A stretch of 64,000 bases of DNA, from NCBI GenBank assembly GCA_025454405.1, contig JALOON010000047.1, positions 1-64,000 of the forward strand. The letters run 5' to 3'. Source of the DNA: Oscillatoriaceae cyanobacterium Prado104. Its GTDB lineage: Bacteria; Cyanobacteriota; Cyanobacteriia; Cyanobacteriales; Microcoleaceae. The notes under the pieces were generated by a model. That model was not told where the DNA came from and searched no databases. It saw nothing but the letters and a program-made list of their open reading frames with translations. The translations under genes and the position numbers were made by a program. Of this stretch, positions 1 through 64,000 are shown in pieces. Each line of letters opens with the position of its first letter. Positions within the stretch are counted from its first letter, which is position 1.

Positions 1-228
1 ATCGCTACGGCCATGCAGAAAGCAATCTATGAGTTGCTTGAAGACGGTACTTTCTACGGTGAAATTCCAGAGTGTCAAGGTGTATGGGGCAATGCTGCTA
101 CACCCGAAGCTTGTCGCGAAGATTTGCAAGACGCTTTAGAAGGATGGATTATCTTAGGATTGCGTTTTCGGCATACTTTACCAATCCTTAACGGCATTGA
201 CTTGAATATTAGCCAAGAGGTTGCCTAA
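1..228 (+). CDS. hicB: HicB-family antitoxin (5' partial at window edge)
   Basis: The frame is open to the first base, so the gene begins before the window; the ATG at 13 lies inside the expected domain. The visible part carries the HicB core (DGTFYGEIPECQGVWGNA, then a helix containing CREDLQDALEGWIILGL), as in cyanobacterial HicB proteins that neutralise the HicA mRNA interferase. The stop codon TAA shares one base with the ATG of hicA (TAATG), so the two are translationally coupled. The antitoxin-first order is one of the two orders found in hic operons. HicB normally binds its own promoter, which lies outside the window. Confidence 0.85.
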   Translation: MATAMQKAIYELLEDGTFYGEIPECQGVWGNAATPEACREDLQDALEGWIILGLRFRHTLPILNGIDLNISQEVA

Positions 229-446
229 TGCCGACCTTTGGGCCAATTAGTCGCCGCGATTTAGTTCGGTATTTGAGAGAGGTTGGTTTTGAGGGGCCTT
301 ACCCAGGTGGCAAACATCAATACATGATAAAAGGTGAATTGAAACTGACAATTCCCAATCCCCATCAGGGAGATATCAGTCAAGCATTGTTAGCTAGGAT
401 GTTACGTCAAGGCAATATTACCAGAGATGACTGGGAAGAGTTATAA
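228..446 (+). CDS. hicA: HicA-family toxin (mRNA interferase)
   Basis: This 72-residue protein has the HicA dsRNA-binding-like fold signature: an N-terminal ISRRDLVRYLREVGFE helix, the glycine-rich GGKHQYM loop holding the catalytic histidine, a strand LTIPNPH, and DISQALLARMLRQ. HicA cleaves mRNA and is held in check by HicB. Length and motifs look intact, so the toxin could be active. It overlaps hicB by one base, which fits a single operon. The family is clear; the target RNAs are unknown. Confidence 0.9.
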   Translation: MPTFGPISRRDLVRYLREVGFEGPYPGGKHQYMIKGELKLTIPNPHQGDISQALLARMLRQGNITRDDWEEL

Positions 447-463
447 AATTGACTAAGTTTTGT

Positions 464-841
464 TCATTCAATCAGGACGATCGCCACTATATCATCTACC
501 GGCCTCGGTGGAATCCTCATTCCTTGGGGAATCAAGCGAGAAAGTCCCTCGGGAGGGTACATTTGCCAGTAACGAGTCCTAGCTTCCAAACTGCTGTACC
601 TCTCATCAATTTGCACGATTTTGATAAAGGGCGACAAACTCTGAGTGAGTTTTTGTTTCCAACTTTTAGAAGTAGTTTGGTCGCCCATGACTAACAATTG
701 AACGGGAAACTGCTTGCACAGAGATTGAATGGTAGAAATTGCTTCGTCGGACTTTACCACTTCATGGTAGGAGACATTTTTGTCCCTACTCATAACGGCG
801 ATACCGCACTTGTCTTTCCCCGGATCGAAACCTAAAATCAT
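464..841 (-). CDS. YqgF/RuvX-like RNase H-fold nuclease
   Basis: This 125-residue protein has the RNase H-fold resolvase pattern: an N-terminal strand with Asp (ILGFDPGKDKCG), a mid-protein IDERYSS containing Glu, and a C-terminal PVDDIVA Asp pair. It resembles the second YqgF/RuvX-type protein seen in cyanobacteria. RuvX proteins process the 5' end of pre-16S rRNA or act as resolvases; which applies here cannot be told. It is convergent with hicA, with 17 bp between the stop codons. Upstream (beyond 841) is a long repeat-rich spacer. The family assignment is fairly sure, the substrate is not. Confidence 0.75.
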   Translation of the reverse strand: MILGFDPGKDKCGIAVMSRDKNVSYHEVVKSDEAISTIQSLCKQFPVQLLVMGDQTTSKSWKQKLTQSLSPFIKIVQIDERYSSLEARTRYWQMYPPEGLSRLIPQGMRIPPRPVDDIVAIVLIE

Positions 842-942
842 ATTTATTAATCCTCAGTTAATTAAGTTTGGAGTTGCGATCGATCGCCAACTAACCCAAT
901 CGCCAATCTCTCATCTAATCTGACATTTGCATTCTTGAATGT

Positions 943-1040
943 CGCAAAATTTTTACGGGCGATCGCACTTATTTTACTTGACTTTTTTGCGGGATTGACA
1001 TATTATATCATCATGGGAATCCGTGCGGCAATATAATGTC
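943..1040. repeat. Intergenic ~98-bp repeat, copy A
   Basis: This copy and the one at 1394-1490 share most of their length: an AAAATTTT-like start, a GCGGGCGATCGC-type HIP1 site, ATTTTACTTGACTTTTTTG, a GGATTGAYATAT stretch, ATCATCATGG and a CATATAAYRTC-like end. The shared block includes TTGACT/TTGACA and TATAAT-like hexamers, so it could hold a promoter or a small RNA, but no conserved ORF was found. It lies in the 852-bp gene-free spacer 842-1693. Confidence 0.6.
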
Positions 1041-1125
1041 TAATCTAATGCCTAAAATCGGAAATCGGGTTTTTGCCGCCAATCTCGATCGCAATATAGC
1101 GATCGCAAATCATTCGTAAAAGCAT

Positions 1126-1158
1126 AGAAACCCGGTTTCTCTAAGAAACCGGGTTTCT
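1126..1158. repeat. Paired AGAAACC(C/G)GGTTTCT palindromes
   Basis: Two 15-bp near-palindromes, AGAAACCCGGTTTCT (1126-1140) and AGAAACCGGGTTTCT (1144-1158), sit three bases apart and could form a strong hairpin. Partial copies follow at about 1213 and 1263. The same palindrome recurs near 9910, 22920 and in the 48.3-48.6 kb array, so it is a dispersed repeat of this genome rather than a gene-specific terminator. Confidence 0.7.
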
Positions 1159-1393
1159 GAACCTTGGAGTATTGACAAATCATTTGCGATCGCAATAGAT
1201 AAAAATTAGGCAGAAACCGGGTTTTTTGGGAAAATCTCCGTCGCAGTGTTAAATCTACTAAAAACCCGGTTTCTTGAGTTAGATTACGTGCGATCGAACG
1301 TTAAAAAATTCCCTACAAAATCCACTCGAAACCCGATCGTTAGCAGAAATTCGATCGCACTATATTCAAAATAACTCAGAACCAGTTTTGCGA

Positions 1394-1490
1394 GGCAAAA
1401 TTTTGCGGGCGATCGCGCCAATTTTACTTGACTTTTTTGGAGGATTGATATATCATATCATCATGGAAATCTGTGCAGCCATATAACATC
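1394..1490. repeat. Intergenic ~97-bp repeat, copy B
   Basis: This is the second copy of the unit described at 943-1040, in the same orientation, 450 bp further on. Mismatches are scattered substitutions, many of them transitions, with very few length changes, which suggests an older duplication. The remaining sequence of 842-1693 holds HIP1 sites and palindromes but no gene that I can support. Confidence 0.6.
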
Positions 1491-1693
1491 GCAGATCGAG
1501 TTATGTAGCGTAAAGTAATGCAGTGCATGGTGCGGACTATCTAGTGCATCGCAAAATTTTTTCTGGTATTTGCTCTGGTATTTGCAGGGGTTCGATCGCG
1601 AGAGTTTGACATTGCAATTTACCTGCTGCAATTTCAATTGAAGAAAAGCCCTCACAGTTGTGATGTTAATATTTTAGGTATCGATCGAAGAAT

Positions 1694-2791
1694 CTACAGA
1701 ATCGCAACAGGACGAAAACCAATTTCCCAGCTATGGGAGGTCGCAAATTCAAACCTGCGAATAGAAGAACGGCTATGAAACAAATACCAGCACCACGAAC
1801 CTCCACGCAATGGTCGGAATTCGTCCTGTGTTCTTGTGTACCAAGAACTGCCGTCAGTCGGTGCGCCATCATAGTTATCGTGCCATGTATCGCTGCACCA
1901 TTCCCAAACATTACCGTGCATATCATAAAGTCCAAATGGATTGGGAGGAAAACTCCCAACATTGGTTGTTCCTTTGAAGTAAAGCTGACGCAATGCAGGA
2001 TCGTTGCCTTCGTAGGTCGAATAATTAACTAAATCTGACGTTATTGTCTCGCCAAAATAGAAAGGAGTTGTCGTTCGGGCGCGACAAGCATGCTCCCATT
2101 CGGCTTCCGCAGGTAAACGATAACTTTTGCCAGTTTTTTCAGAAAGCTTCCGGCAGAATTCTACAGCTTCATTACAGCTTATATTTTCTACAGGACGTTT
2201 TTCCCCTCTAAAGTGCGATGGATTGTTTTCCATCACTGTTTGCCACTGCTCTTGAGTGATGGGGTATTTCCCTATATAAAAATCTGATACTGTTACTTGA
2301 TGCTGTGGCCTTTCATAAGCTAAGCTCTCTTCATTTGCTGGCGAACCCATCATAAATGTGCCTCCGGGAATGTAAACCATATCGAGTACAACTCCATTAC
2401 CTAAGTCTTCTCTGAAGTAACGAGCCACAGATTGAGAGCGACTGTTTTCTTTTCCTTCAGCATCGACTGCGATCGCATCAAATTCAAAGGCAGGGAGGTA
2501 GTCTTGAAACTGAGGTTTAATCTTTAAGTCATCTCGATTTTTCAGCAGTGAATGGGCAGCTAATTTCACCTGCATCGATTCATCGTGCAATGCTTGAATT
2601 ATCAAATCTAAACCGGCTTCTCCATATTTGAGTGCTTCGGAGAGTGCGGCGATTCTGGTTTCGATCGCGGGTGAGGCCAAGCGACTTTTAACACCGGGTA
2701 TGCCTCCAAGTACCGCAGCATTGACAGGAATTAAATTTTGACCTCCGAGAACGGCATCGTATTCTTTCGGTTCATTTTGATTCTCTGACAT
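1694..2791 (-). CDS. HEAT-repeat/SUMF1 (FGE-sulfatase fold) protein, possible DGR target
   Basis: This 365-residue protein starts with an Ala/Leu-rich HEAT-like helical region (about residues 35-95). It continues with a SUMF1/formylglycine-generating-enzyme-like C-type-lectin fold (about 110-365) marked by YIPGGTFMMGS, the helix SCNEAVEFCRKLSEKTGK, YRLPAEAEWEHACRA, GLYDMHGNVWEWC and RGGSW...IGFRP. The Cys pattern used by true FGE enzymes near the C-terminus is not evident, so an enzyme is unlikely. Between RGGSW and IGFR (residues 329-360) the surface positions are unusually aromatic and mixed, as in variable regions written by diversity-generating retroelements. No reverse transcriptase or template repeat lies in the window. 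The gene stands alone, and its start overlaps nothing. Confidence 0.8.
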   Translation of the reverse strand: MSENQNEPKEYDAVLGGQNLIPVNAAVLGGIPGVKSRLASPAIETRIAALSEALKYGEAGLDLIIQALHDESMQVKLAAHSLLKNRDDLKIKPQFQDYLPAFEFDAIAVDAEGKENSRSQSVARYFREDLGNGVVLDMVYIPGGTFMMGSPANEESLAYERPQHQVTVSDFYIGKYPITQEQWQTVMENNPSHFRGEKRPVENISCNEAVEFCRKLSEKTGKSYRLPAEAEWEHACRARTTTPFYFGETITSDLVNYSTYEGNDPALRQLYFKGTTNVGSFPPNPFGLYDMHGNVWEWCSDTWHDNYDGAPTDGSSWYTRTQDEFRPLRGGSWCWYLFHSRSSIRRFEFATSHSWEIGFRPVAIL

Positions 2792-3052
2792 GACACCGCA
2801 CGCTCCTGCATTGCTTGCTGCTAATTTGGTGGGTCGCAGGGAGATTGTCGCTGTTTTTTGTAGGTTTTCGGCTGCGATTTACCCTACGAACGAGGTTATA
2901 TTACGGCACGGATTTCCATTGTTTAATGGTAGATCGAAAGCGCGTAAATGTCAAGAGAATTTGCGGGGCGATCGCGCATATTTTTTCATAAAATTTCAGC
3001 ATTGAAATTGCGGCCGGACAATTACCTCTATTTCTGCTACACTTATCTCGAA

Positions 3053-3940
3053 TTAATGCGGTTTTTGACGGATTATTTCTAAAGTCGTTTGCACCTGATT
3101 TAATTGCTTGTGAAGTTCTTCTAACTTCTCTTCAAGATGAGATTCTGTTTCGTGGAGGAGCGCGGTCGCTACTTTTTTTTCAGTTGCGATCTGTTCTTGA
3201 TTGGCTTCTTCCAAGCTAGTAATCATCACCCCAACTAGCAAATTAATTACTATCATTGCCCCCAACATAATAAAAGTCACAAAAAATAAAGGACTCATGG
3301 GGGAAGTAGTAGGATGCTGGCAAAACTCTGCTAAACCGCCGTCGTATCCAACGCGATCGCATCCGTACACTTGAATATCCATCAGTTCGATCCATCCTTC
3401 GAGAGTTGCCATTTTAAATAAAGACAGCATCGAAGCACCTAAAGAACCAAAATGCAAGGGGTCGTTTTTCCCAAACATAAATGTGCCAGCGACACCATAG
3501 ATGTAAAATAATAAAGTCATCAGCAGCGCTACATAACCCATTGAAGGCAGACTTTTCAGAAGTGCGGAAACTAAAAGCTGCAATTTTGGTAAAGCTCGCA
3601 ATAATTTGAGAACTCGCAGCAGCCGCACCATCCGAATTACGAGTACGTAATTATTGTCGATCGGCAAAAAGCAAGCTACAACGATCGCAAAATCTAAGAT
3701 ATTCCAACCGTCCCCAAAGTAGCGCCAAGACTTCGGCCATTCGGCAGCAAGCTTGAGAAGGAACTCGCCGACAAAAATCCAGATAATGATGCGATCGAGA
3801 ATGTAGATCGGCAGAGCATACTTTGCGGCAATTTCGGGAACAGTCTCCAAACCTACCAAAACTCCAGCAACTATTATCGCAGCGATAATAAATAGCTGAA
3901 ATGCAGTAGAATCTACAATTTTTCTAATCTGATTTAACAT
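3053..3940 (-). CDS. Voltage-gated ion channel, BacNaV-like, with C-terminal coiled coil
   Basis: This 295-residue protein has a one-domain, six-helix channel layout: S1 at about 15-33, S2 47-65, S3 79-94, an S4 voltage sensor with Arg/Lys every third residue (RMVRLLRVLKLLRALPK, 103-119), S5 about 130-155, a pore helix and filter FKMATLEGWIELMD (about 175-188), and S6 215-242. Residues 245-290 form an acidic coiled coil, expected to hold the tetramer together. TLEGW matches the TLESW-type filter of bacterial sodium channels, so a Na+-selective or cation channel is likely. An extended loop between filter and S6 holds two cysteines (194, 207). It is monocistronic, with convergent or same-strand neighbours at a distance. 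Confidence 0.85.
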   Translation of the reverse strand: MLNQIRKIVDSTAFQLFIIAAIIVAGVLVGLETVPEIAAKYALPIYILDRIIIWIFVGEFLLKLAAEWPKSWRYFGDGWNILDFAIVVACFLPIDNNYVLVIRMVRLLRVLKLLRALPKLQLLVSALLKSLPSMGYVALLMTLLFYIYGVAGTFMFGKNDPLHFGSLGASMLSLFKMATLEGWIELMDIQVYGCDRVGYDGGLAEFCQHPTTSPMSPLFFVTFIMLGAMIVINLLVGVMITSLEEANQEQIATEKKVATALLHETESHLEEKLEELHKQLNQVQTTLEIIRQKPH

Positions 3941-4243
3941 GGCATACCCCTCCTGATAATTGACGATCGTAATTCAGTTCTTCCTAATTGAAAAAGCTTG
4001 TGTCAATGTGACTATCTCGGGCAGTTCTCGATCGCATCTCCCGCAGCAAGAGCGATCGCGAATGCTGATGTATCGCTGGAAATTCTTACCCAATAGGCTT
4101 TTTTCGTAATTCAATAGCCTTGCCGATCGCCGTAAGTAAAGCCATAAGTACAGAAGAGCTATTTTAAGTAACTTAAAAAGTCTTTATAGCATGGGTACGC
4201 ACAGATTTAGAGCAGTACAGGTAAATTTTTGCGAACAGTACCT

Positions 4244-4290
4244 AGGGCTTGCCCAATAAGTCTTTTCGTGAGGGGAGGGAAAAGGGAACA
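4244..4290. repeat. IS-end-like sequence AGGGCTTGC..AATAAGTCTTTT
   Basis: The block beginning AGGGCTTGCCCAATAAGTCT here resembles AGGGCTTGCTGAATAAGTCT at about 58985, and both run on into GTGAGRGGRG. Sequences of this kind are found at the ends of some cyanobacterial insertion sequences (from memory, not checked). No transposase or opposite end lies nearby, so it is a remnant or a solo end. The rest of the 412-bp spacer 3941-4352 shows only HIP1 sites and low-complexity GGGAACAGG repeats. Confidence 0.4.
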
Positions 4291-4352
4291 GGCAACAGGG
4301 AACAGTTTTGGACTATTGTTACCTCATTATTTAGCTCAGAACGCGATCTCAA

Positions 4353-5153
4353 TCAACCTTCCAAAGCTGCTAAAAGACACAGCAACAAAGCCTCAGTCCA
4401 CTCAACCACAGCCCCGTAAGTATCCCCCGTGTGTCCCCCCAAACGGTGGTTAAACCAAGCACCGGCCAAAATACCGATCGCGCTGCCCCCGAAAGCCATT
4501 CCCGCAGCCAACAACCAGCGATCGTCCTCCAACAGGATTTGCAGCAAGCTCAAACTCAGCAACAGCAGCACTCCCGGTATAAAATCAAAAGCAGAATAAA
4601 CCGATTCTTTGTGAAAAGCTCCCTTGCCCTCGGCTCGCAGGTACGGATAGCGGGCGATCGCCACTAATTGCCCCCACCTCCCCCAACCCGCTACCCCCAT
4701 CAAAGCCAACCACCGATAGTTATTCAAGTCCGAAAGCGCAGCAGTTTTCAGCAGCACGATCGCGATCGCAGCCATCGCCCCAAAAGCCCCGGTCACGCTA
4801 TCTGCCATCACTTCCAAACGCCGGTCGCGATCGGGTACGGCCAGCCCGTCAGCAGTATCCATCGCCCCATCCAAGTGCAGCCCGCCCGTGACAGCGATGC
4901 CCAATACTATTATCAAGGCCGATCGAGTCAACACCGGCATCTTCAAAAACTCCAACCCAGCATCAGCCAGTCCCAGCATCGCCCCGATGCCCAAACCCAA
5001 AGCCGGCGCAAACCGAGCAATGCCGCGAAACTCTAAAGTCCAAGAAATCGGTACGGGCAAACAAGTATAAAAAGCAACTGCCGCAGCCCAAGCAGCTCTT
5101 TGATTCCGAAAATATTTGCGTGTAGAGCGAACCCAATTATTATCATCCATCAT
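4353..5153 (-). CDS. cobS: Adenosylcobinamide-GDP ribazoletransferase (cobalamin synthase)
   Basis: CobS is the integral membrane enzyme that joins adenosylcobinamide-GDP and alpha-ribazole in the last stage of cobalamin synthesis. The signature [15 protein letters not shown] with its Asp-rich metal/diphosphate site is present, as are the conserved [11 protein letters not shown] start and GHTGDTYGA near the C-terminus; several hydrophobic segments span the middle. The open frame extends upstream to 5498, but that extension overlaps the divergent gene at 5415 and lacks family features. The Met pair at 5153/5150 gives 266/265 residues, the usual CobS length, so the start was placed there. Other cob genes are absent from the window. 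Confidence 0.92.
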
Positions 5154-5414
5154 AAGATAGAAATTTTTCAGATTTGAGGCTGTTGTGAATTGATTAGCGT
5201 GTGCCAGAATTGGAATTGGTAACACCCTTTCGTCCGCCGGATGAGGCATCCCCTGCCGGAGCTCTTTTCCCAGGAAAACGGCTGCGGGCAGCAAATCCAA
5301 AACCCCCGATCGGAAAGAGGCTAAACTCAAAACAAGCGTTTCCCTTCTAAAGAACTTAGCGCGAATTCCCCGATCGCCGAGAAGGGAACATATTACACCA
5401 GAGGCTTTTGCTCC

Positions 5415-5864
5415 ATGAGTCACGACCAATTCAATAACAGGGTGGCTGCTCCTTGTATCATCGATACAGGCACTGTTGTCAACAAACGCGATATCCAAAG
5501 GTTGCTGTTTGACTTAGGGCCCGTGCGCTACGTCCACATTCAGGATGGCAAAATTTACAGCCAAGGAGAAGGGTACGTACTCGAAGTTTTTGCAGACCGC
5601 CGCCGATCGACCCTGATCGCCAACCGGGCGCTTTATTTGAACGTGTACAGTTTTGATTGTTTGGAACTCAAGCAATCGCCCGAACAGGGGTCTTATTTCG
5701 AGTTGATTCAAGACGGGCGACATTTACAGTTGATTCCGCTTTCCAATCCTTTGCAAGAGCAACTCAGTCGCAATTTAAATGCTGCTGCTTTAGATGCGGT
5801 GGTAGATCAAGTTCTGTCGGGGAATTGGGACCTGCAATTTGATGAAGATGATTCGCCACTTTAG
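5415..5864 (+). CDS. Uncharacterised 149-residue cyanobacterial-type protein
   Basis: I do not recognise a named family. The protein is soluble, with alternating strands ([54 protein letters not shown]) followed by a helix and an acidic tail (FDEDDSPL). It has no signal peptide or membrane span. It is transcribed divergently from cobS across 261 bp. Codon use and HIP1 content match its neighbours. That the frame spans the whole gap, has a plausible start and shows a strand/helix pattern supports a real gene. The function is unknown. Confidence 0.7.
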
Positions 5865-6144
5865 CAGTCAATTAACAGGCATGTCCTGCTCCACAAGCAA
5901 GTCTGGGAAAGACCTGATACTTGACCGAAAAAAATTTTAGCTCGATTAGCATAAGCCTGTGGCCTACCCGAAGAGAGGCGATGAGATGAATGCGAAGCAG
6001 CCGCCGATTCTCATTGCCGATCGTTAATCTTGAGTCTGAAGTAGTCTGGAGTAATTACTAGAACCACAAAAACAAGGACATTCCCCGAATAAGTAGTACA
6101 TCTGCCCGATATGTTATAATCGCCTTCACTAGAAATGCAAGCGA

Positions 6145-7257
6145 ATGGCGCTCGTGTACACTGCCCTCAAGACCAAGTTAAAACTCACACCCCCACAAAC
6201 CGTGTTAATGGCAAAACACGCAGGTATTGCTCGGTTTACTTTTAACTGGGGACTGGCAACATGGCAAGCGCTTTATGCCCAAGGTGTCAAGCCGAATGCT
6301 TTGGTCTTGAAGAAATTTTTTAATAATCACGTTAAACCTGTATGTCCTTGGATTAAAGAATCCGGGATTTGCCAGAAAGTAACTCAATATGCCTTCGAGC
6401 ATCTGGGTCGAGCATTTAGCAACTTCTTGGAGGGTCAGAGTAATTATCCCAAGTTCAAAAACAAGGGCCGGCACGAGAGTTTTACCATCGACGCTAGTGG
6501 CAAACCGATCGCTGTGGGTGGCACTCGATTGAAGTTACCCACCATCGGCTGGGTATCAACTTATGAAGGCTTGCCCCATGTCACCACCAAAAAATTTACC
6601 ATTTCCCAAGAAGCGGGCAACTGGTACATCAGCTTCACCTATGAAATTGAGCCGTCAGTTACTGTTAAATCGCGAGATTTTATCGGTGTAGATTTGGGAA
6701 TCAAACAGTTAGCTACCCTGTCTTGTGGTGTGGTAATTGCCAATCCCCATGCTTTCAGAAAAGCTCGTCAATTACTCGCACGAATGCAGCGCCAGTTGCA
6801 GCGCAAACAAAAAGGCAGTAAACGATATGGGCGACACAAGTTAAGATTAGCAGCAGCTCATCAACGAGTCAAAAACATCAGACTCGATGCCACTCACAAA
6901 GCTACAACATACATCTGCAAAAACCACGCAGTTGTAGCAATTGAGAATTTAAATGTATCGGGAATGATGGCAAATCATAAACTGGCGGGTGCAGTTGCCG
7001 ACGCCAATTTTTACGAATTCGGGCGACAAATAGAGTACAAAGCACAACGCTATGGTTCCAGTGTAGTTTTGGTAGATAGGTGGTATCCATCTACTCAATT
7101 ATGTTCGAGTTGCTCTCACCAACAACCAATGCCTCTTAGTGTCAGAATCTATGAGTGTGATGCTTGTGGGTTGAAAGTAGATAGAGACTTGAATGCTGCA
7201 CTTAATTTGGAAAAATATGCTCGGGTGGCTAAGCCGAGCCTGGACACCGAGGGTTAA
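6145..7257 (+). CDS. tnpB: TnpB RNA-guided nuclease (IS200/IS605 family), orphan
   Basis: This 370-residue TnpB has an N-terminal helical domain with FTFNWGLATWQ, a RuvC-I Asp in GVDLGIKQLA (D183), a RuvC-II Glu in VVAIENLNVSGM (E267), a C4 zinc ribbon (C320, C323, C338, C341) and RuvC-III DRDLNAALNL. All catalytic positions are present, so the nuclease may be active. TnpB proteins use an RNA from the element's right end, overlapping the 3' end of tnpB, to cut at a TAM. Here that would be about 7150-7330, but I cannot delimit it. No TnpA is present, so transposition would need one in trans. A TATAAT box lies at about 6115. Confidence 0.93.
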   Translation: MALVYTALKTKLKLTPPQTVLMAKHAGIARFTFNWGLATWQALYAQGVKPNALVLKKFFNNHVKPVCPWIKESGICQKVTQYAFEHLGRAFSNFLEGQSNYPKFKNKGRHESFTIDASGKPIAVGGTRLKLPTIGWVSTYEGLPHVTTKKFTISQEAGNWYISFTYEIEPSVTVKSRDFIGVDLGIKQLATLSCGVVIANPHAFRKARQLLARMQRQLQRKQKGSKRYGRHKLRLAAAHQRVKNIRLDATHKATTYICKNHAVVAIENLNVSGMMANHKLAGAVADANFYEFGRQIEYKAQRYGSSVVLVDRWYPSTQLCSSCSHQQPMPLSVRIYECDACGLKVDRDLNAALNLEKYARVAKPSLDTEG

Positions 7258-7357
7258 TTGCGCCGTCGCTCCCCGTTGAAGTGTCAACTAATGTCCGGCT
7301 TTGTCGGGATTTTAGATAGCAGTTGGTTAAATATATCTGAACAACAGGGACTGCTGA

Positions 7358-8512
<1,155 letters not shown>

Positions 8513-8676
8513 GTCAAAGAAACCGGGTTGTCAGCTAATCTGCTGGCTGCGATCGAGTATTTTCGTCAAAAATCCGATTTTTGACAAGCAGGCACCGAGA
8601 GGTCGATCGATCGTGACTTCCTTGAGTTAAGATATGCGACAATTATTAAAATCGTGTTGGATAGGTAGGTTGATTC

Positions 8677-8814
8677 ATGGAAGCTGCATTACTTTTGGCA
8701 AAACTGCCCGAGGCTTATTCTATTTTCGATCCTCTGGTTAATGTTTTGCCGGTGATTCCGGTGTTTTTCTTGCTGCTGGCTTTTGTTTGGCAGGCGGCTG
8801 TCGGTTTCAGATAA
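8677..8814 (+). CDS. psbK: Photosystem II reaction centre protein K
   Basis: This short gene encodes 45 residues beginning [17 protein letters not shown] and ending WQAAVGFR. The Leu-Pro-Glu-Ala-Tyr processing region followed by one membrane helix ([17 protein letters not shown]) is diagnostic for PsbK. PsbK is a small subunit of the PSII core near CP43 and PsbZ; the mature protein starts after cleavage of a short leader, usually before Lys-Leu-Pro. The gene identifies the host as an oxygenic phototroph. A GC-rich hairpin follows 15 bp after the stop. Confidence 0.95.
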
Positions 8815-8829
8815 GTCTCATTTGACACT

Positions 8830-8850
8830 CCCCGTCCTATAAGGACGGGG
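8830..8850 (+). terminator. GC-rich hairpin after psbK (terminator or IS200/605-type end)
   Basis: A perfect 9-bp stem CCCCGTCCT/AGGACGGGG with a 3-base loop is followed by ATTCTTTC. It could terminate psbK. The same CCGTCCT..AGGACGG hairpin closes the IscB element at 14937-14953, so the alternative is an IS200/IS605-type end recognised by TnpA, perhaps a relic that now serves as a terminator. Confidence 0.6.
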
Positions 8851-8919
8851 ATTCTTTCGTCATGGGGAGCGCAACCGCTTTACCCTCGGAAAGCATCTTG
8901 ACCGTATGCCCTACGGCGG

Positions 8920-9134
8920 TCAAGACAACTGTCAACTGTCAACTGTCAAGCGGTCAACTATCGGGAGTTTTGAGTTTTGAGTGTTGAGTTGTGAATTAAG
9001 AAATGTCTTTAACTCAAAACTCAAAATTTAAAACTCAAAACTTTTCTTAACTGTCAACTCTCTTTCAACTCAAAACTCAAAACTCCTCTCTTTCAACTCA
9101 AAACTCAAAACTCAAAACTCAAAACTTCTCTCTT
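8920..9134. repeat. Low-complexity heptamer/nonamer repeats
   Basis: The stretch holds short tandem runs of TCAACTG units and of AAAACTC/TTTGAGT units in both orientations, able to fold back on themselves. Similar runs occur at 18.48, 19.35, 27.77 and 59.15 kb. No gene is visible. Such short tandemly repeated units are typical of filamentous cyanobacterial spacers. Confidence 0.7.
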
Positions 9135-9692
9135 TCAACTCCTGCCGCCGATCGCACTTTTAAATGCCGGTCTTTCTGTGATGCGATTGATGTAATCTAA
9201 AACTGCCGGATAGGGACTGAGGTCTAGTTTTAGCATCATCGGAATGTAAGCTAAAATCGATCCGACTGCTGCGTCAGCGACACCGAATTCATCGCCCATC
9301 AAAAACGGTTGTTTTTCAAAGATATCATTTAACGGTTTTAACAAGCGAGGAGTTTCGCGATCGCGCGTTGCTTCGACAAATATTCCCGGTCCCAAAGTTG
9401 CGTTAGCAAAGATTACCCACTGTACGATTTCGGCTTGCCCTTCCAAACTCTCGGGCATTTTACCGTATTTTTGAGCTAAGTAAAGTAGAATTGCGCCCGA
9501 TTCCCACAGTTTAAAATCTCCGTCAACTATTGCCGGTACTTTGCCTATCGGGTTGATTTCGATAAACTCTGGCTGCAAGTGCGCGCCTTCTTGCATATCC
9601 AGCAGAACAAATTCGTAGGGAACAGCAATTTCTTCTAAATACCACTTGATTATTGATGCCCTGCTGCGAGCGCCGCCGTAAAGTTTCAGCAT
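9135..9692 (-). CDS. Glutathione S-transferase family protein
   Basis: This 185-residue protein has a thioredoxin-like GST N-terminal domain (LYGGARSRASIIKWYLEE, then NPIGKVPAIVDG with the cis-Pro glutathione-binding loop, then LWESGAILLYLAQKYG) and a helical C-terminal domain with the capping motif FGVADAAVGSIL. The expected catalytic position near the N-terminus is Ser/Arg (GGARSRAS), as in other bacterial GSTs that use Ser or Cys. It is somewhat shorter than the usual 200-220 residues but complete. The substrate cannot be told. It stands alone between two repeat-filled spacers. Confidence 0.88.
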   Translation of the reverse strand: MLKLYGGARSRASIIKWYLEEIAVPYEFVLLDMQEGAHLQPEFIEINPIGKVPAIVDGDFKLWESGAILLYLAQKYGKMPESLEGQAEIVQWVIFANATLGPGIFVEATRDRETPRLLKPLNDIFEKQPFLMGDEFGVADAAVGSILAYIPMMLKLDLSPYPAVLDYINRITERPAFKSAIGGRS

Positions 9693-10257
9693 AAAGTTTT
9701 AGTACCTTGTTTTAATTTAATTCACCTTAACTAAGATAGCATTTTTTGATTAGTAAGATCGTGTCCGGTTTTATCGATCGCGCAGGCAGCTTGTGAAGCA
9801 TCTGCCTGCAACAGGCAACACCTGCGGACACCAAGCATGAAATCGATCTCATAAATTACAGCAGATTGCAAGTTTATGAAGTACACACCTCCAAACCCGG
9901 TAACTTCGGCGAAACCGGGTTTCTATGTACCTCACATACCTGAAAACTGCTGTATCGCCCGAATGCTTCACCTCTACAAGCATACAAAACTGATGCTACC
10001 GGACACGATATAGTTGGTAATTGGTAATTGGTAATTGGTGCTAGCGTCCCCGCTCGCGATCGAAATTTTAGCCGCGAGTCGGGACGATCGCTTTCGTTTC
10101 TTCAAATATCAGTTCGAGCGTCTCCCCACATATCAGCCGCGAGCGTTGCTCTGCATACCAGTCGCGAGCGGGGACGCTCGCACTCTTGTTGCTCCGCATA
10201 CCAGCCGCGAGCGGGGACACTCGCACTGTCAACTATCAACTGTCAACTGTCAACTGA
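9693..10257. repeat. 565-bp gene-free spacer rich in palindromic repeats
   Basis: From 10020 on there are repeats of GCGAGCGGGGACGCTCGC-type palindromes (about 10048, 10070 in degenerate form, 10160 and 10206) separated by GCATACCAGYCGCGAG and followed by TCAACTG heptamers. The AGAAACCCGGTTTC-like palindrome occurs near 9910. The same GCGAGCGGGGACGCTCGC unit recurs at about 25815 and 57290. Short open frames here are translations of the repeats, not genes. Confidence 0.65.
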
Positions 10258-10839
10258 CTAATGACCGATAGCTTTTGTAGCTTCTGTTAAATGCGAAATT
10301 AAGATATTGCTGCCAATGTAAATCAAAATTCCGCCGCCTATAAACTCTATTTTGTTGCCGAATAAGTTGCCGCATTTGTGACCGATAAACACGCCAGCAA
10401 ATACTAAAAAGAAAGTAATAAATCCGATCGCGCTTACCACAGGACCGATCGAAGTTTTGAGCACTGCAAATCCAATGCCCACAGCCAAAGCATCCAAGCT
10501 AGTTGCTACCGACAGAGCTATCAAAGTACCCGTATCTAAAGGATTGAATTTTTTCTCGCATTCCTCGCTTTGCAAGGCTTCGTAAATCATTCGACCGCCA
10601 ATGAAACTCAACAGCCCAAACGCTATCCAATGGTCGATCGGGGTGATGAAAAATCTAAAACTCAAACCTGCCAACCATCCGATTAAGGGCATCAAAGCTT
10701 GAAAACCGCCGAAAAACAAAGCGATTTTCAAAGCTTTGTTGACTTTCATGTGTTTGATTGCTAAACCGCTGGAAATAGAAACAGCAAAAGCATCTGCTGC
10801 TAGTCCCAAGGCAATTAATACGGTGGTGGTTGCATCCAT
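10258..10839 (-). CDS. mntP: Manganese efflux pump MntP
   Basis: MntP exports Mn(II) across the inner membrane. The protein has the internal two-fold repeat typical of the family: LGLAADAFAVSISSGLAI near the N-terminus and SVATSLDALAVGIGFAVL after the middle, each with the conserved Asp-Ala pair, and about six membrane segments. The frame can be opened at a TTG (10848), but ATG at 10839 gives MDATTTVLIALGLAADAF, a better family match, so that start was chosen (193 residues). Mn control is expected in a phototroph because of the PSII Mn cluster. I could not recognise a yybP-ykoY riboswitch in the upstream 376 bp. Confidence 0.9.
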   Translation of the reverse strand: MDATTTVLIALGLAADAFAVSISSGLAIKHMKVNKALKIALFFGGFQALMPLIGWLAGLSFRFFITPIDHWIAFGLLSFIGGRMIYEALQSEECEKKFNPLDTGTLIALSVATSLDALAVGIGFAVLKTSIGPVVSAIGFITFFLVFAGVFIGHKCGNLFGNKIEFIGGGILIYIGSNILISHLTEATKAIGH

Positions 10840-11094
10840 TTTTATCAACTGCGATCCGTTAGTGCTAAAGTATTTCTCCCAATAGTTTTACTTTACACTA
10901 AACTTTGGTAAAATTAAGTTTTTATCATAATTCATTCATTTTTCAATCATATTTTTTTCACAATTGGCGTTAGTTGAAAAATGCCGAGATTAGGTGTAAA
11001 GTTGTATAAAAACTGCACTGTCAAACGATTTTAGATTTTAGATTTGCGATTGGGGATTGGGGATTGGGCATTGGGCATTGGGGGAGATGGAATT

Positions 11095-11195
11095 TTGCTT
11101 CTTCCTTCTTCCCTCTTCCTTCTTCCCTCTTCCTTCTTCCTTCTTCCTTCTTCCCTCTTCCTTCTTCCTTCTTCCTTCTTCCTTCTTCCTTCGTA
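11095..11195. repeat. CTTCCTT/CTTCCCT tandem microrepeat
   Basis: About 100 bp of near-perfect CTTCCTTCTTC units lie immediately 5' of the gene at 11216. Read in frame they give a Ser/Phe/Leu-Pro stretch that falsely lengthens that gene's ORF. The rest of the 10840-11215 spacer is AT-rich and holds GGGGATTGGGCATTGG repeats. Confidence 0.8.
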
Positions 11196-11215
11196 TCAAC
11201 TCTCAACTATTTAAG

Positions 11216-11815
11216 ATGTCCGAATCTAAACCGTATCAACCACTGCCACTGAGATTACTGCACGGGATGAACGCCGCGATCGCCCTGTTAGCAATTGTCA
11301 CTGCTTTTCTGGTTTACAATACCTACGACGGGCGCTTCGGCAAAATACCGGTGCCTCGAATTGCAGATATTATCGGGATTCACGGTACTTTCGGCAAGCT
11401 GTTAATTTTAGGAATCATGCCTACTTTTGCATTGTACAGTTTTCACGCGGGGCAAAAACGCTTGGTGCAGCCGGATTCTTTTGAGAAATTGGCGCAGGTG
11501 GGAAAACCGATTTGGTGGTACAGCTTGCACCGAATTGTGAATACATTGATTCTGCTGTCACTGACATTTTCGATCGCTTCTGGCAGCATGGTTAAGGAAG
11601 AATGGCTGCCGGCGGGGGAACTGATGCAGGTTTGGTATTATTTGCATTTGACGGGATGGGCGGTATTAGTAACCTGTCTGGCAATTCACCTGTTAATGAG
11701 TGCTAAAGTAGGAGGTTTGCCGTTAATTTTGTCAATGTTTGACGCCAAGTTCCGTCCTGAAGATTCGCCTGCTGCTTGGTGGCGGAAAATTCGCTCTTTG
11801 CTCGATCGATCTTAA
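11216..11815 (+). CDS. Four-helix cytochrome b561-like membrane protein
   Basis: The 199-residue product has four predicted membrane helices (LLHGMNAAIALLAIVTAFLV; GTFGKLLILGIMPTFALY; LHRIVNTLILLSLTFSIASG; WYYLHLTGWAVLVTCLAIHLL). Conserved-looking histidines lie in helices 1, 2, 3 and 4 (for example IHGTFGK, SLHRIVN, YLHLTGW), the pattern of haem-binding cytochrome b561-type proteins of cyanobacteria. A role in quinone or electron transfer is therefore possible but inferred. ATG at 11216 was chosen because the upstream in-frame extension is encoded by a microrepeat. TTAAG precedes the ATG only weakly as a ribosome site. Confidence 0.75.
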   Translation: MSESKPYQPLPLRLLHGMNAAIALLAIVTAFLVYNTYDGRFGKIPVPRIADIIGIHGTFGKLLILGIMPTFALYSFHAGQKRLVQPDSFEKLAQVGKPIWWYSLHRIVNTLILLSLTFSIASGSMVKEEWLPAGELMQVWYYLHLTGWAVLVTCLAIHLLMSAKVGGLPLILSMFDAKFRPEDSPAAWWRKIRSLLDRS

Positions 11816-11854
11816 GCAGTTGATAGTTGACAGTTGAAGGAAGAAGGAAGGCTG

Positions 11855-12007
11855 GCGTGAAAGTAATTCAAGAGCCTGTTGTTCCAATGATTCAATCCGC
11901 TCGGCCATTGACTCCACCAATTTTTTGACGCGGGGGGGAGTTTTTTCCCAATCATCTGGGGGGATTTGCTCGATGATACTGGCTTGTGGATTTTCCATGA
12001 TTCTCAT
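11855..12007 (-). pseudogene. IS66-type transposase N-terminal fragment
   Basis: A frame starting at 12007 or 11998 reads ENPQASIIEQIPPDDW, then EKTPPRVKKLVESMAER and IESLEQQ. This resembles the extreme N-terminus of IS66-family transposases of cyanobacteria. It then runs into repeat DNA after about 50 residues, so more than 85% of the gene is missing. It is a remnant without function. The assignment is from memory of family N-termini. Confidence 0.55.
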
Positions 12008-12099
12008 CTTACCAGAATTGAGTGCTGGTTTTTGGCTCCCACGCAAATACTCTCAAATCTTGGCCACCAAAGCTTGCCTGGTGGTGCGCCGCAGGCGCA

Positions 12100-12254
12100 C
12101 CCCCTGAACGGTTACGCTGGGGATTGCTGCCAAAACAATCATCAATTACTTTATATATTTTTCCTTTAAAGTAGGCGGGCAGTTCGCCTCTTCGATCGAA
12201 ATTACAATGGCATTCTTCTAAAATTTGTTTGACAGCTGCGGGCAAGGGACTCAT
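12100..12254 (-). pseudogene. Short unidentified gene fragment
   Basis: A frame from 12254 reads SPLPAAVKQILEECH, then NFDRRGELPAYFKGKIYKVI with natural-looking composition. It then passes into a palindromic GGTGCGCCTGCGGCGCACC repeat and the IS66 remnant. The first ~45 residues may be the start of a small gene interrupted by the element; I do not recognise the family. The whole 11816-12305 spacer looks like a graveyard of mobile DNA. Confidence 0.3.
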
Positions 12255-12305
12255 GGTTTTTAGTTAGTGGTCTAGAATAGAATGGTTTTAACAAATCCGA
12301 GGTTT

Positions 12306-13640
12306 TTAAGTTGGCGATTCGCTGGAAGAACGTCGATCGCCCGTTGATTCGATCGGCATTACCAATATTTTATCAACTCGATTGCCATCCATGTCAACTA
12401 CTTCCACTCGCAAACTATTCCACTCAAAATGCTCGGCTGCTGTCGGAATTTTCCCTAAATTTGTAATAACAAAACCGCCCATAGTATGGTAACTTCCCCT
12501 GTGTTCTGAAGATGAATCTTCTATGCCAAATATCTCAAAAAAATCTTCAACTGGTAACATTCCATCCAACAGCCAAGAACCATCTTCTCGCTGTACGGCT
12601 TGAGGTTCGTCCTCATCTTCAACTGAGGGCAGCTCCCCGACTAATTCAACTAAAATATCGTTGACAGTAACCAATCCTTGAATCACGCCGTATTCATCTA
12701 CTACCAAAGCAATTTGATTGCTAGATTGCTTAAAAAGCTCCAATACTTTTAAACCCCGAGTGCTTTCCGGTACAAACAAAGGCCTGCGCAAAGAAGCACT
12801 TAAATCAAATTCTTGACCGGTTAGATTCCGAGACAGCATATCTGTAACGTGCACTAAGCCGAGAACGTTATCAAGACCGCCCTGACAAACAGGAAACCTA
12901 GAATGACCGCTATTAAGCATTTTTTGGCGGTTTTCTTCTACCGAATCTTCGAGATCGAGCCACACAAGATCTGGACGCGGCGTCATTAAAGCGCTGACAC
13001 GCCGATCGCCCAAACGAAACACTCTTTCAACCATCTCTTGTTCGGCTTCTTCAAAGGTTCCCGCCTCGGTTCCTTGCTCTATTAAAACCTTAATTTCTTC
13101 CTCAGTAACTTGCGGTTCCGTTGAAGGCACAATCCCCAAAATGCGCAAGATTAGATCGGTGGAATAACTTAAAAGATAAACAGCAGGCGCGCCAATTTTC
13201 GAGAGCATTCGCATCGGAATCGCCACGCTGGCCGCGATCGGTTCTGGGTTGTTGAGTGCCAGGCGCTTCGGCACCAATTCGCCGATAATTAAGGTCAAAT
13301 AAGTTATGGTTAAAACCGCGATTACCGAGGAGATAGCTTGAGCGTAAGGCGCTAAAGATGGAATCGATTTTAAAACAGGCTCTAGCCTTCTAGAAACTGT
13401 CGTTTCCCCAAAAGCCCCCGACAGGATAGCCAGCAGCGTAATCCCGATTTGCACCGTCGGCAAAAATTGATTCGGGGCATTTGCTAGATCCAAAGCCACG
13501 CGGGCATTGGTAGAACCCTGGTTAGCCTGTTGTTGCAGTCTCACTTTCCGTACAGAGACGATGGCCATCTCTGACATCACAAACAAGCCATTGAGGAAAA
13601 TCAGCAGGAGAACAATCAAGAGGTCAATACTTGAGGACAT
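12306..13640 (-). CDS. CNNM/CorC (hemolysin C)-like membrane protein with CBS pair
   Basis: This 444-residue protein has the order DUF21/CNNM transmembrane domain (about 1-190, with FLNGLFVMSEMAIVSVRK and GELVPKRLAL), a CBS pair (about 205-330, with MTPRPDLVWLD and VDEYGVIQGLVT) and a C-terminal CorC_HlyC domain (about 350-435). The family is linked to Mg2+/Co2+ efflux and nucleotide-controlled ion transport; the old name hemolysin is misleading. Length and domains are complete. A TGTCATGTTC-like region and repeats lie upstream. It is monocistronic. Confidence 0.9.
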   Translation of the reverse strand: MSSSIDLLIVLLLIFLNGLFVMSEMAIVSVRKVRLQQQANQGSTNARVALDLANAPNQFLPTVQIGITLLAILSGAFGETTVSRRLEPVLKSIPSLAPYAQAISSVIAVLTITYLTLIIGELVPKRLALNNPEPIAASVAIPMRMLSKIGAPAVYLLSYSTDLILRILGIVPSTEPQVTEEEIKVLIEQGTEAGTFEEAEQEMVERVFRLGDRRVSALMTPRPDLVWLDLEDSVEENRQKMLNSGHSRFPVCQGGLDNVLGLVHVTDMLSRNLTGQEFDLSASLRRPLFVPESTRGLKVLELFKQSSNQIALVVDEYGVIQGLVTVNDILVELVGELPSVEDEDEPQAVQREDGSWLLDGMLPVEDFFEIFGIEDSSSEHRGSYHTMGGFVITNLGKIPTAAEHFEWNSLRVEVVDMDGNRVDKILVMPIESTGDRRSSSESPT

Positions 13641-14080
13641 TTCTAAAATTATCGGGTGGTAAAGGCGATGCGTGCTGTCTGGTAAGTCGATTTGAGAACG
13701 GAACCATCGATGTTAGATGTTAAATTTTAGATTCTAGATTGACTCAGCAGCCAAAAGCTAGAAAATCTCTCTAGTGTCTAAAATTTTGCAATATGTTCCT
13801 AGGTTAACGGAACTAGCGCGTTTCGATCGCAAGTTTGAGACAGTTGCTTCAGCTTTGGCTGGTTCGCTAGAAATCTACCTGCAGTCTACTGGCACTGGCA
13901 ACAGCCGATCGGCATAATATATAGCAGTTGACAGTTGACAGTTGACGGTTGGGAATCGGGAATTGGGCACTGGGCATCGGCCAAAGAGATCGTTGGGAAT
14001 CAGGAATTGGTAATTGTCCATTCTTCCCCTCTCCCACTCTCCCCCTCTCCCACTCTCCCACTCTCTCCCTCTCCCTCTTC
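13641..14080. repeat. Gene-free spacer with microrepeats
   Basis: The spacer holds TTGACAG heptamers at 13925-13946, GGGAATTGGGCAYTGGGCAT runs, and CTCCCACTCTCCC runs at 14030-14080. There is no coding potential that I trust. Its right part ends at the start of the IscB element's RNA region. Confidence 0.6.
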
Positions 14081-14084
14081 CTTC

Positions 14085-14335
14085 ACACCGCGTCAGGAAC
14101 CTCAGCTATCAAGGTGTGAGGCTTGAAAGAAAAATCTAACAAGCCATCCTGACGGGCCTAAGTCTTAACTGACTGCGTTTTTTGAGTCACGACACCCAGC
14201 GAATGCGTAGCTAGTTCCTTGCCCTGTCATTTGCAGTTAAACAATCTTAATGTCCCTGAGATAGTGCTGCAAGTTTAAAAAGCTCACTAAACCTTGGCGA
14301 AGCTAACATTACAAGCAATTAGTAGGAGCAAAACC
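14085..14335 (+). ncRNA. Omega-RNA (HEARO-type) region upstream of iscB
   Basis: The roughly 250 bp before iscB are rich in local inverted pairs and hold segments typical of HEARO/omega-RNAs of IscB elements: a CAGGAACCTCAGC..AAGGTGTGAGG stem, GACTGCGTTTTTTGAGTCACGACACC, GGCGAATGCG-like and GATAGTGCTGCAAGTTTAAA parts, and ACCTTGGCGAAGCTAACAT just before the ORF. In IscB systems this RNA's 5' end supplies the guide, copied from DNA flanking the element. The RNA looks far better kept than its protein partner. Boundaries are approximate, and the match is by memory of the family. Confidence 0.6.
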
Positions 14336-14945
14336 ATGCTCAAACAAAACTACGTTTTCGTTATCGACACAAACAAGAAACCGCTAACACCATGTCGCCC
14401 AATCACGGCACGTAAATTACTGTCTGCCGGAAAAGCCGCTGTCTTTAGAATGTTTCCGTTTACGATTATTCTCAAAAAAGAGGTAGTCCAAACGCCTGAA
14501 TCAGTTGCTATAAAACTAGACCCCGGCTCAAAAACAACGGGGATTGCTTTACTTCAAAAAGACCGGGTGATTTGGGGTGCAGAGTTAACGCACCGAGGGC
14601 AAGCAATTAAAGCCTCCTTGGAATCCCGTCGGTTGATGCGCCAGAACAGAAGGAGCAGACATACTCGTTACCGTCAAGACTGACAAATTCGGCTTTCCAT
14701 CTCGATACGTCCCTCGGAATAAATTTGTCAAAGGTTTTCAGACTGGTGACATTGTGAAAGCAATTGTTACATCTGGCAAGAAAATTGGTGAATACTTGGG
14801 GCGCGTTGCAGTCCGAACAACTGGCTCATTCAATATCTCTGCAACAGAAATAGTGCAAGGGATTAGCTACAAGCACTGTAAAATCATCCACAAAAAAGAT
14901 GGCTACAGTTACGCTTTTCAAAACTTACTTGTAAAGCCGTCCTAA
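14336..14945 (+). pseudogene. iscB: iscB with internal deletion of the nuclease core
   Basis: The 5' part (14336-14683) encodes the IscB N-terminus: YVFVIDTNKKPLTP, ARKLLSAGKAAVFR and FPFTIIL (PLMP domain), the RuvC-I strand with Asp (KLDPGSKTTGIAL), and the start of the Arg-rich bridge helix (ESRRLMRQNRRSRHTRYR). It then shifts by one base at about 14675 and continues in another frame with the C-terminal TAM-contact domain (KFGFPSRY, KFVKGFQTGDIV, GRVAVRTTGSFNI, VQGISYKHCKIIH), ending at 14945. RuvC-II, HNH and RuvC-III are gone, roughly 200 residues. It cannot cut DNA. AGGAG precedes the ATG. Confidence 0.88.
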
Positions 14946-14953
14946 AAGGACGG
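14937..14953 (+). mobile_element. IS200/605-type right-end hairpin of the IscB element
   Basis: CCGTCCT-AAA-AGGACGG overlaps the last codons of the iscB remnant and is followed by GGTTTCT. Its stem matches that after psbK (8830-8850). Hairpins of this kind are recognised by Y1 transposases at element ends. With the RNA region they define an element of about 0.87 kb (about 14085-14958) ending 16 bp before the mfd start. Confidence 0.6.
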
Positions 14954-14973
14954 GGTTTCTACCCATTTTTCTG

Positions 14974-17900
14974 ATGACATTCTCTTCAATTATTCGCACT
15001 CTAGGTCGTTCCCCCCTCGCAACGGAACTGCTGAACAAGCTGAAACGCAATCGCTGCCTGCAACTGTCCGGCATCGCCCGCTTGCCTAAGGGTTTGATAG
15101 CTTCAGCCTTGGCGCAGCAAGAGGGACGCCCGTTATTGGTGGTGACGGCAACTTTGGAGGAAGCGGGGCGCTGGGTGGCGCAATTGGAGGCGATGGGCTG
15201 GCAGGCGGTGCATTTTTACCCGACTTCGGAGGCTTCGCCCTACGAGCTATCTTACTCCGACGAGAGCGAGATGACTTGGGGACAAATGCAGGTGTTGGCG
15301 GATTTGCTGGAGGATGCAGAAACAGAGTCGAAGCCGATCGCGATCGTAGCAACCGAAAGAGCTCTCCAGCCGCATTTGCCACCGCCTGCGGAGTTTGCGC
15401 CTTACTGTTTGACGCTGCAGCGGGGTGCGGTGCAAGACTCGAAAAGTTTTGACCGACAATTAGTGTCGATGGGGTACGATCGAGTTTCTCTGGTGGAAAT
15501 GGAGGGCCAGTGGAGTCGCCGGGGGGATATTGTAGATGTGTTTCCGGTGGCGGCTGAGTTGCCGGTGCGTCTGGAGTGGTTTGGGGATGATTTGGAGCAA
15601 ATTCGGGAGTTCGATCCGTCTTCGCAGCGATCGCTTGATAAAATCGATCGGTTGGTGTTGACTCCGACTGATTTTGGCGGGATTGTTAGGGCGGCTTTGA
15701 GCGATCGGAATTTAATTAACCGCGAAGGCGCGAAGGGCGCGAAGGAAGAGGGGGAAGAGGAAGGGGAAAAGAAGGTTATTAAGTGGTTGTTGGGTTTGGC
15801 TTTCGATCGACCTGCTGCGATTTTGGATTATTTGCCGTCTAATACTTTGGTGGTTGTTGATGAACCGGGGCAGTGCGAAGCGCACAGCAATCGCTGGTTT
15901 GAAAACGCGCAAGAACAGTGGGAAGTTTGCGATCGCGAGTTAAAACAAAAGGATTTTTCGCTGCTTGCTAGTTCGGATTCGCTGCCGAAAATTCACCGTT
16001 CTTTTGCGGATTCGATGGAGGTTTTGGCCCGATTCGATCGACTCGAAGTTTCTGAATTAGTTGAAGCTTCTGCGCCCTCAAATGCTGCGGTTAATTTGGC
16101 TTCAAGACCGCTGCCGGTGATGCCGCATCAATTTGCTAAGTTGGCTCAAATGCTCAGGGAAGAGCGCGATCGGGGTTTTACAGTTTTCTTGGTTTCCGCG
16201 CAGCCGAGTCGATCGGTTTCTCTGCTTTCGGAACACGATTGTCCGGGCGATCGACAAGTTGCAATTGCAGAAAATTCCCGTAGCTTTGAAGTACAGCGGG
16301 CAGGCGGAATTGGAAGGTTTTATCCTGCCGACTTTTCGGATAGTTGTCATTAGCGATCGGGAGTTTTACGGCCAGCATTCTCTCGCTACTTTTAGTTACG
16401 TCCGCAAGCGCCGCCGCGCTGCTTCCAAACAAGTTGACCCGCACAAGTTGAGTCCGGGTGATTTTGTGGTGCACCGCCAGCACGGTGTCGGCAAGTTTAT
16501 CAAGTTGGAACGGCTGACGATCGATCGGGAAACTCGCGAATATTTGTTGATTCAATATGCTGACGGAACGCTGAGAGTAGCGGCCGATCAATTGGGTGCT
16601 TTGTCCAGGTTTCGGGCGGTGGGCGATCGAACTCCCGAACTGAACAAACTGACGGGTCAAACTTGGGAAAAAACTAAAACAAAAGTCCGCAAAGCTGTTA
16701 AGAAATTGGCGGTGGATTTGCTGAATCTCTATGCCAAAAGAGCGAAACAAACAGGTTATGCTTTCCCGCCGGATATGCCTTGGCAGCAGGAATTGGAGGA
16801 TTCTTTTCCTTACCAACCGACGCCGGATCAACTAAAGGCAACTCAAGATGTCAAGCGCGATATGGAGAGCGATCGACCGATGGATCGTTTGGTCTGCGGG
16901 GATGTCGGTTTTGGCAAGACGGAAGTAGCTCTGAGAGCGATTTTTAAGGCGGTTACTGCGGGCAAGCAGGTGGCTATGTTGGCTCCGACGACAATTTTGA
17001 CCCAACAACATTACCACACGTTAAAGGAGCGTTTTTCGCCCTATCCGATCGAAGTTGGTTTGCTCAATCGCTTCCGGACAGAAACCGAACGTAAGGAAAT
17101 TCAAAAGCGTTTGGCAACTGGAGAATTAGATGTCATTGTCGGCACTCAAGCTGTGTTGGGTAAGGGCATAAAATTTCGGGATTTGGGTTTGTTAGTGGTG
17201 GATGAAGAACAGCGATTTGGTGTCAAACAAAAGGAAGCAATTAAAGCTTTGAAAACAGAAGTAGATGTTTTGACTCTGACAGCTACTCCGATTCCCCGGA
17301 CTTTGTATATGTCGCTATCGGGGATTCGGGAAATGAGTTTGATCGCGACTCCGCCGCCTACCAGACGACCGATTCAGACGCATTTGGCACCCTACGATCC
17401 GGAAGCGGTACGGACTGCAATTCGGCAAGAGTTGGACAGGGGCGGACAGGTGTTTTACGTAGTGCCCCGGATTGAGGGAATTGAGGAGTTGGCGGCGAAG
17501 TTGCAGCAAATGGTTCCCAGTGCGAGAATTGCGATCGCCCACGGTCAAATGGAGGCGACGGAATTAGAATCGATCATGCTGACTTTTAGTGCGGCCGAGT
17601 TCGATATTTTGGTCTGTACGACGATTATTGAATCGGGTTTGGATATTCCGCGAGTGAATACGATTTTGATTGAAGACGCGCAGCGCTTCGGTTTGGGTCA
17701 ACTTTATCAATTGCGGGGACGGGTGGGGCGTGCGGGGATTCAAGCCCACGCTTGGCTGTTTTATCCGAAGCAAAGTCAGTTGTCGGATGCGGCGCGGCAG
17801 AGGTTGCGGGCGATTCAAGAGTTCGCGCAGTTGGGTTCGGGCTATCAGTTGGCGATGCGGGATTTGGAAATTCGCGGTTCGGGCGATATTTTGGGTACGG

Positions 17901-18460
17901 AACAATCGGGTCAAATGGAGGCGATCGGCTTCGATTTGTATGCTGAAATGTTAGAAGAGGCGATTCGGGAAATTAAGGGTCAGGAAATTCCGAAGGTTGA
18001 GGATACGCAAATTGACCTCAGTTTGACGGCGTTTATTCCTGCTGATTACATCCCGGATTTGGATCAAAAGATGAGCGCTTACCGTTCGGTTGCTTCTGCG
18101 AATACGGCCGAAGAATTGGCGCAGATTCAAGCGGATTGGTGCGATCGATACGGCCCGATTCCCGTGTCGGCGAAGCAGTTAATTCGGATTGTGGAACTCA
18201 AACAAATTGCGAGGAAAATCGGTTTTTCTCGAATTAAGCCGGAGAACAAACAGCACGTTATTTTGGAAACTCCGATGGAGGAACCTGCATGGAATTTGCT
18301 AAAAGCTAATTTGCCCTCGCATTTGGCATCTCGTTTTGTGTACGGCAAGGGGAAAGTTACGATTAGAGGTTTGGGAATTGTGAATGCAGAAAGGCAGTTA
18401 GATAGTTTGATTGATTGGTTGGGGAAAATGCAGGGCGCTTTACCAGAAGCCAAGATTTAA
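14974..18460 (+). pseudogene. mfd: Transcription-repair coupling factor Mfd, apparent frameshift at ~16246
   Basis: Mfd removes stalled RNA polymerase and recruits UvrA. The first frame (14974-16246) encodes the UvrB-like module (PTSEASPYE, WSRRGDIVDVFPV) and stops at 16353 in nonsense. The second frame, recognisable from 16247 ([18 protein letters not shown]), encodes the RNAP-interacting domain ([14 protein letters not shown]), helicase motifs ([39 protein letters not shown]) and the C-terminal regulatory domain. Joined, they give about 1160 residues, the usual length. Compared with remembered homologues, some residues around the joint may also be missing. A single-base shift, a small deletion or a sequencing error are all possible. 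A repeat-encoded Glu/Lys-rich insert (from ~15716) lies in the first half. Confidence 0.85.
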
Positions 18461-18664
18461 ATAGTTGACAGTTGGTAAGAGGAGTTTTGAGTTTTGAATT
18501 TTGAGTTTTGAGTTAAAGACAGTTCTGAAGTTCCAAACTTAAAACTCAGAACTTCCCCTCTCCCCATGCCCCATCCCCCCATGCCTCATCCCCCATGCCC
18601 CACTTAAATAAAAAATGATATAATAGCATCTTCAATTTATTTAGTAACTTAAAAATTTAAGATC
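18461..18664. repeat. Microrepeat spacer after mfd
   Basis: The spacer contains TTTTGAGTTTTGA/ACTTAAAACTCA inverted microrepeats and a run of CCCCATGCCCCATCC units at 18545-18600. An AT-rich stretch with a TATAAT-like box (18620) precedes the next gene. Confidence 0.6.
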
Positions 18665-19342
18665 GTGAAAAATTTAGTCACTGTTTATTTAGCGATCGCC
18701 CTGTTACACTCAGTCCCCGCTAAAGTTCAATCTCAGCAGATAATAATAGACCCGATCGATCGAGTTGTCGGTGCGGGATTGATGAGTAGAGATGCTACTG
18801 GCAATTTTAACGCAGATAGCCTGCTCAGCCGTGCCGAATTGGCTTCTTTGCTGGTAAAAACTTTTGACTTGGACAAACGGAAAACAAATCAAAAACCCGA
18901 TATAGATTTGCCCGATGTAGCCAAAAGTCATTGGGCTTACAGCGCGATCCAAACAGTCTTAAAAACAGGGACGATGGCGGGCTATCGCGACGGAATGTTT
19001 TTCCCAAATCAAAGGGTAACTCGGGCAGAAGCTTTGGCAATTTTTGCTCAGGCTTACGGGGTTTTTCAGTTTCCCGACACAACTATTTCCGAGATTTTAG
19101 CTAAGTATCCAGATGCTGGAGAAATCCCGAATTGGGCGAGAAAATCTATGGCTACAGCACTTTATGAAGGTTTTGTCAATCTTGAATTCGGGAGTAATAA
19201 AATTAATCCTTTGAAGCCGATAACTCGCGGCGATATCGCTTACGCTTTGAGCAAATATTTGGAACGACAGTTAAGACCGACTCCTTTTCCTTTCCCGGAC
19301 GATCGACCTCCCAATCGCGGTGCGGGCAGAGGAAAGTTGTGA
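18665..19342 (+). CDS. Exported S-layer-homology (SLH) domain protein
   Basis: The start is GTG, giving MKNLVTVYLAIALLHSVPAKVQS, a signal peptide with likely cleavage after VQS. Three SLH-type segments follow: around 35-75 (LLSRAELASLLVKTFDL), 85-125 (DVAKSHWAYSAIQTVLKTG, MAGYRDGMFFPNQRVTRAEAL) and 135-205 (IPNWARKSMATALYEGFVN, ITRGDIAYALSKYLE). SLH domains bind cell-wall-linked polymers or, in cyanobacteria, link the outer membrane to peptidoglycan. At 225 residues it has no porin barrel, so it is a small periplasmic SLH protein. The Pro-rich C-terminus (PTPFPFPDDRPPN) is probably unstructured. Confidence 0.85.
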   Translation: MKNLVTVYLAIALLHSVPAKVQSQQIIIDPIDRVVGAGLMSRDATGNFNADSLLSRAELASLLVKTFDLDKRKTNQKPDIDLPDVAKSHWAYSAIQTVLKTGTMAGYRDGMFFPNQRVTRAEALAIFAQAYGVFQFPDTTISEILAKYPDAGEIPNWARKSMATALYEGFVNLEFGSNKINPLKPITRGDIAYALSKYLERQLRPTPFPFPDDRPPNRGAGRGKL

Positions 19343-19461
19343 GTTAAGAAAAGTTTTGAGTTTTAAATTTTGAGTTTTGAGTTAAAGACATTTCTTAATT
19401 CACAACTCAACACTCAACACTCAAAACTCTCGATAATCTGCTGTCTGCCTGCAATCCTAAT
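19343..19461. repeat. Inverted AAAACTC/GAGTTTT microrepeats
   Basis: GAGTTTTAAATTTTGAGTTTTGAG is followed after about 20 bp by CACAACTCAACACTCAACACTCAAAACTC, so the block can form a long imperfect hairpin between two convergent genes. It may act as a bidirectional terminator. Confidence 0.55.
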
Positions 19462-20121
19462 TTACGCCAATTGTAACTGCAGGTTTTGCAATTTGCAAAT
19501 CGCTTTCAATACTTGAACTAACAAGATCGATCGCTCTCGATCGATCAAATTCAATTCCGGTAAAATCTGATAAGTGCAAGGATTTCCTCGCGTCAGATGC
19601 ACAAACTGATAGTTGCGTCCATTTGTTGTTAATCCCCAAACAGAGGGTTGCTGCTGCAAGCTTTTATAAGCATAAGTCAGCAATTGCGGCAAACCTGACC
19701 AAGAATCGATCGCGCTATTTTTTGCCTCGACTACCAAAATCCAAAACTGCGTTGTCGCTATCTCTGTATCCGGCTGATTCAATGCTAAAATATCCAACCG
19801 TCCTTTAATTAAAGTATCCTTATCTTCTACTTCGATCGGAATGCTATCTTCCAGAGTCAGCATCACGGGAACTTTAAAAAATCCCGTTAATCTCATCAAG
19901 GGCGAAAGTGATAAAAACTTAACCAATTCTTCAGAAACTTTTCCCATTTCTAGATAGCGACAAAAGTCGTTGCTGATTTCCCATAATTCCTGCTGTTCAA
20001 AATCAGTCAGCGGTTCCACAGATAAAAAATCATCAAAAGAACCTCCAGGCTGTCTTTCTAGCTTGAGAAGGCGGCGAACATCTTTTAGCGAAAGGTTGCT
20101 GGCGTCTAGATTTTGAGTCAT
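19462..20121 (-). CDS. PD-(D/E)XK nuclease-like protein (restriction-endonuclease-like)
   Basis: The C-terminal half shows GRLDILALNQ followed by FWILVVEAKNS, the Asp...Glu-x-Lys pattern of PD-(D/E)XK nucleases. After it comes LPQLLTYAYKSLQQQPSVWGLTTNGRNY, the helix and strand that follow the core in the HsdR-type N-terminal nuclease domain. The first half is helical. Cyanobacteria carry many stand-alone proteins of this kind, often called restriction subunit R without evidence. The frame opens at 20193, but MTQNLDASNLSLKD at 20121 is the natural-looking start. No methylase or helicase lies nearby, so a complete restriction system is not supported. Confidence 0.75.
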   Translation of the reverse strand: MTQNLDASNLSLKDVRRLLKLERQPGGSFDDFLSVEPLTDFEQQELWEISNDFCRYLEMGKVSEELVKFLSLSPLMRLTGFFKVPVMLTLEDSIPIEVEDKDTLIKGRLDILALNQPDTEIATTQFWILVVEAKNSAIDSWSGLPQLLTYAYKSLQQQPSVWGLTTNGRNYQFVHLTRGNPCTYQILPELNLIDRERSILLVQVLKAICKLQNLQLQLA

Positions 20122-20247
20122 AGCTTTAGGGCGATCGGCTGTTGCGGTAAATTCTATTATAGAATCCTTGGCAGTGAATTCGCGCAAAAACATCTTAACT
20201 TTTGTGTCACTTTTGTCTGTCGAAAATTCGAGTAATTTTTGATGGCT

Positions 20248-22218
20248 TTAGCTAGATTGTTCGTGATTTCCAGCAGGTATGAACGCAGTAAAAACAGAGC
20301 CTTTTCCTAACTCGCTTTCTACTAAAATCTCGCCGCCCATCATTTGACAGTAATGGCGGCTAATTGTCAGCCCCAATCCCGTGCCGCCGTACTCCCGCGT
20401 TGCCGAATTGTCGGCTTGAACGAATGCTTCAAACAACTTGTGTTGCTGTTCCTCTGACATTCCAATCCCGGTATCTTGAACTTGAAAGCAGATCCAATCC
20501 GATTGTTGAAAATTTATGCGAGTCCGATCGAGCGATTTCGATCGAGCTATTTTTGCCAGTATTGAATTATCCAATGATGGATTTGCTGCATTGTTTTTTC
20601 CCGTTCCTTCAATGTAGCTGACTGTTAACTTAATGTTGCCGTTTTTAGTAAATTTAGCTGCATTGTTCAGCAAGTTGAGCAGTATTTGCCGCATTTTCCC
20701 AAAGTCCGATCGAATTATTCCCCCCGTTCGATCGCACTCAATTTCTAATACATTGCCATTAGTTTTTACCCAAGCTTGCGCGGGAATTGCCACGTTTTGT
20801 ACTAGCGAGTCGATGCTAAATTCATCAACTTCTAATTTCACGTTGCCGTCTTGAATTTTTGACAAATCGAGGATATCGTTAATCAAAGAAAGCAAGTGAG
20901 TGCCTGCATTTTCAATCTTCTCCAAATCGGGAATAAATTCCTCGCAACCGGCATCTGGCGCGTCTTCTAAAAGTAGCTGGCTGTAGCCGATAATTGCATT
21001 TAAAGGTGTCCGCAACTCGTGGCTCATATTAGCGAGAAATTGGCTTTTTGCATTGTTAGCAGCAACTGCCGTTTCTTTAGCTTTTTTCAATTCTTTTGTA
21101 TGCTCTGAAACCCGCTCGATCAGGTGATTGAGAGAGATTGCTAAAGAGCCTATTTCATCTTGGGCGGCGACGGGTACTCGCAAATCAAAATTAGACTCGA
21201 TCGCTACTTGTTCGGCGACTTGAGTGAGGCTGACAACTGGTTTCGCGATCGCCCGACTGGTGCGGTAAGCAAGAATTCCTGCGATCGCTACCGACAGCAG
21301 CATGCTGACAATAATTATCGCCTTTTCTAATCCTTGAGCGTCCTCCATCACAGTGCCGCTTTGCCGTTCCTGCTGCTGGGCAACTTCGAGAATCAGGCTC
21401 AAGTCCCGAATGCGGGTGCCGATTTGTGTTGTACCTTCTCCGCTGGCGATCGAGAGCAATTTGCGGGCTGATTCTATATCTTGCTGCGATAGTTGCGAGC
21501 GATCTATTTCCTGCAATATCGCTAAGAGTCTTTGAGAGTACGATTCTAAATCGTCGCTGCATTTTTGCAATAAATCTCGCATCACGATCGGATCGGTAGC
21601 CAGCCAAGCAGGTTTGTTTCCTACAAAATTTTCTATTTGCAATTGCACGTTCTTGGCACGAGCAATACTTTCGATAAATTGATTTTTTTGCAGTTCCAGT
21701 TTTGCCGCATCGCCTGCAAAAGAGTCGAAGCTCGAACCCAACATTTGTGCTTCTTGGGCTGCATCTTTAAAATTTCCCAGCAATTGCGCTTGTTGGTGAG
21801 CGTCATTGAGCTGTTCTACTCCTTTTCCTTGATAGTAGTCAGCAATTAACAGTCCGCTCAGCGAGCCAAAAAAGCCGATTCCTATTGCTAGGAAATATCC
21901 GACACCAATTTTTTGATGGATGCCCCAACCACCAATTTTCGGCGATCTACTGAGAAAGTTGTTTAAGGACAAGTTTTCTAATGTTTGCTTGCTTGTCTTG
22001 AGGTTGGTGTCTGTTTGGGGAAACTTCACTTGCTGGCGGTGAAACAGAGTTACTCCTGCATTTATTATTTTAGTGGGTTCTCTGAAAATTTGATGGAAAA
22101 ATTCTTTTCCCCCCTCGAAGGATTCTGCTTTTGGATCGGACTTACCGGCGCTGGCAACAAATCTAACCGATCTGTTCGCACGATCGCCCGATTGTTTTAG
22201 TAAGTTAAGTTTTCCCAT
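20248..22218 (-). CDS. Membrane sensor histidine kinase (HAMP-HisKA-HATPase)
   Basis: This protein of about 656 residues has a first membrane helix ([19 protein letters not shown]), a ~180-residue helical extracytoplasmic sensor, a second helix ([17 protein letters not shown]), HAMP ([17 protein letters not shown]), HisKA with the phospho-His ([19 protein letters not shown]) and a HATPase ([38 protein letters not shown]). It lacks a receiver domain. The frame opens at a GTG at 22251, but ATG at 22218 (MGKLNLLKQ) is preferred. It is a paralogue of the kinase at 52545 with the same architecture. No response regulator is adjacent, so its partner is encoded elsewhere. Confidence 0.9.
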
Positions 22219-23025
22219 ATGCAACCGCTGTATTCTACTAAAATCTACCACGATCTTAAATTCCTTAAACGGAAGAGTTGCTTTCTTTGTAAATAGATAA
22301 TCAAATTGCTGGGGGCTGTTGCACCTTTACTTTACGATCTGTAAATACGATCTGTAACAATTGTTCTCAGTACACGATCGAAAACATCGGTACTTATTTG
22401 CGCGAACGGTAAATTATACTGAGATAAAATAAAGGTCGCAAACAATTGTACCTTTTGGCTGCTGCCGAAAGAATTATCCAAAGCCTCGATTGTCTGTTCG
22501 ACACTGCACCCGATTTTTCAGCTTTGGCATTTTGCTGCCAGCGTGGAGGCTGACGTTTGAGGATTTTGTAGAGCACCCAGTTGTGACTTTCGATTGCAGC
22601 AAGTCGCGATGGCAAGGGTCGATCGAGCGACTGCACCCGGTCGATCGGTTCTCGGCATTGCTGCCAGCAATGAGATGTTTCTCAAACTATAACTTCAAAT
22701 GTTACCTAAAGCAATCCGAAAATTTACTTTTAATGGGATTGACGGGGGTTGAATTTATAACTGCAGATTTTTTTAATTTTGCGATCGCGGGGCGTACCTA
22801 CGTATCTTGAGATTTGTTGAAAATTTTTTATCGAAGTTCAAAAAAGATTCGATCGGAACTTACGCAAACAACGCGGTTAGGGGCAAAAGTCGCCATTTTT
22901 TCCCTAGAGATACTGACGCAGAAACCGGGTATTTAGTTCCCGGTGCGCCCCAAACTAAATACGCAGCCCTAAAGCGAAAAATTCCCCAACAGCAATTCTC
23001 CTTGTGCCTTGTTGTTTGGCGAGCC
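22219..23025. other. 807-bp spacer without recognisable gene
   Basis: The spacer between the kinase promoter side and the dnaB 3' end contains HIP1 sites and a GAAACCGGGTATTTAGTTCCCGG palindrome at about 22922. Several short overlapping frames occur on both strands, none with domain-like composition or ribosome-site support. Promoter elements of the kinase must lie in its left part. Confidence 0.4.
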
Positions 23026-25635
23026 CTATCGCTTGGGAGATGCTAGATTGCGGAAACAGGTAAATTGGGCATCAAATAATAGTTTGATAATGCCTGTCGG
23101 ACCGTTTCTATGTTTGGTAATAATTACTTCGGCAATTCCGCGATCGGGCGAATCGGGATTGTAATATTCATCGCGGTACAGCATAATTACTAAATCGGCG
23201 TCTTGTTCGATCGAGTTGTGAACGATGATGTCATTAGCAACAAAATTATGAAGTCCCGGAACAGTCAGATCGAAGACTTCTTCCACTCCATCTTCTGCAA
23301 TAGAAACAACTTCGTCCCAATACAGATGACTCTCTGCAAACTGGTGAAGCCGATCTGATTTCACAACCCTTGCTAATCGCGCAGTTCGTTCGCGACTCAA
23401 ATTCTGACGGTGCAAACCCGTGCCACAATACTCAATGCCAAGTCCTGCTTGCATTTGGCGGTGAGTTAAACCAATCTGCTGCATAGCTGGCAGCGCATAA
23501 AGCGGCCAAACTGCATGAGGAACGATATCACGATTTGTATTCGCTACTCGAACATGCAAATATTCCTCGATCGTGCTTAAGCATTGCTGCTTGTATTGTC
23601 CAACCGCACCAATTTCAGAAATGAATCGCTCTAAATCTGATTTGCCAGTGATTGTGACAAGATATATGTCTCGACCTTTACCAACTTGAGGTTGTCGCTT
23701 GAGTCGAGCATTAATCTCGAATCGCAACAAAAGAGACTGAACGCCTTGTGCAAGTTGTTTGCTGCTACTTGTGTAAAATGCAACTGGGCGTGGCCGACTG
23801 CCTTGAATCAGCTTGATACAACCATCAGTGCTCCATAAATGCCGTAGAAAGATCGAGATCGCGGACTTGGGTTGTTCAAAGACAAGCGATGGAACAAATT
23901 TCTCATGCGATCGCAATCCGAAAACGCCCAAGTTATCCAACCATTGGGCGATCGGGTTTCGAGTGTTTCGACTCAATCTTTCACTTGAACTCAAATATAC
24001 TTGATACCAATCTCGCTCTTGAACAATGCGAGGGGTGAGCGCTTCACCGAATGCCTTAGTTGCCAAATTAGAAACAATTTCGGCGAGATCTATTTCTCTT
24101 GTTGTGTACTGTATTGCGTGACGTGGCAGAGTACAGCCATCCCCAATCAGGTGTCCTAAAAGCGCAAGTTTCTCGTCACTGACTGACTGTGAGATTGAAC
24201 TTACAATTTGACGGGGAAGTGCCAGATATTCTTTTTTGTTCAATTCGTTCAATTGTTTCCAACCATGAATGGTTAGGAATTTGTGACTTCCAGTAGCACG
24301 AATGGTTCGACCACTTCGAGTTGTCAATCGAAAAACAGGTTGAGTTCCAGTCGAAAAAGCATTGCTAACTTCTGCGCGTTCTAATTGCAGTGTTTCTTCA
24401 TTCAGCGCCCAGACTGCAAAGTTAGATTTTCCGATCAGATTCGCAATCGGGACTTGCGCACCAGTATCAGCTAGCGTTACCAAACTATCACCCGTCAAGC
24501 AGCCGCTTTCGCGTAAATCTGACATCATCGGCCGCTTGTTTGTCCTCGCTTCCACACTTCTACTCAACTGAGACAAAGCAATAATCGGCACGCTGAGTTC
24601 GCGGGCTAAACCTTTGAGACTTCTAGTAATTCGAGATAATTCTTGCACGCGGTTGTCGCTGCTACCTTCCATTAATTGCAGGTAATCTAACAAGATTAAT
24701 CCTAAAGCTCCGCCTTGTTCGGCTTGGAGGCGGCGGGCTTTCGATCGAATCTCCGTAACGGTAACATTGGGAGTATCGTCAATAAAAATTGGCAGTTCCG
24801 ATAAGTTACCAATTGCTTCGCTGATAGGTTCCCATTCATTTTGACTGATTCGGCCCGATCGCAACCTATTACTTTCGATTTTAGCTTCGCCAGACAGGAT
24901 GCGCTGCACTAACTGTTCCTTTGACATTTCCAAGCTGAAAATAGCTACAGGCAATCTTTGCTGTCCGGCGGCGATATGGTGAGCAATATTAGTACAAAAT
25001 GCCGTTTTACCCATTGCCGGCCTCCCAGCAACAATGATTAAATCCGATCGCTGGAAGCCTCCTGTCATGGCATCTAAGTCGTAAAAACCGCAGGGAATTC
25101 CGGGAAGTGACAGACCTTCATTGCGATTTTCCAGTTCTTGAAATGTGACATTTAATGTTTCGCCGATCGACACTAAATCTTGTTGAGGCCTGTCTTGAGT
25201 TATGCTGAAAACTTCTTGTTCTGCTTTGTCTAAAACAGTTGGTAACGGTGTAGCTGTTTCGTAACCTAACTGCACTATATTATTGCCAGCTTCGATCAAC
25301 CGGCGGCGCTGGTATTTATCTTCTACTAAAATTGCATATTGGTCGATGTTGACAGCAGAAACAGTGCGATCGACCAACTGCGCTAATTTAGTTTGCCCGC
25401 CGATTTGCTCCAATCGATTGCGATCGGCCAGCAAAGTAGTAACTGTCATCAAATCTGTAGGCTGACCTTGAAAAAATAAATCCAAAGCCGTGCGATAAAT
25501 AGTTTGATGAGCGGCGATCGAAAAAAACTCGGGACGCAGAATTTCGGCAATGCGAGAAATAGCTTCCGGGTCAATTAAAATGCCCCCCAGAATCGCTTCT
25601 TCTGCCTCGATATTTGTCGGCATCACATCGCTCAT
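23026..25635 (-). CDS. dnaB: Replicative DNA helicase DnaB containing an intein
   Basis: DnaB unwinds DNA at the fork. The extein parts are residues 1-378 and 808-869, together 440, the normal DnaB length. The N-terminal domain is EAEEAILGGILIDPEAI...; the RecA-like domain has Walker A GRPAMGKTAF, FSLEMSKEQL, Walker B LILLDYLQLM and ALSQLSRSVE. After the intein, SIEQDADLVIMLYRDEYY and KHRNGPTG with the Arg finger region complete it. The interrupted point lies in SDLRESG/SIEQDAD, a highly conserved ATPase motif, so splicing is essential for function. rplI lies upstream on the same strand, an ancient gene order. Confidence 0.96.
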   Translation of the reverse strand: MSDVMPTNIEAEEAILGGILIDPEAISRIAEILRPEFFSIAAHQTIYRTALDLFFQGQPTDLMTVTTLLADRNRLEQIGGQTKLAQLVDRTVSAVNIDQYAILVEDKYQRRRLIEAGNNIVQLGYETATPLPTVLDKAEQEVFSITQDRPQQDLVSIGETLNVTFQELENRNEGLSLPGIPCGFYDLDAMTGGFQRSDLIIVAGRPAMGKTAFCTNIAHHIAAGQQRLPVAIFSLEMSKEQLVQRILSGEAKIESNRLRSGRISQNEWEPISEAIGNLSELPIFIDDTPNVTVTEIRSKARRLQAEQGGALGLILLDYLQLMEGSSDNRVQELSRITRSLKGLARELSVPIIALSQLSRSVEARTNKRPMMSDLRESGCLTGDSLVTLADTGAQVPIANLIGKSNFAVWALNEETLQLERAEVSNAFSTGTQPVFRLTTRSGRTIRATGSHKFLTIHGWKQLNELNKKEYLALPRQIVSSISQSVSDEKLALLGHLIGDGCTLPRHAIQYTTREIDLAEIVSNLATKAFGEALTPRIVQERDWYQVYLSSSERLSRNTRNPIAQWLDNLGVFGLRSHEKFVPSLVFEQPKSAISIFLRHLWSTDGCIKLIQGSRPRPVAFYTSSSKQLAQGVQSLLLRFEINARLKRQPQVGKGRDIYLVTITGKSDLERFISEIGAVGQYKQQCLSTIEEYLHVRVANTNRDIVPHAVWPLYALPAMQQIGLTHRQMQAGLGIEYCGTGLHRQNLSRERTARLARVVKSDRLHQFAESHLYWDEVVSIAEDGVEEVFDLTVPGLHNFVANDIIVHNSIEQDADLVIMLYRDEYYNPDSPDRGIAEVIITKHRNGPTGIIKLLFDAQFTCFRNLASPKR
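23215..24501 (-). other. DnaB intein (429 aa) with LAGLIDADG homing endonuclease
   Basis: Residues 379-807 of the DnaB frame form an intein. Block A is CLTGDSLVTLADTG with Cys1. Block B is RTIRATGSHKFLT with its His, and the C-terminal blocks are VEEVFDLTVPGLHNF and VANDIIVHN, ending His-Asn before Ser+1. Two LAGLIDADG-type helices (LLGHLIGDGCT and FLRHLWSTDGCI, each with an acidic residue) indicate an endonuclease that may be active. The insertion site after DLRESG and the 429-residue length match what I remember of the Synechocystis Ssp DnaB intein, so it is the same allele. Confidence 0.95.
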
Positions 25636-25874
25636 CGGTCATTAGTCCTCAGTTATTAGTCCTCAGTCATTAGTTATTAGTCATTAGTCATCGATCGGGC
25701 TACAGTTAGCTATCAACTATCATCAATTATCAACAGTATTCCCAGCTAGTTGCAAGCTATCGATCGATCGACTATCAACTGTCAATTCTCGACGCTCGCA
25801 CTCTATGACGATCGCGAGCGGGGACGCTCGCACTCTAAACTGTCAATTGTCAACTGTCAACTGTCAACTGACTC
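25636..25874. repeat. Repeat spacer between rplI and dnaB
   Basis: TCATTAGTYATTAGTCCTCAG units, TATCAACTGTCAA heptamers and one GCGAGCGGGGACGCTCGC palindrome (about 25814) fill the gap. The repeats separate two genes that are closely spaced in many bacteria. Confidence 0.65.
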
Positions 25875-26333
25875 TTACATCGGTAGAACTTGAATCTCAA
25901 CTTCTGCCGTAACTTCAGCGTGCAGTTTGATTTCAGCTTTATAAGTACCTGTTTTGCGAATTTCGGGAACGGTGATGCCGCGCCGATCGACCTCTTGACT
26001 GGTAGAGTTGAAAATCATTTCTGCTACTTCCTGGCTGGTAACAGTACCGAAAATAGCGTCTCCTTCGCCGACTTGCTTGGAGATGGTAAAAGGCCCTGCT
26101 GCTTCGAGGGAGGTTTTGCGCACTTCCGCTTGCTTCTTGAGTTCTAGCTGGCGCTGTCTTTCTTCCTCGCGGCGGCGTTCAGCTTGCTTGAGAATGCCCG
26201 GAGTGGCGCGAAATGCCAGGGCTTGGGGTACGAGATAGTTGCGGGCGTAGCCTGGGGCTACTTCTACTACGTCGCCAGCTTTGCCGAGTTTGCTGACATC
26301 TTTGTTTAAAACTAATTGGACGCGCTTGGCCAT
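25875..26333 (-). CDS. rplI: 50S ribosomal protein L9
   Basis: L9 binds 23S rRNA domain V near L1 and limits frameshifting. The 152-residue protein begins [37 protein letters not shown], the L9 N-terminal signature, has the long connecting helix ([20 protein letters not shown]) and a C-terminal domain with [17 protein letters not shown]. Length and start are standard. It lies upstream of dnaB on the same strand. Confidence 0.97.
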
Positions 26334-26910
26334 GATCGTTGTTAGTGGTTTTTGACTCGAACATTCAATATTAGCGAAGTTTCAGGGGCGATCGCAAGAG
26401 AGTTGAGAGTTGAAAGTTGACAGTTGAGAGTTGCCTGTGAGAAAGCAGGAAAAATATTTTTTTAAAAAAATAATCTGCGGGCTGCATCTAAAATCTCAAA
26501 TTCTAGATGTGAAGTTTTGATGAAGAGTTCGCCTTAATGGTAAAATCCCAACATCGATCGAAAGATGGAGCGCGGGCAATCGCACTTAAAGGCGATGTCA
26601 AATGAAACATACCGAAAATTTGAGCGCAGCGTGGCAGAAGGTCAAAGCCTCATTTTTGAGGAAAAACTTAGATGTCAGGGTAGGCATTTCTGGTATTTGA
26701 TTCTTTTTTTGGGTTCGATGTATCGAACTTGCGAGTGCAGAATTTATCCAAGAAACGAGAAGAAAGTCTTGCTTTCGTAGTTCGCTTTCATCAAACGACA
26801 CAGAGGAAGGGTAAGGCTGGCCGCAGTCAGCACAACCCGATTCAGTGTCGAGAATCGCTGTACTTACTTGTATGGCGAGTAAGTCAACTTTTTTTAATTT
26901 AATCAATCCT
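26334..26910. other. 577-bp spacer upstream of rplI and a GT8 gene
   Basis: This region lies between divergent genes and must carry both promoters. It begins with TTGACAG/TTGAGAG heptamers (26400-26430) and an AT-rich stretch with poly-A/T runs. Short ORFs on both strands have unlikely composition and were not accepted. Nothing else was recognised. Confidence 0.4.
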
Positions 26911-27747
26911 ATGCACCTATTTATAGCAGGCGGTCAACAGTACGTATTGGGGCTGGCGGCACTGCTCAAGTCAGTAGAACTCAATGCTACGCAAGATGTG
27001 CGTCAGTCAGTAAGAATTACCATCGTATCGCAAGGGATAACTGCACAGCAAAAGCACAAGTTGCAGAATTGCTGCAAATACGAAATTGATTGGCAAGAAT
27101 TTCAATCTAATTATGACGATCTTTTGTGCATCAACGGATCGAGAATTGCTTACGTGAAATTGGAACCAGAAAAATATACAACAGCACCAGAAAGGCTGAT
27201 TTGGCTCGACAGCGATACGATCGTTCTGGGAAGTTTAGAGCCAATTTGGAACCTAGACCTTAAAGGAATGCCAATAGCAGCAGCACCCAACCCTTGGGGA
27301 AATCCTAACAATCCTAGAGATCGCAAGCCTTATTTCAATACAGGTCTATTAGTTTACGACATGAAACTTTGGCAGGAAGAACAACTGTCCAAAAAATTGA
27401 TAAAAAACGCCAAAATTAACATTTGGGGCGATTGCGACCAAGGGGCATTCAATTCAGTTTTAGCGGGGAGGTGGCATAAATTAGATCGGATTTGGAACAA
27501 TGCCGTTACTGAAGATGCGTCAACTAAAGTGATGCACTTTATGTCAAGACCGAAACCGTGGGAAAGCCCCAAACCAAATAAATTGTGGTTGGAAATGCTG
27601 TATCAAACACCATTTAAGGACGAACTGCTCAAAGTTAATAAGTCTAATTGGCTGTTCAATTTTGAGCTAAAATACAGGCAGCGGGAGGTGTGGGTGACGC
27701 AACCGATCGTCAAATTTAAGAGCTACGTGAAAAACAAACAGCGTTAA
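26911..27747 (+). CDS. Glycosyltransferase, family 8-like
   Basis: The product of about 278 residues starts MHLFIAGGQQYVLGLAAL and carries the GT-A DxD motif in RLIWLDSDTIVLGSLEPIW, then YFNTGLLVYDMKLWQ and GDCDQGAFNSVLAGRW, and a late VMHFM with the metal-binding His. This layout fits GT8-type retaining sugar transferases. The frame opens at 26845, but the added residues do not match the Rossmann start, so ATG at 26911 was chosen. It begins the surface-glycan stretch that continues to 40.5 kb. Donor and acceptor sugars are unknown. Confidence 0.78.
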   Translation: MHLFIAGGQQYVLGLAALLKSVELNATQDVRQSVRITIVSQGITAQQKHKLQNCCKYEIDWQEFQSNYDDLLCINGSRIAYVKLEPEKYTTAPERLIWLDSDTIVLGSLEPIWNLDLKGMPIAAAPNPWGNPNNPRDRKPYFNTGLLVYDMKLWQEEQLSKKLIKNAKINIWGDCDQGAFNSVLAGRWHKLDRIWNNAVTEDASTKVMHFMSRPKPWESPKPNKLWLEMLYQTPFKDELLKVNKSNWLFNFELKYRQREVWVTQPIVKFKSYVKNKQR

Positions 27748-27869
27748 ATAGTTGAGAGTTGACAGTTAAGAAAAGTTTTGAGTTTTAAATTTTGAGTTTT
27801 GAGTTAAAGACATTTCTTAATTCACAACTCACAACTCCGATTCGATCGCCTGTCTCTTTAAAAATACAA

Positions 27870-27925
27870 GGGGCGGGTTTTTCAACAGGTTCCGCCAAAA
27901 ATTAACAATCTCAAAAACCCGCCCC
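27870..27925. repeat. GGGGCGGGTTT...AAACCCGCCCC palindromic element, copy 1
   Basis: A ~56-bp unit begins GGGGCGGGTTTTTCAAC and ends CTCAAAAACCCGCCCC, forming a long terminal inverted repeat around an AT-rich centre. Related copies are at 39505-39560 and, inverted, at 45715-45772. It looks like a small mobile palindrome. Just upstream are AAAACTC/GAGTTTT microrepeats (27765-27835). Confidence 0.7.
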
Positions 27926-28002
27926 AATCCCGCGGTAAATCGCCATCTACCTCTTTATTTAAGAGTTGAGAGTTGATATTTATCGCTTCCGCTGTCAAGC
28001 AT

Positions 28003-28776
28003 TCAAAATCGGTCTTTCATTCCGCGCAAACGGGTGAAAGCTTGTATCCCATCTCGGCTGTTAGTGGTGGATTGGAGATTGGGAAAATCCCAGCGCAAAA
28101 ACGGGTTTGTACTTTTTTCCAGACCGATGGAAGATGGTACGGTAGGTTGCGATTTGCTTCTCGCTTCCTTAACTTCGGCAAAGCGTTGCTGCAAATCTAA
28201 ATTCTCTCCATCTACACTCAACGCAAACTGCAAATTTTTGAGCGTGTATTCGTGCGCGCACCAAACTCTAGTATCGTCCGGCAAGTTTCGCAATTGCTCC
28301 AAAGAAGCTACCATTTGAGTTGGCGTTCCTTCAAACAGGCGGCCGCAGCCTCCCGCAAACAGGGTATCGCCGCAGAAAAGTTCGCCGGTTTCGCCAGGGT
28401 TGCTGGGCGGAAAATAGTACGCGATGTGGGCTTTTGTGTGTCCCGGTACGAACAGAATTTCAGCGGTTCTACCGGCAAAAGAAACTCGATCGCCCGCTTG
28501 TAAAAACACTTGCTGTCCCGGAATTCTGCCCCGATCTTCAGCGCCGCCGTAAACTGTAATTTGGGGAAAGTTTGCTAACAGTTCCTGGTTGCCACCTACG
28601 TGATCGCTGTGGTGGTGGGTGTTAAAAATTGCCGTTAATTCGGCATCGAGCGATCGCACTTTCTCCAATACCGGTTTTGCTTGCGCTGGATCGACGACCG
28701 CGGCTTGGTGGCGATCGGGGTCGTGCAGTAGGAAAATGTAGTTGTCCGACAGTGCCGGAATCCGATAAACTTGCAT
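28003..28776 (-). CDS. gloB: Hydroxyacylglutathione hydrolase (glyoxalase II)
   Basis: This metallo-beta-lactamase-fold enzyme hydrolyses S-lactoylglutathione, the second step in methylglyoxal detoxification. The 257-residue sequence has the metal site [12 protein letters not shown], the later metal ligands in VPGHTKAHI and [16 protein letters not shown] (bridging Asp), and the C-terminal [14 protein letters not shown] with the last His and glutathione-binding residues. The start [19 protein letters not shown] is typical. It is the only gene on the minus strand within the glycan stretch, so it is probably unrelated to it. Confidence 0.95.
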
Positions 28777-28865
28777 GGCAAACTACCTGTTAAGTGGAAG
28801 GAAGAAGGAAGAGTTGACAGTTGACAGTCGAAGGAAGAAGGAAGAAGTAAGGAATCTCTCTTAAT

Positions 28866-28888
28866 CCCTCCCCTTAGCAAGGGGAGGG
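28866..28888. repeat. CCCTCCCC/GGGGAGGG hairpin
   Basis: An 8-bp stem CCCTCCCC/GGGGAGGG with a 7-base loop lies upstream of gloB. Similar hairpins (CCCTAAATCCCCC type, see 30483) are dispersed. CTTCCTT-like microrepeats precede it at 28797-28850. Confidence 0.5.
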
Positions 28889-29028
28889 TTGGGTTGGGGT
28901 AAAAACTTTACCGCTCATTTAGATGAGCTATATAATAGAACTGGTCGGTAAGCTGGTTCGTCAAAAACTGGCAACTGCTGCAACTATTATTGCTGCAACT
29001 ATTATTGCTGCGATTATTATTACATAGA

Positions 29029-29247
29029 ATGACCCGACTGATTATGCGAACATCTCAAAATCGATCGAACTTAACAATTTATCAAATGGTAGAGCGGATC
29101 GTGGCATCTGGCAAGCTCACTCGCCGCGAACATTTGATACTGACTTCTGCTATCTTGTCCGATGATAAAATTTCCGAGGAAGACCGCTCTCAAATTAACC
29201 GGATATTTGATTATATCCAAATCGGTCGCCTCAATTTTATTGATTGA
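29029..29247 (+). CDS. Small protein, likely conserved in cyanobacteria
   Basis: The product is about 72 residues if started at 29029, or 67 from MRTSQNRSN at 29044. Its body is SNLTIYQMVERIVASG, then KLTRREHLILTSAILSDD and SEEDRSQINRIFDYIQIG, a charged all-helical protein ending in LNFID. I recall similar short helical proteins in many cyanobacteria but no function. The open frame reaches 28990 through CTGCAACTATTATTG microrepeats, so the upstream Met was rejected. It lies 162 bp before galE on the same strand. Confidence 0.65.
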   Translation: MTRLIMRTSQNRSNLTIYQMVERIVASGKLTRREHLILTSAILSDDKISEEDRSQINRIFDYIQIGRLNFID

Positions 29248-29409
29248 AGTTACAAGTTAACACATTTAGAACTATTTCCAAAGAGGCAAAAAATCGGCGA
29301 GTGCGTTAGGGTCGATCGCCCGCAGGGCAGATTTTGCGAGCTTACGGTTTTTTTCTGTGAGTTCTAAATATAATTGATGGTTGCGATGACACGAGAAGGA
29401 ACAAATAAA

Positions 29410-30414
29410 ATGAGTGCAGAAAAGCCCACTATTTTAGTTACTGGAGGAGCTGGATATATTGGCTCTCACGCAGTGCTAGCCCTGAAACAAGCCGGTTACG
29501 GCGTGGTGATTTTGGATAATTTAGTTTACGGACACAGGGATTTAGCAGAACAGGTTTTGCAAGTAGAGTTGATAGTTGGAGATACGAGCGATCGCTCGTT
29601 GGTAGACAACATATTTGCTACTCACAACATCGCTGCGGTAATGCACTTTTCTGCTTACGCTTACGTGGGCGAATCTGTTACAGACCCAGCCAAATATTAC
29701 CGCAACAATGTCATCGGCACGATCGCGCTTTTAGAAGCGATGCTCGCAGCAGGAGTGAACAAATTTGTATTTTCTTCTACTTGCGCTACCTACGGCGTAC
29801 CGCAGAGAATTCCGCTGACAGAAGACCACCCGCAACATCCGATCAATCCCTACGGTGCTACTAAATTAATGGTAGAACGGATTTTATCTGATTTTGATGC
29901 AGCTTACAATTTTAAGTCTGTTTGTTTCCGCTATTTTAATGCTGCAGGAGCCGATCCGAGCGGCTTGCTGGGAGAGGATCACAACCCAGAAACTCACCTG
30001 ATACCGCTGGTATTGTTTGCAGCTTTGGGGAAACGGGATTCGATCGCAATTTTTGGCACGGATTACGAGACTCCTGACGGTACTTGCATTCGGGATTACA
30101 TTCACGTCAACGATTTAGCATCGGCGCATATTTTGGGATTGGAATACTTGTTAAATGGCGGCAAATCGGATTTCTTTAATTTGGGTAACGGCGGGGGTTT
30201 TTCGGTAAAAGAGGTAATAGAAACAGCGCGTCAAGTAACGGGAAAAGAGATTAAAGCGGTGGAGTGCGAGCGGCGTGCGGGAGACCCCCCTGCTTTGGTT
30301 GGCAGCAGCAAAAAGGCGATCGAAACCCTCGGTTGGTCCCCAGAATATCCCGACATTAAGGATATTATAAGTCACGCTTGGCAGTGGCACCAAAAACGTC
30401 ACGGTCAGGGGTAA
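29410..30414 (+). CDS. galE: UDP-glucose 4-epimerase
   Basis: GalE interconverts UDP-glucose and UDP-galactose. The protein has the NAD-binding TGGAGYIGSHAVLAL, HFSAYAYVGESV, the catalytic FSSTCATYG plus YGATKLMVERIL (Ser/Thr and YxxxK), and RYFNAAGADPSGLLGEDH of the epimerase group. ATG at 29410 was chosen because GAGAAGGA lies about 10 bases upstream, while the ORF opens earlier at 29374. At 334 residues it has the usual length. It could supply UDP-galactose for the neighbouring glycosyltransferases. Confidence 0.94.
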   Translation: MSAEKPTILVTGGAGYIGSHAVLALKQAGYGVVILDNLVYGHRDLAEQVLQVELIVGDTSDRSLVDNIFATHNIAAVMHFSAYAYVGESVTDPAKYYRNNVIGTIALLEAMLAAGVNKFVFSSTCATYGVPQRIPLTEDHPQHPINPYGATKLMVERILSDFDAAYNFKSVCFRYFNAAGADPSGLLGEDHNPETHLIPLVLFAALGKRDSIAIFGTDYETPDGTCIRDYIHVNDLASAHILGLEYLLNGGKSDFFNLGNGGGFSVKEVIETARQVTGKEIKAVECERRAGDPPALVGSSKKAIETLGWSPEYPDIKDIISHAWQWHQKRHGQG

Positions 30415-30482
30415 AATTCGATCGAGTATTTTCGCTATGTAGAGATGGGTAATACTAATTTAATGTGAATTTGCACATATCT

Positions 30483-30567
30483 CGATCCCCCTAAATCCCC
30501 CTTAAAAAGGGGTACTTCAAGAAGCTTCCAGTCCCCCCCTTCTTAAGGGGGGCTAGGGGGGATCGAA
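30483..30567. repeat. Imperfect palindrome of C-rich/G-rich arms
   Basis: ATCCCCCTAAATCCCCCTTAA on the left and TTAAGGGGGGCTAGGGGGGAT on the right form an 85-bp imperfect inverted repeat with internal sub-hairpins. This type of C-rich palindrome is common in filamentous cyanobacteria. It may terminate galE. The 303-bp spacer 30415-30717 holds no gene. Confidence 0.7.
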
Positions 30568-30717
30568 TTCTATGCAGCTTCATAAAAAATTGGTATAAAA
30601 GCAATTTTAGACGATCGAATTTACCCATCTCGGATTTATTCAAAAGCTTTTCGAGCGCGGACTTGAGCTTTGAGGCAGGGGTTGAAATCCCTACCTGAAT
30701 GAGAGGAAGTGCGCCAC

Positions 30718-31662
30718 ATGCAGTCATCTCAAAAAATAATGTTAATCGTAGCTGCTAAATCGGGACAATTAGGCAACAGACTGCTGCTTTTCGCTAATTT
30801 TATTGCTTGGGCGATCGAACATAATTCCACTGTTCTCAATCCGGCATTTGAAGAATATGCAGAATTTTTTACAGGCAGTGCAAACAATTTGTTTTGCTGT
30901 TACCCAGCGCCGTATTTTACAACACCATGTAACAGATTTCTTAGGAGAAAATATTATAAATTTATTAAGTATTTGAGCGACAGACAGCTTTTAAAAACCC
31001 AAGAAATTACCAGGGAAAAACCTTTTAGCTGGACTAGATATCAGGAAATAGAAAAGCTCGATCGCGCTTCAATTGTCTGCTTTAAAGGCTGGCTGTTCCG
31101 AGATGGATGGTTTGTCGAAGACTTGCCCCTGTTGCGCAAGCATGCCGACGCAATCCGATCGTACTTTACACCAACAGAAAAATACCAAATTCAGGTAAAT
31201 AATCTCATTTCAAATCTCAAACATAGCGCAGATATTGTCATCGGAATTCACATCCGTCAAGGAGATTACGATCGGCACCAAAATGGCAGGTATTTTTATT
31301 CGATCGACCAGTATATTGAAGTCATGAATGCAGCAAAACAACTCTTTACAGAAAACAAGATTAAATTTTTAATTTGCTCTAATGTCAAACAAGATCCGAA
31401 GTTATTTAAAGATTTTAACTATGTTTTTAGCAGCGGTCATTTCATCGAAGATATGCATGCTTTAGCCGAGTGCGATTATCTCATCGGTCCGCCTAGCAGT
31501 TATACTATGTGGGCTGCTTTTTACGGGGAAAAACCCCTGTACATGATGAGAGATACCCGCAAAGCAATTAACCTAAAGGATTTTGTATATTTTTACGAAT
31601 GGCAAGGACTTTTTAATTATCGAGATAACTGGAGCGAAAGTTTTTGGGACTGGACGCACTAA
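30718..31662 (+). CDS. GT11-like (alpha-1,2-fucosyltransferase-type) glycosyltransferase
   Basis: The product is about 314 residues. An N-terminal GQLGNRLLLFANFIAWA resembles the G-x-GNxLF start of GT11 enzymes. IVIGIHIRQGDYD corresponds to the donor-binding H-x-R-x-G-DY motif, and MHALAECDYLIGPPSSYTMWA to the late S-x-FS/WA motif. Together they suggest a GDP-fucose-dependent transferase, though overall divergence is high. ATG at 30718 is preferred over GTG at 30709 because GAGAGGA ends about 10 bases before it. It belongs to the glycan stretch along with the GT10-type gene at 39594. Confidence 0.65.
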   Translation: MQSSQKIMLIVAAKSGQLGNRLLLFANFIAWAIEHNSTVLNPAFEEYAEFFTGSANNLFCCYPAPYFTTPCNRFLRRKYYKFIKYLSDRQLLKTQEITREKPFSWTRYQEIEKLDRASIVCFKGWLFRDGWFVEDLPLLRKHADAIRSYFTPTEKYQIQVNNLISNLKHSADIVIGIHIRQGDYDRHQNGRYFYSIDQYIEVMNAAKQLFTENKIKFLICSNVKQDPKLFKDFNYVFSSGHFIEDMHALAECDYLIGPPSSYTMWAAFYGEKPLYMMRDTRKAINLKDFVYFYEWQGLFNYRDNWSESFWDWTH

Positions 31663-31978
31663 CATCAATCTCCGGCGACCCCCCGAACTGGGGCGGGCAC
31701 CGCCCCTACACAAGGAGGGGAAAACCTCTTGAATTCACCTGCTTAAATCAACTTTGTAGGTTGGGTGGCACCAAGTAAAACCCAACAAAACTTAGAGGGT
31801 TAGAGACTCGGATAAAACCAGATTTATCAAAAATCTGAGGCGATTGTTGACATCTCTACAGCGAGCGCATAACTTAGATCGATAGCAGCTCGATCGCATT
31901 TTTTGCATAAATCCTGATGGAACCCAGTAACATAGAATATTGGCTGGTAAATAATTGCTGACTTGCAGGCATTCTGGA
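31663..31978. repeat. 316-bp spacer with dispersed repeats
   Basis: It contains a GGGGCGGGCACCGCCCC palindrome (about 31690-31706) and GTAGGTTGGGTGGCACCAAGTAAAACCCAAC (about 31756), a hairpin of the family that also ends the element at 38055-38249. No coding sequence is seen. Confidence 0.6.
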
Positions 31979-32995
31979 ATGAATGATAGTTTACCGCCGA
32001 TTTATTTTTACATTCCTAAAAATCAGTGGCCGGTGGGAGATTTGCCCCAAATTCCCGAGGAATACGGGCAGTGGATGAGCGATTGGAACAGCAGGTACGG
32101 CAGGGGAAAGTATGACTGGACTTTGCAAACTTACCTTCATTTGAAAAGCGACGGTTTGCTTTGTAAATTAATAGATTTTATCCCAGAATGCGGAATTTTC
32201 ATTTCGCACCGAGATTTTTTACCTCCTAATTTGCAACCGCTGCCAAAGTTGCTGGTTGTTTGCATTAAAGCCGACAGGGAACCGCACCCCTGGGCTCAGT
32301 TGCACGTCGTGCAGAATCATCGAGATGAATTGTTGCAGCGTGAATCCGCTTTATGGCAAAGTTATCCGCTGAGATTTTGGGTGCAGCCGAAGTTAATTCA
32401 GCGCGATCGCGCCCGAGGTTCGCGCTTTGAAAATGCTGCTTTTTTCGGCGTTGCCGGAACTCTCGCACCGGAATTATTGTCGTTAGAATGGAAAGAAAAA
32501 CTCGCTGTTTTGGGTTTGCGGTGGGAGGCGGTAGGATGCGATCGCTGGCAGGATTACAGCGATGTTGATGTAGCAGTTGCTGTTCGGTGTTTTGGCGGCA
32601 ACAATACTTTTGACTCGAAACCTGCCTCGAAATTAATTAATGCTTGGCACGCAGGCATTCCGGCTATTCTCGGCCGCGAATCTGCATATCAAAACGAACG
32701 CAAAAGCGAACTCGATTACATAGAAGTAACTTCAGTAGATCGGGCAATTGGGGCTCTGTTTCGCCTGAAGTACGATCTCGCTTTGCGCCTCGCAATGGTG
32801 GAAAATGGTAAAATTAGAGCGCGGGAAATCAATAATGCGGGCACGATTTTGCAGTGGCGCAATTTTTTGACAGGCACGGCATACCCCGCTTATTATAAAT
32901 GGTGCGAAACTTCGCAGCAGCAGCAACAATTATTTTTTAAACGGCGGTATCTAAGTTTGAAATTCCACCAAGTGCGATCGAGTTTTTTGAGATAG
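31979..32995 (+). CDS. Putative glycosyltransferase (GT-B-like)
   Basis: The product is about 338 residues, starting MNDSLPPIYFYIPKNQWP. The C-terminal half has VDVAVAVRCF, then SKPASKLINAWHAGIPAILG, which fits the nucleotide-sugar-binding half of a GT-B enzyme, where a Lys/Ser-rich turn precedes a helix and a G-x-P-x-I strand. The N-terminal half is not recognisable. ATG at 31979 was chosen over 31955 because MLTCRHSG precedes the natural strand start. The setting among sugar transferases supports the assignment, but the donor is unknown. Confidence 0.6.
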   Translation: MNDSLPPIYFYIPKNQWPVGDLPQIPEEYGQWMSDWNSRYGRGKYDWTLQTYLHLKSDGLLCKLIDFIPECGIFISHRDFLPPNLQPLPKLLVVCIKADREPHPWAQLHVVQNHRDELLQRESALWQSYPLRFWVQPKLIQRDRARGSRFENAAFFGVAGTLAPELLSLEWKEKLAVLGLRWEAVGCDRWQDYSDVDVAVAVRCFGGNNTFDSKPASKLINAWHAGIPAILGRESAYQNERKSELDYIEVTSVDRAIGALFRLKYDLALRLAMVENGKIRAREINNAGTILQWRNFLTGTAYPAYYKWCETSQQQQQLFFKRRYLSLKFHQVRSSFLR

Positions 32996-32997
32996 TA

Positions 32998-33089
32998 GAA
33001 GAAAGAAGGAAGAAGGAAGAAGGAAGAAGGAAGAAGGAAAACTGTCAACTGTCAACTATCAACTGTCAACTATCAACTGTCAACTATTA
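32998..33089. repeat. GAAGGAA and TCAACTG heptamer arrays
   Basis: About 40 bp of GAAGAAGGAAGAAGGAA are followed by six TCAACTG/TCAACTA heptamers running up to the ATG of the next gene, which leaves that gene without a recognisable ribosome site. Confidence 0.75.
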
Positions 33090-33917
33090 ATGAAATTAGC
33101 ATCTCAGGGGTTCATCACTATTTTAACCGGTCTTTACTCTTTTCAAGACTGCGTGCATTTCCTGGCTTCGGTTAGGCAGTTTCACCGCGAACCAATTGTT
33201 GTTTTAATCGATCGAGTTCCGCGGATTTTATATCCCTTACTGCTGGGATTCGGTAATGTAAAATTGTTGCCCGCACCGCCCGACGAAAATCCCGTTTTAG
33301 CTTCGCGGCAAGCTAAGCTGGCTTTGCATGACTGCTCTCCTTTTGAAAAAACTATTTACTTGGATTGCGATATTTGTTTGCTTTCGCCTATAGATGAAGT
33401 GTTTGACTGCCTCGAGCGAGTGGATTTAGTGCTAACAGAGGACGTGCAGCCCGCGATCGAGCGAGCTGCAAATTTATTGAGAGTCAAGCAAGATATTCTG
33501 TCAACTTTGCAATCCGTCGGGTTGCCGTTTCACAAAAATAGCGTTCAATACAATGGGGGATTTATTGCTTTTAGAAACAGCAGCAAAACTCAGGATTTTT
33601 TTCAAAGTTTTAAGAAATATTTCAGTTTAGTATTGGCGAACCAAAACCTGCTACTCTTGAAAGACCAAGGGGCTTTTTCTGCTGCTGTAGAAGAGGTCAA
33701 GCCGCAAATAAAAATCCTGTCACCTGCTTACAACTACCTAGATAAATGGAAAGATGTTTATGGGTTAACCGAACCGATAAAAGTAATGCACTGCACTTAT
33801 CCTTACCGCCCTCAGTATGCTAAGAACGTTACCCGAACGCTGTTTACTAGAATATTCGATCGGGCGGCCAAATTATGTTTGCCCAATCAACTGAACAATC
33901 CTTGGCGTTTAAAATAA
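33090..33917 (+). CDS. Glycosyltransferase, GT-A fold (GT8-like)
   Basis: The 275-residue product has the nucleotide-sugar strand TILTGLYSFQDCVHFL, the DxD metal motif in EKTIYLDCDICLLSPIDEVF, NGGFIAFRNSSKTQDFF, a LKDQGAFSAAVEEV helix and VMHCTYPYRP near the end with a probable metal-binding His. These are GT8-type features, related to but distinct from the enzyme at 26911. The upstream region is heptamer repeats up to the ATG. It is followed by the methyltransferase pseudogene. Confidence 0.75.
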   Translation: MKLASQGFITILTGLYSFQDCVHFLASVRQFHREPIVVLIDRVPRILYPLLLGFGNVKLLPAPPDENPVLASRQAKLALHDCSPFEKTIYLDCDICLLSPIDEVFDCLERVDLVLTEDVQPAIERAANLLRVKQDILSTLQSVGLPFHKNSVQYNGGFIAFRNSSKTQDFFQSFKKYFSLVLANQNLLLLKDQGAFSAAVEEVKPQIKILSPAYNYLDKWKDVYGLTEPIKVMHCTYPYRPQYAKNVTRTLFTRIFDRAAKLCLPNQLNNPWRLK

Positions 33918-33967
33918 TTTGAGCCAATTTACTCGCCAATTTACTCAAGATATCGACAATCCCTGCC

Positions 33968-34672
33968 GTGCAACATTACACAGAATAATTTGACAAATAC
34001 TTGCAAAATAGCACCCGATAATCTGCCCGAGAAATTATCCCGATTGTTTGGGAATTCCTGCAGCCAAAAACAGTAATAGATGTCGGCTGCGGCAGGGGAA
34101 CTTGGCTGTCAGCATTCAAAGAATTTGGTGTCGAATATGTTCTCGCAATATAAGGCAAATGGGTAGCTCCAGAAATGCTAGAAATTCCGACGGAAAATTT
34201 TTTAGTCTGCGATCTAAACCAGCCTTGGCAAATCGACAAACAATTCGATTTAGTTGTTTGCTTAGAAGTAGCGGATCGCTTGCATCCCGAATATGCCAAA
34301 ACATTTGTAAATTCGTTAGTAAAACTGGTAACAGTAATTTTATTTTCTGCAGCAATACCGTTTAAAGGAGGAACAAACCATCTCAACTAACAATAGCCGG
34401 ACTATTGGGATAAACTATTTCAAGAGCAAGGATATGTCGCGATCGACTGCATCCGACCCAAAATCTGGCAAAATGATAAAGTTAAATGGTACTACGCGCA
34501 AAACGCCCTGCTATTTGCCGATCGAGAATACCTAGAAACAAATCAAGCCTTGCAAAAACAGATCGATCGAACCAACATTTTTCAGCTTTCCTTAATTCAC
34601 CCCCAACTTTATTTGCGAACAGCATCCCAAGCAATTAAACTAAGAGAAGATGTCGCAAAATTTTGTCGCTAA
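33968..34672 (+). pseudogene. SAM-dependent methyltransferase with five in-frame stops
   Basis: From a GTG at 33968 one frame runs 234 codons to the TAA at 34670, with clear class I methyltransferase content: SAREIIPIVWEFLQPKTVID, VGCGRGTWLSAFKEFG, NFLVCDLNQPWQID, FDLVVCLEVADRL, VILFSAAIPFKGGTNH, PDYWDKLFQEQGYVAIDC. It is interrupted by TAA at 33986, 34019, 34151 and 34388 and TAG at 34394. No frameshift is needed anywhere. By comparison with remembered homologues, the stops replace Glu, Gln, Asp, Glu and Trp (QWPDYW). It is a dead gene unless stops are read through. It lies between two glycosyltransferases. Confidence 0.88.
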
Positions 34673-34774
34673 CCGCTCCCCGGATTTACCTAAAAAAACC
34701 CTGTTAGCTTTGCCAAACTTGACAAAAGCTCGGTTAAGTAGGAAAATAAAACAAATTTTAAAAAAAAATTACAA

Positions 34775-35932
34775 GTGAAAGTTTCATTAGTTACGGGCGA
34801 CCTATCGGGAGGAGGGACAATTCGAGCTTTTCTACTAGCTCAAGTCCTGGCTAAACTTCACTGCGAAGTAGAAGTAGTCGGATTCCAGTTTGGCAAGGAA
34901 TTGTACGCTATTCCCCCTAAAAACATCCCAGTACGTGGGGTTTCCGGGCGGAAATATCCAGAGTTTTTGATGGCAGTTCGAGAAATTTGGGATCGCATAG
35001 ACGGAGATCTAATTTATGCAGTCAAACCCAAACCTACAAGTTTTGGTTTATCGCTGCTCAAAAAACTGCAAACTCGCCGCCGAGTCATTTTAGATATAGA
35101 CGATTGGGAACTTAGCTGGTACGGCGGAGACGATTGGAAATACCGCCCATCTCTCAAACAATTTTATCGAGATATTGTCAAAAAACACGGTCAGTTAAGA
35201 GAACCAGATCACCCCTTATACGTTAAGTGGATGGAAAGTTTAATTTCTCGGGCAGATGCAGTTACTGTAGATACCGAGTTTTTAAAACAGCGTTTTGGCG
35301 GGATGTATTTACCTAACGGCAAAGACACGGAAATGTTCGACCCCAGTAAATACGATCCGGAATTGAGCCGGCAGCGTTACGGCCTTTCCGGGTATAGAAT
35401 TTTAATGTTTCCCGGCGCGCCCCGCCCTCACAAAGGTGTTGAGGATGTTTTGATGGCTCTTGAACAGTTAAATGAGCCGGATTTAAAGTTAGCGATCGTG
35501 GGGGGAAGTCCCTATGATGATTATGATGATAAACTTGTGAAACAATGGGAGCGTTGGATTGTGAAAATACCTAAATTTCCTGTCGAGATGATGCCAGAAA
35601 TTGTAGCGGCGGCTCACATTGTCGTCGTTCCCCAGCGAGACACTCTCACAGCCGCCGCTCAGTTTCCCCTGAAGCTGACAGATGGCATGGCAATGGCTAA
35701 GCCTGTTTTGGCATCGCGAGTGGGAGATATTCCAGAAATTTTAGGCGGCACGGGTTATTTAGTCGATCCGAATTCTCCCGCCCAAATTGCCGAAAAAATT
35801 CAATGGATATTTCAAAATCTACCTGCTGCAAACAGTCAAGGAATGAAAGCTCGCGAAAGATGCGTTGAAAAATACAGCATTCAAGCAATGGCACCCATTC
35901 TTTCGGATCTACTTGCAGGTATATCGAAATAA
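34775..35932 (+). CDS. Glycosyltransferase family 4
   Basis: The product is 385 residues with a GTG start (MKVSLVTGDLSGGGTIRAFLLAQVLA). It has the GT-B fold: a glycine-rich GDLSGGG acceptor-side loop, a middle VDTEFLKQRFGG and LPNGKDTEMFDP, the strand ILMFPGAPRPHKGVEDVL with the phosphate-binding Lys, and a C-terminal PLKLTDGMAMAKPVLASRVGDIPEIL in place of the usual E-x7-E signature. It probably transfers a hexose in exopolysaccharide or glycolipid synthesis. It precedes the ABC exporter by 86 bp and may be co-transcribed with it. Confidence 0.85.
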   Translation: MKVSLVTGDLSGGGTIRAFLLAQVLAKLHCEVEVVGFQFGKELYAIPPKNIPVRGVSGRKYPEFLMAVREIWDRIDGDLIYAVKPKPTSFGLSLLKKLQTRRRVILDIDDWELSWYGGDDWKYRPSLKQFYRDIVKKHGQLREPDHPLYVKWMESLISRADAVTVDTEFLKQRFGGMYLPNGKDTEMFDPSKYDPELSRQRYGLSGYRILMFPGAPRPHKGVEDVLMALEQLNEPDLKLAIVGGSPYDDYDDKLVKQWERWIVKIPKFPVEMMPEIVAAAHIVVVPQRDTLTAAAQFPLKLTDGMAMAKPVLASRVGDIPEILGGTGYLVDPNSPAQIAEKIQWIFQNLPAANSQGMKARERCVEKYSIQAMAPILSDLLAGISK

Positions 35933-36018
35933 CTATTAACAGAGTGAATGGAGTGATACTAACGATCTGTAATTAACAAAAGTTTCGATTTGCGGTACTG
36001 TTTAGCTGGGAATGCTTC

Positions 36019-38022
36019 ATGTCTGCCAATAAGCTACTCCTAAAATTTGCCAGACGATATCCGGGCAGGATTGTATTGACTGTACTGCTGGGATTTTCTG
36101 GAGCTTTCTTTAACGGTATAAGCACTACTTTGATTGTACCCGTCCTTTTAAGTTTCTTGGACGAAGCGATCGAGTTGCGCGGCGCTCCTGTTTTAATTAA
36201 AACTTTGATGTATCCGTTTGAAGGACTGCCTCAAAATCATCGTTTGGTATTGATGACGGCCGCCATTGTGATCGCAATTATCTTAAAAAATATTGCAAGT
36301 TATGCCAACACTTTAGTAGCGACTTCTCTGACGCGCTCTCTGACATTCGACCTGCGAGAAGCAGGTTTGCGACTGTTGCTAGAAGTAGATTTAGATTTTT
36401 ATTCTAAAACTAAAGTAGGCGATTTAATTAATAGATTGGGTGGAGAAGTCGGTCGGACTGCTAGCGCAGTTGGCACGGCTATCGGATTGTTTACTACCTC
36501 AATCACTGTTTTAGTTTTTGTGGGTTTATTGCTTTCCATATCGTGGAAACTGACGCTGACATCTACAATTTTGCTAGCGTTAGTCGCTTGGACAAACCAG
36601 CATATTATTATGCGTTCCAAGTATTTCGGTCATCAGTTATCGGAAATGTCCAAAGATTATTCTGTCAGGGTACTGGAAACGATCGGCGGGATTCGGCTGG
36701 TGAAGTCAACGGGCAACGAAGAAAAGGAGTACGATCGGATCAAACACTTAATTCAACGGCGAGAACAAGCAGATTTTCAAGCTCAAGTAAACTATGCAGC
36801 GATCGCCCCAATTAATGAAGTTGTCAATCTGATAGTTATTATTTTAATCGTATTTATAGGCAGGACAATATTCGCCAACGAAATCGAGTCTATTTCTACA
36901 GTATTGCTAACATATTTATTAGTGCTTTTTAGGTTAATTCCCTTGATATCTCAGTTAAACAGTTCTCGCAGTCAATTTGCTAATACATCGGCAAGCGTAG
37001 AGGTAGTCAACGATTTTTTAAGGCGCGAGGGCAAGCCATTTATGCCTAACGGCACCATACCGTACACTAGGTTGCGAACGGGCATTCATTTTAACAACAT
37101 ATCTTTTAGTTATCCCAATCATAAAAATTTAGTTCTTAAAGGCATCGATTTATATTTACCTCAAGGTACTACTTTGGCTTTAGTTGGAAGTTCGGGATCG
37201 GGCAAGTCAACTTTAGCAGATTTGCTGCCGAGATTTTACGATCCTACGGAAGGTAATATCGCGATCGACGGTACGGATTTGCGCGATTTTGAGCTCAAAA
37301 GCCTGCGAAAAGCAATGGGAATTGTCAGCCAAGATACCTTTTTATTTAATGCTTCGGTGCGGGATAACATTGCTTATGCAAGGCAAGACGCAACCGATGA
37401 GGAAATTATCGCAGCGGCGAAGGGAGCAAATGCTTACGAGTTTATCGAACAATTGCCGCAGGGATTGGATACTCAGATTGGCGATCGGGGCGTGATACTA
37501 TCGGGAGGGCAGCGTCAGAGAATTTCTATTGCTCGAGCTTTGTTACAAAATCCGGAAATTTTAATTTTAGACGAGGCTACAAGTTCCCTAGATACTGTTT
37601 CAGAAAAGTACGTCCAAACTGCGATCGAGAAATTAAGCTGCGATCGCACGACATTAGTAATTGCCCACCGCCTTTCAACTGTCCAAAAAGCCGACAAAAT
37701 TGCCGTGATCGATCGGGGACAAATCGTAGAAGTTGGCTGTCACGAAGAATTGCTGACTAAAGGAGGTTACTACACTAGATTGTATTCGATGCAATTTGCC
37801 GAAGAAACCGCTCGCGATGAAGCTTTAATTAGAGGTTCTTACGAAATTCGCACTCGCTTGACGCCGATGATTGCTTTCCTGAAATTGCTAGCTGATGAAA
37901 TGGTAGATTCTCCAGAAGAAAGGGATGAGTTAATTAGAGAATCCTATCATTCTGCTGCTAATATTCTCAAAACTTTAGAATTTATTGAATGTACAATCAA
38001 GCGGCAAGCTACTCAAAAATAG
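36019..38022 (+). CDS. ABC exporter (HepA/MsbA-like) with kinase-DHp-like C-terminal tail
   Basis: This 667-residue half-transporter has a six-helix membrane domain (about 20-330) and an ATPase with Walker A (GSSGSGKSTL), LSGGQRQRISIARALL, Walker B (ILILDEATSSLD) and the H-loop (AHRLST). It resembles polysaccharide/lipid exporters such as HepA of heterocyst-forming cyanobacteria. Residues 594-667 are an extra helical tail with SYEIRTRLTPMIAFLKLLAD. This looks like the HisKA dimerisation helix (SHELRTPL...) with the phospho-His replaced by Tyr608. Position among glycosyltransferases supports glycan or lipid-linked sugar export. Confidence 0.9.
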   Translation: MSANKLLLKFARRYPGRIVLTVLLGFSGAFFNGISTTLIVPVLLSFLDEAIELRGAPVLIKTLMYPFEGLPQNHRLVLMTAAIVIAIILKNIASYANTLVATSLTRSLTFDLREAGLRLLLEVDLDFYSKTKVGDLINRLGGEVGRTASAVGTAIGLFTTSITVLVFVGLLLSISWKLTLTSTILLALVAWTNQHIIMRSKYFGHQLSEMSKDYSVRVLETIGGIRLVKSTGNEEKEYDRIKHLIQRREQADFQAQVNYAAIAPINEVVNLIVIILIVFIGRTIFANEIESISTVLLTYLLVLFRLIPLISQLNSSRSQFANTSASVEVVNDFLRREGKPFMPNGTIPYTRLRTGIHFNNISFSYPNHKNLVLKGIDLYLPQGTTLALVGSSGSGKSTLADLLPRFYDPTEGNIAIDGTDLRDFELKSLRKAMGIVSQDTFLFNASVRDNIAYARQDATDEEIIAAAKGANAYEFIEQLPQGLDTQIGDRGVILSGGQRQRISIARALLQNPEILILDEATSSLDTVSEKYVQTAIEKLSCDRTTLVIAHRLSTVQKADKIAVIDRGQIVEVGCHEELLTKGGYYTRLYSMQFAEETARDEALIRGSYEIRTRLTPMIAFLKLLADEMVDSPEERDELIRESYHSAANILKTLEFIECTIKRQATQK

Positions 38023-38054
38023 TTGACAGTTGACAGTTGACAGATATAATATAC

Positions 38055-38249
38055 GTAGGTTGGGTTGAAGAATGGACCCTCCATTTCATTCCGCCCAACA
38101 CTATCTTATATTATACCAATTTCATAAAGTCATACTACAGATATAATCTGCAACTCCTTGTTCATCAAGGACTTTTAAATTAAATGTGTAGCGCTACTTT
38201 ATGAATTTGGTGTTAGGCGTTGGGTTTCACTACGTTCAACCCAACCTAC
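38055..38249. mobile_element. MITE-like ~195-bp imperfect palindrome
   Basis: The left end GTAGGTTGGGTTGAA matches the right end TTCAACCCAACCTAC as an inverted repeat, and inside it ACCAATTTCATAAAGT pairs with ACTTTATGAATTTGGT (15 of 16). The whole unit is therefore nested inverted repeats and codes for nothing. Partial relatives of the GTAGGTTGGGTTGAA arm are at about 31756 and 55355. It separates the ABC exporter from the next glycosyltransferase. Confidence 0.65.
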
Positions 38250-38277
38250 ACAACTATTAAATGTCAACGGTTTACAA

Positions 38278-39477
38278 ATGTCTAAATACTATGTATTTTT
38301 CACGAGAAATATCTTACCGCAGCCGAATGTAGCTAGCTTAGTTCAAGTTGCGCACTCTGCAAATGCCACAGCAAATCTCGGTTATCCAACAGTTTTAGTT
38401 TACCTCCGCAAAGGATGGAAAGCCTTAAATCCGATCGATCTCATCCATCCCTTTCAACCGCGAAAACCTGATGCAAAACTCGCTCAAACCTACAACCTTC
38501 AAGATAAACTAAAAGTAGCAGATTTGCCCGTGCCTTGGCCGATCGACCTGACAAACAGCAAATGGACGAGTTCCAGTACAATAGTATCAAAATACTACTT
38601 ACCCATCCACCTGCTAAAATCCACTAAAATTGTCCACACCCGCGACTGGAACTTTGTCAAAGCTGCAATTAAAAACGGCATTCCCGCTATCTACGAACAC
38701 CACCACCACGAAGACAAGAAATTTGAATCAGAAATAGTTAGCAACCCCTTATTTCAAATTGCTGTAACTGTTGCCGATACCGTGCGAAATAGCGCGATCG
38801 AGAATGGAATGCCACCAAATAAAATAATTACATTGCACAACGGTTTCAATCATTTATTTCTCGAAAGACAAGTTGAAGCTGCCCGGAATTGGCGCGAACA
38901 ATTATTAATAGATGGACGCGAACATTTAGCAGTTTATGCGGGAGGGCTTTACCCGTTTAAAGGAGTCGATATGCTGGTAGATGTAGCAAAAGAATTGCCA
39001 TCAATGCAATTCGCGATCGCGGGCGGCGATCCATCTCAAGTAACAGCATACCAACAATTAGCCAAAGACAAACAAGCAAACAACATCAAATTTCTCGGCT
39101 ACCTCCCGCAAAATCAACTAGCCAGCTTCCTGCAAGCAGCCGATGTTTTGACTCACCCTCACTGTTTGACACCAGCGGCAAGCTTCACATCTCCGTTAAA
39201 ATTCTTCGATTACATGGCATCGGGAACTCCGATTGTTGCAACTGAAATCGCATCTTTAATGGAATTTAAGTCAAGCAAGATTGCTGCAACTTGGTGCGCG
39301 CCTGACAACCCGCAGCAATTCGCGCAAAGCATTCGAGATTGTTTGGTAAAATATCCGAGAAAAGTAGCAGGTTATGCAAGTACGATCGAATTTGTCCGTC
39401 AGTTTTCCTGGGAAAATAGGATTGAGAAAATTTTGAGTTATGTGGGGGATGAGGTGCGATCGCAAATTATTAATTAA
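38278..39477 (+). CDS. Glycosyltransferase family 4
   Basis: This 399-residue GT-B enzyme has VQVAHSANATANLGYPTVLVYL, KIVHTRDWNFVKAA, ITLHNGFNHLFLE, the donor-domain start LAVYAGGLYPFKGVDMLVDVA, IKFLGYLPQNQLASFL, and a C-terminal region TSPLKFFDYMASGTPIVATE with the Glu/Asp pair of GT4 enzymes. The start MSKYYVFFTRNIL lies just after the MITE-like palindrome, so its promoter may lie inside that repeat. The substrate is unknown. Confidence 0.85.
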   Translation: MSKYYVFFTRNILPQPNVASLVQVAHSANATANLGYPTVLVYLRKGWKALNPIDLIHPFQPRKPDAKLAQTYNLQDKLKVADLPVPWPIDLTNSKWTSSSTIVSKYYLPIHLLKSTKIVHTRDWNFVKAAIKNGIPAIYEHHHHEDKKFESEIVSNPLFQIAVTVADTVRNSAIENGMPPNKIITLHNGFNHLFLERQVEAARNWREQLLIDGREHLAVYAGGLYPFKGVDMLVDVAKELPSMQFAIAGGDPSQVTAYQQLAKDKQANNIKFLGYLPQNQLASFLQAADVLTHPHCLTPAASFTSPLKFFDYMASGTPIVATEIASLMEFKSSKIAATWCAPDNPQQFAQSIRDCLVKYPRKVAGYASTIEFVRQFSWENRIEKILSYVGDEVRSQIIN

Positions 39478-39504
39478 TATCCTTCTATAATCATTCAATC
39501 TGTA

Positions 39505-39560
39505 GGGGCGGGTTCGCTTGCAATACTTGCCAATTCTCGACAATCTCATAAACCCGCCCC
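39505..39560. repeat. GGGGCGGGTT...AAACCCGCCCC palindromic element, copy 2
   Basis: This unit has the same arms as that at 27870-27925 (GGGGCGGGTTCGCTTG ... AATCTCATAAACCCGCCCC), shares the internal CTCGACAATCTC/AACAATCTC block, and sits in the 116-bp gap between two genes of the glycan stretch. Confidence 0.7.
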
Positions 39561-39593
39561 CACCACACGCGAAAACCCGATTTATTATTAGAA

Positions 39594-40547
39594 ATGAACC
39601 AAAAAATCATCGGCGCAATCACCACCTACCCAGGCATGAATCAAAGCGATTGGCTGTGGCAACAAACCCCTTACAACTTCGGGAAATGGGGCAACATTCA
39701 AATGCTCGCCAACCATCCAGAACCAGACTTTTTACTCATGTATCAATTCGATTTTCCCAAGCAACAAAAAGAGCGCTCCTGGCTGGATAAATTTCGCCGC
39801 CAAAGCCTTCAAAATGCAGAAAATGAGATTTTTTCAAAATTGCGCGGTGTCCCCAAGGAACGCATAATTTACCTGATTCGCGAGCCGCCTTTACCAGAAG
39901 TAATTCACATTACCAAAGCCAATTACGATCGAGCAAAACTCTACTGCGGTTGCATTTCCGGTCCCGACGATTTCGCGCCCCAACCCGATTACATGCCGGC
40001 AATTTGGTATCACTCTAACTCGTTTCGAGAACTGAACGAAATGCCCGCGCCCCCAAAAACAAAATCTTGTTCTTGGATTACCTCTGGCGTCAGTCGATCG
40101 AACAATCACCGCCATCGATTAAATTTTATCAAATTGCTGCAAGAGGGAGAAGTAAATTTTGACCTTTACGGGCGAAACTTGCCAACTTGGGCGCGCAACA
40201 ACGGCTTTGTTAACAATAAATGGCACGCCGTTGCGCCGTACTATTACAACTTAGCGATTGAAAATTATGCAGAAAATGAATGGTATGCCAGCGAGAAGCT
40301 TTGGGATGCTTTGTTAGCTTGGTGTTTGCCAATTTATTACGGCGGTGGGGCGGCAGATAAATTGTTGCCAGCCGGAAGTTTTTTGCGGTTGCCGAGTTTG
40401 GATGAAACAGGAGTAAAATTTATTAAAGAGGTAATTGCTACGCCGGATTATTGGCAGGAAGCTAGGGATAAAATTGCCGAAGCCAGACAAATTATTCTGC
40501 ATGAATTGAATCTGCTTAATTGGTTGTCTAATTTTGTTGATATTTGA
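39594..40547 (+). CDS. GT10-family (alpha-1,3-fucosyltransferase-like) glycosyltransferase
   Basis: The 317-residue protein contains the hallmark of the GT10 C-terminal domain: NLAIENYAENEWYASEKLWD, then ALLAWCLPIYYGG, equivalent to the FENS..YvTEKLw.AllAGtVPVYyG motif that binds GDP-fucose. Upstream is KSCSWITSGVSRSNNHRHRLNFI, the usual strand and Arg-rich helix before it. Fucosyltransfer is therefore the best guess. Together with the GT11-like gene at 30718 it suggests a fucosylated product. The start MNQKIIGAITTYPG appears sound. Confidence 0.8.
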   Translation: MNQKIIGAITTYPGMNQSDWLWQQTPYNFGKWGNIQMLANHPEPDFLLMYQFDFPKQQKERSWLDKFRRQSLQNAENEIFSKLRGVPKERIIYLIREPPLPEVIHITKANYDRAKLYCGCISGPDDFAPQPDYMPAIWYHSNSFRELNEMPAPPKTKSCSWITSGVSRSNNHRHRLNFIKLLQEGEVNFDLYGRNLPTWARNNGFVNNKWHAVAPYYYNLAIENYAENEWYASEKLWDALLAWCLPIYYGGGAADKLLPAGSFLRLPSLDETGVKFIKEVIATPDYWQEARDKIAEARQIILHELNLLNWLSNFVDI

Positions 40548-40696
40548 CTTCAAATTTTACATTAATCTTGTATGGGCGAGTTCACCAAGCATAATAAGGG
40601 CGATCGAACTTGGTGAAACAAGGAATATTTGCGAGATGCAACCCAAGGAACTAAAATTGAAGTAATCCTAAAAAGTAGAGTACCGGAGAAAAATCT

Positions 40697-40981
40697 ATGA
40701 CTGTAGAGCGTTGGGATGACGATCGGCTAGATCGCTTGGCTAGCATGGTAGAGAGTAACGCCCGCGTAATTCAAGCTTTAGCTAATACAGCAGCAGAAGC
40801 AAGGGAAGAACGGCAGCAAATTTTACAATTTATTGCACAGCAGCAAGAAAGGATGCTTCAAATAGAGGAAAGAATAGCCCAACAACAAGAAGAGATTCGG
40901 GGACTCCAAACTGAGAATCGCCGCTTGATAGATAGCATCTTAAATCAGCGCGATCGCCCAGAAGATAATCCTACCAATTAA
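40697..40981 (+). CDS. Small coiled-coil protein
   Basis: This is a 94-residue protein in which about residues 10-80 are a continuous coiled coil (RLDRLASMVESNARVIQAL ... EERIAQQQEEIRGLQTENRR) rich in Gln and Glu. It has no catalytic motif. A GGAG site precedes the ATG by 8 bases. Short proteins like this are common in filamentous cyanobacteria and are sometimes found beside toxin-antitoxin or transposon genes. A HIP1-bearing GGGCGATCG repeat lies upstream, as before the antitoxin genes at 41094 and 42544. The function is unknown. Confidence 0.7.
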   Translation: MTVERWDDDRLDRLASMVESNARVIQALANTAAEAREERQQILQFIAQQQERMLQIEERIAQQQEEIRGLQTENRRLIDSILNQRDRPEDNPTN

Positions 40982-41093
40982 CTAAATAATAAATTAGGGC
41001 GATCGCACTTGAGGAAAATAAGGGCGAGCGCCCTTTAGCTCGATCGTAAATTGCTACAATCAAAGTCAGCCCAAAAATTTTAATGAAGAATCT

Positions 41094-41309
41094 ATGTCTA
41101 CTTACAGCGCGGTACTGACTCAGGTTCTCAGACTTGCACCAGATGAGCAATTGCGCCTTATCTCTGAATTATTAGTATATGTTCGTCACCGAGTTCAACC
41201 TAAACCTAAGCGGAGCATTTTAGAATTAGAAGGGTTGGGTGAGGAAATTTGGAATGGAATTAATGCTCAAGACTATGTGAATCAGGAACGAGATTCATGG
41301 AATGGATAG
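41094..41309 (+). CDS. Antitoxin-like protein paired with truncated PIN toxin
   Basis: The 71-residue product starts MSTYSAVLTQVLRLAPDEQL, then LRLISELLVYVRHRV, a helical dimerisation region, and ends in a toxin-wrapping tail (EEIWNGINAQDYVNQERDSW). Its end overlaps the PIN gene by 13 bases. The N-terminus and the whole promoter region resemble those of the antitoxin at 42544, so the two loci are related. A TACAAT-like box lies about 40 bp upstream of the ATG. With its toxin truncated it may now be an orphan antitoxin. Confidence 0.7.
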   Translation: MSTYSAVLTQVLRLAPDEQLRLISELLVYVRHRVQPKPKRSILELEGLGEEIWNGINAQDYVNQERDSWNG

Positions 41310-41614
41310 CTCAGTTACAGGGAAAAGTCGTGGGATTAGACACCGCGCCTTTGATTTACTATATGGAGCAAAATCCCAACTATCTAGAGATGATGCGGCT
41401 TTTCTTTAGATCGTTCGATCGTGGTGATTTTAGGATGGTGACATCAACAGTAACGCTGGTAGAAGTGCTAGTTTATCCGCTGCGACAGGGAAACACAATT
41501 TTGGCTCAAGAATATCGGGAAATCTTGCTCGATCGAGAAAATTTAACTGCGATCGAATTAACTCCAGATATTGCCGAAATAGCTGCTCAACTGCGAGCGA
41601 GTCATAAATATTGA
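41297..41614 (+). pseudogene. PIN-domain toxin (VapC-like), C-terminally truncated
   Basis: The frame encodes the first three quarters of a PIN RNase: GLDTAPLIYYMEQNPNY (first catalytic Asp), TSTVTLVEVLVYPL (Glu), and IAEIAAQLRASHKY. It stops where the family continues with L-R-x-x-D-A and the remaining acidic residues. The last Asp pair needed for metal binding is missing, so it should be inactive. The DNA after the stop is not a frameshifted continuation in any frame I read, so the 3' end was probably deleted and replaced. Confidence 0.75.
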
Positions 41615-41735
41615 GATATGCGAAAAATAATCGTATTTTCTTGAACAACTATTCCAGCGTATCGTCAGGGCTAGCAATAAACCTTATTCTTTGGGCTATA
41701 ATCCTCTCCGGTATTCTTCCATTCAAGCAGGGGCG

Positions 41736-42104
41736 ATGACAAATTCTGAACTTGATGCGGAGGCACTCAGGCGGATTCAGCTTTTGATGGATATTCCCTT
41801 TGAGGAGTGCCACGCTCTGACTCGTGAGTTTGCGGTGGTGACGCAACGCTCCGGGATTTATGCCTTTCGGCATCAGCAGGAGGGAATTCTCTACGTGGGT
41901 AAGGCAGTGAATATTCGGCAACGGCTGCGCGGCGGACACAAGGCATTAGGATGGGCGTTTATCGATAGGTTTGACCCCGATGACGTGAAAATTGCGACAG
42001 TCAGGCTTGGGTATCAGGCTTGGCTCCATGCGTTGGAAATTGAGGCACGGATGATTCAAGCTCTCCGTCCGCGCTATAACATTCGTATCAGACAACCGGA
42101 GTAA
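41736..42104 (+). CDS. Stand-alone GIY-YIG nuclease domain protein
   Basis: The product is 122 residues, from MTNSELDAEALRRIQLLMD. The GIY-YIG core is clear: SGIYAFRHQQEGILYVGKA, NIRQRLRGGHKAL with the catalytic Arg, and a Glu-bearing helix LEIEARMIQALRPRYN. Nothing else is attached, so it is a single-domain member such as those in DNA-repair-like (UvrC N-terminal, Slx1) or mobile families. The ORF can open at 41691, but the extra residues precede the natural start. A TATAAT box at about 41698 may be its promoter. It lies 5 bp before the next small gene. Confidence 0.85.
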   Translation: MTNSELDAEALRRIQLLMDIPFEECHALTREFAVVTQRSGIYAFRHQQEGILYVGKAVNIRQRLRGGHKALGWAFIDRFDPDDVKIATVRLGYQAWLHALEIEARMIQALRPRYNIRIRQPE

Positions 42105-42109
42105 CCTAA

Positions 42110-42334
42110 ATGCAAGCAACCACTCCCCACCTTTCCTCTGCGGCGGCATACGCTTTTCTCGATGCCTTGCCAGACAAGATTAAAGGGGCAATTATTGCCT
42201 ATGCTGCTGATGGGGATTATCCCGTTGAGGCGGTATTGGAGATGGCAATCGCGGGTTTCCTCGACCCGGACTCCATTAGTTTTGTCGATTGCAACCCCCT
42301 TGCTGTAGTGAATGATTTGAAAAAGACGGGTTAG
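42110..42334 (+). CDS. Small protein coupled to GIY-YIG gene
   Basis: This 74-residue protein starts 5 bp after the GIY-YIG stop, so it is surely co-transcribed with it. It is helical and acidic (SSAAAYAFLDALPDKIKGAI, YPVEAVLEMAIAGFLDPD) with no known motif that I can name. As a small acidic partner of a nuclease it could be an inhibitor or a specificity subunit, but that is inference from position alone. The intact frame and close spacing support a real gene. Confidence 0.65.
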   Translation: MQATTPHLSSAAAYAFLDALPDKIKGAIIAYAADGDYPVEAVLEMAIAGFLDPDSISFVDCNPLAVVNDLKKTG

Positions 42335-42373
42335 GTATGGAAATCGCCCTTATTCAAAGCTTGGGAAAGAGAG

Positions 42374-42497
42374 GGGCGATCGTACTTGAGGAAAATAAGG
42401 GCGATCGAACTTGGGGGAAATAAGGGCGATCGAGCTTGGGGAATAAAAGGGCGATCGTACTTGGGAAAATAAGGGCGATCGCATTTCCCAAGCTCCT
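42374..42497. repeat. Tandem array of ~25-bp HIP1-bearing units
   Basis: Five consecutive units start at 42374, 42399, 42424, 42449 and 42473. Each begins GGGCGATCG and continues NRCTTGRGGAAAATAA with small variation. Single copies of the unit also occur at about 40599 and 40999, before the genes at 40697 and 41094. The array ends about 45 bp before the antitoxin start and could supply repeated binding sites for a regulator (inference). Confidence 0.8.
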
Positions 42498-42543
42498 AAA
42501 TTGTTATAATAACGATCGGCAAAAAAATCTCAACATAAAGCCT

Positions 42544-42798
42544 ATGTCTACTTATAGCGAGGTACTGAGTCAGGCTCAAAGTCTCACTCTTGAAGAGCAA
42601 CAGCAACTGTTAGAAGTATTGTCAGCATTGGTTCGCGATCGGGTAACAACCCAAACTCAGGGTAAACGATCGGAAATTGACGCTGCACTGATTGAAATGG
42701 CACAAGATCCAGAGTATCAAGCTCAAGTGCTACAGATGGAGGCTGAGTTTGCCGCAGCGAGTTGGGAAGCGTTGCAATTGGGAGAATCTCCTGTATGA
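42544..42798 (+). CDS. Antitoxin-like protein of a broken MazF/PemK-type locus
   Basis: The product is 84 residues: MSTYSEVLSQAQSLTLEEQQ, then LLEVLSALVRDRV, a polar linker, and an acidic C-terminal helix (EYQAQVLQMEAEFAAASW) of the toxin-binding kind. The N-terminus matches the antitoxin at 41094. The open frame begins at 42436, but that extension is tandem-repeat DNA. A TATAAT box is at about 42506. The last codon overlaps an ATG (GTATGA) that opens a typical PemK/MazF start, so a toxin gene once followed directly. Confidence 0.7.
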   Translation: MSTYSEVLSQAQSLTLEEQQQLLEVLSALVRDRVTTQTQGKRSEIDAALIEMAQDPEYQAQVLQMEAEFAAASWEALQLGESPV

Positions 42799-42830
42799 AC
42801 CGGGGAGAAGTCTATGTTCTAAAGTCTTCT
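42795..42830 (+). pseudogene. MazF/PemK-type toxin start, truncated after ~9 codons
   Basis: From the ATG at 42795 the frame reads MNRGEVYVL, the characteristic first strand of MazF/PemK RNases. It then loses any resemblance exactly where the convergent AHH nuclease gene ends (42812). The arrangement suggests that the divergent nuclease module replaced the rest of the toxin gene. So short a match is suggestive, not proof. Confidence 0.5.
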
Positions 42831-43474
42831 ATAGTTTTCCCAGCGTCTACTAAGCTTTGTATTGCTTGTTTCAGACTATTAATAATATATGTAAGGCTGT
42901 CTTCGATCACTTCGGGAGCGTCTTCTGCTTCTGCTTCAACAATATACTGCCATTGTCTATCAAGAATTCTCTCTACTTCTTTAGAATATTCAGGATGGTT
43001 CCCTGGATGTAGACTAGCGGGCAAAAAAATCTTATTCTCCCCATTAGGATCGTCAGGGTTGAAATTATTATACCGTATTGCTGCGTTTACTAACTTGCTA
43101 CGCTGACAAACTCCGAGCGGTATTACGTGATGAGCTACCTCTTCTTCAAGTTTTCCCTCACGAAATTTTTTATTTCTCTTAGTATTTTGAAGTTGTTTGA
43201 TGATTTCTTGCTCCTGTAGTGTAAACTTATCTGGATCGTGTTTGAGACAAAGTAGCAGTAAATTCGTCAACTCCTCTATTGTCAAACTTAAAACAGTAGT
43301 TCTAGCGTTTCCACGATCTTTCTTAATTATGAAATGACCTTGTGCATTATTTATAGGTACCCATTCCCCCAAATAGTCACCCGGCAAAAAATTAGACCTA
43401 ATTTTTTTAAGGTGTTTAAAAATAGGAGTATCTTCTTCTATATTTAAATGAAAAACTTTGGCTTCGTAAAACAT
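42812..43474 (-). CDS. AHH-family nuclease (HNH/EndoVII superfamily toxin-like)
   Basis: The 220-residue protein has an N-terminal ~100-residue helical region with no known motif, then the AHH core: EEVAHHVIPLGVC (Ala114-His-His), a ~35-residue insert and IFLPASLHPGNHPEYSKEV, which holds the later His residues and the L-P-x-H-x-G-x-H-P-x-Y pattern of the AHH nuclease family. That family was first described as a toxin module in polymorphic toxins. Here it is free, without secretion domains, and preceded 4 bp upstream by a membrane protein gene. A DNA- or RNA-degrading effector is likely. Confidence 0.78.
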   Translation of the reverse strand: MFYEAKVFHLNIEEDTPIFKHLKKIRSNFLPGDYLGEWVPINNAQGHFIIKKDRGNARTTVLSLTIEELTNLLLLCLKHDPDKFTLQEQEIIKQLQNTKRNKKFREGKLEEEVAHHVIPLGVCQRSKLVNAAIRYNNFNPDDPNGENKIFLPASLHPGNHPEYSKEVERILDRQWQYIVEAEAEDAPEVIEDSLTYIINSLKQAIQSLVDAGKTIEDFRT

Positions 43475-43478
43475 GATG

Positions 43479-43946
43479 TTACCTCAAAATACCTAATAAA
43501 CGCAAAATTAGCAATAATAAAATTTCCATTTCTTCTTCCTGAGTCAGAACATCTCTTATCCGAGAGCGAATTTCCAAAGGCGATACTCTTCTAACTTTGC
43601 GTACAACTTTTTGTTGTTGTGGAGTAAGCTGATTATTTTCTTCAAGCTCTTCTAAGGAGTTACCAAAATTTTTAAGCAACTCTTCTACAGTCATATTATG
43701 CAATTTATTTTTAATTTGCTCAATTTCTTTTTCCTTACTTCCCCCAAAATTAGGTGGCTTTATATCTACTTCAGGCATTCTAATTCCAAATGCCATGCAA
43801 AATGTAAAAACCACTACCCAAATAGTTAAACCAATAGATATGATGAATAGCCACCAAATACCTATCAAACAAAACTTGATAATAGTCCAGATGATAGGTC
43901 CGGCAGCAGAAATAATTTTTCCTATACTTTCACTAATTTTTTCCAT
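43479..43946 (-). CDS. Two-helix membrane protein upstream of AHH nuclease
   Basis: The product is 155 residues. An N-terminal hydrophobic stretch (about 15-55: GPIIWTIIKFCLIGIWWLFI, then SIGLTIWVVVFTFCMAFGI) makes two membrane helices. The rest is a charged helical cytoplasmic part with LHNMTVEELLKNFGNSLEEL and LTPQQQKVVRKVRRVSPLE, and a final Leu-rich helix (LLLLILRLLGILR). I do not recognise the family. The gene is the first of a two-gene unit with the AHH nuclease (4-bp spacing). It could be a membrane anchor, immunity protein or sensor for it; the present evidence cannot decide. Confidence 0.7.
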   Translation of the reverse strand: MEKISESIGKIISAAGPIIWTIIKFCLIGIWWLFIISIGLTIWVVVFTFCMAFGIRMPEVDIKPPNFGGSKEKEIEQIKNKLHNMTVEELLKNFGNSLEELEENNQLTPQQQKVVRKVRRVSPLEIRSRIRDVLTQEEEMEILLLLILRLLGILR

Positions 43947-44281
43947 GACAATATTATCTATTTCATAAATAGACTATTATACTTTTTTGTGTCTTCTATA
44001 ACATTCAGCACTTATTCATAAGCACAATCAATCGTAGATTTGAGTAAGTCGGAAGTGTGACAAACTTACTTGGATACCCTGACTTCAAATTTCTGCAAAA
44101 TCCATAAGCCCGGATGTAGCACGATCAAACTCAGTGCCAAACAACCTCGACTAAAAAAATCATACAATGACCACTTCGATCGCTCGCCAACTCACTCGCG
44201 TTAAAAAATGTTATATTTTGTTATCTAAAAAGTTATAAAAAATTAAGTTATAATCAGTAAAAATTATCCCAAACGCGATCT
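43947..44281. promoter_or_regulatory. Divergent promoter region of AHH module and STAND gene
   Basis: This AT-rich 335-bp gap lies between divergent genes and must hold both promoters. Right side: ATGTTATATTTTGTTATC and AAAGTTATAAAAAATTAAGTTATAAT, a repeated GTTATAAA motif with a TATAAT-like box at about 44245. Left side: AATAGACTATTATAC (about 43968). No gene or ribosome-site-bearing ORF lies inside. Confidence 0.45.
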
Positions 44282-45670
44282 ATGGAGCTTAAGGAAGTCT
44301 TAAGATTTGCCGATGAAAAAGTGTTCTCCAAAACAGGGAAGCACTTAGATGACCTGCAAGAGGCAATTTTAAAAGAAGCCCTCCAAGGTCGGAAATATGC
44401 CGCAAAGGTAGCGAAAGACCGGGGTTGTACTGAAGGTTATGTCAGAATTGCTGCTGCTGAACTTTGGAAATTACTTTCAGAAATATTAGACGAAGAGGTT
44501 AGTAAAGTAAATGTTAGAGCAATACTAGAGAGGGCGAAATTTTACGATCATTCACATTCATCAGCTATTGGTGAAAATTACGGAACGGTTAATCATAACG
44601 TAAATATTTGTCAGAAAATTCCTCGATCGCCCGCATCTCCCCCAAACTCCCAACAAACTCCAGAGAAACCCCAAATTGACTTAGGCGACGCACCGGAAAT
44701 ATTCAAATTTTTCGATCGCACCCCTCAACTCGCCACCCTCGAAAACTGGATAACGCACGATCGCACTCGCTTAATCGCACTCCTCGGAATCAACGGCACC
44801 GGCAAAACAACCCTTTCCCTCCGCCTCGCAGATACAATTAAAACCGACTTCGATCGCATCATCTATCGCAGCCTCCGCTTTTCCCCCACCCTCAATGCCA
44901 CCCTCACCCACCTGCTGCAAATCTTTTCCCCACAATCCGAAATTCCCCAAAACATCGAAACCAAAATATCCCAAATCCTCGATTACCTGCGAAAATACCG
45001 ATGTTTGATAGTTCTCGATGACTTGCAAATGCTTTTTAGCAGCCCGCAACTAGCAGGACAATATCAAACAGGATACGAAGATTATCAATTATTTTTTAAA
45101 CTAATTGCCGAAGTTTGCCATCAAAGTTGTTTGATATTGAATAGTTCCGAAAAACCTAGAGAAATTGCCCGCTTAGAAAAAGAAGATTGTCCCGTTCGAT
45201 CGCTTGAATTGGGAAGTTTGGGAATCGCTGCTAAAGAGATTTTGCGATCGCAAAAATTATCCGATGAGGAAACCTGGGAAACATTAATCGATACTTATCA
45301 AGGCAATCCCCTGTGGTTGGAATTAACTGCAACGGTGATTCGAGAGTTGTTTGGCGGTAGGGTTGCCGAGTTTTTGCAGTGCGAAATGCCGATTTTAGAT
45401 GAATCGCTGCAATTTCAATTATCTCAACAATTTCAGCGCTTGACAGGGCCAGAATTGGCAGTCGTGAATTACATTGCAACTCAAACAGAACCTGTTGCTG
45501 TGTCGCATTTTTTAAGCAAAATACCATTGTCGCCGTCAGAATTAGTCAATGCAGTGCGATCGCTCAGAAATCGGTTTTTATTAGATATCGAAGAACGAGA
45601 ACAGATAACTTTGTTTGGTTTGAATCCCGTGTTGAAACAGTATGTAAAAATTCGGTATCTTTCTAATTGA
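44282..45670 (+). CDS. STAND/NB-ARC-type NTPase with N-terminal vMAP-like helix-turn-helix
   Basis: This is a 462-residue protein. Residues 1-90 match the N-terminal domain found in many cyanobacterial STAND proteins (VFSKTGKHLDDLQEAILKEA, YVRIAAAELWKLLSEILDEE). A linker follows, then a P-loop NTPase: Walker A LLGINGTGKTTL (about 168-178), Walker B RCLIVLDDLQML (240-250), a sensor-like SCLILNSSEKPREI, and a winged-helix-like part ending in LRNRFLLDIEE. The usual C-terminal WD40/TPR repeats are absent, so the sensor part is minimal or in another protein. STAND ATPases are signal-activated switches in defence and cell death. It is divergent from the nuclease pair. Confidence 0.85.
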   Translation: MELKEVLRFADEKVFSKTGKHLDDLQEAILKEALQGRKYAAKVAKDRGCTEGYVRIAAAELWKLLSEILDEEVSKVNVRAILERAKFYDHSHSSAIGENYGTVNHNVNICQKIPRSPASPPNSQQTPEKPQIDLGDAPEIFKFFDRTPQLATLENWITHDRTRLIALLGINGTGKTTLSLRLADTIKTDFDRIIYRSLRFSPTLNATLTHLLQIFSPQSEIPQNIETKISQILDYLRKYRCLIVLDDLQMLFSSPQLAGQYQTGYEDYQLFFKLIAEVCHQSCLILNSSEKPREIARLEKEDCPVRSLELGSLGIAAKEILRSQKLSDEETWETLIDTYQGNPLWLELTATVIRELFGGRVAEFLQCEMPILDESLQFQLSQQFQRLTGPELAVVNYIATQTEPVAVSHFLSKIPLSPSELVNAVRSLRNRFLLDIEEREQITLFGLNPVLKQYVKIRYLSN

Positions 45671-45714
45671 TATCGCATCCAGTTTGAATAGGTTGATGTG
45701 GTTTGTCGGTGATG

Positions 45715-45772
45715 GCGGGCGGGTTTTTATAGATTGTTTGTGGGTATTAAATGTTATTGGTGAACCCGCCCC
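45715..45772. repeat. GGGCGGGTTT...AACCCGCCCC palindromic element, copy 3 (inverted)
   Basis: This is the third member of the family at 27870 and 39505, in opposite orientation: GGGCGGGTTTTTATAGATTGTT ... TGAACCCGCCCCTTGTAT. The flank CTTGTAT on one side is shared with copy 1 (ATACAAG), so the mobile unit may be slightly longer than the arms. Confidence 0.65.
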
Positions 45773-45792
45773 TTGTATCTTAAAAGAGTCAG

Positions 45793-45884
45793 TCAATCGA
45801 TATCGTAGATACTGTGCCGCCCCTATCAGAATCTGATGCTGTTTGGGCTGATGCTTTGTTGCGCGAGAGAGGATTCAGGAATTG
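45793..45884 (+). pseudogene. C-terminal tail of an unidentified small protein
   Basis: A frame reads DTVPPLSESDAVWADALLRE then RGFRN and a stop. I recall similar P-P-L-S-x-x-D tails on short cyanobacterial proteins near toxin genes. No start or upstream domain is present, so if real it is a remnant. Confidence 0.3.
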
Positions 45885-45923
45885 ATGCGATCGGCTCGAT
45901 CGACCGCAATCAAATTAGTTCTT

Positions 45924-45970
45924 AGTGCGGACTTTAGTCCGCTTTCAGGCTGCGGACTAAAGTCCGCACT
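45924..45970. repeat. Perfect 19-bp inverted repeat (GCGGACT-type)
   Basis: AGTGCGGACTTTAGTCCGC and its exact reverse complement GCGGACTAAAGTCCGCACT flank a 9-base loop; each arm is itself near-palindromic. The repeat lies in the 499-bp spacer 45671-46169 and accounts for the short ORF there. Such repeats are dispersed in filamentous cyanobacteria. Confidence 0.85.
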
Positions 45971-46169
45971 ACAAACCATTTTTGTGATGGCGATCGATAC
46001 TCAAGAGGCATACCTAAAAATATGTAGCGATCGACACTATAAATTTGATTTTTCACGCTCGAAAAAGTTGGATGTAGTTGAGCGAACTTAATAAAAAATC
46101 TTTCATTAGGCAGAAGTTAAATATAGTGGCGATCGCTATTCTTAATAGTAGGAAGCAGGAGTAACATTC

Positions 46170-47177
46170 ATGGGATTGAAGCCAATTGAGGATCAGGTTG
46201 TTGTAGTTGTCGGAGCATCAAGCGGTATCGGCCGAGAAACAGCCCTTGAGTTCGCAAAAAAGAGAGCAAAACTTGTTGTCTCCGGCCGCAGTGAGGTGAA
46301 ACTCGCCTCGTTGGTGGATGCAATTCGCAACTTTGGTGGCGAAGTAATTCCGGTAATTGCTGATGTTGCGGTATTCGAGCAAGTTAAGGCGATCGCAGAT
46401 AAAACGGTACAGGTTTACGGTAGGCTGGATACCTGGGTTCACGTCCCTGCTACGGCAGTGTTTGCCCCGTTTGAGCAAACTACGCCCGAAGAGTTTAAGC
46501 GGGTAATTGAGGTCAATTTATTAGGACAAGTTTACGGCGCAATGGCAGCACTCCCTTATCTGAAACGAGAGGGACGGGGAGCATTAATTCATGTCTCATC
46601 AGTTGAGGGAATTCGATCGCTGCCGCTTCAAAGTTCTTACGGTGCTTCAAAACACGGACTTGAAGGATGTCTCGAATCCTTGCGAGTTGAATTGCAGCAT
46701 GAAAAAATTCCAATTAGCGTCACCAGCATCAAACCTTCGGTGATGAATACGCCCTTTTGGGACAACGCCAAGACGCGATTGGGCGTGCATCCCGCCGGGA
46801 TACCGCCCTACTACGATCCGAGATTAGTTGCCGATGCAATTGTCTACACGGCAAGCCATCCCACCCGCGATTTCTTCGTCGGTGATTCTGGCAGAATTCT
46901 CGATTTCTTGCAAAAACTTTCGCCTTCTTTTGTGGATGCTATATTGGCTCAAATTAGCTTTCCGCTGCAGCGCACTCAAGAGCCAAAATCTGCGGAAGAT
47001 TCCAACAATTTGTACGAACCCGTGTTAACAGAGACTAGAGTAGACGGAGATTTCAGTCACAGTGTTATCCCCGCTATTTTAGACTGGGTGGATAAGAATC
47101 CTGCATTAAAGTGGGGAGCGATCGCCAGCGTTGCATTAGCCTTCGCTTTGACTCAGGGGATAAGAAATAACTCTTAA
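46170..47177 (+). CDS. SDR-family oxidoreductase with C-terminal membrane segment
   Basis: The product is 335 residues. It has the Rossmann cofactor motif VVVVGASSGIGRETALEFAK, NLLGQVYGAM (the catalytic Asn region), HVSSVEGIRSLPLQSSYGAS and the YGASKHGLEG active site (Ser, Tyr-x-x-x-Lys). After a ~60-residue extension, a C-terminal hydrophobic segment (WGAIASVALAFALTQGI) could anchor it. It is a classical SDR that reduces or oxidises an unknown substrate, probably with NADP(H). A CAGGAG ribosome site precedes the ATG. It is monocistronic. Confidence 0.88.
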   Translation: MGLKPIEDQVVVVVGASSGIGRETALEFAKKRAKLVVSGRSEVKLASLVDAIRNFGGEVIPVIADVAVFEQVKAIADKTVQVYGRLDTWVHVPATAVFAPFEQTTPEEFKRVIEVNLLGQVYGAMAALPYLKREGRGALIHVSSVEGIRSLPLQSSYGASKHGLEGCLESLRVELQHEKIPISVTSIKPSVMNTPFWDNAKTRLGVHPAGIPPYYDPRLVADAIVYTASHPTRDFFVGDSGRILDFLQKLSPSFVDAILAQISFPLQRTQEPKSAEDSNNLYEPVLTETRVDGDFSHSVIPAILDWVDKNPALKWGAIASVALAFALTQGIRNNS

Positions 47178-47329
47178 CAAAAATCTCACGCCCCCGAGCG
47201 AAAAATCGCCGAACATTCCTGCAAACACAACACTCGATCGCCCTAAATGCGATCGAGTTTTCCAAATTTGAACTATCCAAGCTTTAGCTTAAGTTTCCTG
47301 TTTGAACATATGAAGCTATGTTTTAGCAA

Positions 47330-48111
47330 TTAAGACTCGCGATCGCGCAACCAATTTGTTAAATCTGACGCTTCTGAAAAATCTAGCAACGCCTCCCCTA
47401 AATTTTCTAGTTCTTCTACGGATAAAGTCTGAATTTGCTCGTTTATTTCGAGGGCGATCGGACCGATGCGTCGAGTCAACTGGCGCGTGATTAAAGACAG
47501 CGCCTCATTTTTTCTTCCTTCAAGGAGGCCATCTTCGCGAATTTCTTGGTAAATTACAGACTCGCGCATAGTTTCTTTCCTAAATAGTTGTCTGAGTAAG
47601 GCTTTTTCAAATCTCAAACCTGCGAGCACTTGGGTGCAAGCGAGTACATCCGCTTGTTGGGTCGGTTCTTCAATTGTAGCAATCCGAGTAGCTATTTGCT
47701 CTAACAAAGTTCGCGGGGAGTTGGTTTGAGATAGTGTCGCCAATGGCAGCAAGCCGGGGACGGACAGCAATAAAGCCGGATCTTGTTCCCACAGGCGAAT
47801 CACTCGATAGCTGTGTCGGGTGTTCGTGTCTGCGTACTGGGAAACAAAAACTTGTTCTGAGGTTGTTTCCTGCAAAAAAATCACTACTTGATGGATGTCA
47901 CAGGAGTATTGCCGTTTGAGCCTGACGTAGTAGTCTAGCATTCGGAAGGCGATCGGCGGCTCTGAGTAAGGTCGGGTTTCAAATTCCAGATGTAGGATTT
48001 GGTTATCGGTTTGCAGGAAGACGAGAGAATCGGCCCGAATGGGTTCTTGAATTAGTTCGGTTTTGAGTACCTGAACGCTGGTGGGTTCGTCAATTGGTAG
48101 TTGGCAATCGC
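47330..48111 (-). pseudogene. Rpn/DUF4351-type PD-(D/E)XK protein, 5'-truncated
   Basis: From the first ATG (47941) the frame gives 203 residues (LDYYVRLKRQYSCDIHQVVI ... LITRQLTRRIGPIALEIN), including the DUF4351-like tail. In the same frame, homologous sequence continues upstream to about 48111: VQVLKTELIQEPIRADSLVF, then LQTDNQILHLEFETRP, which holds the catalytic Asp and Glu core. No ATG, GTG or TTG follows before a stop codon. The true N-terminus (about 30-40 residues) is therefore missing, replaced by a hairpin repeat (AGTCCTCTTTCAGAGGACT). Proteins of this family are recombination-promoting or transposase-like nucleases. Confidence 0.7.
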
Positions 48112-48301
48112 CTTGAAAGACAGTGGCAGAATGACAAATGAAAACCGACTGGGGAACTCTTGCAATGCCTGTTAAAAATTGTGTTTTCAGTCCTCTTTCA
48201 GAGGACTTTTGCTATGAGACAGGGGTTTTTAACCCCCGGCGGACTTGTGGGTTAGCGCGGGATTTTGGGGGCGGGCGATCGCAATTCTGTCGCTGGGTGG
48301 C

Positions 48302-48570
48302 AAGAAACCGGGTTTCTATAAATCATGTCTGCTGAGTACGAAAAATATCGGAAGAAACCCGGTTTCTGAGATTGTGCGATCGCATTTCTCTGGTTGAGTA
48401 CCGAGAAACCGGGTTTCTGCGACAAATCTCGGTTGAGTACGAGAAATATCCCAAGAAACCCGGTTTCTGAGATTGTGCGATCGCATTTCTCTGGTTGAGT
48501 ACCGAGAAACCGGGTTTCTGCAACAAATCTCGGTTGAGTACGAGAAATATAAAAAGAAACCTGGTTTCTA
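48302..48570. repeat. 101-bp tandem array with AGAAACC(C/G)GGTTTCT palindromes
   Basis: Units start at about 48302, 48403 and 48504. Each holds AGAAACCGGGTTTCTG, GGTTGAGTACGAGAAATAT, AGAAACCCGGTTTCTGAGAT, a HIP1 site (GTGCGATCGCATTTCTC) and GGTTGAGTACC. The second unit is nearly identical to the third; the first and last ends have diverged. Each unit can fold into a cruciform. It lies just downstream of clpB (stop at 48586), so it may also end that transcript. Confidence 0.85.
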
Positions 48571-48585
48571 AGATTATCGTGCGAT

Positions 48586-51201
48586 CTATTTTGCAGTTAC
48601 CAACTGGGCCGGCAGCTTTTTAAATGCCAACCTTTCATTCTCGACATCTACAAAAATTGTATCGCCGTCGCTAAAATCTCCCCGCAAAATACCTTTAGCA
48701 ACTTGCGTTTCCAATTCGCGCTGAATTCCCCGCTTTAACGGTCGCGCTCCGTACACCGGATCGTAACCGATTTCTGCTAAAAAGTCAATAGCAGTTTCTG
48801 ACAGTTTCAATGTCATTTTCCGCTCGCTCAAACGGCTTTCCAAACGCTTAATTTGCAATTGCACGATCTGCCGCAATTCGCCTTTATCCAAACCGTGGAA
48901 GATAATCATTTCATCGATGCGATTCAAGAATTCAGGGCGGAAAGTTCCCCGCATTGCTTCCATCACCCGAGTGCGCATCAGTTCGTTATCTCCCGCTACA
49001 TCTAAGATGTATTGAGAGCCAACATTTGAAGTCATGATAATCACCGTATTCTTAAAGTCTACGGTATGACCTTGAGCGTCCGTAACGCGGCCGTCGTCGA
49101 GAATTTGCAGCATGATATTGAAGACATCCGGGTGCGCTTTCTCGATTTCATCGAACAGAATTACTGCGTAGGGACGGCGGCGAATTGCTTCGGTTAATTG
49201 TCCGCCTTCATCGTAACCGACGTATCCCGGAGGCGCGCCAATCAATCGAGAAACTGCGTGTTTCTCCATGTATTCCGACATATCAATGCGGACGATCGCC
49301 TCTTCTGTATCGAACAGGTAAGATGCGAGTGCTTTGGCTAATTCTGTTTTGCCAACGCCCGTCGGACCGAGGAAAATAAAGCTAGCTACCGGGCGGTTCG
49401 GATCGGCCAAACCGGCGCGCGATCGCTGGATGGCATCGGCAACAGCAGTCACCGCTTCATCTTGTCCGATTACCCGTTTGTGCAGTTCATCTTCCAAGTG
49501 CAAAAGTTTTTGCATTTCCGATTCAACTAACTTGCTGATCGGGATTCCCGTCCACTTGGAAATAATCTCGGCAATGTCAGCTTCGGTGACTTCTTCCCGC
49601 AGCAAAGTTTGACCCGTGGTTTGAGTTGCTGCTAGTTGAGATTCTGCTTCTGCGAGTTGTTTTTGCAGTTGGGTTAACTTGCCGTATTTCAATTCAGCAG
49701 CGCGGTTGAGGTCGTATTTCAACTCTGCTTGCTGGATTTCAATGTTAACTTTATCGATTTGTTCTTTGATGGTTTGAATGCTGCCGATGACACCTTTTTC
49801 CGATTGCCATTGCGCGTTCAAAGCTGCTTGCTGTTCTTTAAGATTTGCCAGGTCTTTTTCGAGCCGATCCAAACGTTCGATCGCGGCAGCATTGCTTTCT
49901 TTTTGCAGCGACAGCCGTTCCATTTCTAACTGCAAAATCCGGCGATCGATCTCGTCTAATTCTTCCGGTTTGGAAGTAATCTCCATTTTCAGTTTAGCAG
50001 CCGCTTCGTCTACTAAGTCGATCGCTTTGTCGGGCAGGAATCGATCGCTAATATACCGAGTAGATAAAGTAGCAGCCGCCACTAAAGCGCTGTCGGAAAT
50101 CTTCACCCCGTGGTGTACTTCGTAACGTTCCTTCAAACCGCGCAGGATCGAGACAGTATCTTCGACTGTCGGTTGGTCAACGTAAACTTGTTGGAAACGG
50201 CGTTCTAAAGCCGCATCTTTTTCAAGATACTTGCGGTATTCGTCGAGAGTTGTCGCGCCGATACAGCGCAATTCGCCTCGCGCTAACATCGGTTTCAACA
50301 AGTTACCGGCATCCATCGAGCCTTGAGTCGCGCCGGCACCGACAACGGTATGAATTTCATCGATAAATAAGATGACTTTGCCGTTGCTTTCGGTAACTTC
50401 TTTGAGGACTGCTTTCAAGCGTTCTTCAAATTCTCCCCGGAATTTTGCCCCGGCAATTAACGCTCCCATATCCAAGCTAATTAACTGCCTGTCTTTGAGA
50501 GATTGCGGCACGTCTCCGGTGATAATCCGCTGGGCGAGTCCTTCCGCGATCGCAGTTTTTCCGACTCCCGGTTCTCCAATTAATACGGGATTGTTCTTAG
50601 TGCGACGGCTCAATATTTGAATCGTGCGGCGGATCTCGTCATCTCTTCCGATTACCGGATCGAGTTTCCCTTGACGCGCGGCTTCCGTCAAATCTCGGCC
50701 GTATTTTTCCAGCGCTTCGTATTTGCCTTCTGGATTTTGGTCGGTCACTTTGTTGTTCCCCCGGACTTGGGCAATGATATCTTTCAGTTTGGCTTCATCT
50801 AGTTTAAATTCTTGCAGTAAATTTTTGCCAAACCGATCGTCCTTAACGTAAGCTAGGATTAAATGTTCGATCGAAATGAAATCATCACCGTAATCTTTGC
50901 GATAAGTTTCAGCGCGATCGAGCAAACTGTCAAGGGAACGGCCGAGATAAACATTACTGCCGCTTCCCGAGACTTTCGGCTGGCGGCTGATAAACTCATC
51001 GGTACGTTCGCGCAATTTGGGGACAGACACTCCAGCTTTGTTAAACAAACTGCTAGCCAGGCCGGATTCTTGTTCCAACAAAGCTTTCATCAAGTGCTCG
51101 CTTTCTAGCTGCTGCTGTTGGGCTGCTTTGACGAGTTCGGGCGTGCGGGCGAGGGCTTCCCAGGCTTTTTCTGTAAATTGATTTGGATTATTTGGTTGCA
51201 T
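48586..51201 (-). CDS. clpB: ATP-dependent disaggregase ClpB
   Basis: ClpB is the Hsp100 protein that, with DnaK, extracts polypeptides from aggregates. The 871-residue sequence has the double Clp-N repeat ([38 protein letters not shown]), NBD1 Walker [16 protein letters not shown] and Walker [15 protein letters not shown], the M-domain coiled coil (about 410-520), NBD2 Walker [17 protein letters not shown] and Walker [14 protein letters not shown], and the small domain at the end. The start [17 protein letters not shown] is typical. Cyanobacteria carry two ClpB paralogues; which one this is was not determined. Confidence 0.96.
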
Positions 51202-51236
51202 AAATTTTAATTCCCTGAAATGAAGGAAGAAGGAGT

Positions 51237-51310
51237 TAGGTGTTAGGTGTTAGGTGGTAGGTGGTAGGTGTTAGAGACTAAAACCTACCACCTACAACTT
51301 ACAACCTGAA
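51237..51310. repeat. GTTAGGTGTTAGGTG tandem run and inverted partner
   Basis: Units of GTTAGGT/GGTAGGT run for ~40 bp and are followed by CCTACCACCTACAAC, so the block can fold back. It lies in the clpB upstream region (51202-51467). I did not see a heat-shock CIRCE element there. Confidence 0.55.
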
Positions 51311-51467
51311 TCACCGAAGAAGGAAGAAGCTTCGAGCCTTCTGTAGGGGCGATGCTCGATCGCCCGTACAATTGTTATTCTAGGGAGGTACGGAGGGCCG
51401 GCGGATCGGGCTTCCGGTATATCTAGATAGGTATTTCCGCCCTTGGTCGCACTGTGTCGCAGACAAG

Positions 51468-51716
51468 ATGAATTACCAAGCAGAGTTTAAGCCGAAAGCG
51501 CTCAAAGATTTGCAATCTTTGCCAGCGGAGGCACAAAGCCGAGTTTTGACTAAAATTGAGTTGATGCAAAATAACCTAACGGGGGATGTGAAACGGTTAA
51601 CAAACTATACGCCAGAATATCGGCTGCGGGTAGGAGATTATCGAGTTTTATTTGAAATTGAGGAAGATGTTTTGATAATCTACCGCGTCAAACATCGAAA
51701 AGATGCTTACTCTTAA
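51468..51716 (+). CDS. RelE/ParE-family toxin
   Basis: The 82-residue product is a typical RelE-type mRNA interferase fold: YQAEFKPKALKDLQSLP (N-terminal helix), EAQSRVLTKIELMQ, VKRLTNYTPEYRLRVGDYRV (the Arg-rich strand of the active site), LFEIEEDVLIIYRVKHRKDAY (final strands with basic residues). It is complete and likely active as a ribosome-dependent RNase. The antitoxin gene begins 20 bp after its stop. This is the toxin-first order common for RelE/Phd-type pairs in cyanobacteria. Confidence 0.88.
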   Translation: MNYQAEFKPKALKDLQSLPAEAQSRVLTKIELMQNNLTGDVKRLTNYTPEYRLRVGDYRVLFEIEEDVLIIYRVKHRKDAYS

Positions 51717-51735
51717 ACGACTGGAGGAAATATCG

Positions 51736-51942
51736 ATGATTCAGTTAAATCCTGAATTTATTACTAAAAACGGCAAAAAAGAATTTGCAGTTATACCTTA
51801 CGAAGAATTTGAAGCGCTGCAAGAATTAATTGCGGACATGGAAGATTTGATGGATTTGAGGGCGGCAAAAGAGGAAGATGCAGATCGGCCTTCTGTACCT
51901 TTAGCAGAGGTGAAGAGACTGTTAGGATTGCTCAATAATTAA
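51736..51942 (+). CDS. Phd/YefM-like antitoxin partner
   Basis: The 68-residue product starts MIQLNPEFITKNGKKEFAVI, then PYEEFEALQELIADMEDLMD, as in short Phd/YefM-type antitoxins with a swapped-hairpin N-terminus. It ends in an acidic, flexible tail (RAAKEEDADRPSVPLAEVKR) that would wrap the toxin. ATG at 51736 is preceded by GGAGG at good spacing, while the ORF opens at 51703 inside the toxin gene. Confidence 0.85.
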   Translation: MIQLNPEFITKNGKKEFAVIPYEEFEALQELIADMEDLMDLRAAKEEDADRPSVPLAEVKRLLGLLNN

Positions 51943-51949
51943 TTCAACT

Positions 51950-51995
51950 TCTTCCTTCTTCCTTCTTCCTTCTTCCTTCTTCCTTCTTCCTTCTT
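51950..51995. repeat. TTCCTTC microrepeat
   Basis: Five or more TTCCTTCTTCC units follow the toxin-antitoxin operon directly. The same microrepeat occurs at 11100, 28800 (as GAAGGAA) and 33000. Confidence 0.75.
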
Positions 51996-52008
51996 GAAAA
52001 AATGTCTC

Positions 52009-52392
52009 CTAAACCTGTGTTTTTTGCAACTGCGGGGCAACTTGAATCGGCGGCATCGGTTCGAGAGGAGTATTTACGGGTGCGAACCTGCAATAACATA
52101 CAACTATTGTGTCAAACTGACTGCCCGGTGCATCTTCCGAGTAAGTTTGAGCTCTGACGACTTCCCAGTCTCCTATTCGGGTGTGCGTGCTCGCAGCAGG
52201 AAATTTTGGATCTGCAAACTTTTCTATGCGATGAAATTCTCGAAATCTATACCCCGGTTGAGGAATTGGTCTGTTAGAAGAGTCGAAGTGTTCGGCAAGA
52301 ATGTCAGTCAGCATTCCTGTATGCGCTAGCAGTCTATTTTCTGCACCTTCTTCTTCAGTCAAATCAGCTCTAAAAATGATATACTTGCTCAT
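52009..52392 (-). CDS. Uncharacterised 127-residue protein
   Basis: This is a soluble protein with MSKYIIFRADLTEEEGAENR, a DILAEHFDSSN helix and strand-rich middle and end (GDWEVVRAQTYSE, SQFDTIVVCYCRFAP). It has no signal peptide, membrane segment or catalytic motif that I can name. The intact frame, natural composition and fit between flanking repeats make a real gene likely. It lies on the same strand as the kinase upstream (its stop is 152 bp away). Confidence 0.6.
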   Translation of the reverse strand: MSKYIIFRADLTEEEGAENRLLAHTGMLTDILAEHFDSSNRPIPQPGYRFREFHRIEKFADPKFPAASTHTRIGDWEVVRAQTYSEDAPGSQFDTIVVCYCRFAPVNTPLEPMPPIQVAPQLQKTQV

Positions 52393-52544
52393 TGCTTATT
52401 CCTTCGTATCGTCCATCTGGATTGGATTCAGGCCGATCGTCAGTCATTTTCGATATTCCACTTTGTATTGTACCCATGACTAATGACTACTGACTGCTGT
52501 CAACTGTCAACTGTCAACTGTCAACGATCGACTATCAACTGTTT

Positions 52545-54269
52545 TCAAGCCTGCATCACCACTCGTTCCGGGAGTCTCACAGTAAAAGTCGAACCCCGAC
52601 CGTTTTGGCTTTCAACGGTAATTTCCCCGCCCAGAATTTGACACAAACGCTGGCTGATTGTCAGTCCCAAACCCGTGCCTCCGTACTTACGAGTAGTCGA
52701 AGCATCAGCTTGAGTAAAAGGTTTAAATATCTGCTGCAATTGCTCGTCCGTCATGCCGATCCCCGTATCGCTGACTCGAAAAACTAAAATTTGAGAACTG
52801 TAATTTGCACCCGATAATAATTCATCATCATTATTTCTCCTGTGTTTTGTCGGTTTTGGTCTGTCATTTTTAACTCTTTCAACGCCGATCGTAATCGTGC
52901 CTTTTTCTGTAAATTTAGCAGCATTGCTGAGCAAGTTGAGGAGAATTTGCCGCACTTTTGGCAAATCGGCGTACATCGTACCGAGTTCTCCTTTGGTTTG
53001 CAGAGCTAAAGCATTGCCTTTTTTCTCTACTAGCGGTTGAGCCGTAGTCATCACTTCTTCAATCATTGTTGCCACGTCGAAGTTTTCCAAATACAGCGTG
53101 ACGTGGCCTGCTTCAATTTTAGAAATGTCGAGGATATCGCTGATCATGTCGAGCAAATGTTTGCCCGCGGTTTGAATTTTTTCCAAGTCGGGTAGAAAAT
53201 CTTCCGAACCGGAATCTTGAGCATCTTCTTGCAGCATTTCGCTGTAGTTGATGATCGCGTTGAGGGGGGTGCGGAGTTCGTGGCTCATGTTGGCAAGAAA
53301 CGCACTTTTCGAGCGGTTGGCTGCTTCGGCTGCGATTTTTGCTTCGTGCAAATCTTCCGTGTATTCCGCTACTTTTTGAATCAATTCGTTGAGGGAAATT
53401 CCCAGCATTCCTACTTCATCGGCAGTGGTAACGGGTACTTGCAAATCGAAGTTGGACTCCTCGGTAACTTGCTGGGCGACGAGGGTCGCAGCTTCCAGGG
53501 GGCGGGCGATCGCGGCACTGGTATATGCTGCTAGAATTGCTGCGATCGCAGCCGATATTGCCAGAGAAACGATGACAATTAGAGTTCCAAGCTGTTCTGC
53601 TTTCTGGTAGGTGCTAAACGCCTGGTCTGCTTTTTCTCGAAAACTACTTGCGAGTTGGGCTGAATCCTGGGAAAATTTTCCGAGCTGCAAAGCAGTCGCA
53701 CTGGTGACTAAATTGTTCAAGTTTCCCCGAAACACCTGCTGCTGTTGCGGGTTCAAATTCGCTAATTTGACATTCCCCAACAGTTTCTGTACCTGCTGGA
53801 AATATGCTTCTACTGTTTTGGAGTTGGATGCGGCGAACTCTTGAAGCTGTTGGTACTCGGAGAGAACATCGCGACTGGAACTGGGCGGCAGGGCTTGTAT
53901 TTGGTCGAGAATGCCGCTCATCTGGGCGACGCGGGTCAGGAATTGGGAGCGCTTGCGATCGAAAATTTGCGGTTTCGCCACCAGACTCGCCAGTTCTTGC
54001 TGGTCAATTCTTACTTCCTGCACTGTCTGGTTCAGGTTGGTCAGAACTTCGGCTTTATCTCGGTCGAGAGCCAGTTTTTCGCGAACTTGGTTTTTGTAAT
54101 AAGATTCTACTCCCCGTCCCGCCACCGCACCCAAAAGGGCAATACCGATGACCAAGGCGTACCCGCAGCCAATTTTCTGTCTGATACCCAAGCGATCGAA
54201 CAGACTTCTGGACTCTCCTTTTTCATGAGGGTTCTGGAGTTGGTTTTTTGAGGCGAAGGTTAAAGACAT
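52545..54269 (-). CDS. Membrane sensor histidine kinase (HAMP-HisKA-HATPase)
   Basis: The product is 574 residues from ATG at 54269 (MSLTFASKNQLQN); the ORF opens at a TTG at 54299. Domains in order: membrane helix 1 (GYALVIGIALLGAVAG), a ~170-residue helical sensor, helix 2 (LIVIVSLAISAAIAAILAAY), HAMP with ARPLEAATLVAQQV, HisKA ([20 protein letters not shown]), HATPase ([42 protein letters not shown]). It is a close structural paralogue of the kinase at 20248, so the two probably arose by duplication. No partner regulator is nearby. Confidence 0.9.
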   Translation of the reverse strand: MSLTFASKNQLQNPHEKGESRSLFDRLGIRQKIGCGYALVIGIALLGAVAGRGVESYYKNQVREKLALDRDKAEVLTNLNQTVQEVRIDQQELASLVAKPQIFDRKRSQFLTRVAQMSGILDQIQALPPSSSRDVLSEYQQLQEFAASNSKTVEAYFQQVQKLLGNVKLANLNPQQQQVFRGNLNNLVTSATALQLGKFSQDSAQLASSFREKADQAFSTYQKAEQLGTLIVIVSLAISAAIAAILAAYTSAAIARPLEAATLVAQQVTEESNFDLQVPVTTADEVGMLGISLNELIQKVAEYTEDLHEAKIAAEAANRSKSAFLANMSHELRTPLNAIINYSEMLQEDAQDSGSEDFLPDLEKIQTAGKHLLDMISDILDISKIEAGHVTLYLENFDVATMIEEVMTTAQPLVEKKGNALALQTKGELGTMYADLPKVRQILLNLLSNAAKFTEKGTITIGVERVKNDRPKPTKHRRNNDDELLSGANYSSQILVFRVSDTGIGMTDEQLQQIFKPFTQADASTTRKYGGTGLGLTISQRLCQILGGEITVESQNGRGSTFTVRLPERVVMQA

Positions 54270-54529
54270 GGGGAATCTGCTTGTCACCCAAAGAGGCAAT
54301 ATCCATATTGTAATTGATGCCTGCCAGAGGGTAAACAGACTTCTTGCTTTTCATCGCTATTTGGCGTGTTATGGGGTTTTTGCAGGGTTCCACATATTTT
54401 CCAGCTTGACATTTTGAGGAAGTTATGAGTCGCGAATGATAAGTTGCGAGTTATCGGTTGCAACTTATGAGTTAGATTTGTCCTCCAAAGCTTTGGTGCG
54501 ATCGCAACTCATAACCTATCGCCACTCCC

Positions 54530-55051
54530 CTACTGGCAAAGCCGAAATTGTGCTAGCTCTGCAGGAATTTTTGAAGCATTGGGTACGTTGGCGGAAGTTG
54601 GAACGAAGATGCCCATCCCGAAATTGCAACCTTCTGCATTCGTGCATTCCCCAGGCTTAGCAGTGACTTGATATTCACCTTGGGACGGAGGGGTAAAAGA
54701 GATTGTCGCAGTTTCGCCTGTTTTTTGACTTGCTGCAATTTCTTGACCGTTGGCATCTGTCAGGATAAGGTTTAAATCCTTGCAGTTACCGTCGCAAGTA
54801 GCTACGAAAACATACTCGGTATCGGGATGCAGGGTAGCTCGAAAAGGAGATGAAACTTGCTTGCGCACTCTGGCTAACAGCGGGACAAATACTAATTTTT
54901 GACCGTTACTTTTCCGCTGGTCAACTTCTGTTTTCAAACGACAAACGACTGTTCTTTGGTCGGCGCTCAGTTCTTGAGAAATCGCTGTGCCCGCGATCGC
55001 AGTACCGAGGATGACGGCAATCCCTGAAATAACCAGATGTTTGAGCTTCAT
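54530..55051 (-). CDS. Exported protein of unknown function
   Basis: This 173-residue protein has a signal peptide (MKLKHLVISGIAVILGTAIAG, cleavage likely after the TAIS region). The mature domain resembles a small beta-sandwich: FRATLHPDTEYVFVATCDGN, DLNLILTDANGQEIAAS, ATISFTPPSQGEYQVTAKPG. Four cysteines (C92-C97-like CDGNC, then CTNAEGC) may form disulfides. Such domains resemble PPC-type pre-peptidase C-terminal folds, but no protease is attached. Cell location is periplasmic or extracellular. A 230-bp gene-free gap (54300-54529) lies before the kinase. Confidence 0.65.
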   Translation of the reverse strand: MKLKHLVISGIAVILGTAIAGTAISQELSADQRTVVCRLKTEVDQRKSNGQKLVFVPLLARVRKQVSSPFRATLHPDTEYVFVATCDGNCKDLNLILTDANGQEIAASQKTGETATISFTPPSQGEYQVTAKPGECTNAEGCNFGMGIFVPTSANVPNASKIPAELAQFRLCQ

Positions 55052-55147
55052 TGATGTCCTTTAAAACTAATTTCTGTGCGATCGCAATAAACCGCTTTTG
55101 CAAGTAGTTTATTGAGTTATTTGGAGCCTACCACATTTGTTGTAAAT

Positions 55148-55262
55148 TGGGGATGGGGAATTGGGAATTGGGAATTGGGAATGGGGAATTGGGAATTGGG
55201 AATGGAGCATCGGGCATTGGGAATGGGGAATTGGGAATTGGGAATGGAGCATCGGGCATTCG
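55148..55262. repeat. GGGAATTGGGAATGGGGAATTGGG tandem repeats
   Basis: Units GGGAATTGGGAATGG and GGAGCATCGGGCATT alternate twice over about 115 bp. The remaining part of the 472-bp spacer 55052-55523 has GTAGGTTGGGTTGAACGAAG (about 55352), an arm of the element type at 38055, and TTCATTTCGGTTCCTGAGCGAAGTCGAAGG. No gene is seen. Confidence 0.75.
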
Positions 55263-55523
55263 TTATTATCGCCAGCTAATTACTCATCAAAAGCGAGTGC
55301 TGACGATCGCCCCAATATTATCATGTTCGCTCGCTCGCTCGCGATTCCTGTAGTAGGTTGGGTTGAACGAAGTAAAATTCAACATCAACTGTTGTTGAGT
55401 CCCGCGTTGCGGAAAGTTCATTTCGGTTCCTGAGCGAAGTCGAAGGGCAACCTAACCTAAGCCTGCATCTGATTTGTGTTGGACTTCGCGTTGCGGGGGA
55501 TTCCTTCTTCAACCCAAGTTGCT

Positions 55524-56087
55524 TCAGAGTTTGCGAAATTCCCAAGCGGGTACAAACTTGGAGTCTCCCCAAATACCGCGGCGGTTTTTCTTGGCATCAG
55601 CTTCCGCTTGTTCGATCGCGCTGGCACTGGGACAATTTTTCAAGTAAGGACGGTAAACCATTACCAGTCCTTCGCGGGCTAAAACTTCTTGCACTAATGT
55701 GCCGTCAGGCAAGCGAATCTCGCTGACTTTGCGACCGTAGCGATCGGTATCGGTGACGGTTAAAATAATTCGATCGCCCCCTTTTTTTACTAGCTGTTCT
55801 AGTCTTTGTTGGGCTTGTCTTCCCCATTTAAATTGATTTTTATCTGCTGCTTTTTTGCTATTCTTTTCGGCGTTGCTGTGCGGGATTTCTGGTGCGTCTA
55901 CGCAGGCAAAACGTATTTTAATATCTTGACCTGCCGCATCGCTGGCAACCATAGTATCGCCGTCGCTGACTCGTTTTACTGCATAATTGTTGGGTGCTAA
56001 CTTTTGCTGGCAACCGAACATTAACAGCAGGATAATTGTACTAAAACTTTTGATTGTCTTGGAGATGGAAATTTGGGTTTTGCTCAT
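55524..56087 (-). CDS. Thermonuclease (SNase)-like lipoprotein
   Basis: The 187-residue protein begins with a lipoprotein signal (TIILLLMFGC, Cys26 as the lipidated residue). The staphylococcal-nuclease fold follows: NYAVKRVSDGDTMVA, IRFACVDAPEIP (catalytic Arg and Asp region), ILTVTDTDRYGRKVSEIRL (second catalytic Arg and Glu neighbourhood), LAREGLVMVYRPYL and AEADAKKNRRGIW. All family landmarks are present, so Ca2+-dependent nuclease activity is likely. It would sit on the cell surface or in the periplasm, where it could degrade DNA. Confidence 0.9.
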   Translation of the reverse strand: MSKTQISISKTIKSFSTIILLLMFGCQQKLAPNNYAVKRVSDGDTMVASDAAGQDIKIRFACVDAPEIPHSNAEKNSKKAADKNQFKWGRQAQQRLEQLVKKGGDRIILTVTDTDRYGRKVSEIRLPDGTLVQEVLAREGLVMVYRPYLKNCPSASAIEQAEADAKKNRRGIWGDSKFVPAWEFRKL

Positions 56088-56290
56088 GTTTTTATGTGAT
56101 TATTTATTTGGGATATCGGGCGATCGGGGAATGCGTATTATACTATTTTCTGTTGGTCCGTGGTGCGCACCTTACTTTAACTGTTTCCCAGGCTCTGCTG
56201 GTGCGCAGTGCGCACCTTACTTTTCTCACTGGTTCCCAGGCTCTGCCTGGGAATCCAGATCCCGAGGCTCTGCCTCGCCTCCTTTTTTCC

Positions 56291-57208
56291 CTAGCGCCAA
56301 GCGTGAAAAACCATGCGGGCAGAAGCACCGCTAACTGGCGAAGTATTAACTATTTTGATGTCTCGGAATCCCGCACTTTCCAACATTCCTTGCACCGCCA
56401 AAGCATTCGGTCCGAACCAATTTGTCGCATCGTTATTCAACTCGGCACGCGGGTAAAATGCCAGTGCCGGTCTTTGACAGTCGAGCATATCTACGTGAGT
56501 TTCTAATATTAACTGCTTGCCAGTTACGCTAAAAACTCGATCGAGCGCTAATAACGGATGGCGCATGTGATACAGCACTCCCAAAAACAAAACTAAATCG
56601 AAAACCCCCACTTTCTCCGGCGACAGTTCCAGCACATCTATCTCCATATCCTCAACTTGAGAATTGAGAACCGTGCGGGCCAATTCAAATCCTCCTTTGC
56701 CAAACATCGGGGATTGCCACACAAAAGAATCCGTCGCCAAAACGCGCTTGGCTCCCCGTTTTTCGGATGCAAAAGAGTAGAATCCGTCCCACGCACCGAC
56801 ATCTAAAACTGTCATTCCTGCTAAATTTTCAGGAAGTCCAATTCTCTGTTCGCTTCGAGGAGAAAAGGTTTGCCCGCCACCCGGAGTGATGACTCCACAA
56901 CCGAGGTCGATCGAATGGTGCCAAGCGCGAATTTTTGCTACTTCTGTTTTCAGCAGCAATCTTTCCAGATCTTCGAGAGTAACTACTGACAACTGTGCGA
57001 CTTGCGGCGCTGTAAATTCCTGGATTTCTACCCGCAGTCGATCGAAATCTCGGCGGTAAGCTGCCAATTCTTCGACCAAGGTTTCTGGTAGGGGAGTGCC
57101 GTCGTTTTGCAGTTTTTGAGCGGATTGGGAGAAGCGCGAATTCAGGTCGATCGCCCGTTTTTTAAGATCGTTTAATTGCTGCCAAAAGCTTTTGAATTCT
57201 GTTACCAT
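56291..57208 (-). CDS. CmoB-like/DUF1698 SAM-dependent methyltransferase
   Basis: The product is about 305 residues, from MVTEFKSFWQQLN. An N-terminal ~90-residue coiled coil precedes the catalytic core: WHHSIDLGCGVITPGG, MTVLDVGAWDGFYSFASEKR (motif I), LATDSFVWQ, FDLVLFLGVLYHMRHPLLAL and LETHVDML. The WHHSIDL...LYHMRHP combination is that of CmoB/DUF1698 enzymes, but cyanobacterial members usually act in other pathways, often near glycan genes. The ORF opens at 57268, but MVTEF at 57208 fits better. Substrate unknown. Confidence 0.8.
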   Translation of the reverse strand: MVTEFKSFWQQLNDLKKRAIDLNSRFSQSAQKLQNDGTPLPETLVEELAAYRRDFDRLRVEIQEFTAPQVAQLSVVTLEDLERLLLKTEVAKIRAWHHSIDLGCGVITPGGGQTFSPRSEQRIGLPENLAGMTVLDVGAWDGFYSFASEKRGAKRVLATDSFVWQSPMFGKGGFELARTVLNSQVEDMEIDVLELSPEKVGVFDLVLFLGVLYHMRHPLLALDRVFSVTGKQLILETHVDMLDCQRPALAFYPRAELNNDATNWFGPNALAVQGMLESAGFRDIKIVNTSPVSGASARMVFHAWR

Positions 57209-57339
57209 ACTGTTAATTTTACTGCAAGGTCGATCGCGAGCTGGTATAGTCGCACTAATCACTGTCAACTGTCAACTGTCAACGATCGCGAGCGGGGACG
57301 CTCGCACTATTAACTGTAACTGTCCAAGGTCAACTGTCA

Positions 57340-57570
57340 ACTGTCATGGAATCAGCGCAGAAATCGCCTCAATCTGCGCCAACGGAATCAAAATAGTCGA
57401 TCTTCTTTGTAGATTGTCGCCCTCGGCGTACTCCCTACACCACTCAGATCGAGTTCTTTATGTCAACCAGTTCTACTCGACTGTCGCTCTAGCATAAGCT
57501 GTCAGAGCGATCGCCGGAATCCTGCCACCCATTTCCGGAAGGCGCGATCGAATTTCCCGGATCGGTATGT
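57340..57570 (-). pseudogene. Degenerate copy of a receiver-domain 3' end
   Basis: In the minus strand the frame reads IREIRSRLPEMGGRIPAIAL, then TAYARATVE and stop, nearly identical to the receiver tail of the hybrid kinase at 59244 (IREIRSRPPETGGRIPAIAL, TAYAREL). A second piece (about 57346-57375) still encodes IEAISALI, the last helix of the same receiver. The interval between the pieces has diverged. It is thus a broken duplicate of the last ~190 bp of that kinase gene, or of a related regulator. Confidence 0.75.
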
Positions 57571-57715
57571 AATACCAAATCCGGGTTACTTATCCCCTTT
57601 ATGAATGGGCGGTTGAAACCGCTACTATACAAACAAAACTCGCCCTTCAAGGGTTTCAGGAATAAAGGGGGAGATCGTATCCGGATCTGGTATAGTACCA
57701 AATTCTGGTACGATA
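57569..57715. repeat. Palindromic unit with ACCAAATCCGGG/CCGGATCTGGT arms
   Basis: TACCAAATCCGGGTTACTTATCCCC on the left and GGGGGAGATCGTATCCGGATCTGGTA on the right are imperfect inverted arms. Between them lies GGGCGGTTGAAACCGC...GGTTTCAGG, also self-complementary. It is a MITE-like, non-coding unit next to the receiver remnant. Confidence 0.5.
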
Positions 57716-57759
57716 CCCCTCTATTTCGATCGCGTAAATCTCGAACAAACAACTATCTC

Positions 57760-58680
57760 TTAAAAATACTTTGCCAAGTGCGAAGCAAGATGATTATCGC
57801 GGTGCAGCCACAGTACGTTTAAGCTGTCTGTCATGCGATCGCCTGCGATCTTTGTTAATTTTAGTTGATGTCGCAACCCAGAGCGTTTCGTAAAGATATT
57901 AACAGGTTGATAGCCATAACTTTCCATAAGTTCGCGCAGTTCTTCTGGGCTGGAACCGCCCCTTTCTAGATATTCGGGAACTACTTCTATCAGAAATACT
58001 GGATGCCAGCGTTTGATAGTACGATCGAGCCCTCGAATGACCAGCGGTTCAAAGCCTTCTACATCGATTTTAATGAAAGTTGTTCCCGGCAATTCCTCAG
58101 GTAAAATATCGTCGCCGCGATACACTGGCAATTGGTACTGGCTGGTAATTAGCGATCGATCTTGTTCGGGAATTTCCGTAAAAGTTCCCATGTCAAACTC
58201 TTCATTAACTATGGTCAGCGTCAGTTCGGTTTGTCGGTCGCCGAGACCGCAATTGTGCAGGGTAACTTGCTGCAATTCATTATCAGTTATATTCTTTTGC
58301 AAGCGCTTAAAAATTAAAGGATTTGGTTCAAAGGAATGTACGGTTCCTGTCTCAGTCACGCACCGTGCGGCCATCAGGGTTAGCATTCCTAAATTAGCGC
58401 CGATATCGACAAAAGTATCCCCAGGTTTGACTATTTCCATCACAAATAGCTGCATTTCTAACTCATAGTAACGACCTAGAAAATATGTCACGCGCTCGTG
58501 CCAGAAGGAAAGATCCAGAGTCATCAAATATTGGTGAAATTTGCCGCGGATAGTGCGAGTAGGGGCATTTTTCCATAAGTCTTTTTGATACCCGCCTAAG
58601 TTCTCAAATAATTTTCCCCATCCCGGAAGTTCCCAGCGGATGTATGGTAAGATAGCATACACCAATTTTGTGGATTTCAT
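57760..58680 (-). CDS. FkbM-family methyltransferase
   Basis: The product is about 306 residues from MKSTKLVYAILPYI. The SAM-binding core is DTFVDIGANLGMLTLMAARC, VHSFEPNPLIFKRLQKNI, then TLHNCGLGD, and the FkbM-defining TFIKIDVEGFEPLVIRGLDR. Such enzymes O-methylate sugars or other small molecules and are often found among surface-glycan genes. The ORF opens at 58728, but the Met at 58680 gives a natural start. The N-terminal ~70 residues are hydrophobic/aromatic and may associate with the membrane. Confidence 0.88.
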   Translation of the reverse strand: MKSTKLVYAILPYIRWELPGWGKLFENLGGYQKDLWKNAPTRTIRGKFHQYLMTLDLSFWHERVTYFLGRYYELEMQLFVMEIVKPGDTFVDIGANLGMLTLMAARCVTETGTVHSFEPNPLIFKRLQKNITDNELQQVTLHNCGLGDRQTELTLTIVNEEFDMGTFTEIPEQDRSLITSQYQLPVYRGDDILPEELPGTTFIKIDVEGFEPLVIRGLDRTIKRWHPVFLIEVVPEYLERGGSSPEELRELMESYGYQPVNIFTKRSGLRHQLKLTKIAGDRMTDSLNVLWLHRDNHLASHLAKYF

Positions 58681-58728
58681 GGCGACTTTCCTCAATTTAA
58701 GTAGATACTTTAATTTATCACAATCCAA

Positions 58729-59243
58729 ACTTGTCAGGCAAATATCCTGTCCAGGGTAAGTTCATCTAATTTGGTATAAAGCGTACTTGACAAAAAGAGT
58801 AATATCTGAATTAGATATCCAGTTAATAGCAGTTCTATAACATTGGTAACAAGTTAGAAGCGAGTAGATTAAGTGGTTCGCATGATAATAGTGGCGGGCG
58901 ATCGATTGACAGAGAGAAAGGTTTAAAAAACTTACATTTAGTGACAGCTTGGGCAAGCGAACAAGGTTCACGAGCGGGGACTAAATAGGGCTTGCTGAAT
59001 AAGTCTTTTGGTGAGAGGGGTATAGGGCATAGGGCATAGGGCATAGGGCATAGTTTTTCTCCGTTTCGAGTCGGGAATTAGACACACCACACAAAGGAAA
59101 CAGTGCGATGGTTTTGACCATTAAGGTTCGCGAATGGGGACTAATTCAAGAAGTTCTGAGTTTTAAGTTTTGAGTTTTGAATAAAGAACTGTCTTTAACT
59201 CAAAACTCAAAATTCAAAACTCAAAACTCCCAACTGTCAACTG
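58729..59243. repeat. 515-bp spacer with IS-end-like sequence and microrepeats
   Basis: It contains AGGGCTTGCTGAATAAGTCT at about 58987 (compare 4244-4290), a run of TAGGGCATAGGGCATAGGGCA (59018-59052), and an inverted pair of GAGTTTTGA/TCAAAACTC microrepeats (59155-59228) just after the kinase stop. No gene was found. Confidence 0.6.
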
Positions 59244-62015
59244 TCATGCAATTAGCGCAGAAATCGCCTCAATGAGCTCCTGAGATTCGATCGGTTTGAT
59301 GATGTGCCGTTGAAACCCTGTCTCCAGGGCTTTTTGGCGGTCTAACTCTCTAGCATAGGCTGTCAGAGCGATCGCTGGAATCCTGCCACCTGTCTCGGGA
59401 GGGCGCGATCGAATTTCTCGAATCAGCATGTAACCGTCCATCTCGGCCATTCCCACATCGCTAACCAACAAGTCGGGAACCGATCGATCGAGCGCCTCCA
59501 ACGCTTCCAGGCCCGAAGCCACGGCTGTTACCCTGGCCCCGCTTTGTTCCAGCAGAAATGCTTGAAATTCCCGAGTATCCTCATCGTCATCGACAATCAA
59601 AATTTCCAAGTTGCTTAAGGGAGTTGCAGTATTGTCTGCGTCAGTGGCAAAGAGCTCCGTTGCAGCCGGAACAGCCTCTTGGATGGTGGGTAACAACACC
59701 GTAAAAGTTGCGCCCCGATTTTCACCCAAACTCTCGGCCGTGACTTTTCCACCGTGCATTTCTACAATTTGCCGCACGATCGCCAGCCCCAGCCCCAATC
59801 CTCCAAATTTCCGAGTTGTTGTGGAATCTGCCTGAGTAAAATATTCAAATATGTGGGGTAAAAACTGCGGTTCGATGCCTTTGCCCGTATCCGTCACCCG
59901 CATCTGAGCCATGCGATCGACTTGTCGCAATTGGACGGTCACTTGTCCGCCGTTGGGCGTGAACTTGACAGCATTAGCGAGCAAGTTCCACACTACTTGC
60001 TGCAATCGGCCAGCATCGCCGGAGACAGGAGGCACTTCTGGGGCGAGGTCAAGCTGGATCTCAATTTGCTTGGCTTCTGCAGCCAGACGCACTGTTTCCA
60101 GGGCTGCCGCGATCGTAAAGTTGAGGTTGACGGGAGCAATAGTTAAGCTCAACTTGCCCTGCATGATGCGAGAGATGTCCAGCAAATCTTCAATCAGTTG
60201 AGTCTGCAGTTTGGCATTGCGCTCGATCGTTGCCAGTGCTTCCCGCTGGCGAGTTTCATTCAGCTTGCCACCCTGCAACAAGCGCGTCCAGCCCAAAATG
60301 GGAGTCAGGGGCGATCGCAATTCGTGGGACAAAACAGCTAAAAACTCATCTTTAATCTGATTCGCTCGCTGCAACTGTTGTGCGTGGTGTTGAATGGAAA
60401 CCAGCAAATTCGCTCGATCGAGCGCGATCGCCACCTGTTCCGACATCAATTGCAACAAATCGACTTCTTCTGGGGTAAAGTTAGTCCGGGTGCAGCTCAC
60501 AAACGAAAGAGTTCCCAACAACCGTCCCTGCACGATTAACGGTTGACCGACATAAGCAGTAGCACCCATCGCACAGATGGTTTGAGCCTGAGGGTGAGCC
60601 GCTATTTGGGCGGTGTCGAGTACGAGTTGCTGCCGCTGAGCGGCCACCCAGCCGCAGAGCAATTCACCGAACTCAACCCACTCGATCGCGCTTGCCACTT
60701 CCGAAGCAATCCCCTCATAATTTTTCAAATGCAGCATCGGGCGGTTGTCTTTTTCCTCCACGATGAAGTTGTAGTAACTGTCCAACCCCAGCGCCGGTGA
60801 GAGTTTGCCAAACAGGTTCTGCATCAGCGCCATCGGTTGCTCGACAGCCAGCAGGGCGGTGGTGATGTCATAAAGCAACCGCAAGCGTTCGTCAGCTTGC
60901 CGCTGGGCGGTGACATCGCGCATGATTTTGATAAATCCTTGGACATCCTCTGTCTCATCGCGCAAGGGCATGACAAAGCCGCTTCCCCAAAAGCGGCTGC
61001 TGTCCTTGCGAATGTGCCAGCACTCATTTTCTACCTGTCCTTGAGTCAGGGCGGTGTGCAATTCCCACCCCAGGCGATCGAAATCGTTTTCTTCCGGGGC
61101 GTAAAGGGTGCGACCTTCACTACCCAAAATTTCTGCTTCTGAATATCCCAACAAGCGTTCGGCACCGGGATTCCAACTGGCGATCTTCGCGCTAGTATCG
61201 AGGGTGAAGATCGCATATTCTTTAGCGCTTTCCAGCATCAGCCGAAAGCGAGCCTCACTTTGTTGCAAGGCAGTTTCAGCAAGCTTGCGATCGGTAATAT
61301 CATAGGAGATTGCCAGCGCCGCTTCAATTTCACCGCGATCGTCGCGCAAGGGGATGCCGTGAGAAATATAGTAGCGATCGCGGTACTCGTGTTCTAAAGA
61401 GAACGATTCGCCATTGAGGGCCTGACGGTAGTAGGGTTCGTAGTGTGTCGCTTGGGTTGAATCCAGGGCTTCCCAGAGCGTTTTGCCCACAAAATTTTCC
61501 GAGGTTAAGCCTACCTGTTCCAGTGCTCCGCCTTCTGCCAGCAGGTAGCGCAAATCCCGATCGACAATGAATGCAGCGCCGCAAGGCAAGTTTGCCGCCA
61601 ACAGGCGCAGGCGGGTTTCCGCTTCTTGGCACTTGCGCTTTTCTGCTGCTTCTCGCAGTGCCCGCCGCACGGAGAACACCAACCTCTCCAAGCGCTGCTT
61701 GAGTACGTAGTCGGTGGCTCCCAATTTCAGCGCTTCAATTACCAATTCTTCGCCCATGCTCGCTGAGACGAAAATAAAGGGCGTATCGGGACACAGGGTT
61801 CGAGCAATTCCCAAAGCAGTAATGCCGTCAAAACCGGGCAGCGAATAGTCTGCCAAAATCAAGTCAAAGGCACTGGTTTCTAATGCCGCCACAAACTCAG
61901 CGCGAGTTTGGCTTCGGACTATTTCGCAGTCAAGACTGCTCTCAGCCAGCGTCATCTCTAGGACATCTGCATCGAGGGCGTTGTCTTCCAGTAACAGAAA
62001 GTGAAGTGCCGTCAT
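59244..62015 (-). CDS. Hybrid histidine kinase REC-PAS-PAS-GAF-HisKA-HATPase-REC
   Basis: This 923-residue cytoplasmic kinase has domains in order: receiver (about 1-120: LLEDNALDADVLEM, LILADYSLPGFDG), two PAS domains (about 140-375; ILGSEGRTLYAPEE), GAF (about 390-530), HisKA (about 550-610; FLAVLSHELRSPLTPILGW), HATPase (about 655-770; NLLANAVKFTPNGGQ, GLGLGLAIVRQIVEMHGG), and a C-terminal receiver (about 795-920; ILIVDDDEDTREFQAFLLEQ, LLVSDVGMAEMDGY). There is no membrane segment, so it probably senses through its PAS/GAF domains. It starts 4 bp inside the upstream kinase gene (ATGA overlap), so they form one operon and probably one phosphorelay. Confidence 0.93.
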   Translation of the reverse strand: MTALHFLLLEDNALDADVLEMTLAESSLDCEIVRSQTRAEFVAALETSAFDLILADYSLPGFDGITALGIARTLCPDTPFIFVSASMGEELVIEALKLGATDYVLKQRLERLVFSVRRALREAAEKRKCQEAETRLRLLAANLPCGAAFIVDRDLRYLLAEGGALEQVGLTSENFVGKTLWEALDSTQATHYEPYYRQALNGESFSLEHEYRDRYYISHGIPLRDDRGEIEAALAISYDITDRKLAETALQQSEARFRLMLESAKEYAIFTLDTSAKIASWNPGAERLLGYSEAEILGSEGRTLYAPEENDFDRLGWELHTALTQGQVENECWHIRKDSSRFWGSGFVMPLRDETEDVQGFIKIMRDVTAQRQADERLRLLYDITTALLAVEQPMALMQNLFGKLSPALGLDSYYNFIVEEKDNRPMLHLKNYEGIASEVASAIEWVEFGELLCGWVAAQRQQLVLDTAQIAAHPQAQTICAMGATAYVGQPLIVQGRLLGTLSFVSCTRTNFTPEEVDLLQLMSEQVAIALDRANLLVSIQHHAQQLQRANQIKDEFLAVLSHELRSPLTPILGWTRLLQGGKLNETRQREALATIERNAKLQTQLIEDLLDISRIMQGKLSLTIAPVNLNFTIAAALETVRLAAEAKQIEIQLDLAPEVPPVSGDAGRLQQVVWNLLANAVKFTPNGGQVTVQLRQVDRMAQMRVTDTGKGIEPQFLPHIFEYFTQADSTTTRKFGGLGLGLAIVRQIVEMHGGKVTAESLGENRGATFTVLLPTIQEAVPAATELFATDADNTATPLSNLEILIVDDDEDTREFQAFLLEQSGARVTAVASGLEALEALDRSVPDLLVSDVGMAEMDGYMLIREIRSRPPETGGRIPAIALTAYARELDRQKALETGFQRHIIKPIESQELIEAISALIA

Positions 62016-64000
62016 GCCCCCACCTCGCGTTTCGGCAGAGAAAAATAGAACGTGGCACCAGAATCGATCGCGCTTTCTGCCCAGATGCGCCCGCCGTGCC
62101 GGTGAACGATGCGCCGCACAGTCGCCAGCCCCACTCCAGTGCCGGCAAACTCATCCTGTGAATGCAGTCGCTGAAACATAGTGAACAGTCGATCGCAGTA
62201 CTTCATGTCAAACCCTGCTCCGTTATCCCTGACAAAGAAAATCACTTCTGCCTCCCGATCGATGCTACCGATGGCAATTTCGGCCCGCTCCCGATGAGAC
62301 GTATATTTTATGGCATTGGACAGCAAATTTTGCAATACTATCTGTAACAATACGGGATCGCCCTCTACCGAAGGTAGCGGATCGATCTGCCAGTGGAGCG
62401 ATCGTGCGATCGGTTCGGGCTGTAGCTGCGATCGCACCTGCTGCACTAGCCCATCCATAATGACAGTTGTCAACAGCATTTTCGTCTTTCCCAGGCGAGA
62501 AAATTCCAGCAAGTCGCCGACCATTTTCTCTGCCCCAAGCGCGGATTGAGCGATAATGTCAAGGGATTTCAGGCTAGAAGCATCGACTTGCGCGGCTTCT
62601 AGCTTGCCTCGCAGCCGATCGGCGAAATTATTAATGTAGCGCAGCGGCGTTCGCAAGTCGTGGGCGATCGCGGAAGCAAACGCTTCGAGTTCCTCATTGA
62701 CGGCTTCTAATTGAGCCGTGCGCGCCTTTACCTGTTGTTCCAGGCGATCGTTCAGCATTTGGACTTCTTGCATCACCCGTTCCCGATAGATGGCTTCCCG
62801 CCGCATTTGAGCCAGTTGCAAGTGGGCATCGACTCGCGCTAACAGTTCCCGCGCCGAAAAAGGTTTGATCAGGTAATCATCGGCCCCCATTTCCAAGCCT
62901 TCAACCCGCGATGCTTCGCCAGCCCGCGCCGATAGCAATACGATCGGGATCGTCTGAGTCTGCGGATCTGTGCGGAGCGATCGCAGCAATTCAAATCCAT
63001 CCATCTCCGGCATCATCACATCAGCCAACACCAAATCCGGCGGGGATTGTCTGGCGGCAGCCAAAGCCGCAGCCCCATCCGCAACAGCCGTAACCTCATA
63101 ACGATCGCCCAACAGCCGCCGCAAGTAATCGCGCATATCAGCATTGTCATCAACCAGGAGAATGCGAGCGGGGGAGGGAGATAGAAGGGCAGTGGGAGAA
63201 TTACCACTGTTTAATGACCGATGCTCTCCTTGCCCTATGCCCCATGCCCCATGCCCTATGCCCCATGCCCCATGCCCAAATTCTGGCTGCCAGCGCAAAG
63301 CTTCTTCTACAAAAGCATTTGCCGTTACCGTTGTCGTTGCCCGCCCAGAAGCAACTCCAATGCGATCGCCCGCCAGGTGCGCCGTCCCCGTGGGAATGGT
63401 AACGGTGAAGCTCGTACCCTCGCCTACTGTACTCGCAACTGCGATCGAGCCTCCGTGGCGCTTGACGAGTTCCTGCACCAGCGACAAGCCAATGCCCGAG
63501 CCTTCATAGCTGCGCCCTTTTGCTCCTTTGACTTGATAGAAGCGATCGAACAGGCGGGGCAGTTCGGCGGCGGGAATGCCCGTGCCGGTGTCGCTGACTG
63601 TTAATTCAACTAATTCAACGCTGTTTGCTTGCGGTTTGAGCGAAACAGAAATAGTACCCTCGAAGGTAAATTTAAAGGCATTTGATAGCAGGTTGAGGAC
63701 AATTTTTTCCCACATTTCGCGATCGACATAAATAGTTTCGGGCAAGGGGGGACAATCGACAATTAACTGCAAATTTGCGCGTTCGATCGCCGATCGAAAC
63801 ACGCTTGCCAGTTCGGCCGTATAGGTAGATAAATCAGTCGGTTCGTAGTTTGCCTGAAGGCGATCGGCCTCGATGCGGGAAAAGTCGAGCAGCGCGTTCA
63901 CCAGTTTTAAGAGGCGCAGGCTGTTGCGGTGCGCCACCTGCAAAGACTCTTGCAAATAGCCGAGGCTATCCGGCGATCTTGCAGCAATTGTGTCCCCATC
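62012..64000 (-). CDS. Hybrid histidine kinase HisKA-HATPase-REC-HisKA-HATPase (5' partial)
   Basis: The frame is open to the right edge, so the N-terminus lies outside; the TTG at 63953-63955 is not a likely start. The visible part holds the end of a HisKA (VNALLDFSRIEADRLQANYE), a HATPase (NLLSNAFKFTFEGTI, DTGTGIPAAELP), a receiver (ILLVDDNADMRDYLRRLL, LVLADVMMPEMDGFELL), a coiled coil, a second HisKA (ELEAFASAIAHDLRTPLRYI) and a second HATPase (NLLSNAIKYTSHRER, GTGVGLATVRRIV). The linker before the receiver is encoded by CATGCCC microrepeats (Gly-His-Ala-Trp repeats, about 63220-63290). It overlaps the next kinase by 4 bp. Confidence 0.92.
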   Translation of the reverse strand, partial: DGDTIAARSPDSLGYLQESLQVAHRNSLRLLKLVNALLDFSRIEADRLQANYEPTDLSTYTAELASVFRSAIERANLQLIVDCPPLPETIYVDREMWEKIVLNLLSNAFKFTFEGTISVSLKPQANSVELVELTVSDTGTGIPAAELPRLFDRFYQVKGAKGRSYEGSGIGLSLVQELVKRHGGSIAVASTVGEGTSFTVTIPTGTAHLAGDRIGVASGRATTTVTANAFVEEALRWQPEFGHGAWGIGHGAWGIGQGEHRSLNSGNSPTALLSPSPARILLVDDNADMRDYLRRLLGDRYEVTAVADGAAALAAARQSPPDLVLADVMMPEMDGFELLRSLRTDPQTQTIPIVLLSARAGEASRVEGLEMGADDYLIKPFSARELLARVDAHLQLAQMRREAIYRERVMQEVQMLNDRLEQQVKARTAQLEAVNEELEAFASAIAHDLRTPLRYINNFADRLRGKLEAAQVDASSLKSLDIIAQSALGAEKMVGDLLEFSRLGKTKMLLTTVIMDGLVQQVRSQLQPEPIARSLHWQIDPLPSVEGDPVLLQIVLQNLLSNAIKYTSHRERAEIAIGSIDREAEVIFFVRDNGAGFDMKYCDRLFTMFQRLHSQDEFAGTGVGLATVRRIVHRHGGRIWAESAIDSGATFYFSLPKREVGA

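Follow-up and report, generated by a model that had tools for sequence, protein, structure and literature searches.

An FGE-fold gene of Oscillatoriaceae cyanobacterium Prado104 is probably a former remote DGR target

The window is the whole 64,000-nucleotide stretch that was analysed (contig JALOON010000047.1, positions 1 to 64,000). A gene on its minus strand (1694-2791) encodes a 365-residue protein of the FGE/SUMF1 (C-type-lectin-like) fold. The sole Pfam-A match of the protein is the FGE-sulfatase domain PF03781, which covers residues 137-362 (positions 1706-2383, minus strand; E 8.7e-52, 176.7 bits for a cut-off of 23.3). By sequence, the protein is homologous to PvdO (5hha, E 4.7e-35) and to TvpA, a Treponema DGR protein (PDB 2y3c, E 1.4e-23); formylglycine-generating enzymes are related too. 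The alignment with TvpA stops at RGGSW, just ahead of the variable part, so that the comparison covers what precedes it. Catalytic formylglycine-generating enzymes have an active-site cysteine pair near the C-terminus. In the one column that was checked, 18 of 19 relatives have a cysteine (CRSA/CRAA) and the window protein has a serine, unlike what is expected of a catalytic enzyme.

The N-terminal module of about 100 residues (2492-2791, minus strand) has no Pfam-A match. The same module (YDAVLGG...AVLGGI.GVK.RLASP) recurs elsewhere in the genome (loci L075, L076, L077, L078 and L079), where it is joined to WD40-like repeats (contigs C137, C29 and C57), to pentapeptide-like repeats (C101) or to another protein (C147), the repeats being typed by eye. 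It resembles an adapter that can be exchanged between proteins and that has no family name. Downstream of the FGE-fold gene lies a RuvX-like gene (PF03652; 464-841, minus strand), a conserved neighbour that marks synteny. Several copies of a palindrome-like repeat, for example AGAAACCSGGTTTCT, are found between the two genes. Repeats of this type are dispersed in the window (14 matches on both strands and in both forms, palindromic ones being perhaps counted twice) and also match several places in the loci of congeners. The window further contains an IS605-type OrfB/TnpB-like gene of 370 codons (6145-7257, plus strand) with OrfB_IS605, Cas12f1-like_TNB and HTH_OrfB_IS605 domains.

The last 37 codons of the FGE-fold gene (1697-1807) encode RGGSW, then 23 residues, then IGFRPVAIL. 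The original prediction delimited this segment correctly, from RGGSW to IGFRP, and miscounted the intervening residues as 22. The 23 residues (1724-1792, minus strand) occupy the place of a DGR variable region and have drifted in the window copy. They include 6 F/W/Y residues, compared with 36 of 328 upstream, and the AlphaFold model has pLDDT values below 50 over the variable part (residues 320-352). The argument that the codons are of NNY form, as expected from adenine changes in AAY, is weak: 16 of 23 codons have this form versus 172 of 328 upstream, which is not significant alone (p=0.07-0.08).

The segment is the most variable stretch of the gene. When its codons were aligned with those of seven orthologues, without the frameshifted copy of genome G009, mean diversity was 0.519 in the segment and 0.191 in the body. 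Equal conservation of the two parts had been named as fatal to the original idea; what is observed is far greater variability of the segment, in a comparison between species. DNA identity of the window copy with its orthologues is 77-82% in the body (dN/dS 0.29-0.46) and 44-52% in the variable region. At the amino acid level, the window copy has a mean identity of 0.16 in the variable region versus 0.43 for the G015 copy, while the bodies give 0.74 and 0.75, respectively.

In seven congeners, the orthologue is followed on its own strand by the same RuvX-like gene, which stands beside a homologue in G014 too. The neighbour of an eighth orthologue (G002) is not visible because the contig stops 412 bases past the gene. 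Upstream, no synteny was found among the short loci compared: the ion-channel gene at 3053-3940 matched its own locus only. In the seven syntenic orthologues and in G002, the C-terminus is a variable region, after which comes the homing tail common to target and template. Compared with the G014 template, these eight copies differ at 8-17 of 25 adenines and at 5-11 of 71 other bases (Fisher p from 0.014 to 1.9e-8). Thus, in seven relatives the same locus holds a DGR target. In the six closest orthologues (G004, G016, G007, G023, G013 and G002), DNA identity is 87-90% in the body and 62-75% in the variable region. Because the bodies are so much more alike than the variable regions, rewriting probably continued after the species split. 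The body dN/dS among these six (0.40-0.79) is above that of the pairs with the window gene and speaks against a simple story of purifying selection. As a control, a family of FGE paralogues was compared. Sixteen loci were chosen as likely members, of which 13 were members and 3 (in G001, G004 and G007) were not. In the 13 congeners, at most 2 of 23 residues depart from the commonest form. The fold is therefore not variable at its C-terminus by default.

In the window copy itself, the signature of a template is faint. Mismatches with the G014 template affect 16 of 25 adenines and 24 of 71 other bases (p=0.008), and those with the G041 and G001 templates affect 15 of 24 adenines and 22 of 72 other bases (p=0.006). 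In this second comparison the templates counted are those of G041 and G001, and variable regions of other lengths are left out (for instance G013 L016 and G011 L024). Conserved, non-variable paralogues (L039-L041) submitted to the same test give 14 of 24 adenines and 26-29 of 72 other bases (p=0.05-0.1). The adenine test alone hardly tells the window copy and an ordinary FGE C-terminus apart. It is therefore insufficient, and the case rests on synteny and orthology. With 24 of 71 non-adenine positions changed, derivation from a template can no longer be read from the letters of the window copy. Formerly fixed positions have changed as well (AV to LF, CRAA to SRSS). The homing tail (IMH-like) has also eroded. 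After gapped alignment, 30 of 54 positions are identical to the template in the window copy versus 36-43 of 54 in the orthologues. The tail after IGFR is lost, save for a 16-base remnant of its end (1642-1657, minus strand; 14 of 16 matches with orthologue tails), 36 bases beyond the earlier stop codon. With each of the 8 orthologue tails in turn, between 0 and 16 of 500 shuffles reached the best local score of the remnant.

The assembly of the genome (8.54 Mb, 161 contigs) is 99.94% complete. A DGR-type reverse transcriptase (RT) was expected somewhere in it. A search with PF00078 (RVT_1) at E ≤0.001 found three RTs, none of them of DGR type: a group II intron protein (C140), an RT adjoining cas1 (C103) and a retron type XIII RT (C119). 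The same profile recovered the full-length DGR RTs of G014, G041, G039 and G042 (E 2.2e-22 to 8.5e-17), which indicates that the search is sensitive enough. With a congener DGR RT as query, the best match in the genome is the Cas1-adjacent RT, at 29% identity, followed by fainter group II matches. This C103 RT was rejected as a DGR enzyme in view of its position beside cas1 and its low identity; its best scores are with a group II-like model (292.4 bits, below the model's cut-off of 300) and with a CRISPR-associated RT model. The template repeat predicted to match 1697-1807 did not turn up either: no DNA partner of the segment was found in the genome, with a congener template used as query too. 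An isolated 25-base match to the congener template on C101 (E 0.0095) has no continuation and was not retained as a template. Avd was not found in the genome, where the bAvd profile reaches at best 22.8 bits for a cut-off of 40; congener Avd ORFs reach 71-72 bits. Weak bAvd matches on C20 (165-residue ORF) and C10 (120-residue ORF) were judged by eye to be ordinary four-helix-bundle proteins.

Complete DGRs exist in the genus. An RT 71-100% identical to the G014 DGR RT was found in 5 of 29 genomes, the window genome being one of the 29: G014, G041, G039, G042 and G008. The G008 match is truncated, and the remaining matches listed in the genus have at most 33% identity to the G014 enzyme. In G014, the order is target gene, template, Avd-sized ORF (identified by eye) and RT, and the target match has one in-frame TGA. 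Profile matches confirmed Avd in G008 and G042. A putative G042 template proved to be the G042 variable region, and no template was identified in that genome. The G014 target differs from its own template at 15 of 30 adenines and 2 of 130 other bases, and the G001 target from its own at 13 of 30 and 3 of 130. A non-adenine difference in the 3' tail, C to G, is common to both target and template pairs and would fit a homing-site discriminator. The G001 template adjoins its target (L192, C155), and yet the RT search of the 29 genomes found no DGR RT in G001. The prediction of a remote DGR target survives in part. With adenine-biased orthologues and complete DGRs in the genus, the segment corresponds to a DGR variable region. 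That the gene is a target now is not supported: two of the three results named beforehand as refuting, no DGR-type RT and no template repeat, were obtained.

We propose, with a probability of about 0.8, that the gene was once a remote DGR target (a variable protein gene) and is now a fossil or frozen as one variant, its lineage having lost RT, Avd and template. A DGR RT would have copied an AAY-rich template in the sister species and presumably in the ancestor. The copy, mutated at adenines, would have overwritten the last codons of the FGE/C-type-lectin-fold gene, where the conserved 3' tail would have served for homing. We infer that the window copy was once rewritten in this way. Loss of RT, Avd and template from its lineage would then have ended the rewriting of the variable region. 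Afterwards, fixed positions would have drifted, most of the homing tail would have disappeared and the earlier stop codon would have arisen, although the losses may have come in another order. The reading frame has stayed open, so that the cell probably goes on making one frozen variant, which might serve as a binding protein, if it binds a ligand and is still in use. This reading is based on synteny and homology with adenine-biased genes, on the RT, Avd and template not being found and on the loss of the tail. Counting against a relict, the window copy scores little higher than conserved paralogues in the adenine test, no DGR RT was found in the eight orthologue genomes either and the assembly is in 161 contigs.

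Three other explanations were considered. First, the C-terminus could have been swapped in from an FGE paralogue by recombination or gene conversion, in which case the locus once held a variable region and the present segment never was one. In favour, the variable region has diverged along with the tail next to it, between a conserved body and a conserved downstream neighbour. However, no donor was found. The segment has no DNA partner in its own genome and has weak, short matches (at most 41 bits) in the order sample, where a DNA search with at most 4 candidates scored per genome gave hits in 12 of 195 genomes, its own included, the other 11 at E ≥3.7e-4. Moreover, the 23-residue spacing is kept and the tail remnant stands at the end of the region. 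We consider a swap improbable. Second, the gene could be an active remote target in a strain whose RT and template are absent from the assembly through a gap, a collapsed repeat or a lost plasmid. Assemblies can break at templates and variable regions, which are repeats; this assembly has 161 contigs, and congeners without a detected RT have variable regions that are near-perfect at non-adenine sites (1 of 72 mismatched in G009 L217 and G019 L031). However, the completeness is high, the window copy departs from every compared template at 22-24 of 71-72 non-adenine positions, and the homing tail, which active retrohoming should preserve, is missing. With no RT, template, Avd or intact tail found in the genome, we reject this possibility as slightly more improbable still. 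Finally, that the gene is an ordinary FGE-fold protein, never a DGR target, with an aromatic C-terminus due to plain divergence, is the least probable of the three: the non-significant NNY excess and the paralogue-like adenine bias would fit, but same-place orthologues with clear DGR variable regions and tails already disfavour it for this locus, and an ordinary paralogue family is nearly invariant in the 23 residues.

Former targets of this kind have precedents. Remote variable proteins and variable-protein homologues of DGRs have been described in cyanobacteria (PMC7517822), among them all3226 of Nostoc PCC 7120, a paralogue in which a remnant of TR-VR homology is left and which has no RT in its vicinity. 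The same paper suggests that diversification parts are removed once a good variant has been selected. Like the proteins described there, the window protein has a C-type-lectin-like C-terminal domain with a variable stretch near the 3' end of the gene, away from any RT. Unlike in Nostoc PCC 7120, where DGRs are still present, the searches of the whole window genome found neither RT nor template; the N-terminal module is also different. Treponema denticola isolates without RT and TR keep target genes that were read as remnants (PMC4891356). As in these isolates, which belong to another phylum, the target is retained and no core DGR was found; in contrast to them, the window copy in addition shows loss of the homing tail and drift at fixed positions. 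Possible DGR fossils have been reported in archaea (PMC4372165), and FGE/C-type-lectin targets have been proposed as sensors of conflict systems (PMC10907252, PMC7159879). Since leftover targets are already published, a single such gene is no big surprise. We did not find an account of the window gene in the literature on lost or degraded DGR targets, where one may still exist. What was a guess at a remote target becomes a testable case for the fate of a hypermutated receptor after loss of its mutator.

The congeners place this case in a series. No DGR RT was found by the RT search in any of the eight orthologue genomes, though their variable regions look recently rewritten; RTs could have been missed in the assemblies. 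Compared with the G001 template, variable regions L217 (G009), L031 (G019), L197 (G017) and L218 (G040) differ at 1-3 of 72 non-adenine positions and 11-15 of 24 adenines. The RT search detected no DGR RT in these four genomes. Very recent loss, an RT missed by the assembly or an RT supplied from elsewhere are alternative explanations for such fresh regions. Other RT-less variable regions have mismatches at 12 of 24 adenines and 5 of 72 other bases (G011), 16 of 24 and 15 of 72 (G018) and 18 of 24 and 19 of 72 (G020). Missing assembly pieces may explain some of the RT-less cases, but hardly these three, the assemblies of which consist of 1 to 6 contigs. Repeated DGR loss with targets kept is therefore likely in the genus.

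A bolder and rather doubtful extension is that the genus loses DGRs repeatedly and its targets stay, each lineage keeping one random binding variant, locked in the window copy by erosion of the tail. If so, the graded variable regions (non-adenine mismatches of 1/72 in G009 and G019; 5, 15 and 19/72 in G011, G018 and G020; 22/72 in the window) could date the losses and be used to ask whether selection keeps frozen variants as fixed receptors. The genus includes G014, where the target still stands with a template and an RT; G001, where target and template lack a detected RT; G009 and G019, with fresh variable regions and again no detected RT; and the decayed window copy. Such a series is a natural experiment that could show whether a DGR is needed permanently or is used temporarily to find a binding site.

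Two further loci of the window genome carry related sequences. The variable regions of paralogue L072 (C78) and of L101 in G014 (C343) differ at just 3 of 23 residues; this variable region was either frozen since before the species split or transferred between species. L081 (C150, 88341-88478) is the isolated 3' part of an FGE gene and ends in a variable-region-like segment, in an open frame of 88 residues; it is a gene fragment with a decayed variable region.
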